61,461 bases of DNA from Thermus hydrothermalis (GTDB taxonomy: Bacteria > Deinococcota > Deinococci > Deinococcales > Thermaceae): the NCBI RefSeq assembly GCF_022760925.1, contig NZ_JAKTNT010000016.1, forward strand, positions 1-61,461, in the 5' to 3' direction. The notes below the pieces were generated by a model. It searched no databases, had not been told where the DNA came from, and saw only the letters and a list, made by a program, of their open reading frames with translations. Shown one piece after another: positions 1 to 61,461 of this stretch. A program made the translations under genes and the position numbers. Each line of letters opens with the position of its first letter. Position 1 is the stretch's first letter.

Positions 1-48
1 ATAGCGGCCACTATTTTTTCAGATCCAGGGGATAGGTAGCAACTTGGG

Positions 49-510
49 TTAAAAATAGGTTTCCGCCACCTGGTGCCGGCCGACCCCGGAAGCCTCCAGG
101 TATACCCTCCAGCGGGCATCCCAATCGGTGTAAAGCCCCTCCAGGTGCAGCGAGCCCGGATAACCCTCCGTGTAAACCGCCCGTACCCGGTGAAGGCCTC
201 GGGGAGGCGCTGCCACATAGCGGTAAGCCCGTGGGGGCAGGGCGTGGGTACCGCGAGGTAAGTAAAACTGGTCCAGGGTATATGCGTACCCATCCGGCTC
301 CACCACCACCAGGCTCACCCAGCCAGGGGAGGCTAAGGTGAGAAAAAACCGCACCTCCTCCCCCACGAAATAGGTAGCCCCCACCCCCCGGTCCGGCTCA
401 AAGCGCAGGATGGCCGGGGTGAAGTCCAAGCGGTAGGAAAGGGTGAGGCCCTCCAGGGTCACCGCACACCCCGAAAGGAGGCCCGCCAACACCAGGGCCA
501 AAAGGCGCAT
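49..510 (-). CDS. Small lipoprotein, DUF4384-like
   Basis: The 153-residue product begins with a short charged N-terminus and a hydrophobic stretch ending in the lipobox LSGC (Cys15), so it is probably lipidated and anchored at the cell envelope. The mature part has the feel of a DUF4384 beta-sandwich (GEEVRFFLTLASPGWVSLVVVE region, residues about 50-70), a fold found in envelope proteins of unknown function. It lies 14 nt downstream of rnhB on the same strand and is probably co-transcribed with it. The 48 bases beyond its stop hold no feature I can identify. The family assignment is by eye and only moderately sure. Confidence 0.75.
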   Translation of the reverse strand: MRLLALVLAGLLSGCAVTLEGLTLSYRLDFTPAILRFEPDRGVGATYFVGEEVRFFLTLASPGWVSLVVVEPDGYAYTLDQFYLPRGTHALPPRAYRYVAAPPRGLHRVRAVYTEGYPGSLHLEGLYTDWDARWRVYLEASGVGRHQVAETYF

Positions 511-524
511 GCCACCTCCTCCCT

Positions 525-1151
525 TTAGCCTACGCCTTCCCCTTCGTCCTCGCCTTCAGGAAACCTTAAGGAAGCCTGGGCCACGGGGGCGAAGCGCCGC
601 CTATGGATGGGGGAAGGCCCCAAGGCGAGAAGCGCCCTTTGGTGCTCCTCCGTGCCGTAGCCCTTGTGCCGGGCGAAGCCGTAGCCGGGGTAAAGCCGGT
701 CCAGCTCCTCCATGAGGGCGTCCCGGTGCACCTTGGCCAGGATGCTGGCCGCCGCCACGGAGGGGCTTTTCTGGTCCGCCTTGGGGGGGGCAAGGAGGGG
801 AAGGGAGGTGGCGAGGGGGAGGTAGTCCGTGACCAGGGCCTCGGGGGGTAGGGAAAGCGCCTTAAGCGCCCGCTCCGCCGCCAAAAGGGTGGCCTTTAGG
901 ACCCCAAGCCGGTCCACCTCCCCCACCTCCGCCACCCCCAAGGCCCAGGCCAAGGCCACCCGCCGCACCTCCTCCGCCAGGCGGGCCCGGGCCCTTGGGG
1001 TGAGGAGCTTGGAGTCGCGGAAAGGGTAACGCCCAGGGAGCAGGATCACCGCCCCCACCACGATGGGCCCCGCCCACGCCCCCCGGCCCACCTCATCCAG
1101 ACCAGCCACCCGCAAACCCTTTCGCCAAAAGAAGGCTTCTATAGGCTCCAC
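525..1151 (-). CDS. rnhB: Ribonuclease HII
   Basis: This enzyme cleaves the RNA strand of RNA/DNA hybrids and incises at single ribonucleotides in DNA. The 208-residue length fits the family. Motif I is DEVGRG at residues 19-24 with the catalytic Asp-Glu pair, followed by Asp46 in DSKLLT, an Asp near residue 109 (TDYLPL), and the conserved SVAAASILAKVHRD-type segment. The start is GTG, with GAGGGG six bases upstream. It is the first gene of a two-gene minus-strand unit with the lipoprotein gene, and is divergent from the esterase gene. Confidence 0.95.
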   Translation of the reverse strand: MEPIEAFFWRKGLRVAGLDEVGRGAWAGPIVVGAVILLPGRYPFRDSKLLTPRARARLAEEVRRVALAWALGVAEVGEVDRLGVLKATLLAAERALKALSLPPEALVTDYLPLATSLPLLAPPKADQKSPSVAAASILAKVHRDALMEELDRLYPGYGFARHKGYGTEEHQRALLALGPSPIHRRRFAPVAQASLRFPEGEDEGEGVG

Positions 1152-1213
1152 GGCTACCCCTCGGAGAGGCTACCCCAAGAGCCGCGCAGGGAAAAGGGCC
1201 GCCGCCCGGGGTC

Positions 1214-1242
1214 TTGCCTTAGGAACGTGCACCGAGTATAAG
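1214..1242 (+). promoter_or_regulatory. Promoter of the carboxylesterase gene
   Basis: TTGCCT (1214-1219) and TATAAG (1237-1242) are separated by exactly 17 bases. The ATG at 1251 lies 8 nt after the -10 box, so the transcript would have almost no leader. Confidence 0.6.
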
Positions 1243-1250
1243 ATTGTAAT

Positions 1251-2792
1251 ATGCCAAAGAAACTGGGCTTGCTGGCGCTCTTGGGATGGGCCCTGGCGCA
1301 AAGCTTCACCGTCACCACCCCTTTGGGCAAGGCCCACGGGCGGGTAGAGGGCGGGGCCATCGCCTTTTACGGGCTACCCTACGCCGAGGCTGAGCGGTTT
1401 AGGGCTCCCAAGCCCATCCAAGCCTGGCCTAAAGGCGTGGGTCAGGAGGAGGTGGCCTGTCCTCAGACCCCAGGGATCACGGAATGGTTTGGCGGGCCCA
1501 TCCCGCCCCAACGGGAGGACTGCCTGGTGGTCAACATCTACCTTCCCCTGGAACTCCCCCCGCCCGAGGGGTTTCCCATCATGGTCTACCTCCACGGGGG
1601 TGCCTTCACCTCGGGAGCGGGGGCCGAGCCCATCTACCGGGGACACCGCCTGGCCCAGGAAGGGGTTATAGTGGTGGCCCCCAACTACCGCCTGGGACCC
1701 TTGGGCTTTTTAGCCCTTCCCGCCCTGGCGGAGGAAGACCCCAGGGCCGTGGGCAACTTTGGGCTTTTGGACGTCCTCGAGGCCCTGCGCTTCGTTCAGC
1801 GCTACGCCCGCCACTTCGGGGGTAATCCGCAAAACATCACCCTTTTCGGGGAGTCCGCCGGGGGGATGATGGTCTGCACCCTCCTCGCCACCCCCGAAGC
1901 CCAAGGGCTTTTCCACCGGGCTATCGTCCAGTCGGGCGGCTGCAACTACGTAAGGACCCTGGAGGAGGACTTCCCCTTGGGCGAGGCTTGGGCCAAAGCC
2001 TGGGGGTGCGATCCCAAGGACCTCGCCTGCTTGCGAAGCCTTCCCCTGGAACGCCTCCTCCCCCGGGAGGCCACCCTCGAGGCCATGGGCCGCTTCCTCT
2101 CCCGGCCCTCCGTCTTCCGCACTGGGCCCTTCAAGCCCCACCTCTCCCCCCTCCTGCCCCAAGACCCCAGGGAAGCCCTCCGCCAAGGAAGGGCCCGGGG
2201 CATTCCCCTGATCGCCGGGGCTAACGCGGAGGAGGTTACCTTTCCCGCCTTGCAGGGGCTCCTGGGCCCTCGGGACTGGGAGGAGATCAAGCGGAGGCTT
2301 GGGGAATCAGGGCTTGCCCCGGAGCAAGCGGAGGCCCTCCTCGCCCTCTACCGGAAACGCCACCCAAGCCCCCAAACCGCCTGGGGAGAGCTCCAGACCG
2401 ACCTCACCCTCCTCTGCCCTTCCCTGCAGGCGGCCCGCCTGCAAAGCCCCCACGCCCCTACCTACGCCTATCTCTTCACTTTCCGGCCGGATGGGCTTGA
2501 GGGGCTTGGAAGCTTCCACGGCCTGGAGCTTGCGCCCCTTTTCGGCAACCTGCACGTACCCCCCTTCCTCCCCCTCTTCCTAGGGGCGGAGGCCTGGGAA
2601 AAGGCGGAATGGCTGGGGAAGCGGATGCGCCGCTACTGGACGAGCTTTGCCCGGGAAGGGGAGCCCGGGGGTTGGCCCCGTTGGCCCCTTTACCGGGAGG
2701 GCTATCTCTTGAAGCTGGACACTCCCGTGGGGCTCCTTCCCGACTTTTATGAGGAAAGGTGCGGCCCCCTCGAGGCCCTTGGTCTACTATAG
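1251..2792 (+). CDS. Secreted type-B carboxylesterase
   Basis: This is an alpha/beta hydrolase of the carboxylesterase type B (para-nitrobenzyl esterase/cholinesterase) family that hydrolyses carboxylic esters; the natural substrate is unknown. A signal peptide covers about residues 1-17 (cleavage near ALA-QS). The nucleophile is Ser202 in FGESAGG. The acid is probably the Glu of GANAEEV, and the His lies in SFHGLE. The oxyanion-hole motif HGGAF is near residue 122. The length of 513 residues is normal. Its own promoter precedes it. The molybdopterin oxidoreductase start codon follows 5 nt after the stop, so the two may share a transcript. Confidence 0.93.
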   Translation: MPKKLGLLALLGWALAQSFTVTTPLGKAHGRVEGGAIAFYGLPYAEAERFRAPKPIQAWPKGVGQEEVACPQTPGITEWFGGPIPPQREDCLVVNIYLPLELPPPEGFPIMVYLHGGAFTSGAGAEPIYRGHRLAQEGVIVVAPNYRLGPLGFLALPALAEEDPRAVGNFGLLDVLEALRFVQRYARHFGGNPQNITLFGESAGGMMVCTLLATPEAQGLFHRAIVQSGGCNYVRTLEEDFPLGEAWAKAWGCDPKDLACLRSLPLERLLPREATLEAMGRFLSRPSVFRTGPFKPHLSPLLPQDPREALRQGRARGIPLIAGANAEEVTFPALQGLLGPRDWEEIKRRLGESGLAPEQAEALLALYRKRHPSPQTAWGELQTDLTLLCPSLQAARLQSPHAPTYAYLFTFRPDGLEGLGSFHGLELAPLFGNLHVPPFLPLFLGAEAWEKAEWLGKRMRRYWTSFAREGEPGGWPRWPLYREGYLLKLDTPVGLLPDFYEERCGPLEALGLL

Positions 2793-2796
2793 GGGC

Positions 2797-4836
2797 ATGA
2801 AGGCCCGCGCCACCTGCCCCCTGGACTGCCCGGACGCCTGCAGCCTCCTCCTTACCCTGGAGGGAGGCCGCCTGGTGCGGGTGGAGGGGGACCCCCGCCA
2901 CCCCATCACCCAGGGCTTTGCCTGCGCCAAGACCTACCGCTACCCGGAAAGGGTGAAGGAAAGGCTTCTTTACCCCATGCGCCGGGTGGGCCGCAAAGGG
3001 GAGGGCCGCTTCGCCCGCATTACCTGGGAAGAGGCCCTGGACGAAATCGCAGAAAGGCTCAAGGCCGTCCTGGACGCCCACGGGGGCGAGGCCATCCTGC
3101 CCTACCACTACGCCGGCACCATGGGGCTTGTGGAAAACCAGCACCCCCTGGCCTTCTTCCGGGCCATCGGGGCCTCGGAGCTCTTGGAAACCATCTGCGC
3201 CACGGCGGGAAGCGCCGCCTGGGAGATGACCTACGGCCCCCGCCTCGCCCCCGACCCCGAGGAGATCCCCGAAAACGCCCGCTACATCCTCCTCTGGGGC
3301 ATCAATAGCCTTTCCACCAACAGCCACCTCACCCCCTTCCTCAAGGAGGCCAAGGCCCGGGGGGCCAAGGTGGTGCACATTGACCCCTACGCCAACCCCA
3401 CCTCCCGCTTCGCCCACGAGCACTTAAAGATCCGCCCGGGGACGGACGCCGCCCTGGCCTACGCCCTGGCCCACGTCCTCTTCCGGGAGGGCCTGGTGGA
3501 CTGGGCCTACCTGGAGGAGGCGGCCACGGGGGTGGAGGCGTTCCGGGAAGCGGCGGAGGCCTGGCCCCCAAGCCGGGCGAGCGCCCTCACCGGCATCCCC
3601 GAGGAGGCCATCCTTCGCCTGGCCCGGGAGCTGGGCGAGGCCAAGCGGGTCTTCCTGCGGGTGGGCTACGGCATGACCCGCCACCCGGGGGGCGGGAACG
3701 CCCTTAGGGCGGTGATCCTTCTCCCCGCCCTCCTCGGGGCCTGGCGCTACCCGGGGTGCGGGGCCATGCTCTCCACGAGCGGGGCCTTTTTCCTCAACCG
3801 GCGCTACCTCGGGGGGCGGCACCTCCTCACGGAGCACCTTCCCCACGAGGGCTACTTCCGCCCCAACCCCAGGGCCCGGGCCATCAACATGAACGAGCTC
3901 GGCACCGCCCTCACCGAGCTCCACCCGCCCATCCGGATCCTCTTCGTCTTCAACAGCAACCCCCTGGTGGTGGCCCCGAACACGGGGAAGGTCAAGGAGG
4001 GCCTTGGGCGGGAGGACCTCTTCACCGTGGTCCTGGAGCAGGTGATGACGGAAACCGCCCATTACGCCGACCTCCTCCTCCCCGCCACCTTTTTCCACGA
4101 GCACCCGGACCTCTACACGAGCTACGGCCACTACTACCTCTCTTGGAACGAGCCCTTGGCCGAGCCTGAGGGGGAGGCGAGGCCCAACACCTGGGTCTTC
4201 CGGGAACTGGCCAAGCGGCTCGGCCTAAAAGAGCCCACCCTCCACTGGGGGGCCGAGGAGGTGGCCCGAAGCCTCCTCGCCACGGACCACCCCTTCCTGG
4301 AGGGCATCACCCTGGAGAGGCTCAAAGAGGAGGGCTTCGTGAAGCTCAACCTTCCCAAGCCCTTCCTCCCCTTCGCCAAGGGCCCCGTGCGCTTTAGCCC
4401 CCCTCCTTTGGTCCTCCCCACGGAGCCCCTCCCCGAATACCCCTTGATCCTCCTCACCCCGCCCGCCCACCGCTTCCTCAACACCACCTACGGGAACGTG
4501 GAGGCCCTGGTGGCGGCGGAAGGAGGGGAGCCTAGGCTCCTCATCCACCCCTTGGACGCCGAGGCCCGGGGGATACAGGACGGGATGCTGGTGCACATCC
4601 ACTCCCCTTGGGGCCGCATCACCCGGAAGGCCCGGGTGAGCGAGGCCCCCAGGCCCGGGGTGGTGGTCCTCGAGGGCACCTGGTGGGAGAAGTGGGCCCC
4701 CGACGGCAAGGGGGTGAACCACCTCACCTCGGAAAGGCTCACGGACCTGGGGGGTGGGAGCACCTTCCACAGCACCCCCGTGGAGGTGGAGCCCCTGCGC
4801 CTCGCCGGATTTGCGCCTGGGCCACAATCCTGCTAG
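2797..4836 (+). CDS. Molybdopterin-dependent oxidoreductase with N-terminal [4Fe-4S] site
   Basis: This is a 679-residue protein of the DMSO reductase superfamily (bis-MGD molybdenum or tungsten enzymes). The N-terminus binds a [4Fe-4S] cluster through Cys7, Cys11, Cys15 and Cys43 (C-x3-C-x3-C-x27-C). Catalytic-subunit domains follow, ending in a molybdopterin dinucleotide-binding domain (about 560-679). I see no twin-arginine signal and no adjacent electron-transfer or membrane subunit, so it is probably a cytoplasmic single-subunit enzyme; the substrate cannot be told from sequence. An in-frame ATG 48 nt upstream overlaps the esterase and was not chosen, because the family begins at the ARATCPLDC motif. 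Confidence 0.92.
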   Translation: MKARATCPLDCPDACSLLLTLEGGRLVRVEGDPRHPITQGFACAKTYRYPERVKERLLYPMRRVGRKGEGRFARITWEEALDEIAERLKAVLDAHGGEAILPYHYAGTMGLVENQHPLAFFRAIGASELLETICATAGSAAWEMTYGPRLAPDPEEIPENARYILLWGINSLSTNSHLTPFLKEAKARGAKVVHIDPYANPTSRFAHEHLKIRPGTDAALAYALAHVLFREGLVDWAYLEEAATGVEAFREAAEAWPPSRASALTGIPEEAILRLARELGEAKRVFLRVGYGMTRHPGGGNALRAVILLPALLGAWRYPGCGAMLSTSGAFFLNRRYLGGRHLLTEHLPHEGYFRPNPRARAINMNELGTALTELHPPIRILFVFNSNPLVVAPNTGKVKEGLGREDLFTVVLEQVMTETAHYADLLLPATFFHEHPDLYTSYGHYYLSWNEPLAEPEGEARPNTWVFRELAKRLGLKEPTLHWGAEEVARSLLATDHPFLEGITLERLKEEGFVKLNLPKPFLPFAKGPVRFSPPPLVLPTEPLPEYPLILLTPPAHRFLNTTYGNVEALVAAEGGEPRLLIHPLDAEARGIQDGMLVHIHSPWGRITRKARVSEAPRPGVVVLEGTWWEKWAPDGKGVNHLTSERLTDLGGGSTFHSTPVEVEPLRLAGFAPGPQSC

Positions 4837-4839
4837 ATT
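4834..4839 (+). promoter_or_regulatory. -10 box overlapping a stop codon (Nudix gene)
   Basis: TAGATT starts with the TAG stop of the molybdopterin oxidoreductase and ends 6 nt before the GTG start at 4846. This is the leaderless-promoter spacing seen throughout the window. Confidence 0.5.
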
Positions 4840-4845
4840 GGGAAG

Positions 4846-5274
4846 GTGCGCGCGGGGGTGCCCAAGAAGCGCTCCGTGGCCCTGGCCGCCTGGGGGGAGG
4901 AGGGGCTTCTTATGGTCCTGCGGCCTCCGGAGGACCCCGAGTTCGGGGGGGCCTGGGGGCTTCCCGCCGTGAGCCTGGAAGGGGAAGAAACCCTGGAGGA
5001 GGCCGCCTTTCGCGTGGCCCGGGAGAAGCTCGGCACCGCCCTCGCCGAGGCCAGCCCCCTCGCCTTCGGCGTGGAGGAAAGGCCCCGCTACACCCTGGAG
5101 CTATGGGTCTTTGAGGGGAGGCTCCTCGCCCCCCCGAGGCTTCCCGAGCCCAAGCCCGGCAAGACCTACTACGCCGCCTTCCGCTATGGACGCCCCGAGG
5201 ACCTTAAAGATGCGGCCCGGCGGGGCTCCTTGTGCAGCCGGCTTTACCTGGCAGTGAAAGGCCTTTGCCCATGA
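4846..5274 (+). CDS. Nudix-fold protein with degenerate Nudix box
   Basis: The 142-residue protein has the overall Nudix layout (an early strand with [17 protein letters not shown], then GAWGLPAV, then the box region [18 protein letters not shown] at about residues 47-64). The consensus RE..EE is replaced by RV..EK, so key metal-binding glutamates are only partly present. It may be a weak pyrophosphatase or a non-catalytic member. The start is GTG behind a -10 box. Its stop overlaps the thiI start as ATGA, so the two are translationally coupled. Confidence 0.75.
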
Positions 5275-6503
5275 CGGAAACCCTGGTCCTGGTCAACCTT
5301 TTCCACGAGCTCGCCCTCAAGGGGCAGAACCGCCCCCTTTTTCTGAAGAGGGCCAAGGCCCACGTGCGGGAGGCCCTAAAGGGGCTTGGGGCCACCTTGG
5401 AGGCGGACTGGGCCATGGCCCTCCTCTTCCGCCTGGAGGCCACGGCCTGGCCCGAGGCCCAGTCCCGGCTCCAGGACACCCTGGGGGTGGAAAGCTTCGC
5501 CCGGGTCCTGCGCACGCCCCCGGACCTCGAGGCCCTCGAGGCCGCCTTGGAAGGGGTCTTGGCGGAAGCGCGTTTTGCCAGCTTCCGCATCACCGCCAAG
5601 CGCTCGGACAAGGCCTTCCCCCTCACCTCCCCCGAGATAGAAAGGCGCCTTGGGGCCTTCGTGAAGGAGAGGACGGGGGCCCAGGTAAGGCTCAAGGGGG
5701 CGGAAAGGGAGTTCGTGGTGCGCATCCTCCCCGGGGCGGCCCTCCTGGAGGTGGCCCGCTACCCGGGGCCTGGGGGGCTTCCCCCGGGGGTTTCCGGGAA
5801 GGTGGTGGCCCTCCTTTCGGGGGGCATAGACTCCCCCGTGGCCGCCTACCGCCTCATGCGCCGAGGGGCGGAGGTGGTCCTCGTCCACTTCCACCCCTTC
5901 CCCCTCCTCTCCGGGGCAAGCCGGGAGAAGGCCATGGCCCTGGCCGAGCGCCTCGCCCGCTTCCAGCACCGTATCCGCCTCCACCTCGTCCCCTTTAGCG
6001 AGGTGCAGCGGCACATCATCGTGGAGGCCCCCACCCCCTACCGGGTGGTCCTCTACCGCCGCTACATGCTCCGCATCGCCGAGGCCATTGCCAAGGAGGA
6101 GGGGGCCTTGGCCCTTTGCACGGGGGACAGCCTGGGCCAGGTGGCCTCGCAGACCCTGAAGAACCTCTATGCGGTGAACCAGGCAGCCACCCTCCCCGTC
6201 TTCCGCCCCCTCATCGGCTCCGATAAGCAGGAGATCATGGCCGAGGCCAAGCGCATCGGCACCTACCCCATCTCCATCCTCCCCGACGAGGAGTGCTGCA
6301 CCCTCTTCGCCCCCAAGCACCCCGTGACCCGGGCGAAGCTGGAGGTGGTCTTGGAGGCGGAAAAGCGCCTACCCACGGAGGAGCTCATCGCCCTGGCCCT
6401 CAAGGAAAGGGAGGTGGTCGCCTACGCCTGGCCGGGGCGGAAGCCCCTGGGAGGGCAAGGGGAGAAGGCTTTTATAATGGAGCATGGACCTCCTCGAGGC
6501 TAA
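5271..6503 (+). CDS. thiI: tRNA 4-thiouridine synthetase ThiI (no rhodanese domain)
   Basis: ThiI makes 4-thiouridine at position 8 of tRNA and can serve thiazole synthesis. The protein (410 residues) has an N-terminal ferredoxin-like region, a THUMP domain (about 50-165) and the PP-loop SGGIDSP at about 183-189 that adenylates the tRNA. It lacks the C-terminal rhodanese domain of the E. coli protein, as in Bacillus-type ThiI, so sulfur must come from a partner. The start ATG at 5271 overlaps the upstream stop; a GTG 39 nt earlier was rejected. The last 20 bases overlap the amidase gene and contain its -10 box. Confidence 0.95.
6473..6478 (+). promoter_or_regulatory. Perfect -10 box inside the end of thiI (amidase)
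   Basis: A consensus TATAAT lies 5 nt before the ATG at 6484. It would give the amidase a leaderless transcript independent of thiI. Confidence 0.55.
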
Positions 6504-7788
6504 AGCCCTTCTGGAGCAGGGTAAAACCACCCCCTTGGCCCTTTTGGAAGAGGCCCTGGAAAGGGCCAGGGCCTTCGCCGACCGGAACACCTTGGCCTAT
6601 CTGGACGAGGAGGCCGCCCGCAAGGAGGCGGAGGCCCTCACGGAAGAGCTTCGTCGGGGGCGGCCTCGAGGCCCCCTCCACGGCCTCCCCCTCACGGTGA
6701 AAGACCTCTTCCCCGTGAAGGGCATGCCCACCCGAGCCGGGACCCAAGCCCCCCTCCCGCCCCTTCCCGAAGAGGCCCAGGCGGTGCGGCGGCTAAGAGA
6801 GGCGGGGGCCCTCCTCTTCGCCAAGACCAACATGCACGAGATCGCCCTGGGCATCACGGGGGAAAACCCCTGGACGGGCCCCGTGCGCAACGCCATAGAC
6901 CCCACCCGCCAGGCCGGGGGGTCTAGCGGCGGGAGCGCCGTGGCCGTGGCCTTAGGCATCGGCCTCGCCTCCTTGGGCACAGACACCGGGGGTTCCATCC
7001 GCATCCCCGCCGCCTTCAACGGGGTGGTGGGCTTCAAGCCCTCCTACGGCCGCATCTCCTTGGAAGGGGCCTTGCCCCTCTCCCGCTCCACGGACCACGC
7101 CGGGCCCCTGGCCAAAACGGTGCGGGACGCCCACTTCCTCACGGAGATCCTGGCGGGGGAGAGCATCCCCCTCGAGGCCCCCCAGAACCCCACCTTCGGC
7201 GTCCCCCTGGACTTCCTGGAGGGGAGGCTAGGCCAGGGGGTAAGGAGGGCCTTCCTGCGCCTTCTGGAGGACCTCCCCACCCTGCGGGCGGAGGTCAAGG
7301 AGGTCTCCTTGCCCCTTAGGGGGGTCTACGAGGTCTACACCCGCCTGGTGCGCTACGAGGCCGCCCGCATCCACGAGAAGGCCCTAAAGGAAAACCCCGA
7401 GGGCTTCTCCCCCCAGGTTCGGGAAGCCCTCCTCCAAGGGCTTGCCCTCACGGAAAAGGACTACCGGGACGCCGTGGCCGAGCGGGAGTCCTTGCGCCTC
7501 GAGCTCATGAAGGCCCTGAGGGGCGTGGACGCCCTCCTCCTCCCCGCCCAACCCCTCCCCGCCCCCCCCTTGGGCACGGAGGAGGTGGAGCTGGAGTCGG
7601 GCCGCAAGGGCCACCGGGAGGCCTTCATCACCCTCACCCTGCCCTTTAGCCTCCTCGGGGTGCCCACCCTGGCCCTCCCCTTCGCCCGGGTGGAGGGGAT
7701 GCCCGTGGGCCTCCAGGTGGTGGGCCCCTACGCCGAGGACGGCAGGGTGCTCGCCATCGGGGGCTGGCTGGAGGAACGCCTAAAGTAG
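6484..7788 (+). CDS. Amidase signature family hydrolase
   Basis: This is an amidase-signature enzyme that hydrolyses amide bonds. The Ser-cisSer-Lys triad is visible as Lys73 (LTVKDLF), Ser147 (GGSSGGS, 145-151) and Ser171 (DTGGS). It resembles the GatA subunit of Asp/Glu-tRNA amidotransferase, but at 434 residues it is shorter than typical bacterial GatA and no gatB or gatC is nearby. A stand-alone amidase is therefore the more careful call. It overlaps thiI by 20 bases and converges on the permease gene with a 9-bp overlap. Confidence 0.85.
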
Positions 7789-8958
7789 AGCGTAAAGGAG
7801 GGCGAGGCTTAAGAGGGTGAGGGGCAGGCCCAGGCGCAGGTGCTCGCCGAAGCCCACCCGCACCCCCTCCTTCCCCGCCCCCTCGGCCACGATGAGGTTG
7901 GCCACGCTGGCGAGGAGGGTGAGGTTGCCCGCCAGGGTGCTCCCCCCGGCGAGGAGGAGCCAGTCCTTGGGGTCCTGCACCAAGGGGGCGAGGAGGAGGA
8001 CGGCGGGCACGTTGGAGATGAGGAGGGAAAGGACCACGGCGGCCAGGAGGAGGCCCAAGGGGGTGGCGGCCAAGGGGAGGAGGGCCTCGGCGAGGCCCAG
8101 GCGCTTCACCCCTTCCGTGAGGACGAAAAGCCCGCCGAAGAGCACGAGGAGCTCCCAGTCCACCCGGTGGAAGAAGCGCTCGGAGCGGAGCCTCCGGGTA
8201 AAGAGGAGAAGCCCCGCCGCCACCAGGGCCCCCTGGGCCATGGGGTAGCCGAGGAGGAAGGCCAAGAGGAGGCCTAAGGCCACGGCAAGGCCTTTCCTTA
8301 GGAGGCCCGGGTGCAGGCGGTAGCGCAAAGGGGGAAGGGGCGGGAGGGGCCTAAGGGAGCGCACCTCCGGGTAGAGGAGGGCGAGGAGGAGGACCTGAAG
8401 GAGAAGCCCGAGAAGGGCGGGAAGCCAAAGGGATCGGACAAAGTCCAGGTAGCCCAGGCCCGAAAGGCTCGCCACCAGGATGTTCTGGGGGTTGCCCGTG
8501 GGGGTCATGAGGCTTCCCGTGTTCACCGCCCCCATGAGGGCGAGGAGGTAGGGCACGGGGTTTAGGCCAAGCCCCTGGGCCACGCGCGCCACCAAGGGGG
8601 TGAGGAGGAGGGCCATGGTGTCGTTGAGGAAGAGGGCGGAAAGCCCCCCGGCCCCCAGGGTGAGGAGGGCGAGGAGGGCGAAGGGGGTCCGGGCGAAGCG
8701 CAAAAGCGCCTCCGCCGCCAGGCCGAAGAAGCCGGCGTAGGAGAGCTGGGCGTTGAGGACCATGACGCCGAAGAGGAAGACGAGGGTTTCCGCGTCCAGG
8801 GCGTGCCAGGCCTCCTCCAGGTCCAAGACCCCCAAAAGGACCAACACGCTCGCCCCCACCAGGGCCACCCCCGCCCGGTTCATGCGGAAGCCGGGAAGCC
8901 CCCCCAGGGCAAGGCCCAGGTAGGCCAGGAGGAGGACGAGGGCGCTAAGGGCCTCCAT
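7780..8958 (-). CDS. ArsB/NhaD-type anion or Na+/H+ permease
   Basis: This is a 392-residue integral membrane protein with about 11 hydrophobic segments, of the ion-transporter superfamily that holds ArsB, NhaD and SLC13-like carriers. Two re-entrant-loop type motifs characteristic of the family are present: PTGNPQNILV near residue 155 and AGGSTLAGNL with ASVANLIVAE near residue 345. The transported ion cannot be assigned; no arsenic genes (arsR, arsC, arsA) flank it. It starts inside the 3' end of the GNAT gene (14-bp overlap), which suggests a GNAT-permease unit on the minus strand. Confidence 0.85.
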   Translation of the reverse strand: MEALSALVLLLAYLGLALGGLPGFRMNRAGVALVGASVLVLLGVLDLEEAWHALDAETLVFLFGVMVLNAQLSYAGFFGLAAEALLRFARTPFALLALLTLGAGGLSALFLNDTMALLLTPLVARVAQGLGLNPVPYLLALMGAVNTGSLMTPTGNPQNILVASLSGLGYLDFVRSLWLPALLGLLLQVLLLALLYPEVRSLRPLPPLPPLRYRLHPGLLRKGLAVALGLLLAFLLGYPMAQGALVAAGLLLFTRRLRSERFFHRVDWELLVLFGGLFVLTEGVKRLGLAEALLPLAATPLGLLLAAVVLSLLISNVPAVLLLAPLVQDPKDWLLLAGGSTLAGNLTLLASVANLIVAEGAGKEGVRVGFGEHLRLGLPLTLLSLALLYALL

Positions 8959-9520
8959 AGAGGCGGGCCTCGAGGCGGGCCTTCACCTTTGGCCACTCCT
9001 CCCGCAGGATGCTATAGATGACGTCGTCGCGGAAGGTCCCGTCGGGAAGCCTGCGGTTTCGCCGCAACACCCCTTCCCGCACCGCCCCCAAGGACTCCAG
9101 GGCCCTCTGGCTCCGCTCGTTTTGCAGGTTCACCTTGAACTGGACCCGCTCCGCCTGGAGCACCTCAAAGGCGTGGCGGAGGAGGAGGTACTTGGCCTCC
9201 TTGTTGGCGGGGCTTCCCCAGAAGGGCTTGAAGATCATGGTGCCGAGCTCCAGCTTGCGGTTCTCCGGCTCCGGGGCAATGACGGAGATGCGCCCCGCCA
9301 GGGCCTCCCCCAGGTAGACCGCCCAGTTCACCCGGCCGGGCTCGGAAAGGAGGGCCTCCAGGTGGGCCCTTAGGGCCTCCTCCGTGGGGCCTAAGGGAAT
9401 GCGGCTTAGGAAGCGGTAGACCTCGGGGTCGTACTGGGCGAGGAAGCCGGGAAGGTGGGCGAGGCTTAGGGGCTCGAGGCGCACGTACCGCCCGGCCAGG
9501 CGCTCGGGGAAAGTCCACAT
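8945..9520 (-). CDS. GNAT acetyltransferase, RimJ/RimL type
   Basis: This is a 191-residue GCN5-related N-acetyltransferase that would move an acetyl group from acetyl-CoA to an amine. RimJ/RimL-like features include RLEPLSLAHLPGF at the N-terminus, the GTMIFKPFWGSPANKEAKYLLL region, the strand ERVQFKVNLQNERSQRALESLGA, which is diagnostic of this subgroup, and REGVLRRN. The acceptor is unknown. The ATG lies 6 nt after a CATAAT -10 box that overlaps the -10 of the divergent peptidase gene. Confidence 0.88.
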   Translation of the reverse strand: MWTFPERLAGRYVRLEPLSLAHLPGFLAQYDPEVYRFLSRIPLGPTEEALRAHLEALLSEPGRVNWAVYLGEALAGRISVIAPEPENRKLELGTMIFKPFWGSPANKEAKYLLLRHAFEVLQAERVQFKVNLQNERSQRALESLGAVREGVLRRNRRLPDGTFRDDVIYSILREEWPKVKARLEARLYGGP

Positions 9521-9526
9521 GGACCC

Positions 9527-9534
9527 ATTATGCT
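9527..9534. promoter_or_regulatory. Divergent promoters with overlapping -10 boxes
   Basis: On the minus strand CATAAT (9532-9527) precedes the GNAT ATG (9520) by 6 nt. On the plus strand TATGCT (9529-9534) precedes a GTG (9542) by 7 nt. The two hexamers share four base pairs, so polymerase can open only one at a time. Confidence 0.55.
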
Positions 9535-9541
9535 GGGGAAG

Positions 9542-10579
9542 GTGGAGACCCTAAAAGCGGTCCTCGCCCTCCTCCACCTCCCCCACCGGGGAAGCGCCAC
9601 GGAAGGAGAGGCCGAGGCCTTCCGCCGCCTGAAAGAGTTTTTGCAGGCGCGGGGGGTGGCGGTGGAGGTCCTACCCTTCCTGGGGGTACGAAGCTACGGC
9701 CCCGAGCTCATCGGCATCAGCCTCCTCCTCGCCCTAAGCCCCCTTTCCTTCCTCTTCCCCCTCCTCGGGGCCCTGGCCTTCTTCCTCTACTTCCAGGGGC
9801 ATAGGCCCTGGGGCTTCCTCCTGGACCGCCACCCCTCGCAAAACCTCCTGGCCTGGAAGGGGGAAGGGGAAAGGGCGCTCGTCCTCATGGCCCACGTGGA
9901 CACCGCCAAGACCTTTTTCCTCTACCACCCCAAGCGGGTAAGGGGCTTCCGGCAAAACTTCCTCGCAAACGCCCTCCTCGCCTTCCTAAGCCCCTTTTTG
10001 GCCTTCACCCCCTTGAAGTGGCCCCTGGGCCTTTACTTCCTCCTTCAAGCAGCCCTCCTCCTCCACCGGGAGGCCGGGGCGCCCTACGTGGAAGGGGGGA
10101 ACGACAACGCCAGCGGGGTGGCGGTGGCCACGGCCCTTTTCCTGGAAACCAAGCCCCCCAAAGGCTGGCGCCTCGGCCTCGCCCTCACGGGGTGCGAGGA
10201 GGTGGGGGCGCTGGGGGCCAAGGCCCTCGCCCGCCACCTGCCCCCAGGGGCCCTCGTCCTCAACCTGGACAACGTGGGCCGGGGGGAGCTTTTCTATGCT
10301 GAGGGGGAAGGGATGCTCCGCTACACCCCTTACCGCGGGCCCCTTTTGGAGGCTGCCCGCAGGACCCCTGGGGCCAGGCCCCTCCGTTACCGCCTGGCCT
10401 ACTTTGACGCCCTGCCCCTGGCGCAAAGGGGCTTTCCCACCCTCACCCTTATCCGCTTGGAAGGGGGCGTTCCCCCTAACTGGCACTGGCCCACGGACAC
10501 CTTCGCCCGGCTGGACGAGGAAGCGCTGGCCCAAACCCTGTACTACGCCAAAACCCTTTTGGCAAAGGTCCTCGCGTAA
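9542..10579 (+). CDS. Membrane-associated M28-family metallopeptidase
   Basis: This is a zinc-dependent aminopeptidase-like protein of family M28. Ligand motifs appear in order: AHVDT (about 117-121), GGNDNASG (Asp ligand), TGCEEVG (the catalytic Glu-Glu pair), NLDNVG, and HWPTDT near the C-terminus. Unusually, hydrophobic segments lie at about residues 60-85 and 140-175, before and inside the peptidase domain, so the protein is probably membrane-embedded. I chose GTG 9542 (345 residues) because it is 7 nt after a TATGCT box; an ATG at 9530 lies inside that box. Confidence 0.85.
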   Translation: METLKAVLALLHLPHRGSATEGEAEAFRRLKEFLQARGVAVEVLPFLGVRSYGPELIGISLLLALSPLSFLFPLLGALAFFLYFQGHRPWGFLLDRHPSQNLLAWKGEGERALVLMAHVDTAKTFFLYHPKRVRGFRQNFLANALLAFLSPFLAFTPLKWPLGLYFLLQAALLLHREAGAPYVEGGNDNASGVAVATALFLETKPPKGWRLGLALTGCEEVGALGAKALARHLPPGALVLNLDNVGRGELFYAEGEGMLRYTPYRGPLLEAARRTPGARPLRYRLAYFDALPLAQRGFPTLTLIRLEGGVPPNWHWPTDTFARLDEEALAQTLYYAKTLLAKVLA

Positions 10580-10582
10580 ACT
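10577..10582 (+). promoter_or_regulatory. -10 box overlapping a stop codon (moaB)
   Basis: TAAACT begins with the TAA stop of the M28 peptidase gene. The moaB ATG follows 8 nt after the box. Confidence 0.45.
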
Positions 10583-10590
10583 GAGGGCAA

Positions 10591-11085
10591 ATGTTCCGCG
10601 TGGGCATCCTCACGGTATCCGACAAGGGCTTCCGCGGCGAGCGGGAGGACACCACCCACCTGGCCCTGCGGGAAGCCCTGAAGGGGGGGCCCTACGAGGT
10701 GGTGGCCTACGAGGTGGTGCCCGACGAGCCTCCCATGATCAAGAAGGTCCTCCGGCTTTGGGCCGACCGGGAAGGGATGGACCTCATCCTCACCAACGGG
10801 GGCACGGGCTTGAGCCCCCGGGACCGCACCCCCGAGGCCACCCGGGAGGTCTTGGAGCGGGAGGTCCCGGGGCTTCCCGAGCTCATGCGCCTCAAAGGCC
10901 TGGAGAAAACCCCCATGGCCGCCCTCTCCCGGGGGGTAGCGGGGGTGCGGGGGCGGACCCTCATCCTGAACCTCCCGGGAAGCCCCAAGGGGGCGCGGGA
11001 GTCCCTGGAGGCGGTGCTTCCCGTGTTGCCCCACGCCCTGAGCCTGGTCACGGGCAAGGTCTGGCGGGAGGGACACCATGAGTAG
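10591..11085 (+). CDS. moaB: Molybdenum cofactor biosynthesis protein MoaB
   Basis: MoaB/MogA-family proteins adenylate molybdopterin before metal insertion. The 164-residue chain shows the family start (VGILTVSDKGFRGER), the TNGGTGLSPRDRTPEA motif (about 70-85) that binds the cofactor, and NLPGSPKGARE near residue 135. It very closely resembles what I remember of the Thermus thermophilus MoaB structure sequence. It overlaps the next gene by 8 bp. It may serve the molybdopterin oxidoreductase at 2.8 kb together with the moaD-moaE fusion at 39.5 kb. Confidence 0.94.
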   Translation: MFRVGILTVSDKGFRGEREDTTHLALREALKGGPYEVVAYEVVPDEPPMIKKVLRLWADREGMDLILTNGGTGLSPRDRTPEATREVLEREVPGLPELMRLKGLEKTPMAALSRGVAGVRGRTLILNLPGSPKGARESLEAVLPVLPHALSLVTGKVWREGHHE

Positions 11086-12205
11086 GGTGCCGGAGCCCTC
11101 CGTCTTCCTGGTGGTGGACGAGGCCAAGCGGAGGGCCCGGGAAAGGGGGGTGGAGCTCATAGACCTCTCCATCGGCTCCACGGACCTCCTTCCCCCGGAG
11201 GCCCCCCTAAAGGCCCTCCAGGAAGCCCTCTTGGACCCCAGAACCTACGGCTACTGCCTAAAGAGCTGCACCCTGCCCTTCCTCGAGGCCGCCACCACCT
11301 GGTACCAAGGACGCTACGGGGTCGCCCTAGACCCCAGGCGGGAGGCCCTGGCCCTCATCGGGAGCCAAGAGGGCCTCGCCCACCTCCTCCTCGCCCTCAC
11401 GGAGCCGGGCGACCTCCTCCTCCTCCCCGAGGTGGCCTACCCGAGCTACTTCGGCGCCGCCCGGGTGGCCTCCCTGCGGACCCACCTCATCCCCCTAGGG
11501 CCAGGGGGCCTCGCCGAGCTAAAGCGGGTGCCGGAACCCGTCCTAAAGGAGGCCAAGGTCCTCCTCCTCAACTACCCCAACAACCCCACGGGGGCGGTGG
11601 CGGACTGGGGGTACTTTGAGAAAGCCCTGGCCCTGGCCAAGCGGTACGGGCTTTGGTTCCTCCACGACAACCCCTACGTGGACCAGGTCTACGAGGGGGA
11701 GGCCCCTTCCCCCCTGGCCCTCCCCGGGGCCAAGGAGCGGGTGGTGGAGCTCTTCTCCCTCTCCAAGAGCTACAACCTGGCGGGCTTCCGCCTGGGCTTC
11801 GCCCTGGGAAACGCGGAAGCCATAGAGCGGCTAGAGCGGGTGAAAGGGGTCATAGACTTCAACCAGTACGCCGGCATCCTGCGCCTGGGCATAGCGGCCC
11901 TCCAAACCCCGAGGGAGGCCACCCGGGGCTACGCCCAGGTCTACCGGGAAAGGGCCCTGGGGATGGCAAGGGCCCTGGAGGGGGCCCTGGAGCTCCTGCC
12001 CCCCCGGGCCACCATGTACCTTTGGGGCAAGCTACCTGAGGGGGTGGACGACCTGGACTTCGCCCTCCGCCTCGTGGAAAGGGGGGTGGCCCTGGCCCCG
12101 GGCCGGGGCTTTGGGCCTGGGGGAAGGGGCTTCCTGCGCATCGCCCTGGTGCGCCCTCTAGAAGACCTCCTCCGGGCAGCCCGGACCATCCGGGAAGCCC
12201 TCTAG
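11078..12205 (+). CDS. PLP-dependent class I/II aminotransferase
   Basis: This is a 375-residue fold-type I aminotransferase. The PLP lysine is Lys230 in SLSKSYN, followed by the phosphate-anchoring Arg in GFRLGFALGN. NYPNNPTG (about 165-172) and HDNPYVD (the cofactor-stacking Asp/Tyr region) are present. The N-terminal IDLSIGSTDLLPPE segment resembles the DapL/MalY-like and LL-diaminopimelate aminotransferase group, but the substrate cannot be fixed. The start overlaps the moaB end by 8 bp, so the genes are co-transcribed. It ends one base short of convergent folC. Confidence 0.88.
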   Translation: MSRVPEPSVFLVVDEAKRRARERGVELIDLSIGSTDLLPPEAPLKALQEALLDPRTYGYCLKSCTLPFLEAATTWYQGRYGVALDPRREALALIGSQEGLAHLLLALTEPGDLLLLPEVAYPSYFGAARVASLRTHLIPLGPGGLAELKRVPEPVLKEAKVLLLNYPNNPTGAVADWGYFEKALALAKRYGLWFLHDNPYVDQVYEGEAPSPLALPGAKERVVELFSLSKSYNLAGFRLGFALGNAEAIERLERVKGVIDFNQYAGILRLGIAALQTPREATRGYAQVYRERALGMARALEGALELLPPRATMYLWGKLPEGVDDLDFALRLVERGVALAPGRGFGPGGRGFLRIALVRPLEDLLRAARTIREAL

Positions 12206-12206
12206 C

Positions 12207-13445
12207 CTACTGCCAGCGCTCCTCGGGGAGAAGCCCCAAAAGGCGCCGCTTCACCTCCCCCACCAGGTAGAGGCTTCCCGCCACCACCGCGCGGGGCTCC
12301 AGGGCAAGCGCCCGTTCCAGGGCCCTTAAGGGGTCCTCCTCCACCTCCGCCCCGGGGAAAAGGGGAAGGAGGGCCCTGGGGTCCTCGCACCGGGGGGAGG
12401 CGTAGCGGGTGAGGACCACGGGGCCGAGGCCGAGGAGGGCCTCCGCCATGGGGGCGTGCGCCTTGCCCTTGGTGAAGGCGAGGACGAAGGCAGCGGGGAG
12501 AAGCCCGTGGAAGCGGAGGGCCTCCCGCAGGGCCAAGGCGCCCTCGGGGTTGTGGGCCCCGTCCAGGAGGAGCTCCTTTCCCCCCAGGCTAAGCCTTTCC
12601 AGACGGCCCGGGTTCTCCGTGCGGGCAAGGCCCCTCTCCACGGCCTCCCACCCCGCCCCCAAAAGCCTTCCCCCCACCGCCGCCAAGGCCAGGTTCTCCG
12701 CCTGGTGGGGGCCGAGGAGGGAGGCTTGGAAGCGCCGCCTCTCCCCTTTCAGGGCCAGGGTGAAGGCGAGGCCCATCGGGGTGGGGGCCACCTCCTCCAC
12801 GTGGAAGTCCTCCCCCAGGACCCAAAGGGGGGTGCCGAGGGCTTGGGCCCTGGCCCTTAGCTCCTCCAAGCCCTCCCCCCGGGCGGCGGTGAGGGCGGGG
12901 ACCCCTTGGCGGAAGATCCCCGCCTTCTCCCGGGCCACGTCCCTTAAGGTGGGCCCCAGGACCTCCAGGTGGTCGTGGCCGATGTTGGTGACGATGGAAA
13001 GAATGGGCTCGGCGGCGTTGGTGGCGTCCAGACGCCCCCCAAGGCCCACCTCCAGGACCGCCAACTCCACCCCCTCCTGGGCGAAGTAGCGGAGGGCCAG
13101 GGCGGTGGTGGCCTCAAAGAAGCTCGCCCCCACCGCCTCGGCGTGGGGGCGGACCTCCTCCAAGAGGGCGTGGAGGCGGGCTTCGGAAATGGGCTTCCCC
13201 ATGAGGGCGATGCGCTCCCGGAAGTCCACCAGGTGGGGGCTCGTGTAAAGCCCCACCCTAAGCCCCGCCTCCTCCAGGATGGCGGCCAGGGCCCGGGCTA
13301 CGGTGCCCTTCCCGTTCGTCCCCCCCACCAGGGCCACGGGGTAGGCCTCCTGGGGGTCGCCCAAGCGGGCAAGAAGGGCCCGGATGCGCTCCAGGCCCAG
13401 GGTCACCACCCCCTGGCGGGCGTAGAGCCAGGCCAAAGGGTCCAT
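12207..13445 (-). CDS. folC: Dihydrofolate/folylpolyglutamate synthase
   Basis: FolC adds glutamate to dihydropteroate and folates in an ATP-dependent Mur-ligase-like reaction. The 412-residue protein has the P-loop GGTNGKGT at 41-48, the SPHLVDFRERI segment, the VGLGGRLDATN motif (about 145-155) with metal-binding residues, and the C-terminal Mur-ligase domain (LLDGAHNPEGA). It starts immediately after the fur stop with no gap, so it is the last gene of the aceE-aceF-hemC-fur-folC minus-strand run. Confidence 0.95.
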   Translation of the reverse strand: MDPLAWLYARQGVVTLGLERIRALLARLGDPQEAYPVALVGGTNGKGTVARALAAILEEAGLRVGLYTSPHLVDFRERIALMGKPISEARLHALLEEVRPHAEAVGASFFEATTALALRYFAQEGVELAVLEVGLGGRLDATNAAEPILSIVTNIGHDHLEVLGPTLRDVAREKAGIFRQGVPALTAARGEGLEELRARAQALGTPLWVLGEDFHVEEVAPTPMGLAFTLALKGERRRFQASLLGPHQAENLALAAVGGRLLGAGWEAVERGLARTENPGRLERLSLGGKELLLDGAHNPEGALALREALRFHGLLPAAFVLAFTKGKAHAPMAEALLGLGPVVLTRYASPRCEDPRALLPLFPGAEVEEDPLRALERALALEPRAVVAGSLYLVGEVKRRLLGLLPEERWQ

Positions 13446-13841
13446 CTAGCCCCTGGGGGCCGCCTTGCAGGTGGGGCAAAGCCCCCTGAAGGTCACCTCG
13501 GCCGCCCGCACCTCCACCCCGGGGTGGGCCTCTCGGGCCAGGCCCACCAGATCGGGAAGCGCCACCTCCAGGTCCACGATGGCCCCGCAGGCCTCGCAGA
13601 CCAGGTGCAGGTGGGGGTGGAGGTTGGCGTCGTACCGGGTGGCCTCCCCCGCCTTGGTGATGGGGACGAGATACCCCTCCGCCACCAGGGCCTCGAGGGT
13701 GCGGTAGACGGTGCCCAGGCTCACCTTGGGCACCACCTTGCGCACCTCCTGGTAGATCCAGGCGGCGTCCGGGTGGTGGTGGGCCTGCCGCACCACCTCC
13801 AGGATGGCCTTGCGCTGGCGGGTCAGACGCTTCAGCGCCAT
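13446..13841 (-). CDS. Fur-family metalloregulator
   Basis: This is a Fur/PerR/Zur-type repressor. The 131-residue protein has an N-terminal winged helix (LTRQRKAILEVVRQ, SLGTVYRTLEALVAEGYL) and a dimerisation domain with the HPHLHLVCEACG metal site and a second CXXC (GLCPTC), so a structural zinc site is likely. Whether it senses iron, zinc, manganese or peroxide is not decidable. I chose ATG 13841, which sits 7 nt after a TATAGT -10; a GTG three codons earlier lies too close to that box. It precedes folC directly. Confidence 0.92.
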   Translation of the reverse strand: MALKRLTRQRKAILEVVRQAHHHPDAAWIYQEVRKVVPKVSLGTVYRTLEALVAEGYLVPITKAGEATRYDANLHPHLHLVCEACGAIVDLEVALPDLVGLAREAHPGVEVRAAEVTFRGLCPTCKAAPRG

Positions 13842-13848
13842 CAGCCCC

Positions 13849-13854
13849 ACTATA
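13849..13854 (-). promoter_or_regulatory. -10 box of the first fur gene
   Basis: TATAGT on the minus strand is followed by 7 nt and the ATG at 13841. It would give fur-folC a leaderless promoter inside the longer run of genes. Confidence 0.55.
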
Positions 13855-13866
13855 CCCTAAACTCCC

Positions 13867-14778
13867 CTAAACCGCTCGGGTTTGGGCGAGGATCTCCCGC
13901 CCCCCCTGCTCCAGGACGTCCTGGGCCAGCTCCAGGCCAAGCTCCTCCGCCTCGGAGGCGTCCCCCTCAATCTCCGCCCGGATGAAGCTCTTGCCGTCGG
14001 GGGAGAAGAGCCCCCCTTCCAACACCAAGGTGCCGTCCTCCGCCACCTGGGCCAAGGCCCCCACGGGGGCCAGGCAACCCGCCCCAAGCCCCTTGAGGAA
14101 GGCCCTCTCCGCCCGCACCCGGTCGTGGGAAGGGTGGTGGTGGAGGGCGTAGCAGAGCTCCTCCGCCAGGTCATCCCCCTGCCGCACCTCCAGGGCCAAG
14201 GCCCCTTGGCCCGGGGCGGGGAGCATCACCTCGGGCTCCAAAAACTGGTCAATGCGGTTCCTTAGGTCCAGGCGCAAAAGCCCCGCCGCCGCCAGGATGA
14301 TGCCGTCGTACTCCCCGTTACCCAAAGCAGCCAAGCGGGTGTCCACGTTCCCCCTGAGCTCCTTGACCACCAAATCCGGCCGGTGGGCGAGAAGCTGCGC
14401 CTTGCGGCGCACGGAGCTCGTGCCCACCACCGCCCCTTGGGGCAGGTCCTCGAGGCGCTTGTACGCCCTCCCCAAGAAGACGTCCCTGGGGTCCTGCCGC
14501 CGGGGAATGGCGGCGATCTTGAGCCCCGGGGGCTCTTCCGTGGGCAGGTCCTTGAGGGAGTGCACGGCGATGTCAATCTCCCGGGCAAGGAGGGCCTCCT
14601 GGAGCTCCTTGACGAAGATGGCCTGCTCCTTGGGGTCCGCCCCCTGGTCCCCCCGGGTCTTCACCGTCTTCACCTTAAACTCCGCCTCAGGCCAGCTCTC
14701 CTTGAGGCGCTCCACCACCCACCGGGTCTGGGCCAGGGCGAGGGCGCTGCCCCGGGTTCCCACCACGATGACGCGCAT
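13867..14778 (-). CDS. hemC: Hydroxymethylbilane synthase (porphobilinogen deaminase)
   Basis: HemC polymerises four porphobilinogen units to hydroxymethylbilane in tetrapyrrole synthesis. The 303-residue chain begins with [16 protein letters not shown], carries SLKDLP (74-79) with the catalytic Asp, and has Cys235 in GAGCLAPVG, which holds the dipyrromethane cofactor. I chose ATG 14778; an upstream in-frame extension runs into aceF and matches no HemC. It follows aceF by 25 nt. Confidence 0.96.
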
Positions 14779-14803
14779 ACTTTCCCATACTACACGAGGA
14801 CCC

Positions 14804-16054
14804 TCATTCCAGGGCGAGGCCCAAGGGGTCTTCCAGTAGCCCCGCCAAATGGCGGCAGAACCGGGCGGCCTCCGCCCCGTCAATGAGGCGGTGGTCGTAG
14901 GTAAGGCTAAAGGGCATGACGAGCCTCGGCACGAAGGCCTCCCGTTCCCCATCCCAGACGGGCTTCATCTGGGAGCGGGAAACCCCGAGGATGGCCACCT
15001 CGGGCCAGTTGACGATGGGGGTGAAGCCCACCCCGCCAATCCCCCCCAGGTTGGAGAGGCTAAAGGTACCCCCTTGCATCTCCTCGGGGGTGAGCTTCCG
15101 CTCCCTGGCCCTTTCGGAAACCTCCTGAAGCTCCGCCGCCAGGCGCAAGACCCCCTTCTGGTCCACGTTGCGGATCACCGGGACCAGGAGGCCGTGGGGC
15201 GTGTCCACGGCCACGCCGATGTGGACGTAGTCCTTGTAGATGACCTCGGCCTTTTCCGCATCTATGGAGGCGTTGAACTTGGGGAAAGCCTTGAGGGTCA
15301 GGGCCAAGGCCTTGAGGAGGAAGGCGGTGAGGGTGAGGCGGAAACCCCTTTCCTCCGCCTTCTTGGCGTAGCGCTTGCGCAGGGCCTCCAGCTCGGTGAT
15401 GTCCGCCTCGTCAAAGTGGGTGACCATGGGCACCTGGGCCCAGGCCTGGGCCATGGCCCTTAGGGTGGCCTTGCGCACCCCGCTCATGGGCTCGGTGCGC
15501 ACCGGACCCCACTTGGCGAAGTCGGGGAGCCTGGGGGCCGGAAGGCCCATCTTCGGAGCTTCCTCGGGCGCTTCCCCAAGCCCCGCCGCCCGGCGCACGT
15601 CCTCCTCCGTGATGCGCCCGGCAAGGCCCGTGCCCCGCACCCCCAGGAGGTCCACCCCGAGCTCCCGGGCAAGCCGCCTTACGGAAGGGGCGGCGGGGAT
15701 GAGGCGGCGCTCCTGCGGCTCGGGCCTGGGCGCCCCGGGGGAAGGGGCCTTAGGGGCTTGGGGCCCTAGCTTGGGGGGAGCGGGCGCCTCCACGGGTTCC
15801 TTGGGGGGCGCCTCCGCCGCGGCCTCCTCGGCCAACTCCAAGAAGGGCTGGCCCGGACGCACCTCGTCCCCCACCTTGACCAAAACCCGCCTTACCACCC
15901 CGCCCGCCTCCGCGGGCACCTCCATCACCGCCTTGTCCGTTTCCAGCTCCAAGACCGGCTGGCCGGGGGCTACCCGGTCGCCCTCCTTGACCAGGACCCC
16001 CACCACCGTGGCCGCGCTCACGTTATCGCCCAGTTCGGGAAGCTTGAGTTCCAT
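14804..16054 (-). CDS. aceF: Pyruvate dehydrogenase E2 (dihydrolipoamide acetyltransferase)
   Basis: This is the core subunit of the pyruvate dehydrogenase complex; it accepts the acetyl group on lipoate and passes it to CoA. Domain order: one lipoyl domain (1-75, lipoylated Lys41 in ETDKAVME), a Pro/Ala-rich linker, the peripheral subunit-binding domain (about 119-157), a second linker, and the catalytic domain ending with HxxxDG at 388-393 (DHRLIDG). A good AGGAGG site precedes the start, 10 nt after the aceE stop. No E3 (lipoamide dehydrogenase) gene is in the window. Confidence 0.96.
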
Positions 16055-16064
16055 GCCTGGCCTC

Positions 16065-18782
16065 CTAGCGCCTGTGGGGCGGCACTTCCTCTAGCTTAAG
16101 GCCTAGCTCCGCCTGCGCTCTTTCCAAGACCTCGGCCCCCACCTTTCCCTCCTCCTGGAGGAGGGCCAAGGCGGCGTAGGCGATGTGCCGGGCGTCCACC
16201 TCAAAGAAGTCCCGGAGGGCCTCCCGGGTGTCCGAGCGGCCAAAGCCGTCGGTCCCCAGGGCGCAGAAGGGGCGGTCCACGTAGTCCCGCACCAGGTTGG
16301 GCAGGGCCTTCAGGTAGTCCGTGGCCGCCACCACCGGGCCCTCGTGCCCCTCGAGGACCTCCTTCACGTAGGGCTTCCGCGCCTTGCCGAGAAGCCGCCT
16401 TTCCCTTTCCGCCTCTATGGCGTCGTAGTAAAGGGCCTTGTAGCTGGTGGCGCTCCAGACGTCCGCCACCACGCCGTACTGGGCGAGGAGCTCCTGGGCC
16501 CGGATGGCCTCGGGCAGGATGGGCCCTGCGCCCCATAGCTGCACCCTGGGCCCCTTCCCCTCCCCTTCCCGGAAAAGGTAAAGGCCCTTGAGGATGCCCT
16601 CCTTCACCCGCTCCCGGGGCTCGGGCATGGGGGGGTGGACGTAGTTCTCGTTCTCTATGGTGATGTAGTAGAAGACGTCCTCCCCCTTCCCGTACATGCG
16701 CTTCAGGCCGTCCTCGAGGATCACGGCGAACTCGTAGGCGAAGGCGGGGTCATAGGCCAGGAGGTTGGGGGCGGCCAGGGCGTAGATGTGGCTTTGGCCG
16801 TCCTGGTGTTGCAGGCCCTCCCCGAGAAGCGTGGTGCGCCCGGCGGTGGCCCCGAGGAGGAAGCCCCGCGTGCGCTGGTCGGCGGCGGCCCAAACCAGGT
16901 CCCCGATGCGTTGCAGGCCGAACATGGAGTAGGTGATGAGGAAGGGGATGGTGGGGATGCCCCAGTGGGCGTAGGCGGTGCCGGCGGCGATGAAGTCCGC
17001 CATGGCCCCGGCCTCGGTAATCCCCTCCTCCAGGATCTGGCCCTCCTTGCTCTCCTTGTAGGCCGTGAGGGTACCGGCGTCCACGGGGATGTAAAGCTGC
17101 CCCTGGGGGGAGTAGACGCCCACCTGGGCGATCAGGGCCTCCATGCCAAAGGTGCGGGCCTCGTCGGGGACGATGGGCACGATGAGCTTGCCGATGGTGG
17201 GGTGGCGGAGGAGCTTGGCCAGGATGCGCACGAAGGCCATGGTGGTGGAGATCTCCCGCCCCCCCGAGCCCTCGTAGAACTCCCGGAAGAAGTCCTCCCC
17301 CGGCACCTCGAGGCCCCCCTTAAAGCGCACCCGCCTTTCGGGAAGGAAGCCGCCCAGGGCCTTCCGCCTCTCCTTCAGGTAGCGCACCTCGGGGGAGTCC
17401 TCCCCGGGGTGGTAGTAGGGGAGGTCCTTAAGCTTCTCCTCGGGAATGGGGATGCCGAGGAAAGCCCTGGCCTCTCTAAGGTCCTCCTCCGTGAGCTTCT
17501 TCACCTGGTGGGCCACGTTCTTGGCCATGGCCGTGGGCCCCATGCCGTAGCCCTTGATGGTGCGGGCCAGGATGACCACGGGGCTCCCCTTGTGCTCCAC
17601 CGCCATCTTGTAGGCGGCGTAGATCTTCTTCAGATCGTGCCCGCCGCGGCTACGGGTGAGCTCGGTGAGCTCCTCGTCCGTCATCCCCTCAATGAGCCGC
17701 TTAAGCTCGGGGGTGTTGAAGAAACGCTCCCGGAGCTCCTTGCCACCAAAGGCGGCGTAGCGCTGGCTTTCCCCGTCCACCAAGGCCTCAAAGCGGCGGA
17801 GGAGGTGGCCCTCCTTGTCCTTGGCGATGAGCTCGTCCCAGGCGGAGCCCCAGACGATCTTGATCACCCGCCAACCCGCCCCCCGGTAAAGCCTTTCCAG
17901 CTCCTGGATGATCTTGGAGTTGCCCCGCACGGGCCCGTCCAGGCGCTGGAGGTTGCAGTTCACCACGAAGACCAGGTTGTCCAGGTTCTCCCGGGCCGCC
18001 AGGTGCAGGGCCCCCACGGTCTCGGGCTCGTCGTGCTCCCCATCCCCCAGGAAGGCCCAGACCTTGGCGGAGCTTTTGGGCTTTAGGCCCCGGTCTTCTA
18101 GGTAGCGCATGAAGCGGGCCTGGTAGATGGCCTGGATGGGCCCTAGACCCATGGAAACCGTGGGGAATTCCCAGAAGTCCGGCATGAGCCAGGGGTGGGG
18201 GTAGCTGGAAAGCCCCCGTCCCCCGGGCACAGGGGGGTGGACCTCCCGCCGGAAGTTCTCCAGGTCGGCCTCGCTAAGCCGCCCCTCCAAGAAGGCCCGG
18301 GCGTAAACCCCGGGGGAGGCGTGCCCCTGGAAGAAGACCAGGTCCCGGTCCAGCCCCGCCTCCGGCCCCCGGAAGAAGTGGTTGAAGCCCACCTCTAAGA
18401 GCTCGGCGAGGGAGGCGTAGGTGGAGATGTGCCCCCCGATGCCGTCCGCCTTCTGGTTGGCCCGCACGACCATCATGGCGGCGTTCCAGCGGAGGATGTT
18501 GGCGATGCGCCTTTCCAACTCCAGATCCCCCGGGTAAGGGGGCTCCTTCTCCTTGGGGATGGTGTTGAGGTAGGGGGTGGAAAGGCGGTTTTGCGGGAAG
18601 TACCCCTGGAGGTAAAGGTACTCGTCCAAGAGGCGGAAAAGCTCCTCCACCCGCTCAAACCCCTCCACCCGGAGGACGTACTCCAAGGACTCCACCCACT
18701 CCCGGTTCTCCACCTCCAGGAAGCGGGCCCGCTCCTCCGGGGATAGGGCCATCCAGGCTTCCTTTAGCGCGCGTTCCGTCAT
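16065..18782 (-). CDS. aceE: Pyruvate dehydrogenase E1, homodimeric type
   Basis: This thiamine diphosphate enzyme decarboxylates pyruvate and reductively acetylates E2. At 905 residues it is the single-chain (AceE) form known from enteric bacteria, not the alpha/beta form. The ThDP-binding motif GDGEHDE...N is at about residues 243-272. Other conserved stretches include [16 protein letters not shown] and the C-terminal transketolase-like domain. I chose ATG 18782 ([10 protein letters not shown]), preceded by a run of G giving a strong ribosome site; an in-frame start 7 codons upstream was rejected. It leads the aceE-aceF-hemC-fur-folC run. Confidence 0.96.
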
Positions 18783-18824
18783 GCTTCCCCCCTTTGGCGG
18801 CAAACTACACTACACCGACTCATC

Positions 18825-18837
18825 CCCCAGTCTGGGG
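18825..18837. promoter_or_regulatory. 13-bp palindrome in the aceE-lysR intergenic region
   Basis: CCCCAGTCTGGGG is a perfect 6-1-6 inverted repeat about 43 bases upstream of aceE, between two divergent genes. It could be an operator for aceE or a small hairpin. No regulator can be assigned. Confidence 0.35.
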
Positions 18838-18878
18838 CAAAGGGGACCGCTTGTCCAATAGGAAGGCACAGGGCAAGG

Positions 18879-18897
18879 TGATAAACTTTTCTTATCA
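18879..18897. promoter_or_regulatory. Likely autoregulatory site of the LysR gene
   Basis: TGATAA (18879-18884) and TTATCA (18892-18897) form an inverted repeat containing the LysR-type T-N11-A pattern. It overlaps a TAAACT -10 box (18882-18887) and the ATG itself, so binding would block the gene's own transcription. Confidence 0.5.
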
Positions 18898-19754
18898 TGA
18901 ACCTGCGCCGCCTCAGGCTATTCCTCTTGTTGGCGGAAGAGGGGAACTTCCACAAGGCGGCGGAGCGGGCCTACCTCTCCCAGCCCGCCCTTTCCCAGCA
19001 GATCCAGGCCCTGGAAAGGGAGCTCGGGGTGCGGCTCCTGGAAAGGAGGCCCTTCCGCCTCACCCCAGCCGGAGAGGTGCTCAAGGAGGAAGGAAGCCGC
19101 CTTCTCCAGTCGGTGGAGGCGCTAAAGGAAAGGGTACGCCGGGCAGGCTGGCAGACCCTCCGCTTCGGGGTGCCGGAAAACCTCCTTCCCGACCTCATGC
19201 CCCTTCTAGACCACCTGCGCCGGGGGCTCGGCCAGGCGGTGGAGGTCCTGGAGATGCACACCCCCGAGCAGGTGAAGGCCCTGAAGGAGGGAAGGCTGGA
19301 CTACGGCCTGGCTGGGCTCCGGGTGGAGGACCCAGCCATCGGGGAGGAGCCCCTCTTGAAGGTGCCCATCGTGGTCCTCCTCCCGGAAAGCCATCCCTTG
19401 GCGGAAAGGGAACGGGTGCCCCTGGCCGCCTTGAAGGAGGAGCCCTTCCTGCTCCTTCCTAAAGAGGTTTTGCCCCCCCTGCACGAAGCCTTCATGGAGG
19501 TGTTCCGCCGGGCGGGGTTTACCCCCAGGGTGGCCCGGGAGGTGGCCCGCTTCCCCCAGGCGGTGAGCCTGGTGGCGGCTGGGGTAGGGGTCTACCTCAC
19601 CCTGGCCCCTTACCGCGTCTTCCCCCACCCGGGGACGGTGCTCAAACCCCTGGCGGAGGAGGCGGCTTTGCAGGTTTCCCTCATCTACCGCAAAAACCCT
19701 CCCCCACCCCGCCTCGAGGAGGTGCGGGAACTCCTCAAAGCCCTGGTCCTTTAG
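18897..19754 (+). CDS. LysR-family transcriptional regulator
   Basis: This is a 285-residue LysR-type regulator. The N-terminal helix-turn-helix (residues 1-60, LRLFLLLAEEGNFHKAAERAYLS and QPALSQQIQALERELGVRLLER split across it) is canonical, followed by an effector-binding domain of the OxyR/CysB fold (about 88-285). The effector is unknown. It is divergent from aceE, so control of the pyruvate dehydrogenase genes is a reasonable guess but no more. The inverted repeat at its start suggests autoregulation. Its end overlaps the convergent 85-aa gene by 4 bp. Confidence 0.92.
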   Translation: MNLRRLRLFLLLAEEGNFHKAAERAYLSQPALSQQIQALERELGVRLLERRPFRLTPAGEVLKEEGSRLLQSVEALKERVRRAGWQTLRFGVPENLLPDLMPLLDHLRRGLGQAVEVLEMHTPEQVKALKEGRLDYGLAGLRVEDPAIGEEPLLKVPIVVLLPESHPLAERERVPLAALKEEPFLLLPKEVLPPLHEAFMEVFRRAGFTPRVAREVARFPQAVSLVAAGVGVYLTLAPYRVFPHPGTVLKPLAEEAALQVSLIYRKNPPPPRLEEVRELLKALVL

Positions 19755-20008
19755 GCCTGGAGGCCAGGGGGTTCGCCTTCCCCCCAGCTCAGCTCCACCA
19801 GGCCGATGAGCTCCTCCACGGGGACGCCGTAGTCCCGGGAAAGGCGGGTGATCTCGTGCCCAAGCCGTCTGAGGTGGGCCAACTGCGCTGGGCTCGCCTC
19901 GTGGGCTAGGTCCAGAAGCCAAGAGAGGAGGGTCTCCGCCTCCTCGTCCGTGAGGCCATCGGTCAGGGCCTCGTCCTCCAAGAGCAGGTGGGCTGGGTCT
20001 TCCCTCAT
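19751..20008 (-). CDS. Conserved-looking 85-residue protein of unknown function
   Basis: I do not recognise this acidic, helix-rich protein. It has DEALTDGLTDEEAETLLSWL followed by HLRRLGHEITRLSRDYG and no membrane segment, cysteines or known motif. Its start overlaps the stop of the FtsB-like gene as ATGA, so it is translated as the second gene of that unit and may work with it. GC content and codon use match the neighbours, which supports a real gene. Confidence 0.7.
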   Translation of the reverse strand: MREDPAHLLLEDEALTDGLTDEEAETLLSWLLDLAHEASPAQLAHLRRLGHEITRLSRDYGVPVEELIGLVELSWGEGEPPGLQA

Positions 20009-20268
20009 CGCCTCTTTAGCGTCTCCTCCTGACGCACCAAGCCGAGCCTGCGGGCCAGGGCCTCGAGGTGGGCGGGGTCCTGGGCTGCGGCAACCTGGGC
20101 CCTGAGCTCGGCCACCCGGGCCTCGGCCCGGGCGATGGCCTCCTCTAGCCTAGCCCTTTCCCCCGCCAAGCGGTAGGCCCGCACCCCCTCCTGCCCCAAA
20201 AGAAAAAGGGCATGGGCCACCCCCAGGGCGAAGACCAGGTGCAGGATGCGGTAAACGGGCCGCTCCAA
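20005..20268 (-). CDS. FtsB/DivIC-like membrane coiled-coil protein
   Basis: This 87-residue protein has one N-terminal transmembrane segment (about residues 5-24, ILHLVFALGVAHALFLLG) and then a coiled coil rich in Ala, Glu and Arg (about 30-65), ending in LARRLGLVRQEE. That is the layout of septum-formation initiators such as FtsB, DivIC or FtsL. The TTG start at 20268 lies 9 nt after a perfect TATAAT box; longer in-frame starts would place the promoter inside the gene. It pairs with the overlapping 85-aa gene. Divisome function is inferred only from layout. Confidence 0.7.
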   Translation of the reverse strand: MERPVYRILHLVFALGVAHALFLLGQEGVRAYRLAGERARLEEAIARAEARVAELRAQVAAAQDPAHLEALARRLGLVRQEETLKRR

Positions 20269-20277
20269 GGTGGCCCC

Positions 20278-20283
20278 ATTATA
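20278..20283 (-). promoter_or_regulatory. -10 box of the FtsB-like gene
   Basis: A perfect TATAAT on the minus strand lies 9 nt before the TTG start at 20268. No good -35 hexamer is seen at 16-18 bases upstream. Confidence 0.5.
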
Positions 20284-20414
20284 CCCCGGAGAGGCCCTTG
20301 CGGTGTGGACAAGGCTTCTCCAAAAATAAAAGGAGAATCTTGGCAAAAGTCCCTCCAGAAGACGCCCTCGGTGGCGAAAAACAGATATTGTACTTGTTTA
20401 ACAGGGCTCAAGTG

Positions 20415-20442
20415 TTGCATTTGCACATGGCCTGTGTATACT
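20415..20442 (+). promoter_or_regulatory. Promoter of the second fur gene
   Basis: TTGCAT (20415-20420) and TATACT (20437-20442) are spaced 16 bases apart, followed by an AAGGAGGAG ribosome site and ATG 20466. A perfect 4-1-4 palindrome TGTTTAACA (20395-20403) just upstream is a possible operator. Confidence 0.6.
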
Positions 20443-20465
20443 GGAATTGAAAGGAAGGAGGAGCC

Positions 20466-20909
20466 ATGCCAAGGACCAAGGAAAAGGAAAACTACCGGGC
20501 GCGGCTAAAGGCGGTGGGGCTGCGGCACACCTTGCCCCGGGAGCGCATCCTGAGCTTCCTGGACCGCAAGAACGTACACCCCACCCCGGAGGAGCTCTAC
20601 CAGGGCCTGAAGAAGCGGGGCTACGATATCGGCCTTTCCACCGTCTACCTAAACCTCCATGTCCTGCGGGAACACGGCCTCATCTACGAGTTCAAGGACC
20701 CTAAGGGCTACACCCGGTACGACGGCTACAACGAGCCCCACGCGCACCTGGTCTGCACCTCCTGCGGCAAGGTGGAGGACCTCCTCCTGAAGAACCTGCC
20801 CGAGCTGGACCTCGAGCCCGCCCTCAAAGCGGCCGCCGAGCGCACGGGCTGGGCCCTGGAGGGCTTCCGCTTGGAGTTCAGGGGCAAGTGCCCGAACTGC
20901 CAGGGCTAA
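20466..20909 (+). CDS. Fur-family regulator (second copy)
   Basis: This 147-residue Fur/PerR-type regulator has a longer N-terminus than the first copy. It shows the winged helix (LPRERILSFLDRKNVHPTPEEL, STVYLNLHVLREHGLIYEF), the HAHLVCTSCGKVED metal-site region and a C-terminal CPNC pair, so two CXXC motifs make a structural zinc site likely. The strong promoter, near-consensus ribosome site, rich leader and dedicated terminator mark it as a single-gene unit. The sensed metal or oxidant is not decidable. Confidence 0.93.
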   Translation: MPRTKEKENYRARLKAVGLRHTLPRERILSFLDRKNVHPTPEELYQGLKKRGYDIGLSTVYLNLHVLREHGLIYEFKDPKGYTRYDGYNEPHAHLVCTSCGKVEDLLLKNLPELDLEPALKAAAERTGWALEGFRLEFRGKCPNCQG

Positions 20910-20923
20910 GGGAGGCGGATGGA

Positions 20924-20950
20924 GGGCCCGGGGAGTCCCCCGGGCCCTTT
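20924..20950 (+). terminator. Rho-independent terminator of the second fur gene
   Basis: A 10-bp GC-rich stem (GGGCCCGGGG with CCCCGGGCCC, loop of 4) is followed by TTTCTT, 15 bases after the fur stop. The convergent pepA gene ends right behind it. Confidence 0.8.
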
Positions 20951-20951
20951 C

Positions 20952-22346
20952 TTACTGGGCCAGGGTTTCCGCCAGGCGCAGGATGGTCCGCACCCCGAAG
21001 CCCGTCCCCCCTTCCGGCCCCAGGGCGTGGGCCTTCTTGGCGAAGGCGGGCCCGGCGATGTCCAGGTGGACCAAGGGCACCTTCACGAACTCCGCCAGGA
21101 AGAGGGCGGCGGTGATGGCCCCGCCGTTTCGGTCTCCCACGTTTTTCAGATCGGCCACGGGGCTTTTGAGCTTCTCCCGGTAGGCCTTCTCCAAGGGCAT
21201 GGGCCAGACCTTCTCCCCGGCCTCCTCCGCCGCCTTCCGCACCTTCTCCCCAAACTCCCCCTCCGTGGCGAAAAGGGCCGCCACCTCCTCCCCCAAGGCC
21301 ACCACCGCCGCCCCCGTGAGGGTGGAAAGCTCCAGGATGCGCTCGGCCCCCTGCCGCTCCGCATAGGCGAGGGCGTCCGCCAGGGTGAGGCGGCCTTCGG
21401 CGTCGGTGTTCATCACCTCCACGGTCTTGCCGGAAAGGGTCTTGAGCACGTCCCCCACCCGATAGGCCCGTCCCGAGACCAGGTTCTCGCAGGCGGCCAC
21501 GTAGCCCCATAGCTCCAGGGGAAGGCCGAGGAGGGCCGCAGCCTTAAAGGCCCCGAGCACCGCCGCCGCCCCCGCCATGTCCGACTTCATGGTGGCCATA
21601 CTCTCCGTGGGCTTTAGCGAGTAGCCCCCGGAGTCAAAGGTGAGGCCCTTACCCACCAGGTCCAGCCTCCCCTTAGCCCCTTCCGGGCGGTAGCGGAGGT
21701 GGATGAAGCGGGGCGGGTTCTCCGAGCCTTGGGCCACCGCCAGGAAAGCCCCCATGCCCAGCTCCCGGATGGCCCCTTCGTCCAGGACCTCCACCTCTAC
21801 CCCGAGCGCTTTCAGGGAAAGGGCCGCCTCCGCTAAGGCCTCGGGGGTGAGGAGGTTTGGGGGCTCGTTCACCAGGTCGCGGGCGAAGTAGACCCCCTCC
21901 GCCACCTTCCTCGCCCGCTCCAGCGCCTGGGGCTCGGCGCCGGAAAGCTCCAGGGCCAAGGGCTTTTCCGCCTTCTCCGTCTTGTGGCGGGTGTAGCGGT
22001 AGGCCCCGAGGTAGAGCCCTTCCGCCAAGGGGTAGGCCTCCGCCACCTCCTCCACGAGGACCCGGGGGAAGGAGTACCGCCCGAGGGCCTGGGCAAGCCG
22101 GCCCCCAGCCGCCCGGAGGTCTTCGCCCAGGGCGAAAAGGAGGACATGCCCTTCCGGCGTGGCGAGGAGGAGGTGGTCCCCCGCCTCCTTTAGCCCCGCC
22201 CCCTCCCAGGCCCGGCGCAAAAGCCCGCCCAAACGGGCGTCCAGGGCCTCCCCCTGGGGGAGGAGGGCTCCTTTTTGCACGAAGACCACCTTCAAAGGGG
22301 CTTCCGCTTCCAGAAAGCTTGCCTGGCTAGCGCTTAGGGTGATCAC
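20952..22346 (-). CDS. pepA: Leucyl aminopeptidase, family M17
   Basis: This cytosolic two-metal aminopeptidase removes N-terminal residues, preferably leucine. The catalytic C-terminal domain shows KGLTFDSGG (about 233-241, metal-binding Lys and Asp) and NTDAEGRLTLADAL (about 312-325, the family signature). The N-terminal domain is short and divergent. I chose GTG 22346 (464 residues), 7 nt after a TATAAC -10 box; the open frame continues far upstream antisense to the DUF1385 gene but that part does not look like protein. Confidence 0.93.
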   Translation of the reverse strand: MITLSASQASFLEAEAPLKVVFVQKGALLPQGEALDARLGGLLRRAWEGAGLKEAGDHLLLATPEGHVLLFALGEDLRAAGGRLAQALGRYSFPRVLVEEVAEAYPLAEGLYLGAYRYTRHKTEKAEKPLALELSGAEPQALERARKVAEGVYFARDLVNEPPNLLTPEALAEAALSLKALGVEVEVLDEGAIRELGMGAFLAVAQGSENPPRFIHLRYRPEGAKGRLDLVGKGLTFDSGGYSLKPTESMATMKSDMAGAAAVLGAFKAAALLGLPLELWGYVAACENLVSGRAYRVGDVLKTLSGKTVEVMNTDAEGRLTLADALAYAERQGAERILELSTLTGAAVVALGEEVAALFATEGEFGEKVRKAAEEAGEKVWPMPLEKAYREKLKSPVADLKNVGDRNGGAITAALFLAEFVKVPLVHLDIAGPAFAKKAHALGPEGGTGFGVRTILRLAETLAQ

Positions 22347-22353
22347 GCCTAGG

Positions 22354-22381
22354 GTTATACCACGCCCGCCCGTGGCAGAAT
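22354..22381. promoter_or_regulatory. Divergent leaderless promoters of pepA and the DUF1385 gene
   Basis: Minus strand: TATAAC (22359-22354) then 7 nt to the pepA GTG. Plus strand: CAGAAT (22376-22381) then 7 nt to ATG 22389. The plus-strand box is weaker. Confidence 0.45.
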
Positions 22382-22388
22382 GGGAAGG

Positions 22389-23270
22389 ATGCGCTTCTTG
22401 CTTTTGGCCAAACAGGCGGCCTTGGGAGGGGCTGCGGCCCTCGAGGGCGTGATGATGAAGGCCCCGTGGGCCTGGGCCCTGGCGGTGCGGCTCCCAAATG
22501 GCGAGATCCACGTGGAGCGCCACGAGGAGCGAGCCCTCACCGAACGCTACCCCTTTGCCCGCCTCCCCCTCATCCGGGGAGTGGTGGCCCTCTTTGACGC
22601 CCTTTCCGTGAGCTACCGCGCCCTGGCCCGGAGCGCCGAGCTCGCCGGGGAGGAGGAGATGCCCAAGGGGGCGCTTTGGGGCACCGTGGCCTTTAGCCTC
22701 CTTTTGGGCATCGCCCTCTTCATCGTCCTGCCCGGCTTCCTCTCCGGGCTCTTGGTGGACCCCGCCCGCCACCCGGTGCTTTACAACCTCCTGGCGGGGC
22801 TCCTCAAGGTGGGGATCCTCCTCGGCTACCTCCGCTTCATCGGCCGCATGCCGGAGATCCAGCGCTTCTTCATGTACCACGGGGCGGAGCACAAGGCCAT
22901 TCACGCCTACGAGAAGGGCCTTCCCCTCACGGTGGAAAACGTCCTGGCCCAGCCCCGCTTCCACCCCCGGTGCGGCACCACCTTCCTGGCCTTCGTCATC
23001 GTGGTTTCCGTTTTGGTCTATAGCCTCATCCCCGCCCCCGAGGTGCTCTGGTGGCGGCTTTTGGCCCGGGTCCTCTTCCTCCCCGTGGTGGCGGCCTTGG
23101 CCTTTGAGCTCCTCTACTTCTCCGCCCGGCATGAGGACCCCCTTTCCCGCCTCCTTAGGGAGCTCGGCTTCCGCTTCCAGGCCCTCACCGTGGCCGAGCC
23201 CACCCCGGAGATGGTGGAGGTGGCCATCCGGAGCACGGAGGCGGCCCTGGGGGAGAAGGTGGTGGCATGA
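22389..23270 (+). CDS. DUF1385 (YqhQ-like) membrane protein
   Basis: This 293-residue protein of the DUF1385 family has unknown function. The family hallmark near the N-terminus is recognisable (GGAAALEGVMMKAP), followed by two hydrophobic segments (about 95-120 and 130-150), the conserved FMYHGAEHKAIHAYE motif with its His-Glu-His cluster, a HPRCGTTFLAF segment and two more membrane helices. The His/Glu-rich motif between membrane segments suggests metal binding, but that is inference. The 3' end overlaps mnmA by 4 bp, so the two are coupled. Confidence 0.88.
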   Translation: MRFLLLAKQAALGGAAALEGVMMKAPWAWALAVRLPNGEIHVERHEERALTERYPFARLPLIRGVVALFDALSVSYRALARSAELAGEEEMPKGALWGTVAFSLLLGIALFIVLPGFLSGLLVDPARHPVLYNLLAGLLKVGILLGYLRFIGRMPEIQRFFMYHGAEHKAIHAYEKGLPLTVENVLAQPRFHPRCGTTFLAFVIVVSVLVYSLIPAPEVLWWRLLARVLFLPVVAALAFELLYFSARHEDPLSRLLRELGFRFQALTVAEPTPEMVEVAIRSTEAALGEKVVA

Positions 23271-24376
23271 AGCGGGTGCTCGTGGCCATGTCCGGGGGGG
23301 TGGACTCCTCCGTGGCGGCCCTCCTCCTCAAGGAGGCGGGCTACGAGGTGGTGGGGGCCATGATGCGCTTCTGGCCCGACCTGCCCCCCGTGCGCCTGGA
23401 GGGCGGGAAGCCCCGGGCCTGGGAGAGCTGCTGCACCCCGGACGCCGCCTACGAGGCCAGGCGGGTGGCGGAGCTTCTCGGCATTCCCTTCTACCTCCTG
23501 GACTACCGCGAGGTCTTTGAGGAGGAGATCATCGGGCCCTTCCTGGAGGACTACGCCCAGGGGCGCACCCCCAACCCCTGCGCCCGCTGCAACACCCACG
23601 TGAAGTTCGGGGCCCTCCTCAAGCAGGCGAAAAGGCTCGGCCTGGACTACGTGGCCACGGGGCACTACGTGCGCAGGGAAGGGGAGGCCCTCCTCCGGGG
23701 CCTGGACCCGAGGAAGGACCAGACCTACTTCCTCTGGGGCACCCCCAAGGAGGCCATCCCCCACCTCCTCTTCCCCGTGGGGCACCTCACCAAGCCGGAG
23801 GTGCGGGCCCTGGCGGAAAGGGCGGGCCTCCCCACCGCCCGAAAGCCCGAAAGCCAGAACCTCTGCTTCGTGGCCGGGGACCTGAGGGAGTTCCTGCAGA
23901 CCAGGCTCCAGGTCCGCCCGGGCCCCGTGGTGGACGCCCTCACGGGGGAGGTGGTGGGGGAACACCAGGGGGCAAGCCTCTACACCCTGGGGCAACGGAA
24001 GGGGCTTGGGCTCTTCAAGCCCCACCTGGAGCGGTACGTGGTGGGGCTGGACCCGGGGCGGAACGTGGTCTACGTGGGGCCCAAGGAGGCTACCCTTTGG
24101 CAGGGTCTGGAGGGGGAAGGCCTCAACCTCCTGGCCGAGCTTCCGGAGGAGGTGGAGGTGCAGGTGCGCTACCGCACCCCCCCCGTGCGGGCCAAGGTGG
24201 AGTCCCTAAACCCCTTGCGCCTCCGGTTCCAAGAGCCCGTCTTCGCCGTCACCCCCGGGCAGAGCGCCGTCTTCTACCAGGGGGAAAGGCTTTTGGGCGG
24301 GGCGGTGATCCGGCGGGGGCTTTACAACCTGGCGGGGCTTAGCCTCGAGGCCCCCATGGCCCTGACCGTCCCCTGA
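23267..24376 (+). CDS. mnmA: tRNA-specific 2-thiouridylase MnmA
   Basis: MnmA thiolates the wobble uridine of tRNAs for Lys, Glu and Gln. The 369-residue protein has the PP-loop MSGGVDSS (8-15), the NPCARCN motif with the catalytic Cys, and the second Cys in ESQNLCFV. C-terminal beta-barrel domains follow. The start overlaps the DUF1385 stop (ATGA). It is the second tRNA thiolation gene in the window after thiI. Confidence 0.96.
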   Translation: MKRVLVAMSGGVDSSVAALLLKEAGYEVVGAMMRFWPDLPPVRLEGGKPRAWESCCTPDAAYEARRVAELLGIPFYLLDYREVFEEEIIGPFLEDYAQGRTPNPCARCNTHVKFGALLKQAKRLGLDYVATGHYVRREGEALLRGLDPRKDQTYFLWGTPKEAIPHLLFPVGHLTKPEVRALAERAGLPTARKPESQNLCFVAGDLREFLQTRLQVRPGPVVDALTGEVVGEHQGASLYTLGQRKGLGLFKPHLERYVVGLDPGRNVVYVGPKEATLWQGLEGEGLNLLAELPEEVEVQVRYRTPPVRAKVESLNPLRLRFQEPVFAVTPGQSAVFYQGERLLGGAVIRRGLYNLAGLSLEAPMALTVP

Positions 24377-24411
24377 CAAGGGGCTGGCAGAGTACGGGTG
24401 GGAGGTTAGGT

Positions 24412-25383
24412 ATGCGGAAAGCCATCGGCCTAGCAGTCCTAGCGGTAGCCAGCGCGGCCTTCGCCCAGCAGGTGGTGCGGGCGGACGGGTCCTCCACCGT
24501 CTACCCCATCACCCAGGCGGTGGCGGAGGAGTTCGCCGCCCGCAACCCCGGGGTGAAGGTGGTGGTGGCCTTCTCCGGCACCGGGGGCGGCTTCAAGAAG
24601 TTCTGCCGCGGGGAAACGGACATCCAAAACGCCAGCCGGCCCATCATGCCGGAGGAGCTCAAGGTCTGTAAGGAAAACGGCATCGCCTTCATTGAGATCC
24701 CCGTGGCCTACGACGCCCTCACGGTCATCGTGAACCCTAAAAACACCTGGGCCACCTGCTTGAAGACCTCCGAGCTCAAGGCCATCTGGGAGCCGGGCTC
24801 CAAGATTACCCGTTGGAACCAGATCCGCCCCAACTGGCCCAACCAGCCCCTGAGGCTCTTCGGGGCCGGGGCCGACTCCGGCACCTTTGATTACTTCACC
24901 GAGGCCATCATGGGCAAAGCCAAGGCCATCCGCACCGACTACCAGCCCACGGAGGACGACAACGTCACCATCCGGGGCGTGGCCGGGGACACCTACGCCA
25001 TGGGCTTCCTGGGTGTGGCCTACTACGAGGAGAACAAGGACAAGGTGAAGGCGGTGGCGGTGGATAACGGCAAGGGGTGCGTCCTGCCCAGCCGGGAAAA
25101 CGTTCTGAACGGCACCTACCAGCCCCTCTCCCGGCCCCTCTTCATCTACGTGAACGCCAAGAGCCTGGAGCGGAAGGAGGTGCAGGAGTTCGTGGACTTC
25201 TACCTCTCCCCCGCCGCCCGGCGGGCCATCCGCTCCACGGGCTACATTGAGCTCCCCGCCGAGGCCTACCAGATCGGCCAGGAGCTGGTGAAGCGGAAGA
25301 AGACGGGTACCTTCTTCATGGAACTCCCGGCGGGGACGCCCCTTTCCAAGTTCGTGGAGGAGCTTAAGAAGGAGCTAAAGTAG
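24412..25383 (+). CDS. pstS: Phosphate ABC transporter substrate-binding protein
   Basis: PstS binds phosphate outside the membrane and delivers it to PstCA. A signal peptide ends at about residue 18 (AFA-Q) with no lipobox cysteine, so it is a soluble or loosely held protein. Phosphate-binding segments are visible: ADGSSTVYPI near the new N-terminus, FSGTGGGFKKFCRGE (about 54-68) and the GADSGTFDYF motif (about 155-164). The ATG follows a GGGAGGTTAGGT ribosome site. It heads pstSCAB, with a stem-loop between it and pstC. No clear Pho box was identified. Confidence 0.95.
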   Translation: MRKAIGLAVLAVASAAFAQQVVRADGSSTVYPITQAVAEEFAARNPGVKVVVAFSGTGGGFKKFCRGETDIQNASRPIMPEELKVCKENGIAFIEIPVAYDALTVIVNPKNTWATCLKTSELKAIWEPGSKITRWNQIRPNWPNQPLRLFGAGADSGTFDYFTEAIMGKAKAIRTDYQPTEDDNVTIRGVAGDTYAMGFLGVAYYEENKDKVKAVAVDNGKGCVLPSRENVLNGTYQPLSRPLFIYVNAKSLERKEVQEFVDFYLSPAARRAIRSTGYIELPAEAYQIGQELVKRKKTGTFFMELPAGTPLSKFVEELKKELK

Positions 25384-25399
25384 CCCCGGAAGGGTCCTT

Positions 25400-25426
25400 G
25401 GGGGTGGGGCTAACCCCACCCCCTTT
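25400..25426 (+). terminator. Stem-loop between pstS and pstC
   Basis: A perfect 10-bp stem (GGGGGTGGGG with CCCCACCCCC, loop CTAA) is followed by only TTT. It is probably a partial terminator or 3'-end stabiliser that keeps pstS mRNA more abundant than the rest. A TAGAAT box (25426-25431) right after it lies 9 nt before the pstC ATG. Confidence 0.65.
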
Positions 25427-25440
25427 AGAATGGGGAAGGC

Positions 25441-26343
25441 ATGGAGATCCTGAAGCAAAGGCCCTCGAGGCACCCTTGGGAGGTGCTCACCTTCGCCCTG
25501 CTCCTCCTCCTCTCCTCCGTGACCCTCCTCACCACCCTAGGGGTCATCCTGAGCCTCCTCGGCGACGTGGCGGAGTTCTTCCGCCGGGTGCCCCTTAGGG
25601 AGTTCCTCTTCGCCCCCGAGTGGACCCCCCTTTTCGCCAATCCCCGCTACGGCATCGCCCCCCTGATCCTGGGAACCTTCATGGTCACCTTTATCGCCCT
25701 CTTGGTGGCGGTGCCTTTGGGGCTGGCCCTCGCCATCTACCTCTCCGAGTATGCGGAAAGCGCCCAGCGGGCCCGCATCAAGGGGATGCTGGAGCTCTTT
25801 GAGGGCATCCCCACCGTGGTCTTCGGTTACTTCGCCCTCCTCTTCGTGACCCCCCTCCTTCAAAAGGTGATCCCGGGCCTCAACATCTTCAACCCCCTCT
25901 CCGCCGGCCTCGTCATGGGTTTCGCCATCATCCCCTACATCTCCAACGTAGCCGCCGACGCCATGGAGTCCGTACCCCGCTCTATCCGGGAAGCGGCCTA
26001 CGCCCTGGGAGCCCGCCCCTACGAGGTGGCCCTGAAAGTGGTCTTCCCCGCCGCCATCTCCGGCATCATCGCCGCCATCATTCTGGCCACAAGCCGGGCC
26101 ATTGGGGAAACCATGATCGTGGCCATCGCCGCCGGGCAACGCCCCGCCCTTACCCTAGACCCCCGGGAGACCATCGCCACCATGACCAGCTACATCGTCC
26201 AGGCAGCCACGGGGGACCAGCCCACGGGCTCCACCGCCTACTACGCCCTCTTCGCCGTGGGCTTCACCCTCTTTGCCCTCACGCTCCTCCTGAACATCCT
26301 GGCCCAGTGGATCGTGGAGCGCTACCGGGAGCGGTATGAATAG
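25441..26343 (+). CDS. pstC: Phosphate ABC transporter permease PstC
   Basis: PstC is one of two membrane subunits of the high-affinity phosphate importer. The 300-residue chain has about six transmembrane helices. The cytoplasmic coupling loop with the EAAYALGARPYEVALKVVFPAA motif is split around residue 195, as in the family. It starts after a GGGGAAGGC ribosome-like stretch and overlaps pstA by 8 bp. Confidence 0.95.
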   Translation: MEILKQRPSRHPWEVLTFALLLLLSSVTLLTTLGVILSLLGDVAEFFRRVPLREFLFAPEWTPLFANPRYGIAPLILGTFMVTFIALLVAVPLGLALAIYLSEYAESAQRARIKGMLELFEGIPTVVFGYFALLFVTPLLQKVIPGLNIFNPLSAGLVMGFAIIPYISNVAADAMESVPRSIREAAYALGARPYEVALKVVFPAAISGIIAAIILATSRAIGETMIVAIAAGQRPALTLDPRETIATMTSYIVQAATGDQPTGSTAYYALFAVGFTLFALTLLLNILAQWIVERYRERYE

Positions 26344-27541
26344 GACCCACACTCCCGATGCTTTCGGCGTAGACCCTTGGAAGACCCGCATTGACCGGGT
26401 CTTCGCCCGAGCCTTGGTCCTGCCCCTCCTTCTGGCCCTAGGCCTCCTCGCCCTCCTCCTGGGGGACACCCTGTACCGGAGCTTCTCCGTCCAGGTGGTG
26501 CGGGCGGACGAGGGGCCCGGGAAGACCTATCCCTTCGGCCTTTCCGCCCAGGAAATCCTCCGGCAAGACCTCCTCGCCCGGGGCTACACCGAGGAGGAGG
26601 TGGCCTTCGCCCTCGAGGACCCCAAGGAACGGCAGGTGCTCTTCCTTCAGAACCGGGTGGAGCTCATGTGGAACACCCAGGACGGGCCCTTCCGTTACGT
26701 GGTCACCGGGGTCTACGACGAGCGGGTGGCGGACTTCTCCCTGGCCGAGGGCCTGAGGCGCTGGAACGAGCTCAAGGCCAACCTCCAGGAAGGGGAGCGC
26801 CTCGTGCTCAACCCCTGGCTGGACCAGACCTTCCTCACCCGCCCCCCCTCCCGCTCCCCCCTAACGGCGGGCATAGGGGTGGCCATCTGGGGCACGGTCT
26901 GGGTCCTCTCCTTAGCCCTCCTCATCGCCATCCCCGTGGGCATCGGCACCGCCATTCTCCTAGAAGAATACCTAAAGGAGGGGAGGCTTTCCCGGCTCCT
27001 GGAGGTGAACCTGCGCAACCTGGCGGGAGTGCCCTCCATCGTCTATGGGCTTTTAGGCCTGGCCCTCTTCGTGCGGGGGATGGGGCTTGGACCCACCATC
27101 CTCGCCGCCTCCATGACTTTGGGGCTTCTCGGCATCCCCGTCATCGTGGTCACGGCCCGGGAAGCCTTGAGGGCGGTACCGGAGTCCTTGCGCCTGGCGG
27201 CCTTCGCCCTGGGGGCCACGAGGCGGCAGGTGGTTTTCCGGGTGGTGGTCCCCGCCGCCCTGCCCGGTATGGTCACCGGGGTCATCCTCTCCGCCGCCCG
27301 CCTCATCGGCGAGGCCGCCCCCCTCCTCCTGGTGGGGGCAGCAGCCTACGTGCCCTTCCTCCCCTCAGGGCCCCTTTCCCAGTACACGGTGATCCCGGTA
27401 CAGATCTACCTCTGGATCAGCCAGAACCAGCCGGAGTTCGCCCGGGTGGCGGCGGCAGGCATCCTGGTCATGCTCCTCGTGCTCTCCGTGCTCTACTTCT
27501 TGGCCCTTTACCTCAGGAACCGCTTTAGGAGGGAATGGTGA
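26336..27541 (+). CDS. pstA: Phosphate ABC transporter permease PstA with large extracytoplasmic insert
   Basis: This is the second membrane subunit of the phosphate importer. At 401 residues it is about 100 longer than usual PstA proteins. The extra length lies after the first membrane helix (about residues 30-46) as a hydrophilic segment of roughly residues 50-165 containing [20 protein letters not shown], which should face the outside. The usual permease core follows with the coupling motif [19 protein letters not shown]. It overlaps pstC by 8 bp and pstB by 7 bp. Confidence 0.94.
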
Positions 27542-28350
27542 GCCTGGAAATGCTCAAAGACCACGAGACGGTGCGCACAGCCCCCGTTTCCGAGGCCGAG
27601 GCCTTGGTGGACGTGCGCCACCTCAACCTCTGGTACGGCCCCAAGCAGGCCCTTTTCAACATCTCCGTGCGCTTCCCCAAAAACAAGGTCACCGCCATCA
27701 TCGGCCCCTCGGGGTGCGGCAAGAGCACCCTCCTGCGCTCCCTCAACCGCATGAACGACCTGGTGCCGGGGGTGCGGGTGGAAGGGGAGGTGCGCTACGA
27801 AGGGGTGAACATCTACGACCCCCGGGTGGACCCGGTGGCGGTGCGGCGCCACATCGGCATGGTCTTCCAAAAGCCCAACCCCTTCCCCAAGACCATCTTT
27901 GAGAACGTGGCCTTCGGCCTAAGGCTCATGGGGGTCAAGGGGAGCGAGCTGGAGGACCGGGTGGTGGAGGCCCTGAAGCGGGCCGCCCTTTGGAACGAAG
28001 TGCAAGACCGCTTTAAGAAGGAGAGCGGGCTCAGGCTTTCCGGCGGGCAGCAACAGCGGCTTTGCATCGCCCGGGCCATCGCCGTGGAACCCCCCCTCCT
28101 CCTCATGGACGAACCCACCAGCGCCCTGGACCCCATCGCCACCCAGGCCATTGAGGACCTCATCCTGGAGCTAAAGGAGCGCTACACCGTGGTCATCGTC
28201 ACCCACAACATGCAGCAGGCGGCCCGGGTTTCCGACCGCACCCTCTTCATGCACCTCGGGGTTCTCGTGGAGGAAGGCCCCACGGACCTCGTCTTCACCA
28301 AACCCAAGCACCCCTACACCGAGGCCTACATCACGGGCCGCTTCGGCTAA
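27535..28350 (+). CDS. pstB: Phosphate ABC transporter ATP-binding protein PstB
   Basis: PstB is the ATPase subunit that powers phosphate import. The 271-residue chain has Walker [10 protein letters not shown] (57-65), a Q-loop ([11 protein letters not shown]), the signature LSGGQQQRL, Walker [14 protein letters not shown] and the H-loop VTHNMQQA. The start ATG is inside the end of pstA; a GTG follows directly and is an alternative. Its TAA stop forms the first part of the -10 box of the MFS gene. Confidence 0.96.
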
Positions 28351-28353
28351 ACT
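28348..28353 (+). promoter_or_regulatory. -10 box overlapping the pstB stop (MFS gene)
   Basis: TAAACT starts with the pstB TAA stop. The MFS ATG at 28361 follows after 7 nt, as in the other leaderless genes here. Confidence 0.5.
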
Positions 28354-28360
28354 TTACGGC

Positions 28361-29533
28361 ATGTCTGCCCTCGGCCTCCTCTTCCTCACCCTCTTCAACA
28401 GCGTCCTGGGGCTTTCCCTCCTCTTCCCCATCCTGGGGCCTTTGGGGAGGGAGCTCGGCCTGAGCGAGGTCCAGGTGGGCCTCTTCTCCACGGGCTACGC
28501 CCTCATGCAGTTCCTCCTCGCCCCCTACTGGGGCAGACGGAGCGAAAGGGGCAGGAAGCCCGTGCTCCTCCTGGGCATCCTGGGCTTTGCCCTAAGCTTC
28601 CTCCTCTTTGGCCTTTTTGCCCTCTTGGGGCAGAAGGGCCTCCTTCCCCCAAGCCTCCTTTTCCCCCTCCTCCTCCTCGCCCGGCTCTTGGGCGGGGCCT
28701 TCAGTTCCGCCACCCTGCCCACGGCCCAGGCCTACGCGGCGGACGTCACGGGCAGGGAAAACCGCACCGCCGGCATGGCCCTTCTGGGGGCAGCTTTTGG
28801 CCTGGCGGTTATTCTGGGCCCGGCGTTAGGGGCAGGGCTTGCGGCCCTTTTTGGGCTATTGGCCCCGGTCTTCTTCGCCAGCGCCATCGCCCTTTTGAAC
28901 GCCCTCTTTGTGGCCCTCACCCTCCCCGAGTCCCGGCCCCAAGGGGCGAAAGCGGAGGGGCGCCTCTCCCCCTTTGACCCCCGGGTCTTCCCCCTCCTCC
29001 TCCTGGGCCTGGCCTTGAACCTATCGGGCGTGGCCTTGGAGCAGACCATCGCCTTCCTCTTCCAAGACCGCCTGGGCCTGAGCGGGGTGGAAACCGCCCG
29101 CAAGGTGGGGATGGCCCTGGTGCTCTATGGACTCGTGGCGGTCTTCATCCAGGGGTTTTTGGTGCGGAAGCTTTCCTGGCCCCCCAAAACCCTCCTCCTC
29201 CTGGGGCTTCCCGTGGGGATGTTGGGGTTTTCCCTGCTCGCATTGGCCCACACCTTTCCCCTCCTCGCCCTAGGCCTCGCCCTCCAGGGAGCGGGGGCGG
29301 CCCTGGCGGGCCCCGGGATCACGGCAGCCCTTTCCCTGGCGGTGGGGGAGGGGGAGCAGGGGCTCGTGGCGGGGCTCAATAGCGCCGCCCAAGCCCTGGG
29401 GCGGATGCTTGGACCCCTTTTGGGCACGGGGCTTTACCGGCTCATGCCCGAGGCCCCGTACCTGCTTGGGGCCGGGCTTTTGGGGCTTTCCCTCCTTCTC
29501 CTCCCCGCCCTCTTCCGGCGGGTGCGGCTCTGA
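28361..29533 (+). CDS. Major facilitator superfamily transporter
   Basis: This is a 390-residue integral membrane protein with about 12 hydrophobic segments. The MFS motif A appears as GRRSERGRKPVLL near residue 60. A motif-C-like glycine-rich helix (GAAFGLAVILGPALGAGLA, about 140-160) suggests a drug/proton antiporter of the TetA-like DHA1 group. The substrate is unknown. It ends with a TGATG overlap into recF, so recF is translated from the same message. Confidence 0.88.
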   Translation: MSALGLLFLTLFNSVLGLSLLFPILGPLGRELGLSEVQVGLFSTGYALMQFLLAPYWGRRSERGRKPVLLLGILGFALSFLLFGLFALLGQKGLLPPSLLFPLLLLARLLGGAFSSATLPTAQAYAADVTGRENRTAGMALLGAAFGLAVILGPALGAGLAALFGLLAPVFFASAIALLNALFVALTLPESRPQGAKAEGRLSPFDPRVFPLLLLGLALNLSGVALEQTIAFLFQDRLGLSGVETARKVGMALVLYGLVAVFIQGFLVRKLSWPPKTLLLLGLPVGMLGFSLLALAHTFPLLALGLALQGAGAALAGPGITAALSLAVGEGEQGLVAGLNSAAQALGRMLGPLLGTGLYRLMPEAPYLLGAGLLGLSLLLLPALFRRVRL

Positions 29534-30564
29534 TGCGGCTCCTTCTTTTCCGGCAGAAAAACTTCCGCAACCTGGCCTTCACCGCCTTCCGTCCCCCCCA
29601 GGGGCTTTTCGCCGTGGTGGGGGGAAACGCCCAGGGAAAGACGGGGCTTCTCTTAGGCATCCACCTGGCCCTCGGGGGGGAGGTGCGGGCCACCTTGGGC
29701 GATCTGGTGCGTTTTGGGGAGAAGGAGGCCTGGCTCTTCGCCGAGGTGGAAACCGAGCTCGGGGTCTTCCGGGTGGAACAGCGCCTCTCCCCTGAGGGAA
29801 GGGCGGTATTCCTGAACGAGAAGGCCGTGAGCCTGAAGGCCCTTTGGGAGCTTCCCGGTTCGGTCCTGGTCTCCCCGGAGGACGTGGAGGTGGTCTTGGG
29901 GGCCAAGGAGGAGCGGCGGAGCTTCCTAGACCGGCTCATCGGCCGCTTTTCCCGCCGCTACGCCGCCCTCCTCTCCGCCTACGAGAAGGCCTTACGGCAA
30001 CGGAACGCCCTTTTGAAAACGGGGGGGGAGGGCCTCGAGGCCTGGGACCTGGAGCTCGCCCGTTACGGGGAGGAGATCATGGCCCTCCGCCGCCGCTTCC
30101 TCGGGCGCTTTTTGCCCATCTTTCAGGCGGTGCACCGGAGCTTGGCCCCTGGGGAGGCCGGGCTTATCCTGGAGGAGACGGTGCGGGGAAGCTTCCTGGA
30201 GGCCCTGGCCGGGCGGCGGGAGGAGGAGCGGGAACGGGGGCAGACCCTTATAGGCCCCCACCGGGACGACCTCGTCGTCCTCCTGGGGGGCCGTCCCGCC
30301 CACCGCTTCGCCAGCCGGGGGGAGGCCAAGGCCCTGGCCCTGGCCCTGCGTCTGGCGGAGCACCGCCTTCTTTGGGAACACCATGGGGAGGCGCCCCTCC
30401 TCCTGGTGGACGAGTGGAGCGAGGAGCTGGACGCGGGGCGAAGGCAGGCGGTCCTGGCCTACGCCCAGGGGCTTCCCCAGGCGATTTTGGCGGGGCTTTG
30501 GGCCCCGGAGGGTATTCCTGCGTGCACCATGGAAGGAGGGGTGGTGCTATGCCCTGGCGGCTAA
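29533..30564 (+). CDS. recF: DNA recombination/replication repair protein RecF
   Basis: RecF is an SMC-like ATPase that loads RecA at single-strand gaps with RecO and RecR. The 343-residue protein has Walker A GGNAQGKT (30-37), the LVSPEDVEVVLGAKEERRSFLD region, GPHRDD near residue 240, and Walker B LLLVDEWSEELD, in which the usual Asp-Asp pair is Asp-Glu. It begins at the last base of the MFS stop and overlaps the DciA-like gene by 16 bp. dnaA, dnaN and gyrB are not beside it. Confidence 0.93.
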   Translation: MRLLLFRQKNFRNLAFTAFRPPQGLFAVVGGNAQGKTGLLLGIHLALGGEVRATLGDLVRFGEKEAWLFAEVETELGVFRVEQRLSPEGRAVFLNEKAVSLKALWELPGSVLVSPEDVEVVLGAKEERRSFLDRLIGRFSRRYAALLSAYEKALRQRNALLKTGGEGLEAWDLELARYGEEIMALRRRFLGRFLPIFQAVHRSLAPGEAGLILEETVRGSFLEALAGRREEERERGQTLIGPHRDDLVVLLGGRPAHRFASRGEAKALALALRLAEHRLLWEHHGEAPLLLVDEWSEELDAGRRQAVLAYAQGLPQAILAGLWAPEGIPACTMEGGVVLCPGG

Positions 30565-31301
30565 AGGACCTGGTGCCCGAGGCCCTGAAGAAGGCGGGGG
30601 GCAAGGAAAAGCTCAGGCGGGGGCTGGTGCTGGCCGCCTGGAAGGAGGTGGTGGGGAAGGAGCTCGCCCAGCTCACCGAGGCGGTGGGCCTCGAGGGGAA
30701 TACCCTCTTGGTGCGGGTGGCGGACCCCCTCACCGCCCACCAGCTCACCTATAGCCGCCTCGCCCTCCTCCGCCGCTACGAGGAGCGCTTCCCCGGGGTG
30801 GTCCAGGAGATCCGCTTCCTGGTGGGCCCCTTGGAAACCCCACCCCCCCCTCCCCCCAAGCCCCCGGAAAACCCCGAGGCGGCGCGCCGGGCGCTTAAGC
30901 TCGCCCAGGAAGCCCCCCCTGAGCTTCGGGAAAAGGTGGCCCGGGCCGCCCTGGCCCTTTTTTCCCACCAAAGGGGAAGCCCTTGCCCCATCTGCGGCGC
31001 CCCAAGCGAGCGCCACCCCTGCCCCACCTGCCGCCGCCTTTTGGAAAGCCCCGCCGTGCGCAAGGAGGCGGAAAGGCTAAGCCGGGGGCAAGCCGCCCGC
31101 CTGGAAGGGGAGGCGCTCCTTGCAGCGCGGCACCTGGCCCGGGAGCGCCTTCTCAGAGAGATGCGGGAGCTCTACCCCGAGGCCTTGCGGGAAAGGGAAC
31201 TGATCCCTTTGCTCAAGGACTTAGCCCAGCGTTACAAGGGCCTTTTTCCCGAAGCCCCCCTGCCCGAAAGCGTAGAAAGCCTACTCCGCCACGGGACGTA
31301 A
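30549..31301 (+). CDS. DciA-like (DUF721) protein with zinc-ribbon extension
   Basis: The N-terminal 95 residues (PWRLKDLVPEALKKAG and AWKEVVGKELAQLT to about 95) match the DUF721/DciA family, which loads or recruits the replicative helicase in bacteria lacking DnaC. A proline linker (about 97-107) leads to a C-terminal part with four cysteines in CPIC (146-149) and CPTC (158-161), a likely zinc ribbon, and a charged helical tail, giving 250 residues. It overlaps recF, which echoes the recF-DUF721 gene order of Actinobacteria. Helicase loading is inferred from the family. Confidence 0.82.
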   Translation: MPWRLKDLVPEALKKAGGKEKLRRGLVLAAWKEVVGKELAQLTEAVGLEGNTLLVRVADPLTAHQLTYSRLALLRRYEERFPGVVQEIRFLVGPLETPPPPPPKPPENPEAARRALKLAQEAPPELREKVARAALALFSHQRGSPCPICGAPSERHPCPTCRRLLESPAVRKEAERLSRGQAARLEGEALLAARHLARERLLREMRELYPEALRERELIPLLKDLAQRYKGLFPEAPLPESVESLLRHGT

Positions 31302-31307
31302 GGAGGG

Positions 31308-32288
31308 CTAGAGCCAGGTTAAAGCCAACCGGGCCTCGAGGCGGCCCACCACCAGGCCCCGGTGGTTTGTGATCTCGGGCCGGTCCCAGGGGGTAGGGCC
31401 AGGGTCTAAGCCCAAGCGGCGAAGGAGGGCTACCACCAGCACCTCCCGGGCCTGGCCCGAGCCGTCCTCCACTTTGAGGGCGATGCCCAAAGGCCCCTTG
31501 GGGCTTTCCAAGAGGGCCAGGCCATAGTAGCCATCCGCCCCCCGCTTGGCCACCACGGGAAGCCTCTCCATGAGCAAGGTGTCTATGCTCCCAGGCCCCG
31601 CCACCAGCATGGGGTGGCGGCGCATGGCCTCCCGCACCCTTCGGAGGGGCTCCTGGTAGGGGGCCGGGGCCTCCTCGGGGGCCGCCAAGAGATAAAAAGC
31701 CCGCGCCGCCCGGGAAAGGGGGAGGGCGAAGGTGGGAACGCTGCAGCCGTCCGTGGCGTGGCGGGGCTCGGCACCCGAAAGCGCCCGGAGGGTTTCCCGG
31801 TTCAGGCGCTGCACCGGGTGGTCGGGCAGGTGGTAGCCCTCCGTGGGCGCCCCCAGGGCCAAGGAAGCCGCCAGCATGCCGGCGTGCTTGCCCGAGCAGT
31901 TGTGGTGGAGGGGGGTTGGGGAAAGCCCCCGCGCCTCCAGGGCCTTCCGGGCCTCCTTGGAAAAGGGGGGGTGGACCCCGCAGACCAGGTGCTCAGGGCC
32001 CAGGCCGAGCCTAGCGAGAAAGCGGGTGGCCACCGCCACGTGGGCCTCGGTGCCGTCGTGGCTCGCCGTGGCCAAGGCCACCTCCTCCTCCCCAAGGCCA
32101 AAGCGCTCCACGGCCCCCGTGAGGTAAAGGGCCAAGGCCTGGAAGGGCTTGGCGGAGGAGCGCAGGTAGGCCCAAAGGTCCGGCTCCCCGGCGTAGGCCA
32201 AAACCCCTTCCCGGCCAAAGACCACCAGGGAAGCCCGGTGCCGGTTTTCCACGAGCTCGCCGCGGTAGGCGTAAACCCAAGCGTTCAC
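31308..32288 (-). CDS. Asparaginase, PF06089 (Rhizobium-type) family
   Basis: This is a 326-residue protein of the asparaginase_II family typified by the thermolabile Rhizobium enzyme, expected to hydrolyse L-asparagine to aspartate and ammonia. Family motifs: SSAKPFQAL (about 44-52, with the Ser-Lys pair), TASHDGTEAHV (about 74-84) and HNCSGKHAGML (about 128-138). It starts with GTG overlapping the stop of the DUF309 gene (GTGA) and converges on the DciA-like gene with a 6-base gap. Confidence 0.9.
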   Translation of the reverse strand: MNAWVYAYRGELVENRHRASLVVFGREGVLAYAGEPDLWAYLRSSAKPFQALALYLTGAVERFGLGEEEVALATASHDGTEAHVAVATRFLARLGLGPEHLVCGVHPPFSKEARKALEARGLSPTPLHHNCSGKHAGMLAASLALGAPTEGYHLPDHPVQRLNRETLRALSGAEPRHATDGCSVPTFALPLSRAARAFYLLAAPEEAPAPYQEPLRRVREAMRRHPMLVAGPGSIDTLLMERLPVVAKRGADGYYGLALLESPKGPLGIALKVEDGSGQAREVLVVALLRRLGLDPGPTPWDRPEITNHRGLVVGRLEARLALTWL

Positions 32289-32560
32289 GCCCCAAGTCTA
32301 CGCCGGGCCTCGGCCAAAAGCGCCGCCCAGTCCACGCCCCTATAGGGGTTTGGCAGGCCCTTTAGCCGGGCTTCTGCCTTCTTGAGGTTTCTCTGGCCAC
32401 TTTTCCCCATGGCCCCTTGGTGCAGGGCGGCGGCGAGGAGGATAAGCCCTTGGAGGAAGCGCCGCTCCTCCCCTTCCGCCCGAAGCCAGGCCGCCTCCAA
32501 GACCTCGTGCACCTCAAAGTAGCGCCCCTCCCGCCAGAGGGCCAAGGCCTTCTCCAACAC
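32285..32560 (-). CDS. DUF309 small helical protein
   Basis: This is a 91-residue all-helical protein of the DUF309 family. The hallmark FEVHEVLEAAWLRAEGEERRF is split across residues 15-35, followed by LQGLILLAAALHQGAMGK. The His/Glu residues of the FExHExLE motif could bind metal. The function is unknown. It starts with GTG after an AAGAAGGGAAT ribosome-like stretch and leads into the asparaginase gene. It is divergent from tupA, with only 22 bases between the starts and the tupA -10 box. Confidence 0.87.
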   Translation of the reverse strand: MLEKALALWREGRYFEVHEVLEAAWLRAEGEERRFLQGLILLAAALHQGAMGKSGQRNLKKAEARLKGLPNPYRGVDWAALLAEARRRLGA

Positions 32561-32582
32561 ATTCCCTTCTTAAAGCTTAAGC

Positions 32583-32588
32583 TATGTT
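32583..32588 (+). promoter_or_regulatory. -10 box of tupA
   Basis: TATGTT ends 7 nt before the ATG at 32596. An earlier in-frame ATG (32584) lies inside the box and is therefore less likely. Confidence 0.5.
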
Positions 32589-32595
32589 TAGGTCT

Positions 32596-33393
32596 ATGCG
32601 ACTTGGAGCCTTTCTCCTCCCCTTTTTTGTCCTGGCGGTGGCCCTGCGCCTGGCCACCACCACCAGCGTCTACGATTCCGGGCTTTTGGACCAGCTTCTT
32701 CCCCCCTTCCAGAAGGCCACGGGGATCCAGGTGGAGGTCTTGGCGGTGGGCACGGGCCAAGCCCTGACCTTAGCGGCCCGCGGGGACGTGGATGCCGTCT
32801 TGGTCCACGCCCCGGACCTCGAGGCGGAGGCGGTGCGGCAAGGCCACCTGGCCGAAGGGTTCTGCCTAGCGCAAAACCGTTTCCTCCTGGTGGGGCCACC
32901 GGAAGACCCCGCCCGGGTGCGGGAAGCCCCCACCGTCCTGGAGGCCCTGCGGCAGATCGCCAAGACCCAAGCCCCCTTCGTCTCCCGGGGGGACCGCTCG
33001 GGCACCCACGTCAAGGAACTCGCCCTCTGGAAGGAGGCAGGCGTCACCCCGACCCCCCCCTGGTACCTGGAGTCGGGGGCGGGCATGGGCCAGACCTTGG
33101 TCCTGGCGGCGGAAAAAGGAGCCTACACCCTCTCCGATTTGGCCACCTACCTCACCGTGGGGAAAAAGAGGGGCCTGGTTGCCCTTTACGAACGGGGCGA
33201 CCCTCTACTTATCAACCAGTACAGCTATTATGTGGCCCTCAAGGGGAAAAACCCTGAGGAGGCCAGGCGGCTTCGGGCCTTCTTGGCCTCCGAGGAGGCG
33301 GCCCGGCTCACCGCAGGCCTAAAGGTGGAGGGGCAAAGCCTTTTCCAGCCCCTCCGGGGGCGGTGTATCCTTCCTCCAGGTGGAAGCCGCTGA
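32596..33393 (+). CDS. tupA: Tungstate ABC transporter substrate-binding protein
   Basis: TupA captures tungstate outside the membrane. A signal peptide covers about residues 1-20. The mature N-terminus has the ligand motif ATTTSVYDSGLLDQLLPPF (beginning near residue 20), and SRGDRSGTHVKE (about residue 135) is the second oxyanion-binding signature that separates TupA from ModA. The protein has 265 residues from ATG 32596. It overlaps tupB by 14 bp and forms tupABC. The importer could supply the molybdopterin enzyme at 2.8 kb with tungsten. Confidence 0.92.
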   Translation: MRLGAFLLPFFVLAVALRLATTTSVYDSGLLDQLLPPFQKATGIQVEVLAVGTGQALTLAARGDVDAVLVHAPDLEAEAVRQGHLAEGFCLAQNRFLLVGPPEDPARVREAPTVLEALRQIAKTQAPFVSRGDRSGTHVKELALWKEAGVTPTPPWYLESGAGMGQTLVLAAEKGAYTLSDLATYLTVGKKRGLVALYERGDPLLINQYSYYVALKGKNPEEARRLRAFLASEEAARLTAGLKVEGQSLFQPLRGRCILPPGGSR

Positions 33394-34015
33394 GCTTTGG
33401 GAGATCGCCTGGCGGAGCCTCTGGGTGGCGGGGGTGGCCACGCTCCTTGCGGCGCTCCCCGCCGTCCCCCTGGGGCTTTGGCTGGCCCTCCGGGGCGGGG
33501 GCGGGGCCTGGGGACGGATGCTCCTCTATGCGGGCATGGCCCTGCCCCCTGTGGTGGTGGGGCTTTTCCTCTACCTCCTCCTATCCCGCTCCGGGCCCTT
33601 GGGCTTCCTCGGCCTCCTCTACACCCCCTACGCCATGGTCCTGGCGGAGGCCATCCTGGCCTTCCCCCTCATCGCCGCCTTTGTCCTTTCCGGGGCCCGG
33701 GCCCGGGTGGAGGAGGTGCGCCTTTTGGTGCGGAGCCTGGGCGGCACGGAGGCCCAGGTCTTCCCCACCCTCTTTTGGGAAAGCCGCCGCACCCTGGCCG
33801 CTGCCCTGGCCGCGGGCTTTGGCGGAGCCATCAGCGAGGTGGGGGCGGCCACCCTGGTGGGTGGGGACATCCGCCACCACACCCGGGTTCTCACCACCGC
33901 CATTGTGGTGGAAACCCGCAAAGGGGAGTTGGAGGCGGCGTTGGCCTTGGGGATGGTCCTTATGGGCATTGCCCTCTTGGTCACCGGGCTTCTCGTTATC
34001 CTGGAGCGGGAATGA
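33380..34015 (+). CDS. tupB: Tungstate ABC transporter permease
   Basis: This is a 211-residue membrane subunit with about five transmembrane segments. The coupling loop VRSLGGTEAQVFPTLFWES (about 119-137) contacts the ATPase, and GGAISEVGAATLVGG resembles TupB/ModB permeases. The start is GTG inside the 3' end of tupA, and the stop overlaps the tupC start (ATGA). Confidence 0.92.
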   Translation: MEAAELWEIAWRSLWVAGVATLLAALPAVPLGLWLALRGGGGAWGRMLLYAGMALPPVVVGLFLYLLLSRSGPLGFLGLLYTPYAMVLAEAILAFPLIAAFVLSGARARVEEVRLLVRSLGGTEAQVFPTLFWESRRTLAAALAAGFGGAISEVGAATLVGGDIRHHTRVLTTAIVVETRKGELEAALALGMVLMGIALLVTGLLVILERE

Positions 34016-34692
34016 GGCCAGTGCTTTGGGCCAAGGGGCTTTTCCACCGCCACGGGACGTTTTGCCTGGAGGTGGAAGACCTTAAGGTCTACCCCGGGGA
34101 GATCCTGGCGGTCCTAGGCCCGTCGGGTAGCGGCAAGACCACCCTGCTCCGCCTTCTTGCGGGCCTCTTCCAACCCGAGCGAGGCCGGGTGGAGGGGGGG
34201 CGTGCCGCCTACCTGCCCCAGGCCCCGCCCCTCTTGCGGAGGAGCGTTTTGGAAAACGCCGCCTTTGGCCTCCGCCTCCAGGGCGTGGCCAAGCGGGAGG
34301 CCTGGGAGCGGGCGCGAAGGTTGTTAGCGCGGGTGGGCTTGGCGGAAAAGGCGCGCCAGCCCGCCCACCTCCTCTCGGGCGGGGAAGCGGTGCGCTTAGC
34401 CCTGGCCCGCACCCTTTTGGTGGAGCCCGAGATCCTCCTTCTGGACGAACCCACCGCCAGCCTGGACCCGGCCAACGTCGCCCAGGTGGAAGCCCTCCTC
34501 GCCGAGGCGGCGCTGGAGGGGCGGGCAGTGGTCCTCGCCACCCACGACCTCTTCCAGGCTAAACGGCTGGCAAAGCGGGTGGTCTTCCTCTACCTGGGCC
34601 AGGTGGTGGAGGAAGGGGAGGCCAAGGCCTTCTTCCAAAACCCCAAGGACCCTAGGACCCAAGCCTTTTTGCAAGGCCGCCTCCTCCCCTAA
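34012..34692 (+). CDS. tupC: Tungstate ABC transporter ATP-binding protein
   Basis: This is a 226-residue ABC ATPase with Walker A GPSGSGKT (36-43), the Q-loop YLPQAPPLL, signature LLSGGEAVRLALA, Walker B LLLDEPTASLD and H-loop ATHD. It is compact, without the regulatory C-terminal domain of ModC. The start overlaps the tupB stop as ATGA. It converges on trmL with a 4-bp overlap. Confidence 0.93.
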   Translation: MRPVLWAKGLFHRHGTFCLEVEDLKVYPGEILAVLGPSGSGKTTLLRLLAGLFQPERGRVEGGRAAYLPQAPPLLRRSVLENAAFGLRLQGVAKREAWERARRLLARVGLAEKARQPAHLLSGGEAVRLALARTLLVEPEILLLDEPTASLDPANVAQVEALLAEAALEGRAVVLATHDLFQAKRLAKRVVFLYLGQVVEEGEAKAFFQNPKDPRTQAFLQGRLLP

Positions 34693-35138
34693 GGGCTCTG
34701 GAGCTGGCGGTAGGCCTCGGAGGCCGCCACCCCCACGGCCACCGCCAGGTTCAGGGAGCGCACCGGCCCCGGCATGGGGATTTGGAGGGAGGGAAACTGG
34801 GCCAGGACCGCCTCCGGAAGTCCCCGGGTCTCGGGCCCGAAGAGGAGGTAGTCCCCCTCTTGGAAACGGGCTTGGTATAGGCTCGTCTCGGCACGGGCGC
34901 TAAAGGCCCACACCCGGGCGGAAGGGGGGAGGGAGGCGAGGAAGGCTGCCCAGTCTTCGTGGACCCTCAGGTCCACGTAGGGCCAGTAGTCCAGCCCCGC
35001 CCGCCTGAGCTTGGAACTGGAAAGGAGAAAGCCCAAGGGGCGGATGAGGTGCAAGGGCCACCCCAAGGCAGCGGCGGTGCGGGCGATGTTCCCCACGTTC
35101 TGGGGGATTTCCGGCTGGTAAAGGACCAGGTGGACCAT
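34689..35138 (-). CDS. trmL: tRNA (cytidine/uridine-34 2'-O)-methyltransferase TrmL
   Basis: This is a SPOUT-family (SpoU) methyltransferase that methylates the wobble ribose of tRNA-Leu. The 149-residue chain shows the IPQNVGNIARTAAALG motif near the N-terminus, LLFGPETRGLPE (about 97-108) and the knot-forming C-terminal IPMPGPVRSLNLAVAV. ATG 35138 overlaps the stop of the upstream regulator gene (TGATG); a GTG one codon earlier is the alternative. Confidence 0.93.
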   Translation of the reverse strand: MVHLVLYQPEIPQNVGNIARTAAALGWPLHLIRPLGFLLSSSKLRRAGLDYWPYVDLRVHEDWAAFLASLPPSARVWAFSARAETSLYQARFQEGDYLLFGPETRGLPEAVLAQFPSLQIPMPGPVRSLNLAVAVGVAASEAYRQLQSP

Positions 35139-36673
35139 CACCGCCTCCGGTACCGGGTGGCCGCTCCCCGGCCCACCCGCTCCGCCCGCCCCTCGCGAAG
35201 GAGCCGGTTCAACAGGGCCAAGGCGGCTCTGGGGCGCAGGCCCAAAAGGGCCTCCACCTCCCGCCTGGACCGGGGGGTTTCCAAGAAAGCCAGGACCCGC
35301 TCGGCCAAGGAATCCCGCTGGGCTAGCCGGTACCTGCCCCCTTCCCTCCGCACCAGACCCATGCGCTCCATACGGGAAAGGACCTTCCTGCTCGCCTCCT
35401 CGGGAAGCTGCAAGGCCCGGGAAAGCTCCGCCAGGGTAGCCTCTTCCACCCTCCGCAGGTAGCCCACGGCGATGAGGTGGTCCAGGCTAAAGGCCCCAAA
35501 ACGCTCCTGGGCCTCGGCCAATTCCCGCACGAAGCCCTCGTCCAGCTCGGGGTTGTAGAGGACCAGGGTCAGGGCCTCGGGGTAAAGCCGGTACTCCGGG
35601 GGCTCTTTGCCGTACTTGAGGAGGAGGCGGTACATCTTGTCCACCCCGCTTCCCGCCCGCTCCACGTAACCCAGGCGGTACAGGGCCTCGGCCAGGCGGG
35701 GGTTGCGCCGCTTGGGCGGGTGGCGGAGGACGTTCTCCGGGGTGATGCCCGGGGGAAAGCCCCCAGGGTTGGAAATCTCCAACCGGTCCCGATGGTGGTG
35801 GACCTGGATGGCGTCCCTGCTCTGCCAGTCCCGGTGGACCAGGGCGTTTAGGAGGGCTTCCCGGTAGACCTCCTGGTCAAAGTCCCAGACCTCGAGGCGG
35901 AACAGCCCCACCGTGAGGTAGCGCACCCGGTTCCGGGCCTGGATGAGGTCCCGAAGCCGCTCCAAAAGGGCGGGAATGGGCCTTAGAAGGTCCTCCCGGA
36001 AGGTGTACCCCTCCTCGTCCTCGTGGAAGTAGTAGCTCACCTCCGCCTGGGGCAGAAGCCGCCTTAAGGCCAAGGGGGTACCCGCCAGGAGAAGCCCCGC
36101 CACCGTGGGCCGGGCCTCCCCTTCCACCCGCTCCAAGAGTCCCAGGGCAAAAAGGAGCTCCAAATCGGGAAGGGCAGCCAAGGCGCTTCCCCGTTCCTCC
36201 AGGATGCGCCTTAGGCGCAAGACCTCCACCGGGTCCAGGTCGGAAAGGCTCGCCGCCGGCAGGACCTGGGCGGTGAAGTCGGGTTCGGGCAACGCCTGGC
36301 CCATGCGGAGCTCGGTAAGGCGCCTCCCGTCCCAAAAGGGCACCCGCCCCGCCCCCACGGCGATGGCCGCGGGGCTTTGCGGCACGTGGAGGGCCAACAC
36401 CCTTCCCCCAGGCCCCTCCACCGCCTCCACGTAGGGCAAAAGCAGGCCTTGGGTGAGCTCAAAAAGGGCGTGGGTGACCTGGAGGGGATGGATGTCCGAG
36501 GCCCCGAGCACCTTCCCGTCCGGGCCCACCCCCAGGAAGAGGGTTCCGCCCTTGTGGTTGGCGAGGCCGGCGGCGTAGCGGGCCAGCTCTTCCGGCGAAA
36601 GGTCGGGGGGCAGGAAAAGGGTGCGCTCGTCCTGCCCCTGGGCCAGGCGCTCCAATAGCTCCGCCCACGTCAC
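35138..36673 (-). CDS. AlbA_2/ATPase-domain transcriptional regulator
   Basis: This 511-residue protein combines an N-terminal AlbA_2 (Schlafen-type) domain (about 5-110, GGTLFLGVGPDGKVLGA), a HATPase_c_4-like region (about 270-385: REALLNALVHRDW, NPGGFPPG, RNPRLAEAL, ERAGSGVDKM) and C-terminal winged-helix segments (about 400-511). Such proteins are annotated as transcriptional regulators, and related AlbA_2 proteins occur in defence or stress settings. The start is GTG 36673, 7 nt after a TAAACT box; an upstream GTG extension crosses that promoter. It is co-transcribed with trmL. Confidence 0.85.
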   Translation of the reverse strand: MTWAELLERLAQGQDERTLFLPPDLSPEELARYAAGLANHKGGTLFLGVGPDGKVLGASDIHPLQVTHALFELTQGLLLPYVEAVEGPGGRVLALHVPQSPAAIAVGAGRVPFWDGRRLTELRMGQALPEPDFTAQVLPAASLSDLDPVEVLRLRRILEERGSALAALPDLELLFALGLLERVEGEARPTVAGLLLAGTPLALRRLLPQAEVSYYFHEDEEGYTFREDLLRPIPALLERLRDLIQARNRVRYLTVGLFRLEVWDFDQEVYREALLNALVHRDWQSRDAIQVHHHRDRLEISNPGGFPPGITPENVLRHPPKRRNPRLAEALYRLGYVERAGSGVDKMYRLLLKYGKEPPEYRLYPEALTLVLYNPELDEGFVRELAEAQERFGAFSLDHLIAVGYLRRVEEATLAELSRALQLPEEASRKVLSRMERMGLVRREGGRYRLAQRDSLAERVLAFLETPRSRREVEALLGLRPRAALALLNRLLREGRAERVGRGAATRYRRR

Positions 36674-36680
36674 GGGGCCC

Positions 36681-36686
36681 AGTTTA
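36681..36686 (-). promoter_or_regulatory. -10 box of the AlbA_2 regulator gene
   Basis: TAAACT on the minus strand is followed by 7 nt (GGGCCCC) and the GTG at 36673. Confidence 0.5.
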
Positions 36687-36734
36687 GCGGGATGGAAACC
36701 GGGGCGTGGGGTCCTAAGGTGCAAGCCGTTAGGT

Positions 36735-36865
36735 TTATACTTGACACTTGCCTATGCTTTGTTTGACGATAAGCACGCTTTGGGCATAAGTAGCGCCTTT
36801 TGTTTCTATAGTATTGGACAGATGTCCGCTTTCTTCTTGACAATGTGCATCAAAGGTGCTAGGCT
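36735..36865 (+). promoter_or_regulatory. AT-rich control region of amtB-glnK
   Basis: The promoter nearest the gene is TTGACA (36837-36842), 17 bases, TAGGCT (36860-36865), giving a leader of about 13 nt with GAGGGGGT before ATG 36885. Further upstream are another TTGACA (36741-36746), a TTGACG (36763-36768) and inverted repeats TGCTT-N11-AAGCA (36755-36775) and TATGC...GCATA (36753-36788). The base composition is clearly AT-richer than the surroundings. A nitrogen-responsive regulator probably binds here. Confidence 0.6.
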
Positions 36866-36884
36866 CGCCCTCGAGGGGGTGGCC

Positions 36885-38222
36885 ATGCAGCGGCAGAAAA
36901 CCCTTTGGGGACTAACGGCGGTAGGGCTTTCGGGCTTGGCCTTGGCGGATGGAGTAGACGGGGCGGCCACGGCGTGGATGCTGGTGTCCACGGCCCTGGT
37001 GCTCCTCATGACCCCAGCCTTGGCCTTTTTCTACGGGGGGCTCGTGCGCTCCAAGAACGCCTTGAACACCATGATGATGAGCTTCACCGCCTTGGGCTTC
37101 GTGGGGGTGGGCTGGGCCCTTTTGGGGTATAGCCTCGCCTTCGCCGAAGGAAACCCTTGGCTTGGGGGCCTGGGCCACGCCCTTTTGCGGGGGGTGGGTC
37201 TGGAGGCCAAAGGAGAGATCCCCCACCTCCTCTTCATGGCCTTCCAGGGCACCTTCGCCATCATCACCGCCGCCCTCCTCACCGGAGGCCTGGTGGAGCG
37301 GATGCGCTTTCCCGCCCTCCTTCTCTTCCTCACCCTTTGGGGGCTCTTCGTCTACGCGCCCCTGGCGCACTGGGTCTGGGGTGGGGGGTTCCTGGGGGCT
37401 TTAGGAGCCCTGGACTTCGCCGGCGGCACCGTGGTCCACATCAATGCCGGCATCGCGGCCCTGGTGGGGGCCTTGGTCCTCGGCCCCCGCAAGGACTATG
37501 GCCGCCAGGCTATCCTGCCCCACAGCGTGCCCTTCGTCCTCCTGGGGGCGGCCCTTCTCTGGTTCGGTTGGTTCGGCTTCAACGGGGGGAGCGCCCTGGC
37601 CTCCGGGGAGGTGGCGGCCTTGGCCTTTGTGAACACCCTCCTGGCCCCAGCGGCCACCCTGGCGGTCTGGGTCCTCTTGGACCTCCTCCGCACCGGAAAG
37701 GCCACGGCGGTGGGCCTGGCTACGGCCATCGTGGTGGGCCTGGTGGCCATCACCCCGGCGGCGGGCTTCGTTTCGCCCCTTTCCGCCCTGGTCCTGGGGG
37801 CGGTTTCCGCCTTCCCCAGCTACTTCTTCCTCCTCTACCGGCCAAGGACGCGCCTAGACGACTCCCTGGACGTCTTCGGAGCCCACGGCCTCGCCGGGAT
37901 TACCGGAGCCCTTCTCACCGGGCTCCTGGCGGAAAAGGCCTGGAACGGGGTGGCGGATGGCCTCCTTTTCGGCAACCCGGCCCAGCTTGGGGTCCAGGCC
38001 CTGGCGGTCCTGGCGGCGGTGGCCTACTCCGCCTTGGGCACCTTTGTCCTCCTAAAGCTCGTCGCCCTCCTCACCCCCTTGCGGGCAGGCCCCAAGGAGG
38101 AGGGCCTGGGCTTGGACGTGACCCAGCACGGGGAAGAAGCCTACGCCAGCGGCGAAGGGGCCATTCTGGTCCTCCCCGAGGCTTCCCCGCCCGCCCTCAA
38201 GCCCCTGGGAGGTGAGGCATGA
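36885..38222 (+). CDS. amtB: Ammonium transporter AmtB
   Basis: This is an Amt/Rh-family channel for ammonium uptake. The 445-residue chain has a probable signal peptide (to about ALA, residue 20) and 11 hydrophobic helices. Family motifs include FFYGGLVRSKNALNTMMM (from about 45), GGTVVHINAGIAALV and FGWFGFNGGSALA with pore-lining residues, and DDSLDVFGAHGLAGITGAL near the C-terminus with the twin-His region. ATG 36885 follows GAGGGGGTGGCC; longer in-frame starts cross the promoter. It overlaps glnK (ATGA), the classic amtB-glnK pair. Confidence 0.95.
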   Translation: MQRQKTLWGLTAVGLSGLALADGVDGAATAWMLVSTALVLLMTPALAFFYGGLVRSKNALNTMMMSFTALGFVGVGWALLGYSLAFAEGNPWLGGLGHALLRGVGLEAKGEIPHLLFMAFQGTFAIITAALLTGGLVERMRFPALLLFLTLWGLFVYAPLAHWVWGGGFLGALGALDFAGGTVVHINAGIAALVGALVLGPRKDYGRQAILPHSVPFVLLGAALLWFGWFGFNGGSALASGEVAALAFVNTLLAPAATLAVWVLLDLLRTGKATAVGLATAIVVGLVAITPAAGFVSPLSALVLGAVSAFPSYFFLLYRPRTRLDDSLDVFGAHGLAGITGALLTGLLAEKAWNGVADGLLFGNPAQLGVQALAVLAAVAYSALGTFVLLKLVALLTPLRAGPKEEGLGLDVTQHGEEAYASGEGAILVLPEASPPALKPLGGEA

Positions 38223-38569
38223 AGCTCATCGTGGCCATCATCCGCCCGGAGAAGCTCGGCGAGGTCCTGGAGGCCCTCTTCCGGGCCGAGGTGCGGGGGC
38301 TTACCCTAAGCCGGGTCCAGGGCCACGGCGGGGAAACGGAAAAGGTGGAAACCTACCGCGGCACCACGGTGAAGATGGAGCTCCACGAGAAGGTGCGCCT
38401 GGAAATCGGGGTTTCCGAGCCCTTCGTCCAACCCACCGTGGAGGCCATCCTGAAGGCCGCCCGCACCGGGGAGGTGGGGGACGGCAAGGTTTTCGTGATC
38501 CCCGTGGAGAAGGTCTACCGCATCCGCACCGGGGAAGAGGACGAGGCCGCCGTCACCCCGGTACAATAG
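38219..38569 (+). CDS. glnK: PII signal protein GlnK
   Basis: This trimeric nitrogen/energy sensor plugs AmtB when nitrogen is ample. It has 116 residues. The T-loop reads ETYRGTTV: Tyr46 is kept, but residue 51, the uridylylated tyrosine in enteric bacteria, is Val. Control should therefore rest on ATP/ADP and 2-oxoglutarate binding alone. Ligand-binding segments GDGKVFVIPVEKVYRIRTGE (88-107 region) are intact. The last bases overlap the hrcA -10 box. Confidence 0.97.
   Translation: MKLIVAIIRPEKLGEVLEALFRAEVRGLTLSRVQGHGGETEKVETYRGTTVKMELHEKVRLEIGVSEPFVQPTVEAILKAARTGEVGDGKVFVIPVEKVYRIRTGEEDEAAVTPVQ
38562..38567 (+). promoter_or_regulatory. -10 box of hrcA overlapping the glnK stop
   Basis: TACAAT ends at the first base of the glnK TAG stop and lies 6 nt before the GTG start at 38574. 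Confidence 0.5.
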
Positions 38570-38573
38570 GGGT

Positions 38574-39476
38574 GTGACGGCGCGGCAGCGGGCCATCCTC
38601 CACCTCCTGGTGGAGGAGTACATCAAGACCAAAGCCCCGGTACCCTCGGCCAGGCTCGCCGAGGGGCTTGGGCTTTCCCCCGCCCTGGCCCGCTACGAGC
38701 TCATCGCCCTCGAGGAGATGGGCTACCTCACCAAGCCCCACGCCTCCGCCGGCCGCGTGCCCACCCGGCAGGGCTTTCGCCAATACTCCCTCTCCCTCCT
38801 CCCCCCCAAGCCCCTGCCCGAAAGCGTCCAGGAGCGCCTGGAGCGGGCCCTTTCCGGGGCCAAGGAGCCCGAGGCCTTCCTGGTGAAGGTGGCCGTGGGG
38901 CTTTCCGGCTACCCCGCCCTCCTCCGCCTCCGGCCGCGCAAGACCCCCAAGGTGCTCCAGGTCCACCTCTCTCCCCTAGGCGAGGGCACCTTGGCCGTCT
39001 TCGTCCTGGAAGGAGGGCGGGTGAAGGAGGCAAGGCTTCCCTTAGCCCTTTCCCCGGAGCGGCTTAGGGAGGCGGAGGCGGTCTTGGCGGGACCTTTTTC
39101 CGAGCTTCCCCCGCCACCCCGGGGCCTGGAAGACCTCTTCGCCCACCTCGCCCGGGCCCTGAACGCAGGGCTTTCCCTCTCCTACCGGGAAGGGCTGGCC
39201 GAGGCCCTAAAGGAGCCCGAGGCCCAAAACCCGGGCTTCTTGGAGCGCCTGGTGCAGCTCTACGAGGCCGGGGGGGAGGAGGTCCTCACCCCCCCGGGCC
39301 GGGTGGACGTGCGGGTGGGGGAGGTGGAGGGGCTTGCCCAGGTGCAGGCGGGCTTCGCCAAGGGGGAGTGGCTTGGGGAGCTCACCCTCATCGGCCCCAT
39401 GCGCATGCGCTATCCCGAGGCCCTCTCCGTGGCCCTAGGCCTTACCCAGGTCTATACTGGGGTCCATGCGGGTTGA
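38574..39476 (+). CDS. hrcA: Heat-inducible transcription repressor HrcA
   Basis: HrcA represses chaperone genes by binding CIRCE elements. The N-terminal winged helix (LLVEEYIKTKAPVPSARLAE, then YELIALEEMGYLTKPHASAGRVPT) matches the family well. At 300 residues it is some 40 short of typical HrcA, and the central inserted dimerisation domain is reduced. No dnaK, groEL or CIRCE repeat is in the window, so its targets lie elsewhere. The GTG start is leaderless-type; the end overlaps moaDE by 11 bp. Confidence 0.88.
   Translation: MTARQRAILHLLVEEYIKTKAPVPSARLAEGLGLSPALARYELIALEEMGYLTKPHASAGRVPTRQGFRQYSLSLLPPKPLPESVQERLERALSGAKEPEAFLVKVAVGLSGYPALLRLRPRKTPKVLQVHLSPLGEGTLAVFVLEGGRVKEARLPLALSPERLREAEAVLAGPFSELPPPPRGLEDLFAHLARALNAGLSLSYREGLAEALKEPEAQNPGFLERLVQLYEAGGEEVLTPPGRVDVRVGEVEGLAQVQAGFAKGEWLGELTLIGPMRMRYPEALSVALGLTQVYTGVHAG
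39453..39458 (+). promoter_or_regulatory. -10 box of the moaD-moaE fusion gene
   Basis: TATACT inside the end of hrcA is followed by 7 nt and ATG 39466. Confidence 0.55.
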
Positions 39477-40137
39477 GGTAAGGCTTTTCGCCCTTTACCG
39501 GGAGCAGGCGGGGCAAGACCGCTTTCCCTTGGACCTCCCGGAAGGAGCCCGGGTGAAGGAGGCCAAGGAGGCCGTGGAGCGGCTCTTCCCCGGCCTTTCC
39601 CTCTCCGGGGGCATGGCAGCGGTGAACCAGGAGCTGGCCGGGGCGGAAACCCCCTTGAAGGAGGGGGACGAGGTGGCCTTCTTGCCCCCGGTGTCTGGGG
39701 GGCAGGACTCGTTTGGCCTCACGGAAGGCCCCTTGGACCTAAAGGCCCTGGTGGACTGGGCCACAGCCCCCGAGTACGGGGCGGTGGTGAGCTTCCTCGG
39801 CACCACCCGGAGCCCCAACCGGGGGGAGGCGGTGGCCTATTTGGAGTACGAGGCCTACCCCGAAATGGCGGAAAAGGCCATGGCCCAGGTCATCGCCGAG
39901 ATGCGGGCCCGCTGGCCCCTAGGCCGGGTAGCCCTCTGGCACCGCCTGGGCCGGGTGGACCCGGGGGAGGCCTCCATCGCCATCGTGGTCTCGGCCCGGC
40001 ACCGCAAGGAGGCCTTCGCCGCCTGCGCCTACGCCATAGATCGGGTGAAGCAGATCCTCCCCGTTTGGAAAAAGGAGTACCGCCCGGACGGGAGCTTCTG
40101 GGTGGAGGGCTTCGCCCCAGAGGAACACCGGCTTTGA
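39466..40137 (+). CDS. Molybdopterin synthase, MoaD-MoaE fusion
   Basis: Both subunits of molybdopterin synthase are in one 223-residue chain. Residues 1-79 are a ubiquitin-like MoaD ending in PPVSGG (Gly78-Gly79). Residues about 85-223 are MoaE (LVDWATAPEYGAVVSFLG, KEYRPDGSFWVEG with a catalytic Lys). MoaD must be thiocarboxylated at a free C-terminal glycine, yet Gly79 is followed directly by Gln80, so the chain needs cutting after GlyGly to work. Similar fusions (MoaX) exist in mycobacteria and Deinococcus. It overlaps the following small gene. Confidence 0.93.
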   Translation: MRVEVRLFALYREQAGQDRFPLDLPEGARVKEAKEAVERLFPGLSLSGGMAAVNQELAGAETPLKEGDEVAFLPPVSGGQDSFGLTEGPLDLKALVDWATAPEYGAVVSFLGTTRSPNRGEAVAYLEYEAYPEMAEKAMAQVIAEMRARWPLGRVALWHRLGRVDPGEASIAIVVSARHRKEAFAACAYAIDRVKQILPVWKKEYRPDGSFWVEGFAPEEHRL

Positions 40138-40358
40138 CCTCCTTCACCTTCCTGGCTGGCCTCCTCCTCCTCGTCCTCTTCGCCCTGCCCCTCCTCCTGG
40201 GCTTCCTGGCAGGGAGGGCTTTCCGGGAAGGAAGGGGCCGGGTGGGGCTTGGGCTTCTCCTCTTTGGCGGCTTCCTGGGCCTTCTGGCGCGGCCCAGGCC
40301 CTTGGGGTTCCTCCTCCTTCTCCTAGGGGTCCTCCTGGGCTATGGCCGGCTTCGCTGA
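40134..40358 (+). CDS. Small two-helix membrane protein
   Basis: This 74-residue hydrophobic protein has two predicted transmembrane segments (about residues 5-24 and 36-70, the latter perhaps two short helices) separated by a basic loop (GRAFREGRGRVG). There is no recognised family. The TTG start overlaps the moaDE stop as TTGA, pointing to coupled translation. Its length and position are convincing for a real gene, but the function is unknown. Confidence 0.6.
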   Translation: MTSFTFLAGLLLLVLFALPLLLGFLAGRAFREGRGRVGLGLLLFGGFLGLLARPRPLGFLLLLLGVLLGYGRLR

Positions 40359-40373
40359 AGCCTCGGGGCGAGG

Positions 40374-40379
40374 TATAAT
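40374..40379 (+). promoter_or_regulatory. Perfect -10 box of rlmN
   Basis: TATAAT lies 6 nt before ATG 40386, 15 bases after the small membrane protein stop. Confidence 0.6.
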
Positions 40380-40385
40380 GCGGGG

Positions 40386-41450
40386 ATGACCGAAGGGGTC
40401 CTCCGCCCCATCCTGGATTTGCCCCCAGAAGAGCTTCCGGGCGAGGGGTTTCGCAAGGCGCAGATCGCCCACTGGCTCTACGCCCGGGGGGTGCGGGACT
40501 TCGCCGAGATGACCGACCTGCCCAAAGCCCTGCGGGAAGCCTTGGCCCAGGCGTGGCGCATCTCGGAGTTCTCCCTGGTGGAGGCCTACCCGAGCAAGGA
40601 CGGGAGCGTCAAGTATCTCTTCACCCTCCTGGACGGCAAGAAGACCGAGGCGGTCTACATGCCCTACCCCAACCGCAAGACCGTCTGCCTTTCCAGCATG
40701 GTGGGCTGCCCCGCCGGGTGCACCTTCTGCGCCACCGGGGCCTTGGGCTTTGGCCGCAACCTCACCGCGGCGGAAATTCTGGACCAACTCCTCGCCATCG
40801 CCCACCACCAGGGCATCTCCCCCCGGGAGATCCGCAACGTGGTCCTCATGGGTATGGGGGAACCCCTCTTAAACCTCGCCCAGGTCCTGAAGGCGGTGCG
40901 GGTCATGCTCCACCCCAAAGGCCTCGCCATGAGCCCGAGGCGCATCACCCTCTCCACCGTGGGCATCCCCCGGGGGATTTACCGCCTGGCGGAGGAGGAC
41001 CTGGGAATACGGCTCGCCCTCTCCCTCCACGCCCCCGACGACGAGACGCGGCGGAAGATCATCCCCACGGCCCACCGCTACCCCATAGCCGAGATCATGG
41101 AGGCGGTGCGCCACTACTACGCCAAGACCAAGCGGCGGGTGACCTTTGAATACACCCTTCTTAAGGGCATCAACGACCACCCCTGGCAGGCGCGGCTTCT
41201 GGCCAGGCTCCTCAAGGGAATCAGCGCCCACGTGAACCTCATCCCCTTTAACCCCTGGGAAGGGGCCCCGGTGGGGGGAACGCCCAAGCCCGGGATTTTG
41301 GCCTTCGCCGAGGAACTCCGGCGCCTAGGGGTGCCCACCTCCATCCGCTTCAGCCGGGGGCAGGACGTGGGGGCGGCCTGCGGGCAGCTCGCCCTCAAAG
41401 CCCCCAAGCCCCTTACCTTTAAACTCCTTCCAGAAGGCGCCGGGCAATGA
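40386..41450 (+). CDS. rlmN: 23S rRNA/tRNA adenine-C2 methyltransferase RlmN
   Basis: This radical-SAM enzyme methylates A2503 of 23S rRNA and A37 of some tRNAs. The cluster motif is Cys108-x3-Cys112-x2-Cys115 (CPAGCTFC). The second catalytic cysteine is Cys332 in GAACGQL near the C-terminus. The 354-residue length is normal. Leaderless-type start. The 3' end overlaps the convergent acyl-CoA dehydrogenase gene by 32 bp. Confidence 0.96.
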
Positions 41451-42582
41451 CCAGCTTGAGAATCACGCTCGTCCCCTCCCCGATGCGGGTCAGGCGGGCG
41501 TCCCGCCAGTAGCGTTCCACGGGGTAGTCCTTGATGTAGCCGTAGCCCCCAAGAACCTGGATGGCCTCGTCGCAGGCCCGCACCGCCACCTCGCTGGCGA
41601 AGAGCTTGGCCTGGGCGGCCTCGAGGGCAAAGGGCCGCCCTGCATCCTTGAGGGCCGCCGCCTTGAGGTAGAGAAGCCGCGCCGCCTCCAGCTCCGTGGC
41701 CGCCTCCGCCAGCTTGAAGGAAACCCCCTCGTACTCGGCGATGGGCCGGCCGAAGGCCTCCCGCTCCTTGGCGTACCTTAGGGCGTAGTCCAAGGCGGCC
41801 CGCCCCAAACCCACGGCCATGGCGGCGATGCCAATCCGCCCCCCGTCCAGGACCCGGAGGACATCGTAAAAGCCCTTCCCCCTTTCCCCTAAAAGCCCCT
41901 CCTTGGGCACGAACAAGTCCTCCAAGAGGAGTTGCGCCGTGTCCGAGGCGTTTAGGCCGAGCTTCTCCTCCTTGCGCCCTACCCTTAGGCCCTTCTCGGG
42001 GCGGAAGAAGGCGAAGGCGGAAATGCCTAGGTGCTTCCTCTCCGGGCTTGGAGCGGGGTCGGTGCGGGCCATGACCACGTAAACCCCGGCCACGCTCCCC
42101 TGGGTGATGAACTGCTTGGTGCCGTTCAGGACAAAGCCCCCTTCCACCTCCTCCGCCCGGGTCTTCAGGGCCGCCGCATCCGAGCCCGAGCCGGGCTCGG
42201 TGAGGCCCCAGGCCCCCAAGAGCTCCCCCGAGGCCAGCTTGGGGAGGAAGGTTTCCTTCTGCCTTTCGTCCCCCGCCAGGAGGATGTGCCCGGTGGCCAA
42301 GGAGTTGTGGCTCGCCACGGTAAGGGCCAGGGAGCCATCGTAGTAGGCGATCTCCTCCACCATGCGGGCGAAGAGGCGCGTGGAAAGCCCCGCCCCCCCG
42401 TAAGCCTCGGGCACCACCGCCCCGAAGACGCCGAAGGCCGCCATCTTCCGCACCAGGTCCCAGGGGAAAGCCCCCGTGCGGTCCCTTTCCGCCGCCCCCG
42501 GGGCCACCTCCGCCTTCAAGAACTCCCGGAAAGGCCCTAGGACCTGCCGCTCCTCCCCCGTTTCCTCAAACCAGAGCTCCAT
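41419..42582 (-). CDS. Acyl-CoA dehydrogenase
   Basis: This is an FAD-dependent enzyme that introduces the alpha,beta double bond in acyl-CoA. The 387-residue chain has [15 protein letters not shown] (about 130-145, FAD contact), the [19 protein letters not shown] signature near residue 350 and the catalytic Glu in GEGTSVI. The substrate class (short-chain, branched-chain or glutaryl) is not decidable. A TATACT box lies 9 nt upstream of the ATG. No other beta-oxidation gene adjoins. Confidence 0.93.
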
Positions 42583-42591
42583 GTTGGGCCA

Positions 42592-42597
42592 AGTATA
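42592..42597 (-). promoter_or_regulatory. -10 box of the acyl-CoA dehydrogenase gene
   Basis: TATACT on the minus strand lies 9 nt before ATG 42582. The divergent kinase gene's -10 box is about 50 bases away. Confidence 0.45.
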
Positions 42598-42645
42598 TCA
42601 CTTTCTTGCGAAGTGGCAAAAAGGCGTAAGACCACGAAGGGGTGC

Positions 42646-42651
42646 TAGAGT
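42646..42651 (+). promoter_or_regulatory. -10 box of the Clp1-like kinase gene
   Basis: TAGAGT is followed by 7 nt and the GTG at 42659. This settles the start just ahead of the P-loop. Confidence 0.5.
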
Positions 42652-42658
42652 TTTCCTC

Positions 42659-43360
42659 GTGCTCCTCCTCTTGGGCCCCACGGACGTGGGCAAGACCACC
42701 CTGGCCCATAGGCTCCTAGAGAAGCTCAAGGAGGCCTATCTCCTGGACCTGGACCCGGGGCAAGGGGCCTTGCCGGGCACCTTCACCCTCTTCCGCTACC
42801 GGGAAGGCGCCCTCACCCCGGTGCGCCGCTACCTCCTGGGGGCCACCTCCCCCGCCGGGCTCACGGCCCGGGCGGTGGTGGGGGCCTTACGCCTAGCCCG
42901 CCTCATCCCGAGGGGGAGCCCGGCGGTGGCGGACACGGACGGCCTTTTGGACCCGGAGTTCCGCCTCCTTCAGGCGGAGGCCTTGAGCCCGGCGGAGATC
43001 CTCATCCTGGGTTCGGAGGCGCTTTTCCAAGCCTTCGCCTGGCGCCGGGACCTCAAGGCGCGCCCCGTGCCCCCCTTGCCCGAGGCCAGGCGGAAAAGCC
43101 CTAAGTTGCGGCGGCAAAACCGCCTGGAGCGCCTCCTTGCCCACTTCCAGGAGGCGAGGCCCAGGGTCCTCCCCCTTTCCCATCCCCCGGAGCCGGAAAG
43201 GCTTTACGGCCTCCTGGACCCCGAGGGGTTTTTCCTGGGCTATGGGCGGCTTCTGGCCTACGCCCCGGGCGAAGGGCTCTTCCTTACCCCCGCCCAGGGC
43301 GAGGTGGCCCAGGTGGTGCCCACCCGGCTAAGCCTTTCCCTCAGCGCACTACCAGGTTGA
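42659..43360 (+). CDS. Clp1/Grc3-like polynucleotide 5'-kinase
   Basis: The 233-residue protein starts almost directly with the P-loop GPTDVGKTT (6-14), whose Asp at position 9 is typical of the Clp1/Grc3 polynucleotide kinase family. [16 protein letters not shown] segment (about 31-45) and a Walker-B-like [10 protein letters not shown] (about 95-105) follow. Family members phosphorylate 5'-OH ends of RNA or DNA. I recall, without being able to check, a report of an active Clp1-type kinase from Thermus scotoductus. GTG 42659 was chosen from its -10 box. It converges on leuS with a 20-bp overlap. Confidence 0.78.
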
Positions 43361-45974
43361 GGATCCTCCCCGGCACGTAGATCTCCTTCACCACCTGCTT
43401 GCCCTCCAGGTGGGCCTGGACGTTGGGGACCTTCTTGGCCTCCGCCAGGGCCATCTCCAGGGGGGCGTCCTTGGGGATCCGGATGGTGCCCCGCACCCTG
43501 CCGTTCACCTGCACCGCCACCTCCACCACGTCCTTCTCCAAGGCGCTTTCGTCCAGCTCGGGCCAGCCCGCCTCAAAGAGGCTATCGGGCCAGAAGCGGT
43601 GCCAAAGCTCCTCGGCGATGTGGGGGGCGAAGGGGAAGAGCATCTGCAGGTAGTAGCGGATGGCGGTGCGGTAGACCGGGGTCACGGGCCGCTTGCGGCG
43701 GTACTCGTAAAGGGCGTTGAGGAACTCCATGAGGGCGGCGATAGCGGTGTTGAAGCGAAGGGCCTCGAGGTCCTGCGTCACCTTCTTCAGGGTTTCGTGG
43801 AGCTTCCCGTAAAGCGCCTTGTCCTCCCCCTCCAGGTCCTCCTTCTGGAACTTCCCCGTGGTATGGAGAAGGGCCTCCTGGTCCTCCACCACCCGCCGCC
43901 ACACCCGGTTCAGGAAGCGCCAGGCCCCCTGCACCCCCTCCTCGGTCCAGACCATCTCGTTCTCGGGCGGGGCGGCGAAGAGGATGGTGATGCGGGCGAT
44001 GTCCGCCCCCTCCTCCTTCACGAAGGGCCCCACCATGACCCCGTTGCCCTTGGACTTGCTCATCACCGCGGGCTTCCAGAGGTGGAGGGTGCCGTCCTCG
44101 TGGGGCCTGAGCTCGGCCCCCATCTTCCTCACGTCCTCCAGGGAAAGCTCGTTTTCCCCAATCTCCAGCTGGATGCGGGTGGGCTCGGGGAGGCGCACCC
44201 GCTCCCCCTCCACCTCCACGGGCCCGAAGTCTGTCCAGGCCATGACCATGCCCTGGGTGAAGAGGCCCTGGAAGGGCTCCTCCACCCCCACCATGCCCAG
44301 GTCATGGAGGAACTTGGTGAAGAAGCGGCTGTAGAGAAGGTGCAAAACGGCGTGCTCCACCCCGCCGATGTACTGGTCCACCGGCATCCAGAAATCCGCC
44401 TTCTCCCGGGCGAAGGGGAGGCGCTCGTTCTTGGGGTCGGTGTAGCGGAGGTAGTACCAGGAGCTGTCAAAGAAGGTGTCCATGGTGTCGGTGTCCCGCT
44501 TGGCGGGGCCGCCGCACTTGGGGCAGGAGGTCTCGTAGAACTCGGGGTGGGCCTCCAAGGGGCTTTTCCCCTTGGGGCGGATGTCCTCCACGTCCTTGAG
44601 GTCGGGGAGGAGGACGGGAAGCTCCTCCTCGGGCACCGGCACCACGCCGCAGGTGGGGCAGTGGACCATGGGGATGGGGGTGCCCCAGTAGCGCTGGCGG
44701 CTGATGAGCCAGTCCCGCAGGCGGTAGGTGATGCGGGCCCTACCCAGGCCCTTTTCCTCCAGCCAGGCGATGACCTTCCGCTTGCCCTCCTCGCTTTCCG
44801 TGCCGTCAAAGGGGCCGGAGTTCACCATGATGCCCGGCTCCTCGTAGGCCCCCTCCAGGGGCTCGGGAAGGGGCTCGCCGGGGCGTTCAATCACCTTCCT
44901 GATGGGGAGGCCGTACTTTTTGGCGAACTCGTAGTCCCGGCTGTCGTGGGCGGGCACGGCCATGATGGCCCCGGTGCCGTAGCCGTAGAGCACGTAGTCG
45001 GCGGTCCAGATGGGGATCCGCTCCCCAGTGGCGGGGTTTAGGGCATAGGCCCCCAGGAAAACCCCCGTCTTCTCCCGCCCTTCCGCCTGGCGCTCAATCT
45101 CCGTCTTGCGCTTGGCCGCCTCCACGTAGGCCAAGACCTCCTCCCGGCGCTCGGGGGCGGCGAGCTCCAGGGCCAAGGGGTGCTCGGGGGCCAGGACCAT
45201 GAAGGTGGCCCCGAAAAGAGTGTCGGGGCGGGTGGTGAAGACGGTGATCCTCTCCTCCCGGCCCTCCACGGGGAAGTGGATCTCCGCCCCTTCCGAGCGG
45301 CCGATCCAGGCCCGTTGCATGGCCTTCACCTTCTCGGGCCAGTCCAGGCCCTCGAGGTCCCGAAGGAGCCGGTCGGCGTAGGCGGTGATGCGCAGGTACC
45401 ACTGCTCCAGCTCCCGCTTCTCCACCAAGGTGTCCTCGTGCCGCCAGCAACGCCCCTCCACCACCTGCTCGTTGGCGAGAACCGTCTGGCACTTGGGGCA
45501 CCAGTTCACGAGGCCCTTGGCCCGGTAGGCCAGGCCCTTCTCCCACATCTTGATGAAGATCCACTGGTTCCAGCGGTAGTAGTCGGGCTCGCAGGTGGTC
45601 ACCTCCCGGTCCCAGTCGTAGAGGATGCCCATGAGCTCCAGGCTTTCCTTGGCCTGGCGGATGTTCTGGTAGGTCCAGTCCCGGGGGTGGACGCCGAACT
45701 TCAAGGCGGCGTTCTCCGCCGGCAGGCCGAAGGCGTCCCAGCCCATGGGGTGGAGGACCTCGTAGCCCTGCACCCGGCGGAAGCGGGCGAGGACGTCCCC
45801 CATGGTGTAGTTCTTCAGGTGGCCCATGTGCAGGTCCCCGGAGGGGTAGGGGAACATGACGAGGACGTACTGCTTGCCCCGCTTCCCCGGCACCTCCTTG
45901 GCCTTCATGAAGCCCTTCTCTTTCCAGAAGCGTTGCCACTTGGGCTCTATGGCGTGGGGGTTGTACTTCTCCAT
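43341..45974 (-). CDS. leuS: Leucyl-tRNA synthetase
   Basis: This class I synthetase charges tRNA-Leu. It has 877 residues, with the HIGH-type motif HMGH at 49-52, a large CP1 editing insertion, and MSKSKGN at about 638-644. Zinc-type CPTC/CPKC pairs are visible in inserts (WCPKC, HCPTCG, CPKCGG). ATG 45974 has GAGGAGG upstream. The long open frame further upstream covers the leader described separately and was not taken as coding. Expression is probably set by the attenuator just upstream. Confidence 0.96.
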
Positions 45975-45986
45975 CTTCGCCTCCTC

Positions 45987-46014
45987 AAAAAAACCCTTCC
46001 CCCGCAGGGAAGGG
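45987..46014 (-). terminator. Intrinsic terminator inside the leuS leader
   Basis: Read on the minus strand, CCCTTCCC (46014-46007), a 5-nt loop and GGGAAGGG (46001-45994) form a perfect stem followed by seven U. It ends 13 bases before the leuS ATG, so it would stop transcription before the gene. The 5' arm can pair instead with an upstream segment. Confidence 0.85.
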
Positions 46015-46033
46015 ACGGCCAGGCCCCTTCCCT

Positions 46034-46060
46034 TTAGGGGGCTAGCCTGGCCGGACGCAT
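46034..46060 (-). CDS. Leader peptide of the leuS attenuator (8 residues)
   Basis: ATG CGT CCG GCC AGG CTA GCC CCC TAA encodes MRPARLAP. The ATG lies 6 nt after a TAGGAT -10 box, as in other leaderless genes here. Codon 6 is CTA, an uncommon leucine codon in this GC-rich genome. A ribosome waiting at CTA would cover segment 1 and leave segment 2 free for antitermination; one reaching the stop would cover segment 2 and let the terminator form. Expression of the peptide is predicted only. Confidence 0.6.
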
Positions 46061-46100
46061 GAGTCCATCCTACCCCTTTTTGCACCTTGGAGAAAAGGCG

Positions 46101-46883
46101 CTAGTCCTCGAGGGCCCGGGCCACCAAGGCCCCCAGGAGGAGGGAGAGGAGGACCAGGTAAAGCCCGAGGAGGGCCAGGACGAACCCCGCCAGGGGCCCG
46201 TAGAGGAGCTCGTACTGGGAGCGGGGAAGGAGCTTGGGAAGCCCAAGCCGCACCCCCTCAAAGAGGAGGGCCGCCATCCCGGCCCCGGCGCTTAAGGGGA
46301 GGAGGTCCCGTAGCCCCCGAACCCCGCGGAAAAAGGCGTAGGTGAGGAGGAAGAGGAAGAAGGCGGAAAAGAGGGGCAGAAGGACCTCCAAAGGCCCAAG
46401 AAGGCCCCGCCAAGCCGGGGGCAGGTAGCGGAGGATAAAGCCCAGGGCCAGACCCAGGAGGGAGAGGAGGATGAGGGCGAGGCCCAGGAGAAAAGGCATG
46501 AAAAGCCCTAAAAGCCGGTGGCGCACCCCGGGGGGGCGGCCGAAGACGAGGCCCAAGGCGTAGCTAAGGGCGGCGAAGAAGTTGCTCCCGGACCAGAGGA
46601 AGAGGAGGCCGCTTCCCAGGGTGAGGGGAAAGGCGCTTTGCGAAAGGAAGCGGAGGAGGTCCTCTGCGAGTTCGGGCCGGGCGGGGAAAAGGGCCAGGGT
46701 GAGCCCCCCTAAGGCCTCCTGGAGCTCCTTTTGCCAAAGGGGGTTTCCCGCCAGCAGGAGGCCGAAAACCCCCACCAAGAGGAAAAGAAGGGGCATGAGG
46801 GAGAGAAGGGCGTAGTAGGCGAGGGCGGCGGCGAAGAAGGGAACGTGGGCCTCGGTGTAAAGGTCAAAAACCCTTCGCAGCAA
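46101..46883 (-). CDS. YihY/BrkB-family inner-membrane protein
   Basis: This is a 260-residue integral membrane protein with about six hydrophobic helices, of the YihY (UPF0761) family once misnamed ribonuclease BN. The conserved N-terminal pattern FFAAALAYYALLSLMPLLFLL is split around residue 25, and the GSNFFAALSYALGLVFGR region lies mid-protein. The molecular function is unknown. The start is TTG, 3 bases after the proA stop with a GAGGAAG site inside proA, so it is the third gene of proB-proA-yihY. Confidence 0.88.
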   Translation of the reverse strand: MLRRVFDLYTEAHVPFFAAALAYYALLSLMPLLFLLVGVFGLLLAGNPLWQKELQEALGGLTLALFPARPELAEDLLRFLSQSAFPLTLGSGLLFLWSGSNFFAALSYALGLVFGRPPGVRHRLLGLFMPFLLGLALILLSLLGLALGFILRYLPPAWRGLLGPLEVLLPLFSAFFLFLLTYAFFRGVRGLRDLLPLSAGAGMAALLFEGVRLGLPKLLPRSQYELLYGPLAGFVLALLGLYLVLLSLLLGALVARALED

Positions 46884-46886
46884 CGC

Positions 46887-48128
46887 CTACTTCCTCTCCT
46901 GCCCCTCCCCCAGGGCCACCCATTTCAAGGCGGTGAGCTCCAGGGGACCCATGGGGCCGTAGGCGTGGAGCTTGGAGGTGCTGATGCCGATCTCCGCCCC
47001 CAGGCCCAGCTCAAAGCCGTCGTTGAAGCGGGTGGAGGCGTTCCAGAGAACCAAGGAGGCGTCCACCTCCTCCAGGAAGCGCCAGGCCGCCTTGGGGTCC
47101 TCCGTGCAGATGGCCTCCGTGTGCCGGGAGCCGTGGCGGGCGATGTGGGCCAAGGCCTCCTCCAGGCCCGAAACCACCTTGACCCGGAGCACGAGGTCCA
47201 GGTACTCCCGGTCCCATTCCTCCTCCCCTGCGGGCACCGCCTCCTTTAGAAGGGGAAGGGCCCGGGGACAGGCCCTAAGCTCCACCCCCTTTTCCCGCAT
47301 GGCCCCCTCCAGAAGGGGCAGGAAAGCCTCCGCCACCTTCTCGTGGACCAAGACGGCCTCGAGGGCGTTGCACACCGCCGGGCGCTGGGTCTTGCCGTTC
47401 AGGGCCAGACGGAGGGCCATGGAAAGGTCCGCCTTCTCGTCCACATAGAGGTGGTTCACCCCCTTGGCGTGGGCCAGGACGGGCACCCGGGCCTCCTTCT
47501 GCACCAAGCGGATGAGCTCCTCCCCGCCCCGGGGGATGAGGAGGTCCAGAAGCTCCAAGCGGCACATCTCCAGGATGGCCTCCCGGTCCGTGGTGGGGAC
47601 CAGGAGGACCGCCTCCTCCGGAAGCCCCGCCTCCCTCAGGGCCTCGTGCCATAGGCCCACCAGGGCCTGGTTGGAGCGGAAGGCCTCCTTGCCGCCCCTG
47701 AGGAGCATGGCGTTCCCCGCTTTCAGGGCCACGGCCACCGCCTCCACCGTGGCCCCGGGGCGCGCCTCGTAGATGAAGCCGATGAGGCCCAAAGGCACCC
47801 GCATCCGGCCCACCCGGAGGCCACTCGGCCGCTTGCTCAAGCCCTCAATCCGCCCCAAGGGGTCGGGAAGGGCGGCGATCTGCCTCAAGCCCTCGGTGAG
47901 GGTCTTGAGGTCCTTCTCCTTTAGGGCGAGCCGGTCCAGCTTGGCCTTGGGAAGCCCCGCCCTTTCCGCCTCCTCCAGGTCCATCCGGTTGGCCGTCAGC
48001 ACCTCCGGCCAGCGCTCGGAAAGAAGCGCCGCCATGCGCAAAAGGGCCTCGTCCCGCCTCCCCTTGGCGATGAGGGGAAGCTTGGCCTTGGCCCGCTCCG
48101 CCAAATCCCTTAGACCCAGCGCCGTCAT
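46887..48128 (-). CDS. proA: Glutamate-5-semialdehyde dehydrogenase (gamma-glutamyl phosphate reductase)
   Basis: ProA reduces gamma-glutamyl phosphate with NADPH in proline synthesis. The 413-residue aldehyde-dehydrogenase-fold chain has the catalytic Cys in RPAVCNALE, the IYEARPGATVEA segment and the LLRGGKEA motif. Its start overlaps the proB stop (ATGA), giving the usual proBA order. Confidence 0.96.
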   Translation of the reverse strand: MTALGLRDLAERAKAKLPLIAKGRRDEALLRMAALLSERWPEVLTANRMDLEEAERAGLPKAKLDRLALKEKDLKTLTEGLRQIAALPDPLGRIEGLSKRPSGLRVGRMRVPLGLIGFIYEARPGATVEAVAVALKAGNAMLLRGGKEAFRSNQALVGLWHEALREAGLPEEAVLLVPTTDREAILEMCRLELLDLLIPRGGEELIRLVQKEARVPVLAHAKGVNHLYVDEKADLSMALRLALNGKTQRPAVCNALEAVLVHEKVAEAFLPLLEGAMREKGVELRACPRALPLLKEAVPAGEEEWDREYLDLVLRVKVVSGLEEALAHIARHGSRHTEAICTEDPKAAWRFLEEVDASLVLWNASTRFNDGFELGLGAEIGISTSKLHAYGPMGPLELTALKWVALGEGQERK

Positions 48129-49228
48129 GCCTCCTCCTTTAGGGCCAGGTGGTCCCGGTGGACCACCTCCTCCGTGTAGCGGTAGCCCAAGATGGCCTCA
48201 ATCTCTGCGCTTTTCCGCCCCTGGATGCGGGCGATCTCCTCGGCGGCATAGTTGGCAAGGCCCACCCCCACCTCCTCTCCCGTTTCGGCGAGGAGGCGCA
48301 CCGCCTCCCCCCGGCCAAACCGCCCCCGCACCTCCTTGACCCCGGCGGGGAGGAGGCTTGCCCCCCTTTCCCGCAGGGCCCGCACCGCCCCTTGGTCCAA
48401 GACGAGCTCCCCCTTGGGGCGCACAAGGCCATAGAGCCAGGCCCGCTCCCCCCGGTAGCGCCTCTGGGCGTGGAAGTAGGTGCCGATGGGCACCCCCTCC
48501 AAGGCCTCCAAGAGGACCGAGGGCCGCCTCCCGGGCAGAAGCAGGGTGGGGATGCCCACCCGCCCCGCAAGCCGGGCGGCGAGGAGCTTGGAGCGCATGC
48601 CGCCGCTTCCCAAGGGGTTCCCTTCCCCGGCGTGCCGCAGGGCGGAGGCAGGGTCTTTGACCTCGAGGATGGGCCTCGCTTCAGGGTTTTTCTTGGGGTC
48701 TTCCTCGTAAAGCGCGTCCACGTCGGAAAGGAGGAGGAGTAGCCCCGCCTCCACCAAGGCCGCCACCCGGGCGGAAAGCTGGTCGTTGTCCCCGAAGCGG
48801 ATCTCCTGGAAGGCCACGGTGTCGTTCTCGTTGATGATGGGAATGGCCCCTAGCTCCAAAAGGGCCTTCAGGGTGGCCTTGGCGCTCAGGTAGCGCTCCC
48901 TCGAGGCCAAATCCTCCGCCGTCAGGAGCACCTGGGCCACGGGAACCCCCTGAAAAGCCTCCCGCCAAACGGCCATGAGGAGGGGCTGGCCGATGGCGGC
49001 CAAGGCCTGCTTCAGGGGCATGTCCTCCGGGCGGGGAAGCCCCGTGGCCGCCATGCCCGCCGCCACCGCCCCCGAGGACACCAAAACCACCTCCCGCCCC
49101 GCCGCCTTCAGGGCCAGGACCTGGCGGGCAATCTCGGCCATGGCCTCCCGGTCCAACCCCCTAGGCCCGGCCAGGACCGCACTCCCCACCTTGACCACCA
49201 ACCTTTTGGCGGAAAGCCCAGGCCGCAT
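48125..49228 (-). CDS. proB: Glutamate 5-kinase
   Basis: ProB phosphorylates glutamate, the first and feedback-controlled step of proline synthesis. At 367 residues it equals the E. coli enzyme: an amino-acid kinase domain (VVKVGSAVLAG, LVSSGAVAAG, NENDTVA, FGDNDQLSA) and a C-terminal PUA domain (about 275-367, RFGRGEAVRLLAETGEEVGVG split). I chose ATG 49228, 8 nt after TATCCT; the frame continues antisense into the divergent gene but is not protein-like there. Confidence 0.95.
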   Translation of the reverse strand: MRPGLSAKRLVVKVGSAVLAGPRGLDREAMAEIARQVLALKAAGREVVLVSSGAVAAGMAATGLPRPEDMPLKQALAAIGQPLLMAVWREAFQGVPVAQVLLTAEDLASRERYLSAKATLKALLELGAIPIINENDTVAFQEIRFGDNDQLSARVAALVEAGLLLLLSDVDALYEEDPKKNPEARPILEVKDPASALRHAGEGNPLGSGGMRSKLLAARLAGRVGIPTLLLPGRRPSVLLEALEGVPIGTYFHAQRRYRGERAWLYGLVRPKGELVLDQGAVRALRERGASLLPAGVKEVRGRFGRGEAVRLLAETGEEVGVGLANYAAEEIARIQGRKSAEIEAILGYRYTEEVVHRDHLALKEEA

Positions 49229-49236
49229 TAAGGTCC

Positions 49237-49281
49237 AGGATAGCACCCTCTCACCTAAGCGCCCTAGCCCTCTGCTAAGGT
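49237..49281. promoter_or_regulatory. Divergent leaderless promoters of proB and the metzincin gene
   Basis: Minus strand: TATCCT (49242-49237), 8 nt to the proB ATG. Plus strand: TAAGGT (49276-49281), 7 nt to ATG 49289. Both genes are governed from a 60-base gap. Confidence 0.45.
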
Positions 49282-49288
49282 GCGGATT

Positions 49289-51472
49289 ATGGCCCAGTTT
49301 GCTCTCCTCCTCGCCTTGGGCCTCGCTGTCTCCCTTGTTTCCTGCCAACAGCAAGCCCAAAACCAGCCTCCTTCCTTCACCCTCTCCGACCCCAACCCCG
49401 CAAGCCTCACCATCCCCCAAGGGGGGAGCGGGACCACCCAGGTCACCCTCACCCCCACGAACGGCTTCACGGGGGCCGTCAGCCTCTCCCTGGTGGACCG
49501 CAACACCCATAACCCCGTGCCCGGCATCACCCTCACCCCTCCCTCCGTTAGCCTCGCCGGCTCCCCCGTCACCCAGACCCTCACCGTCTCCGTGGGAAGC
49601 GGCGTGGCCCCGGGCACCTACCCCCTCAAGCTCCGCGCGGTCAGCGGCAACATCACCCAAGAGAAAAACCTGGACGTCACCGTGAGCTCGCCGCCTAGCG
49701 AGGATTTCACTCTCACGCTAGAAAGCTCAGCGCTCTCCGTCCCCCAAGGGGGCACGGCTTACGTGCGCCTTGTGGTTTCGGGTACGTATCCAGGCTCTAT
49801 AGACCTAAGCCTCGTGGATGCCAATAAAAATCCCTTCTCGGGGGTGACCCTCTCCCCCACCTCCACCCCCGTGCCCTCGGCGCCCAACCTCGAGCTCAAA
49901 GCTTCCCCTTCCTTATCCCCGGGTACCTACAACCTCTATGTTCGGGGCACCGGAGGAAGCCTTACCCGCGAGGTATCCCTGACCCTCAGCGTAACCCCAG
50001 CCTCGGCGAACGCCAATCTTTTCATTGAGAAGGCCGAGTGGGGCCAAACCGTGCTTAAGGAAAATCTGCGCTTGGTAGCTGGGAAACCCGCCCTCCTCAG
50101 GGTGCACCTGGTGGCAAGCCCATCCTCTGTGTCTTTAACCACGCCGATTGGGGGCGCTGTCTATGTGAACAACACCTTCCAGGGGAACCTGGCCTTCTCC
50201 TGCCCAAACCCCATCCCCACCCGCGCCACGCAGGGCGACCTATCCTCCACCTGCAACGCCACCCTGCCCGCTTCCTGGGTGGCCCCGGGGCTTCGGGTGG
50301 AGCTCCGGGTGGACCCCGCCAACCAGGTTCCCGAAACCAACGAAAGCGACAACCTCCGCGTGCTCACGCCCGCAGTGGGCGCAGGCACCACCCTGTACCT
50401 CACCGTGGTGCCCGTGGTGCACCAGGGACAGACCGCCTCGGTACCCGACTTCCCAGAAACCCTTTGGCGCGTGTGGCCCTTGAAGGACATAAGCTTCACC
50501 ATCCGGACCCCTTACACCTTCTCCGGAACCCTAAGCGCCAGCAACGGGAACACCTGGGCCCAATTGCTGGTTGAGCTCCGCATCTTGCGCCAAACAGATG
50601 GCAGCGGGCGGTACTACTACGGCTTTGTGCGGGTTACCTACACCTCGGGCATTGCGGGGATCGGGTACATCGGCTACCCGGTGGCGGTGGGTTGGGATTA
50701 CGCCTCCTCTGCGCCCGTGGTCATGGCCCACGAGCTGGGGCACAACTTCGGGCGGGAACACGCCCCTTGCGGTACCTCCGGCGACCCCAACTACCCTTAT
50801 CCGGGGGGAAAAATCGGCACCTGGGGCTATGACCTCGCCACGGGAACCCTCCGCGACCCCAACGAGCGCTACGACCTCATGAGCTACTGCGGGCCCCAAT
50901 GGGTTTCCGATTACACCTATGAGGGGGCCCAGGGCTTTTTGGAGGCCACGCCCCCCCGTCCGCAAAGCCTCCCTGAAGAAGGGCTCTTCTTCACCGGTCG
51001 CATAGAAAACGGCGCACTGGTCTTCAACCCCCCGCTTCTCCTTAAGGCAAACCCTGAAGGAGAACCCTCCCCCTATCGCTTGAGGGTGGACGGCCTAGAG
51101 CTACCGGTGTATGTCCTCCGGGATTCGGAAGGGACCCTCCACTTCCAAGCCAAGGCGCCCGTGGCCCGCTACACCCGGGTGGGCCTCTACCTGGAAGGGA
51201 ACCTTTTGGGGGAACTCGTGGCTTCCCTGCTTCCCCAAGCCGAACCGCGGGTAGAAGCCCAAGAGGAGGGAGGGTTCCTCTGGGTTCGGGTCCAGGGGGC
51301 CAAGAGCTTCGCGGTTTTCCACGTGGCCGATGACGGCACCCGCACCGCCCTCACCCTCTTCCACCCCGCCGGGGAAGCCCGCCTGGCCCTTGAGGGCCTA
51401 CCCCCAGGAGGCCACTTTGAGGTCCAGTTCACGGACGGCCTAAGCGTCCGGGTCGTGCGTCTCCCTCGCTAG
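49289..51472 (+). CDS. Metzincin-type zinc metalloprotease lipoprotein
   Basis: This 727-residue envelope protein has a signal peptide and lipobox LVSC (Cys19). Two tandem beta-sandwich repeats follow (about 30-118 and 119-210, both with a SLTIPQGG/ALSVPQGG-type start and a PGTY..L turn), then a third beta domain containing NQVPETNESDN (CARDB-like). The protease domain has HELGHNFGREH (His481, Glu482, His485, His491) and a Met-turn DLMSYC, so it is a metzincin, near M66/M12-like groups. A C-terminal beta region closes it. Codon use looks less GC-biased than neighbours in the first half, hinting at acquisition. Confidence 0.82.
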   Translation: MAQFALLLALGLAVSLVSCQQQAQNQPPSFTLSDPNPASLTIPQGGSGTTQVTLTPTNGFTGAVSLSLVDRNTHNPVPGITLTPPSVSLAGSPVTQTLTVSVGSGVAPGTYPLKLRAVSGNITQEKNLDVTVSSPPSEDFTLTLESSALSVPQGGTAYVRLVVSGTYPGSIDLSLVDANKNPFSGVTLSPTSTPVPSAPNLELKASPSLSPGTYNLYVRGTGGSLTREVSLTLSVTPASANANLFIEKAEWGQTVLKENLRLVAGKPALLRVHLVASPSSVSLTTPIGGAVYVNNTFQGNLAFSCPNPIPTRATQGDLSSTCNATLPASWVAPGLRVELRVDPANQVPETNESDNLRVLTPAVGAGTTLYLTVVPVVHQGQTASVPDFPETLWRVWPLKDISFTIRTPYTFSGTLSASNGNTWAQLLVELRILRQTDGSGRYYYGFVRVTYTSGIAGIGYIGYPVAVGWDYASSAPVVMAHELGHNFGREHAPCGTSGDPNYPYPGGKIGTWGYDLATGTLRDPNERYDLMSYCGPQWVSDYTYEGAQGFLEATPPRPQSLPEEGLFFTGRIENGALVFNPPLLLKANPEGEPSPYRLRVDGLELPVYVLRDSEGTLHFQAKAPVARYTRVGLYLEGNLLGELVASLLPQAEPRVEAQEEGGFLWVRVQGAKSFAVFHVADDGTRTALTLFHPAGEARLALEGLPPGGHFEVQFTDGLSVRVVRLPR

Positions 51473-51646
51473 GAAGCGCCCATCGCGGTAGACCACCCAC
51501 CCTTCCCGCTTAAGCCGGATTAACAGACCAAAAAGCGTGACCTTACGCAAGTTGGGATGAAGATTTTTTAGGGTAAAATAAAGTTCGTCCAAGGAGTGAG
51601 GCTCCCGAAGCAAGGCCAGAAGATGGGCTTCTAGTACCTTGCGCAC
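51440..51646 (-). CDS. Small winged-helix-like protein
   Basis: This is a 68-residue protein with a helical N-terminus (RKVLEAHLLALLREPHSLDELYF) and a probable recognition-helix and wing (RKVTLFGLLIRLKREGWVVYRDGRFLAR). The pattern fits a mini winged-helix DNA-binding protein, but no family was recognised. The GTG at 51646 lies 7 nt after CATAAT; an ATG 9 nt earlier lies inside that box and is the alternative. Its 3' end overlaps the protease gene by 33 bp in convergent orientation. Confidence 0.55.
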   Translation of the reverse strand: MRKVLEAHLLALLREPHSLDELYFTLKNLHPNLRKVTLFGLLIRLKREGWVVYRDGRFLARETHDPDA

Positions 51647-51659
51647 CAAAGCCATTATG

Positions 51660-51892
51660 CTGCTAGCCACAAGCCACTGGCCAGAGCCTGAGGAAGGCTG
51701 CTCTCCCCACGCTTTCTGGGCTGGATGCGAGGGCTTCCTCTCAAAGCAGGGCCGTACCCTAAGACCTCGCTGCCTTACGGGGTCCTGTGACAGGTGTTTC
51801 CAAGGCCCAAGCGATGGGCATTGCGCTCGCATCAAACCATTTGTTAGGCGAGTCCAGCCAAGGGCTTGACCGTGCCCTGACCTGGCCCGGGC
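51660..51892. other. Non-coding patch, possible remnant of a mobile element
   Basis: This roughly 230-base stretch has lower GC than its flanks and no convincing reading frame. Short plus- and minus-strand frames give cysteine/arginine-rich text unlike real Thermus proteins. A perfect CCTGT-G-ACAGG palindrome lies inside it, and GTTAGGC sits at 51843-51849. It may be the leftover end of an insertion sequence, but I see no terminal repeat or target duplication. Confidence 0.35.
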
Positions 51893-51898
51893 TAGACT
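51893..51898 (+). promoter_or_regulatory. -10 box of the phoB-like gene
   Basis: TAGACT lies 6 nt before the GTG at 51905. A TTGACC is present 21 bases upstream, too far for a standard -35. Confidence 0.5.
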
Positions 51899-51904
51899 GA
51901 AAGC

Positions 51905-52576
51905 GTGGCCACGGTGCTCCTGGTGGAGGACGAACGGGCGGTGCGGCTTGGGGTCCGCCTGGCCCTGGAGCGGGCCGGGCACCGGGTACTGGAGGCGGAA
52001 AACGCCCACGAGGCCTGGCCCCTCCTTCAGGAGGCGGAAGCGGTGATCCTGGACTGGATGCTTCCCGATGAGCCCGGGATCAAGCTCCTGGAAAGGATGC
52101 GCCAAGGCGCCTTCGCCGAGCTTCCCGTCCTCCTCCTCACCGCCCGCGCCGAGGTGCGGGACCGGGTGGAGGGCCTAAGCCGGGGGGCGGACGACTACCT
52201 GGCCAAGCCCTTCGCCACGGAGGAGCTTCTCGCCCGCCTCGAGGCCCTCCTGCGCCGGGCGGGGAAGCCCAAGCGCTTGAAGCGGGGCCCCCTTCTCCTG
52301 GACCTAGAGCGCATGGAGGCGAGCCTGGAGGGGAAACCCCTTCCCCTCACCCGGCGGGAGTTCGCCCTTTTGGCCTACTTGGCCCAGCATCCGGGCCGGG
52401 TCTACACCCGGGAAGCGCTCTTGGAGGCCGTCTGGGGTCCAGACTACTTTGGCACCCCCAGGACCGTGGACCAGCACATCCTGCAGCTACGGGAAAAGCT
52501 GGGCGAGGACCCCAAAGCCCCCCGCTTTTTGGAAACGGTACGGGGGCTTGGGTACCGCTTCAAGGAGGTGGGGTGA
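51905..52576 (+). CDS. phoB: Response regulator, OmpR/PhoB family
   Basis: This is a 223-residue two-domain regulator. The receiver domain has the acidic pair in VEDE, the phosphorylated Asp50 (VILDWMLPD) and the invariant Lys in YLAKPF near residue 100. A C-terminal OmpR-type winged helix (about 130-223) ends with ETVRGLGYRF. The downstream histidine kinase and phoU make the phosphate-starvation regulator PhoB the best reading, although pstSCAB is 24 kb away. Leaderless-type start; the stop overlaps the kinase start. Confidence 0.9.
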   Translation: MATVLLVEDERAVRLGVRLALERAGHRVLEAENAHEAWPLLQEAEAVILDWMLPDEPGIKLLERMRQGAFAELPVLLLTARAEVRDRVEGLSRGADDYLAKPFATEELLARLEALLRRAGKPKRLKRGPLLLDLERMEASLEGKPLPLTRREFALLAYLAQHPGRVYTREALLEAVWGPDYFGTPRTVDQHILQLREKLGEDPKAPRFLETVRGLGYRFKEVG

Positions 52577-53463
52577 AGGAGTTTTGGGCCGCCTGGGAGG
52601 AGGCCTTGGAAGGCCTCGTCCTGCACCGGGAAAGGCAGGTGGTCTACCTCAACCCCAAGGCGGAGGAGCTTTTGCAGGTGCGCCGGGAAAAGGTGGTGGG
52701 CCGCCCCCTCCTCCTCGCCCTACGGGACCACCGCCTGGAAGCCTTAGCCCTCCACGGGGGGGAAAGGCACCTAGAGGTGCGGGGCCGCCTCCTGAAGGCC
52801 AAGGCCCTCCCGGGAAGGCTCTACCTCTTGGACGAAACGGAGGTGAAGGGAAGGCTAGAGGCCCTCGAGGAGGCCACCCTTACCCTGGCCCACGAGCTCA
52901 GGACCCCCCTGGCGGGGATGGGGCCCCTCCTGGAGGCCCTCACGCCCAGAACCAAGCAGGAAAAGGAGGTCCTGGACCTCCTCAAAGGGGAGGTGGCCCG
53001 CCTCGCCCGCCTGGCGCAAAGCCTTTCCTTCACCCAGCCCGGGCCTAAACGCACCTTTCCCCTTCAGGAGCTCTGGCCCCGCCTGGAAAGGCTTCTCCAG
53101 GAGAAGCTCCAGGGAAGGCGCGTGGAGGTCCACCTCCCCCACACCGCCCACACCGACCCCGACGCCCTCTTCCAGATCCTCTTAAACCTCCTGGAAAACG
53201 CCCTCAAGTACGGCCAAGACCCCATCCGCCTCCTTTCGCACCTAGAGGCGGACCGCCTCCACCTGGAGGTGCGGGATGCGGGCCCACCCCTCCCCGACTA
53301 CGAAACCCTCTTCCTCCCGGGGCGCCGGGGGTTCCAGGGGGGCCTGGGGCAAGGGCTTGGCCTTTACCTGGTGCGCCGCCTGGCTCGAGGCCTCGGAGGA
53401 GAGGCCTACGCAAGGCGGGAAGGGGAAGAGAACGTTTTCGGCGTCCACCTTCCCCTAGACTGA
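52573..53463 (+). CDS. Soluble sensor histidine kinase (PhoR-like)
   Basis: This is a 296-residue histidine kinase with no transmembrane segment. A short PAS-like domain (about 5-90) is followed by the dimerisation helix with phospho-acceptor His107 (LAHELRTPLAG) and a HATPase domain: N-box LLNLLENALKYG, G1 VRDAGPPLP and G2 GGLGQGLGLYLV. PhoR of enterics is membrane-bound; this one must sense in the cytoplasm, perhaps through PhoU, whose gene follows. It starts with GTG overlapping the phoB stop. Confidence 0.88.
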   Translation: MKEFWAAWEEALEGLVLHRERQVVYLNPKAEELLQVRREKVVGRPLLLALRDHRLEALALHGGERHLEVRGRLLKAKALPGRLYLLDETEVKGRLEALEEATLTLAHELRTPLAGMGPLLEALTPRTKQEKEVLDLLKGEVARLARLAQSLSFTQPGPKRTFPLQELWPRLERLLQEKLQGRRVEVHLPHTAHTDPDALFQILLNLLENALKYGQDPIRLLSHLEADRLHLEVRDAGPPLPDYETLFLPGRRGFQGGLGQGLGLYLVRRLARGLGGEAYARREGEENVFGVHLPLD

Positions 53464-53478
53464 AGCGAGGAGGAACCC

Positions 53479-54141
53479 ATGCGGGAAGCCCTAGACCGAG
53501 CGCTCAACCAGCTTCTGGAAGAAACCTTGAGGATGCTCTCCTTGGTGCGGGAGATGACCCAGGAAGCCACCGAGGCCCTGGTCCAGCAGGACGCCGCCCG
53601 GGCCCAGGCGGTCATCGCCAAGGACAAAGAGGTGGACGAGCTGGAGCTCAAGATTGAAAACCAGGCCATCGCCGTCATCGCCCGCCACCAGCCCGTGGCC
53701 ACGGACCTCAGGCTGATCTTCACCATCATTAAGGCCCTCACCGACCTGGAACGGGCGGGGGACTACGCCATGCACGTGGCGGAAGACGCCCTTCTCCTGA
53801 GCAAAGAGCCCCCCTTGAAGCGCTACGTGACCCTGCCGGAGATGGGCAGGCGCCTTTTGGAGATGATGGACACCCTGGGCAGGAGCGTGGCCGAGCGGGA
53901 CACCGCTTTGGCCCGCAAGGTCCTGGAACTGGACGACCAGGTGGACGGGCTCTACGAGGAGGTAACCCGGGAGCTCATCACCTACATGATGGAAGACCCT
54001 CGGACCATCACCAAGGCCCTCACCCTCATGCGGGTGGCCCGCAGCTACGAGCGGCTTGGGGACCATTTGGAGAACGTGGCGGAGCGGGTCATCTACTGGC
54101 TCACGGGGGAGGTCTACAAGGCCCCGGAGGACGTTTACTAA
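53479..54141 (+). CDS. phoU: Phosphate signalling protein PhoU
   Basis: PhoU links the Pst transporter to the PhoR-PhoB system and lowers phosphate uptake. The 220-residue chain is two three-helix bundles. Metal-binding PhoU signatures are recognisable (KDKEVDELELKIE in the first half, ELDDQVDGLYEEV in the second; RVARSYERLGDHLENVAE near the end). It has a GAGGAGGAACCC ribosome site and is the third gene of the phoB-phoR-phoU unit, not of pst. Confidence 0.95.
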   Translation: MREALDRALNQLLEETLRMLSLVREMTQEATEALVQQDAARAQAVIAKDKEVDELELKIENQAIAVIARHQPVATDLRLIFTIIKALTDLERAGDYAMHVAEDALLLSKEPPLKRYVTLPEMGRRLLEMMDTLGRSVAERDTALARKVLELDDQVDGLYEEVTRELITYMMEDPRTITKALTLMRVARSYERLGDHLENVAERVIYWLTGEVYKAPEDVY

Positions 54142-54142
54142 C

Positions 54143-54484
54143 ATGGCCCGCACCCAAGACCCAGAGGCGGTGCTGGGAGCCATCGCCCTTTGGCCCGAGC
54201 CCGACCGCTCCTTGGCCCTCCGCCTCCACGCCCTCGTCCAGGAAGCGGCCCCCCACCTCACCCTGCGGCTTTGGTACGGCATGCCGGCCTACGCCCTCAA
54301 GGACAAGGTGGTCTGCTTCTTCCAGCCCGCCCACCGCTTCCAGACCCGCTACGCCACCTTGGGCTTCACCGACCAGGCCCGGTTGGACCAGGGCAAGATG
54401 TGGCCCGTGGCCTTCGCCCTAAAGGAACTGGGCCTCGAGGAGGAGGCCCAGGTCCGAGCCCTCCTGCGCCGAGCCGTGGGCTAA
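54143..54484 (+). CDS. DUF1801-family protein
   Basis: This is a 113-residue protein with the DUF1801 (YdhG-like) pattern: RLWYGMPAYALKDKVVCFF, followed by RYATLGF and a lysine/acid-rich end. Members have a beta-barrel fold of unknown function. It begins 1 base after the phoU stop and may be co-transcribed with phoBRU. It converges on prfB with a 4-bp overlap. A role in phosphate control is not supported by sequence. Confidence 0.82.
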   Translation: MARTQDPEAVLGAIALWPEPDRSLALRLHALVQEAAPHLTLRLWYGMPAYALKDKVVCFFQPAHRFQTRYATLGFTDQARLDQGKMWPVAFALKELGLEEEAQVRALLRRAVG

Positions 54485-55579
54485 TCCGCCTCCACCTCCT
54501 CCGCCGTCTGGCGGCGGCCCGCCTTCCACTCAAGCCCCGCCCAGATGAAGTCCAAGAGGTCCCCGTCCAGGACGTTTTGCGGGTCAAAGCGCATGAGCCC
54601 CGTGCGGTGGTCCTTCACGTACTGCTTGTCCAAGACGTAGCTTCGGATCTGGCTTCCCCACTCAATGGGCCGCACCTCGCCCTTCAGCTTCCTTAGCTCC
54701 TCCTGCTTCTTCTTCCACTCCAGCTCAAAAAGCCGGGAGCGGAGGACCTTCATGGCCAGCTCCTTGTTCTTGATCTGGCTCCGGGTGGCCTGGCAGGTGA
54801 CGGTGATCCCCGTGGGCAGGTGGACGATGCGCACCGCTGAGTCCGTGGTGTTCACCCCTTGGCCCCCGTGGCCTTGGGAGCGGAAGACGTCAATGCGCAG
54901 GTCCTCGGGGCGGATCACCACCTCCACCGTCTCGTCCACCTCCGGCATCACCTCCACCCCGGCGAAGGAGGTGTGGCGGCGGCCCGAGGCGTCAAAGGGG
55001 GAGGGGCGCACCAGGCGGTGGACCCCCGCCTCGGGGGAAAAAAGGCCGTAGGCGTTTTCCCCCTTGACCAGGATCTGGGCGTAGTCAATCCCCGCCTCCG
55101 CCCCCGGCACGAGGTCCACCACCTCCACCTGGAAGCCCTGGCGCTCGGCGAAGCGGGTGTACATCCTTAAGAGCATCTCCGCCCAGTCGCAGGCCTCCGT
55201 GCCCCCTGCCCCGGGCTGGATGGTGAGGATGGCGTTCTTCTCGGCGTGGGGGAAGGCGAGGAGGGTTTCGTGGTAGAGCTCCTCTAGCTTCCTGGCCGCT
55301 TCCTCCAGCTCGGGCCTCAGGGCCTCCCGCTCCTCGGCAGGAAACTCCTCCCAAAGCTCCAGGAGGCCCTGGAGGTCGCTTTCCAGGTTGCGGAAGGTGT
55401 CCACCACCCGCCGATGGCGGGCCGCCTCCTGGCTTACCCGCCGGGCTTCTTCCGGGTTCTGCCAAAGGGTGGGGTCCTCGAGGCGCTGGTCTAGCTCTTT
55501 CAGTCGGGCTTCCTTCCCGGGGATGTCAAAGATACCCCCGGAGGCTCTCTAGGCGTTTGGCGAGGAGGTCCAGGTCCAT
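54481..55579 (-). CDS. prfB: Peptide chain release factor 2 with programmed +1 frameshift
   Basis: RF2 reads UGA and UAA stop codons. Translation starts at ATG 55579 and gives 17 residues up to an in-frame TGA (55528-55526). The ribosome must skip one base at CTT-TGA-C to continue to 54481, giving about 365 residues. The slippery site and its internal Shine-Dalgarno-like GGGGG match the well-known autoregulatory site. The main part has the peptidyl-release motif GGQ (QGHGGQGVN) and the SPFD codon-recognition motif. A TATACT box (55594-55589) lies 9 nt before the start. Confidence 0.95.
55525..55540 (-). promoter_or_regulatory. RF2 programmed frameshift site
   Basis: The minus strand reads GGGGGTATCTTTGAC: an internal Shine-Dalgarno-like run, the P-site codon CTT, the stop TGA and a following C, as in the classical prfB site. 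Low RF2 slows termination at TGA and favours the +1 shift, so the factor controls its own synthesis. Confidence 0.92.
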
Positions 55580-55609
55580 ACCGCTTTCAGTATAGCGCAA
55601 AGCCTCCTC

Positions 55610-55638
55610 TTGATACTACCTCGCGCAACCTTTATTAT
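55610..55638 (+). promoter_or_regulatory. Promoter of the duplicated-domain protein gene
   Basis: TTGATA (55610-55615), 17 bases, TATTAT (55633-55638), then a GGGAGGT ribosome site and GTG 55660. This is one of the few genes here with a conventional leader. Confidence 0.6.
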
Positions 55639-55659
55639 AAAGAAACGGGAGGTGGTAGC

Positions 55660-56106
55660 GTGGCGTTCAAGGAGCTCGCGCAAGCGCTTCGCCAGGACTA
55701 CCCCCAGGGGCTTCCCGGGGAGCGGGATGCTTTGGTGACCCTTCTCGTCCAGCGGGGCTACCCCCACGCCGAGGCGGCGCACCTGGCCCAGGCCCTCGAG
55801 GCCCAAGGCTACGCCCACTTCCTCCCCGGAGCCAGGAGCCGCTGGTTCTTCACGGAAAAGCCCCTGAACCTCCAGGCCCTGATGCGGGCCTTGGACCAGG
55901 AGTACCGGGAGTTCGTGGGCGAAGGGGACGAGGAGGAAGAGGCCCTCGCCTTTCTCGCCGCCCAGGTGGAAGGGGACCGGGCGGTGGCCCGGGAGGTGCT
56001 GGAGGCCCTCCGCCTTGCGGGCTACGTGGAAAGCGCCTACAGCCCCGAGCTAGAAAGGAACCGGCTCTTCTTCCGGTTCCCCGAAGCCTTAAGGGTTTGG
56101 GGCTAG
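55660..56106 (+). CDS. Unknown 148-residue protein made of two similar halves
   Basis: I do not recognise a family. The two halves resemble each other: residues about 5-66 (ALRQDY ... ALVTLLVQ ... LAQALEAQGY ... RSRWFF) and about 76-140 (ALDQEY ... ALAFLAAQ ... VLEALRLAGY ... RNRLFF), suggesting an internal duplication of a roughly 60-residue helical unit ending in a beta hairpin, perhaps winged-helix-like. It has no signal peptide or membrane segment. It has its own good promoter and overlaps convergent murA by 4 bp. Confidence 0.72.
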   Translation: MAFKELAQALRQDYPQGLPGERDALVTLLVQRGYPHAEAAHLAQALEAQGYAHFLPGARSRWFFTEKPLNLQALMRALDQEYREFVGEGDEEEEALAFLAAQVEGDRAVAREVLEALRLAGYVESAYSPELERNRLFFRFPEALRVWG

Positions 56107-57365
56107 TCCGCCGCCTGGGCCAAAGCCATCTCCGCCACGCCCACCCGGGCCCCCAGGGCCTTTAGGCGCTCCTCCAGGTGCTCGTACCCCCGCTCCAGGA
56201 AGTAGACCCCTTCAATCTCCGTAACCCCTTCTGCGCTCAGGGCCGCCACCACCAAAGCCCCGCCAGCCCGGATGTCCAGGGCCTTCACCTGGGCCCCGTG
56301 GAGGCGCCGGCCATTTACCAAGAGCGTCCGGTCCCTTAGGTAAAGCTCTGCCCCCATGCGCGCCAGCTCCCCCACGTGGGTGAAGCGGTCGGGGTAAACC
56401 CGGTCGCTCACGGCGCTTTGCCCGGGCACCGTGGCCAGGTAGGCGGTCACGATGGGTTGCAGGTCCGTGGGGAAACCGGGGTACTCCCGGGCCTCCACGG
56501 AAAAGGGCGAAGGCTCCGGGGTAGCGGCGAAGCGGATCCAGTCCTGCCCCACCTCCAAATGGTGCCCAGCCTGACGGAGCTTGTCCAAAAGAGCGTCCAG
56601 GTGGTCGGGGCGCACTTCCCGCAGGGTGATGGACCCCCGGGTAGCCGCCGCCGCCAGGAGGTAGGTGCCGGCCTCTATGCGGTCCGGGATGATGCGGTAG
56701 CGCCCTCCCTTAAGGCGGCTTGCCCCTTTGACGTGCAGGATAGCGCTCCCCAGGCCCCTCACCTCCACCCCTAGCATGGAGAGGAAACGCCCGAGGTCCT
56801 CTATCTCCGGTTCCATGGCCGCCTGGACCAAGGTGGCCTCGCCGCCTAGGGCCACGGCCAGCATGGCTTGCTCCGTCCCCCCCACCGTGGGCAGGTCAAA
56901 GACCACCCGCCCCGAGAGGGGGCGGAGGCGCCGGGCGTAGAAGGTCCCCTCCTCCTCCACCACCTCGGCCCCCAAGGCCCGGAGGGCCTTCACGTGCTGG
57001 TCCACGGGGCGGGCGCCAAAGGCACACCCTCCGGGCAAGGAAATCCTCCCCTCCCCTGCCCGGGCCACGAGGGCGCCCCAGACGATGAAACTCGCCCGCA
57101 TCTGCCCCACCAGCTCGTAAGGGGCGTGGATGTTCCGGATCTCGGGGGTATGGAGGTGCAGGGTGCGCCCTTCCCACTCGTAATGGGTCCCCAGGTGGGC
57201 GAGGAGCTCCAGCATCACCTCCACGTCCCGAAGCCTGGGCACCTCCACCAGGGTGACGGGCTCTGGGGTGAGGAGGCTTGCCGCCAGGATGGGCAAAGCG
57301 GCATTCTTGGCGGGGTAGACCCGCAACTCCCCGGACAGAGGGGAGCCCCCTTCAATCCGCAGCAT
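56103..57365 (-). CDS. murA: UDP-N-acetylglucosamine 1-carboxyvinyltransferase
   Basis: MurA catalyses the first committed step of peptidoglycan synthesis. The 420-residue protein keeps Lys20-Asn21 (PAKNAALP) and the loop cysteine Cys114 in GGCAFGARP, the residue attacked by fosfomycin. ATG 57365 follows GGGGAGGAGCAGG; upstream in-frame starts would include the promoter. A consensus promoter and a hairpin-forming inverted repeat lie in front. It is divergent from a small regulator-like gene. Confidence 0.96.
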   Translation of the reverse strand: MLRIEGGSPLSGELRVYPAKNAALPILAASLLTPEPVTLVEVPRLRDVEVMLELLAHLGTHYEWEGRTLHLHTPEIRNIHAPYELVGQMRASFIVWGALVARAGEGRISLPGGCAFGARPVDQHVKALRALGAEVVEEEGTFYARRLRPLSGRVVFDLPTVGGTEQAMLAVALGGEATLVQAAMEPEIEDLGRFLSMLGVEVRGLGSAILHVKGASRLKGGRYRIIPDRIEAGTYLLAAAATRGSITLREVRPDHLDALLDKLRQAGHHLEVGQDWIRFAATPEPSPFSVEAREYPGFPTDLQPIVTAYLATVPGQSAVSDRVYPDRFTHVGELARMGAELYLRDRTLLVNGRRLHGAQVKALDIRAGGALVVAALSAEGVTEIEGVYFLERGYEHLEERLKALGARVGVAEMALAQAAD

Positions 57366-57384
57366 CCTGCTCCTCCCCGTGTCC

Positions 57385-57401
57385 GTGAGCATCATACTCA
57401 C
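57385..57401. promoter_or_regulatory. Inverted repeat in the murA leader
   Basis: GTGAG (57385-57389) and CTCAC (57397-57401) flank 7 bases. It would fall at about +8 to +24 of the murA transcript, so it could be an operator or an RNA hairpin just before the ribosome site. Confidence 0.4.
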
Positions 57402-57414
57402 CTTACTCAAGGAG

Positions 57415-57443
57415 AGGATATACAGGAAAATACCCATTGTCAA
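57415..57443 (-). promoter_or_regulatory. murA: Consensus promoter of murA
   Basis: Minus strand: TTGACA (57443-57438), 17 bases, TATCCT (57420-57415). Transcription would start near 57408, leaving a leader of about 43 nt. Confidence 0.72.
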
Positions 57444-57466
57444 GGGGATGCGGTTTTTGCTACACT
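57437..57466 (+). promoter_or_regulatory. Promoter of the small regulator gene, sharing its -35 with murA
   Basis: Plus strand: TTGTCA (57437-57442), 18 bases, TACACT (57461-57466). Five of its six -35 bases are also the murA -35, read on the other strand. Confidence 0.6.
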
Positions 57467-57483
57467 ACCCGCCAAGGAGCGGT

Positions 57484-57705
57484 ATGCCCAAGAAGGAGAA
57501 AAAACGGCTGCAGGTGGTCATTTCCGAGGAGCAGGACGCCCTCTTGACCCGGGCGGCCTACGCCCTTTCCAGCCCCGAGCGCCTGGTTTCCAAGTCGGAG
57601 GTGGTGCGCCTGGCCATCGCCAAAATCGTCCAAGAGCTGGAGGAGGGCAAGGAGGAGTTGGCCGAGCTCCTGAAGCGCCTGGAACCCGAGGAAGAAACCC
57701 CCTAA
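57484..57705 (+). CDS. Putative ribbon-helix-helix DNA-binding protein
   Basis: This is a 73-residue protein: a basic start (PKKEKKR), a beta strand (LQVVIS), then two helices (EEQDALLTRAAYALS and VSKSEVVRLAIAKIVQELEE), followed by an acidic tail. Strand-helix-helix with a SKSEVVRLAI-type second helix is the pattern of ribbon-helix-helix (CopG/MetJ-like) repressors. AAGGAG precedes ATG 57484. It faces murA across a shared promoter and may regulate that promoter. Its TAA stop forms the start of the kinase gene's -10 box. Confidence 0.68.
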   Translation: MPKKEKKRLQVVISEEQDALLTRAAYALSSPERLVSKSEVVRLAIAKIVQELEEGKEELAELLKRLEPEEETP

Positions 57706-57708
57706 AAT
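57703..57708 (+). promoter_or_regulatory. -10 box overlapping a stop codon (Ser/Thr kinase)
   Basis: TAAAAT begins with the TAA stop of the regulator gene and ends 7 nt before ATG 57716. An ATG at 57707 lies inside the box. Confidence 0.55.
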
Positions 57709-57715
57709 GACCCGG

Positions 57716-59524
57716 ATGCTCCTGGCCGGGCGGTACCGCCTCGAGGCCCCCCTGGGCTCCGGGGGCATGGCCGAGGTCTGGCAAGCCCTGGACGAGCGCT
57801 TGGGGCGCAGGGTGGCGGTCAAGCTCCTCCACCCCCGCGCTCTGCCCCCTGAGCGGGAGCGGTTTCTCCTGGAGGTACGGGCCCTTTCCCGTCTCTTCCA
57901 CCCCGGCATCGTCCAGGTCCTGGACCTAGGGGAGGAAGAGGGGCGGCCCTACTTCGTCATGGAGCTGGTGGAAGGGGGAACCTTTGACCGCCTGGGCCCC
58001 TTTGAGGAGGGGCCGGAAGGGGACCGGATCCTCCTGGCGGCGGCCCAGGTCATGGAGGCCCTGGCCCACCTGCACGCCCAGGGCATCCTCCACCGGGACC
58101 TCACCCCCAAGAACATCCTCCTCACCAAGGAAGGCCAGCCCAAGGTGATGGACTTCGGCCTCGCCTACCTCCTCCAGGAAAGCCGCCACCTGACCCGCAC
58201 GGGCTATACCCTGGGCACCCCCACGTACATGGCCCCGGAGCAGGCTAAGGGCCTCCCCCTCACCCCCAAGGCCGACCTTTACAGCCTGGGGGCGGTCCTC
58301 TATCGCACCCTCACGGGCCGCCCCCCCTTTGAAGGGGAAAACGACCAAGCGGTGCTCTACCAGCACGTGTACGAGGAACCCAAGGCCCCGGAGGCCCTCA
58401 ACCCCGCCATCCCCAAGGGGGTGGGGCAGGCGGTCCTGGGCCTTTTGGCCAAGCATCCCGAGGAGCGCCCCGCCCACCCTGACCTCTTTTATAGCGCCCT
58501 GAGGGAGTTCCAGGCCCTGCGCCTAGCCACGCCCCGGGCGGGTGCCAGCCGCTCCGGCCACTACCCCCTGGCTCCGGACCCCCGGCGGCTTGCCCTCAAG
58601 GGAAAGCTGGACCTAGGGGGCGAGGCCGCCTGGCCGGGAGAGATGGTCCACGCCGGGGGCAGGGTGTACCTGGGGGTGGGGCGGGGCTTGGTGGAGGTGG
58701 ACCTCCTCACGGGAGAGGTGCGCCGGGAAGCCCTCCCCGAAGAGGTCACCGCCCCCCCGGTGGTGCGGGGAGGGGTCTACGTGGGGAGCTGGGACGGGAA
58801 GGTACGCCGCTTCCGCGGCCGCCACCTGGAGTGGAGCCTGGAAACCGGGGCGGAGGTCACCGCCGCCCCTTTGGTCCTGGGCGAGCGGGTCTACGCCGCA
58901 AGCCGCGACGGCACCCTGTACGCCTTTCACAAGGACGCCCCCCTTTTCCGCTTCCGGGCCGGGGGGCACCTTTCCGCAAGCCCCACCTTCTACCGGGGCC
59001 TCCTCTTCGTGGGCTCGGAGGACGGCTGGCTCTACGCCCTGGACCCGGACACGGGAGCCCTCCGCTACAAGGTGCGCACGGGCCCCATCCACGCCCCGGT
59101 GGCGGCGGGGCGCGGGCTCCTTTTCATCCCCACTTGGGAAGGGGAGGTCTACGCCTTTGACCCCTTGAGCCGGGAAACCCTCTGGAATGCGGCGGTGGAG
59201 GGGGAGATCTGGGGAGGCCTCGCCCTGGACGGGGAGCGGGTTTACGTGGCCGCCTGGGATGGGGTCCTCCGGGCCTTGGACGCCGCCACGGGGGAGGAGG
59301 TGTGGAGCCTCGAGGTGGGCAAGGTGACGGCGGGGCTTTCCTACGCCTCAGGGCACGTCTTTTTGGCCACGGAGGAGGGCCGCTTCCTGGCGGTGGACCG
59401 CCGGGGCCAGGTGGTCTTTGAGGCCACGGGCCTGGGGGCGGTGCAGGTGCCCCCTCTTCCCTTGCCGGGAGAGGTGCTGGTGGCGAGCCTTTCCGGCAAG
59501 CTCTACCGCTTCGCCGTAGGATAG
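57716..59524 (+). CDS. Ser/Thr protein kinase with C-terminal PQQ beta-propeller
   Basis: This is a 602-residue Hanks-type kinase. The N-terminal kinase domain (about 1-265) has the glycine loop GSGGMAEV (14-21), Lys36 in VAVK, the catalytic loop HRDLTPKN (126-133; Thr in place of the usual Lys two after Asp128), DFG at 146-148 and GTPTYMAPEQ. From about 290 to the end runs a PQQ/YVTN-type beta-propeller (repeats such as VYVGSWDGKV, VYAASRDGTLYAF, LFVGSEDGWLYALDPDTG). There is no transmembrane helix between them, so the whole protein should be cytoplasmic, recalling Streptomyces AfsK. Confidence 0.9.
   Translation: MLLAGRYRLEAPLGSGGMAEVWQALDERLGRRVAVKLLHPRALPPERERFLLEVRALSRLFHPGIVQVLDLGEEEGRPYFVMELVEGGTFDRLGPFEEGPEGDRILLAAAQVMEALAHLHAQGILHRDLTPKNILLTKEGQPKVMDFGLAYLLQESRHLTRTGYTLGTPTYMAPEQAKGLPLTPKADLYSLGAVLYRTLTGRPPFEGENDQAVLYQHVYEEPKAPEALNPAIPKGVGQAVLGLLAKHPEERPAHPDLFYSALREFQALRLATPRAGASRSGHYPLAPDPRRLALKGKLDLGGEAAWPGEMVHAGGRVYLGVGRGLVEVDLLTGEVRREALPEEVTAPPVVRGGVYVGSWDGKVRRFRGRHLEWSLETGAEVTAAPLVLGERVYAASRDGTLYAFHKDAPLFRFRAGGHLSASPTFYRGLLFVGSEDGWLYALDPDTGALRYKVRTGPIHAPVAAGRGLLFIPTWEGEVYAFDPLSRETLWNAAVEGEIWGGLALDGERVYVAAWDGVLRALDAATGEEVWSLEVGKVTAGLSYASGHVFLATEEGRFLAVDRRGQVVFEATGLGAVQVPPLPLPGEVLVASLSGKLYRFAVG
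59517..59522 (+). promoter_or_regulatory. -10 box of ridA
   Basis: TAGGAT ends on the first base of the kinase stop codon and lies 6 nt before ATG 59529. Confidence 0.45.
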
Positions 59525-59528
59525 GGGC

Positions 59529-59903
59529 ATGGAGGCCATCCACACCGAAGGAGCACCCCAGGCCATCGGTCCCTACAGCCAAGCGGTGCGGGCTTTGGGC
59601 TTGGTGTTTGTTTCCGGCCAGATCCCCCTTACCCCCGAGGGCACCCTGGTGGAGGGGGACATCCGCACGCAGACCGAGCGGGTGATGGAAAACCTGAAGG
59701 CCATCCTCGAGGCGGCGGGCTCGGGGCTTAGCCGGGTGGTCCAGACCACCTGTTTCCTGGCGGACATGGAGGACTTCCCCGGCTTCAACGAGGTCTACGC
59801 CCGCTACTTCGCTCCCCCCTACCCCGCCCGGGCCACGGTGGCGGTCAAGGCCCTGCCCCGGGGGGTACGGGTGGAGGTGGCCTGCGTGGCCCTGGCGGAA
59901 TGA
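59529..59903 (+). CDS. ridA: Rid-family (YjgF/RidA) enamine/imine deaminase
   Basis: This trimeric protein hydrolyses reactive enamines and imines made by PLP enzymes. The 124-residue length is typical. Conserved segments: GPYSQAVRA near residue 14, FVSGQIPLTPEG, the catalytic Arg in PARATVAVKALP (about 99-110), and a Glu near the end (VEVACVA). It follows the kinase gene by 4 bases but may have its own promoter. Confidence 0.94.
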   Translation: MEAIHTEGAPQAIGPYSQAVRALGLVFVSGQIPLTPEGTLVEGDIRTQTERVMENLKAILEAAGSGLSRVVQTTCFLADMEDFPGFNEVYARYFAPPYPARATVAVKALPRGVRVEVACVALAE

Positions 59904-59923
59904 TACGCCCCTGCAAAAAAGCG

Positions 59924-59929
59924 TAGAAT
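59924..59929 (+). promoter_or_regulatory. -10 box of meaB
   Basis: TAGAAT lies 6 nt before ATG 59936. TGATAC lies 17 bases upstream as a weak -35. Confidence 0.55.
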
Positions 59930-59935
59930 AGCGCC

Positions 59936-60880
59936 ATGGCGCAGGAAGCCCACCTGGAGGATCTGGAAAGCCGCTTTCGTGCGGGGGACGTGCGGGCCTT
60001 GGCCCGGGCCCTCACCCTGGTGGAGGCCGGCCACCCCTTGGGCCAGGCCCTCCTCAAGCGGGTGCGGGGCCAAGGGAGGGCCAAGGTGGTGGGCGTCACG
60101 GGAAGCCCGGGGGCGGGCAAGAGCACCCTCACCGACCGCCTCATCCTCGAGGCCCGCAAGCGGGGCGAAAGAGTAGGGGTGCTGGCGGTGGACCCCAGCA
60201 GCCCCTTCACCGGGGGGGCCATCCTGGGGGACCGGATCCGCATGATGCGCCACCACCAAGACCCTGGGGTCTATATCCGCTCCTTGGCCTCCCGGGGCGC
60301 CCTAGGAGGGCTCGCCGGGGCCACGGTGGCCGCCCTAGCCCTCCTGGAGGCCTTCGGCTTTGACCGCATCTTCGTGGAGACCGTGGGGGTGGGCCAAAGC
60401 GAGGTGGACATCGCCCGGGTGGCGGACACCACCCTCCTCGTCCTCACCCCGGCGGCGGGGGATGCGGTGCAGGCCTTCAAGGCGGGGGTCATGGAGATCG
60501 CCGATATTTTCGCCGTGAACAAGTTTGACCTGCCGGGCGGGGAAAGGCTCATCCAGGAGCTCAAAAGCGCCCTGGAGCTTTCGCCCCCCCGGCCCGGGGG
60601 TTGGCGCCCCCCCATTTACCCCACGGTGGCGGCCACGGGGGAGGGGGTGGAGGCGCTTTTTGCGGGGCTGGAAGCCCACCACCACCACCTCGAGGCCCAT
60701 AGCCTCCTGGAAGACCACCGCCTGGAGCGGGCCCGGTTTGAGGTGGAAAGCGTCATTCAGGAATGGGGCCGCCGCCGTACCCAGAAGGCCGGGGAGCTTG
60801 TGCGGCGCGTGGCCCAAGGCGAGCTCTCCCCGGAGGAGGCCGCCTTCGTCCTCCTGGACCCTAAGGCCCAGCCCGCTTAG
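59936..60880 (+). CDS. meaB: MeaB/ArgK-type G-protein chaperone
   Basis: MeaB is a SIMIBI-class GTPase that protects and loads the B12-dependent methylmalonyl-CoA mutase. The 314-residue chain has the P-loop GSPGAGKST (56-64), DPSSPFTGGAILGDRIRM (metal-loop region, from about residue 83), ETVGVGQSEVDIA (switch) and NKFD for guanine specificity. No mutase gene is in the window. It converges on the Nudix gene with a 4-bp overlap. Confidence 0.94.
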   Translation: MAQEAHLEDLESRFRAGDVRALARALTLVEAGHPLGQALLKRVRGQGRAKVVGVTGSPGAGKSTLTDRLILEARKRGERVGVLAVDPSSPFTGGAILGDRIRMMRHHQDPGVYIRSLASRGALGGLAGATVAALALLEAFGFDRIFVETVGVGQSEVDIARVADTTLLVLTPAAGDAVQAFKAGVMEIADIFAVNKFDLPGGERLIQELKSALELSPPRPGGWRPPIYPTVAATGEGVEALFAGLEAHHHHLEAHSLLEDHRLERARFEVESVIQEWGRRRTQKAGELVRRVAQGELSPEEAAFVLLDPKAQPA

Positions 60881-61329
60881 CCCCTCCGGTAGCGCAAAAG
60901 GGCCTTGCGCAACATCTCCCGCTCGTTGGGGTAGGAAAGCCGGTTCAAGGCTTCCGCCACCGGCAGGAAGTAAGCGGCCTCCACCTCGGAAAGCTGGGGC
61001 CTAGGCTCCCCGCCCCGGTAGGCCATGAGGAAGTAGTGGACCTCCTTGCTCACCGTCACCGGGACCTCCCCATCCTTCACCGTGAAGTAGTAGCGCACCT
61101 TCCCCAAGGGGGAGAGCACCGCCGCCTCCACCCCGGTTTCCTCCCGCACCTCCCGCACGGCGGTTTCAGGGTAACGCTCCCCCGGCTCCACCTGGCCCTT
61201 GGGAAGGGTGACTACCTTCCCCCCCTTTAAGGACACCACCAGGACCTCGGGAGGATCCCCTCGGAGGACCACCCCCCCGGCGGAAACCACCCGCTTCCTG
61301 GCTGTCCGCACCTGCCGTTTCCTACGCAA
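60877..61329 (-). CDS. Nudix hydrolase
   Basis: This protein of about 150 residues carries a perfect Nudix box at about residues 45-67 (G-x5-E-x7-REVREETGV), so it is a metal-dependent pyrophosphohydrolase; the substrate could be a dinucleoside polyphosphate, a nucleotide sugar or mRNA caps. The basic N-terminus (RRKRQVRTARKR) is unusual. I prefer the TTG at 61329 because GAGGAG lies 7 nt upstream; a GTG at 61311 and TTGs at 61350 are alternatives. It begins just after the 16S terminator. Confidence 0.85.
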   Translation of the reverse strand: MRRKRQVRTARKRVVSAGGVVLRGDPPEVLVVSLKGGKVVTLPKGQVEPGERYPETAVREVREETGVEAAVLSPLGKVRYYFTVKDGEVPVTVSKEVHYFLMAYRGGEPRPQLSEVEAAYFLPVAEALNRLSYPNEREMLRKALLRYRRG

Positions 61330-61348
61330 GACCCTGCTCCTCGGCAAC

Positions 61349-61374
61349 AAAAAAGGGCGCCCGAAGGCGCCCCC
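61349..61374 (-). terminator. Terminator of the 16S rRNA transcription unit
   Basis: On the minus strand GGGCGCC-TTCG-GGCGCCC forms a strong tetraloop hairpin followed by six U. It lies about 40 bases past the 16S 3' end, so transcription stops right after 16S with no spacer tRNA or 23S gene. Confidence 0.88.
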
Positions 61375-61410
61375 AAGGATCGGAAAAGGGGAGAGCAGAG
61401 GCCGGTTACT

Positions 61411-61461
<51 letters not shown>

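Follow-up and report, generated by a model that had tools for sequence, protein, structure and literature searches.

The locus described here raises the question of how the expression of leuS might be controlled by the leader RNA of about 75 bases that lies 5' of it, within a window of 61,461 nucleotides (the whole stretch of DNA that was analyzed). Read on the minus strand of this window, the leader runs TAGGAT-GGACTC-ORF-GGGAAGGGGCCTGGCC-CCCTTCCC-GGGAAGGG-T7-GAGGAGG-leuS (Table 1); the letters and coordinates that a sequence-only reading of this DNA had given for it all hold to the base. The encoded LeuS protein is 100% identical to that of T. brockianus YIM 77927. A consensus -35 element was looked for upstream of TAGGAT at this locus and no match was found, and the sequence predicts a transcription start at 46060, which would make the leader ORF leaderless. 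As in an attenuator, an intrinsic terminator separates the leader ORF from leuS, and its hairpin (46014-45994) was the top match of a terminator scan. The three pairings proposed from the sequence (1:2, 2:3 and 3:4) are all present here; of these, the 1:2 stem turned out to be lost in the T. parvatiensis-like clade. We also observed a GTG at 46085 (minus strand) in the leuS frame, which would add 37 codons across the attenuator and could mislead gene callers on the start of leuS.

Table 1. Features of the leuS leader and of its neighbors in the window.
Feature	Position	Strand	Evidence or remark
BrkB/YihY-family membrane protein gene	46101-46883	-	next gene 5' of the leader; found there in most Thermus, but not in L014, L020, L058
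-10 promoter element TAGGAT	46067..46072	-	sequence; 6 nt 5' of leader ATG
Spacer GGACTC between TAGGAT and leader ATG		-	sequence
Leader ORF ATG CGT CCG GCC AGG CTA GCC CCC TAA (MRPARLAP, 8 codons)	46034..46060	-	sequence; reading frame with its start and stop retained in 28/28
Leader start codon ATG	46060-46058	-	sequence
Segment 1, GGCCAGG	46046..46052	-	pairs with CCTGGCC of segment 2
Regulatory leucine codon CTA, the only one in the leader ORF	46043..46045	-	invariant in 53/53 leaders
Segment 2, GGGAAGGGGCCTGGCC	46017..46032	-	partner of segment 1, or of segment 3 (antiterminator)
Segment 3, CCCTTCCC	46007..46014	-	3' arm of antiterminator or 5' arm of terminator
Segment 4, GGGAAGGG	45994..46001	-	3' arm of intrinsic terminator
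U7 run of intrinsic terminator	45987..45993	-	T-run kept in all aligned Thermus sequences
leuS Shine-Dalgarno GAGGAGG	45980..45986	-	adjoins U-run; small changes only in aligned Thermus-type leaders
leuS, leucyl-tRNA synthetase	43341..45974	-	Pfam leucyl-specific and editing domains; ATG at 45974

We hold with high confidence that this leader attenuates the transcription of leuS under ribosome control, on an mRNA that starts at the AUG, and leaderless ribosome-controlled attenuation is very likely its mechanism. The analysis shows the anatomy of the leader, its conservation, its codon specificity and its alternative pairing; we infer its transcription start, translation, stalling, termination and response to leucine, as follows. 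A 70S ribosome would load on the 5' AUG and translate the eight codons. With charged Leu-tRNA(UAG) available, it would pass CUA, reach the stop codon and cover segment 2, upon which the 3:4 terminator would form and leuS would be off. With Leu-tRNA(UAG) in short supply, the ribosome would wait at CUA and cover segment 1; segment 2 would then be available to segment 3, the terminator would fail to form, and leuS would be transcribed. The distances are compatible with this scheme: with CTA in the A site (nt 16-18), the ribosome would extend to about nt 28-30 and leave GGGAAGGG at nt 29-36 largely free, and with the stop codon (nt 25-27) in its place it would cover this stretch. If the leader were left untranslated, in most Thermus the 1:2 stem would form and lead to termination; in the T. 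parvatiensis-like clade and, according to our model, in many other genera, it would read through because this protector is missing.

Taken as a single sequence, the fold of the leader is not exceptional when compared with shuffled sequences and is suggestive only (z-scores of -1.6 for the whole leader and -2.25 for the 2:3 region), and relatives were therefore needed. We gathered leuS and its upstream region from 50 genomes of Thermaceae. In Thermus and its sister genus, all 28 loci carry TANNNT exactly 6 nt before the start codon (ATG or GTG) of an ORF of 7 or 8 codons that includes CTA, and then a stop codon, a hairpin and a T-run. Close relatives thus retain the leader frame, whose loss would have refuted the sequence-only reading, as well as the CTA and the distance between promoter and start. 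When 60 dinucleotide shuffles per locus were searched, the architecture was found at a frequency of about 0, and we regard this comparison, 28/28 loci against nearly none in shuffles, together with the single convincing match in 858 kb of the same genome, as decisive evidence that the observed arrangement is real. Around these fixed elements the sequence varies: the six spacer bases between the -10 element and the start are freely variable, as are the codons flanking the stem, and codon 7 can be GCC, ACC, AAC, ATC, CAC, TGC or GTC with CTA constant. The most diverged leaders are those of two T. parvatiensis-like loci (L020 and L058, from genomes G048 and G038), which read GTG CGC GCG TCC CTA CGT CCC TAG (7 codons) and have a new terminator and no 1:2 stem, with CTA and the 6-nt spacing retained; according to the model, these two leaders may read through when untranslated.

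The sequence-only reading had further proposed that compensatory changes be sought in the three stems. When 25 distinct Thermus-type leaders were aligned, pairing was kept in 94.8% (1:2), 98.0% (2:3) and 93.0% (3:4) of the aligned cells. Compensatory changes within Thermus are almost absent and too few to prove the stems, which there rest on conservation. Between genera, the 2:3 pairing is found with different letters (GGGAAGGGG/CCCTTCCC in Thermus, GGGGAGC/GCTCCCC in another genus of Thermaceae and GGGGAAGCC/GGCTTCCCC in family f4), which, as far as sequences can tell, replaces the covariation missing within Thermus. We additionally compared the duplex of segments 2 and 3 with shuffled sequences in 25 representatives of five families; individual p values ranged from 0.001 to 0.95 and gave a Fisher combined p of about 1e-12, from representatives that are not fully independent. 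The test is weak in the T. parvatiensis-like clade; across the relatives as a whole, the 2:3 complementarity, whose loss would have spoken against attenuation, is retained.

Equilibrium folding that includes segment 4 often favors the terminator in every state (at this locus, 0.93 at 37 C even in the stalled state), so that the switch has to work kinetically: the 2:3 duplex must arise ahead of the synthesis of segment 4. We therefore adopted a co-transcriptional model of the transcript at 65 C, prior to segment 4, in which the ribosome was placed on CTA, placed on the stop codon or left out. Setting aside the T. parvatiensis-like L020 and L058, the model predicts for every Thermus-type leader that segment 3 is sequestered at 0.86-0.99 with the ribosome at CTA and at 0.02-0.35 with the ribosome at the stop codon; without a ribosome, it is bound by upstream RNA mostly at 0.01-0.4, with one locus at 0.68. 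Over all leaders, the modeled sequestration is higher in the stalled state than at the stop codon in 57 of 58. The geometry proposed from the sequence is reproduced in the model, with the predicted state obtained for each of the three ribosome positions. In silico, antiterminator and terminator exclude each other: a ribosome on CTA releases the antiterminator, and one that has reached the stop codon prevents it. This behavior is weak for the T. parvatiensis-like leaders, as it is for several distant relatives taken singly, where the antiterminator is often no better than in shuffled sequences in the model without segment 4; for these single genomes, strength comes solely from pooling them in the duplex test. 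The protector hairpin 1:2 is present here and in most Thermus and absent in L020 and L058, and inspection by eye found no conserved pause site 3' of it.

Considering that the BrkB/YihY-family gene upstream lies on the same strand and ends at 46101, and that the hairpin makes a good terminator, the hairpin could instead be the intrinsic terminator of that gene, with the promoter of leuS elsewhere. We consider this very improbable. The U-run abuts the Shine-Dalgarno sequence of leuS and leaves no room for a promoter in between; a promoter, a CTA-containing ORF and an alternative 2:3 pairing all precede the terminator in 28/28 relatives; and the leader stays with leuS where the upstream gene is a different one. 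In L020 and L058, moreover, an additional hairpin with a short T-run lies 5' of the leader.

Further evidence for attenuation comes from the codon itself. In a leader search that fixed the gap between -10 element and start at 6 nt and did not use CTA as a criterion, 53 of the 53 leaders recovered contained CTA, so that the single leucine codon CTA noted in the leader from the sequence proved to be conserved across relatives, and it matches the amino acid of the downstream gene in all of them, as is expected of an attenuator. In the 24 non-Thermus leaders, CTA accounts for 41/51 leucine codons. The corresponding counts for genes are 9/3556 for Thermus leuS and 30/6353 for a set of 193 likely genes from this genome, or 0.25-0.47% of their leucine codons. 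Counted on genome stretches picked from a tRNA search, the tRNA-Leu genes comprise one with anticodon UAG, which reads CUA, plus single genes for UAA, CAA, GAG and CAG. An alternative sensor would be the nascent peptide, stalling the ribosome on a small molecule (for example, through ARLxP-stop) independently of CUA and the charging of tRNA-Leu, and the A-R-L-x-P core is indeed present in nearly all Thermus leader peptides. The A and R codons, however, lie within stem 1 and the P codon within CCCC, so that RNA pairing explains the conservation of these residues. Besides, the peptides of other genera differ (MRFVKRLALT, MQWFIHLELP, MIWAGLART), with no residue in common but Leu encoded as CTA, and peptide sensing would not select a rare synonymous codon. 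We therefore give peptide sensing very little chance; since the peptides otherwise differ while CTA stays, the comparison of sequences indicates that the codon is the conserved unit and the peptide is not.

Beyond Thermus, we searched 111 genomes of the phylum, sampled at the level of order, class and phylum and comprising genera other than Deinococcus itself, for a -10 element, a start codon, an ORF of 6-25 codons with CTA and a terminator, allowing a gap of 5-8 nt between -10 element and start. In addition to the 28/28 loci described above, this architecture was found at 17/21 loci of other Thermaceae and at 7/11 of a second family, and more sparsely in three further families (8/28), compared with about 0 in 60 dinucleotide shuffles per locus; it is seldom found when any other codon takes the place of CTA. 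Leader peptides include MRFVKRLALT and MQWFIHLELP in other Thermaceae, MIWAGLART and MTRTGLPPA in family f4, MPVATNLLQLGGPRR and MKIKHTQRLLLAEGPGH in family f5, and MIASALENRGDRD and MIRSGLLSLGALLG in families f2 and f3. Judged by these sequences, the same design, written in different letters, appears to extend across much of the Deinococcus-Thermus class. Within the regions searched, the leader was absent or only partial at L038, L040, L047, L052, four f4 loci and many f5 loci. Apparent loss of the CTA leader upstream of leuS was observed at L038, L040, L140, L141, L143 and L149, several of which have a TANNNT-type box near leuS instead. Control of leuS without a ribosome, with LeuRS, a different protein or (in the manner of a T-box) uncharged tRNA binding to the leader, has a general precedent in the T-boxes and autogenous binding that regulate other aminoacyl-tRNA synthetase genes in other phyla, and is the least probable explanation, being extremely unlikely: from genus to genus the leader RNA changes in sequence but keeps the ORF, CTA and spacing, and Rfam covariance models found no family at gathering score in the whole window.

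The attenuator proposed for leuS resembles the leu attenuator of Salmonella and E. coli in its CUA control codon, its three alternative pairings and its control by the ribosome; the enteric leader, in contrast, controls biosynthesis, is longer, and has several CUA codons and a Shine-Dalgarno sequence. The role of CUA in the enteric leader is quoted in the literature (PMC1183508), where theory makes CUA the best leucine control codon and predicts weak sensitivity when control codons are few; with its single control codon, the leader described here is therefore expected to give a graded rather than a switch-like response. Closer in kind are the leuS leaders of Streptomyces, which likewise regulate leuS through a leaderless short ORF with leucine codons and a hairpin and U-run downstream: S. 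lividans has the leaderless attenuator leuL2 with peptide MRAVRLLLSEPR (PMC8079986), and leuS attenuators have been predicted in S. coelicolor and S. avermitilis (PMC1262725). LeuL2 belongs to another phylum and has 12 residues with three leucines, as opposed to 8 residues with one CUA. Leaderless genes with an adjacent -10 element are common in Deinococcus-Thermus (PMC12340547) and share with our leader a -10 hexamer that lies a few bases 5' of the start codon and the lack of a Shine-Dalgarno sequence, but those described are protein genes; leader peptides, attenuation and leuS were searched for in the text of that paper and not found. The sequence-only reading knew of no such attenuator for a Thermus leuS, and a full-text search of the literature for Thermus or Deinococcus with leader peptide or attenuation, which left subscription papers mostly outside, likewise found no description of the case, although a 2010 survey (doi 10.1134/S0026893310010164) may list it. 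Leaderless leuS attenuators as such are known from Streptomyces; it is the class-wide presence and the minimal one-codon form that seem to be undescribed. On balance, we think that this is probably an ancient attenuator, dedicated to leuS in most searchable families of Deinococcota and so far undescribed, which would be among the smallest ribosome sensors (leaderless, with 7-8 codons in Thermus and a single CUA that senses only tRNA-Leu(UAG)), and in which the RNA sequence has been replaced and the logic of codon, spacing and pairing kept.

Such an attenuator would give the Deinococcus-Thermus phylum a specific, testable form of control for an aminoacyl-tRNA synthetase gene. It would also be a minimal example from nature for the theory by which control codons belong to the isoacceptor that reacts most sensitively to starvation: this leader uses CUA as the enteric leu leaders do, though CUA makes up <0.5% of the leucine codons found in genes. 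A further question that it raises is how 70S loading on a 5' AUG can be fast enough to steer a polymerase about 75 nt from the start. Thermus ribosomes and RNA polymerase are common in structure work, so that reconstituting the coupled complex in vitro is feasible.

Scanning both strands of 858 kb of the same genome, which included the genes of three LeuS-related synthetases, for this attenuator design only (a leaderless short ORF followed by a terminator) returned the present leader and two unconvincing matches. At L180 17283 (plus strand), just before an apparent tryptophan synthase beta gene, we observed a weak candidate, namely a leaderless short ORF that contains one CTA and is accompanied by a poor terminator-like hairpin; it is probably due to chance. 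Convergent to leuS, positions 42476-43360 of the window (plus strand) encode a CLP1/Grc3-like polynucleotide kinase domain (Pfam CLP1_P, E 4e-13).
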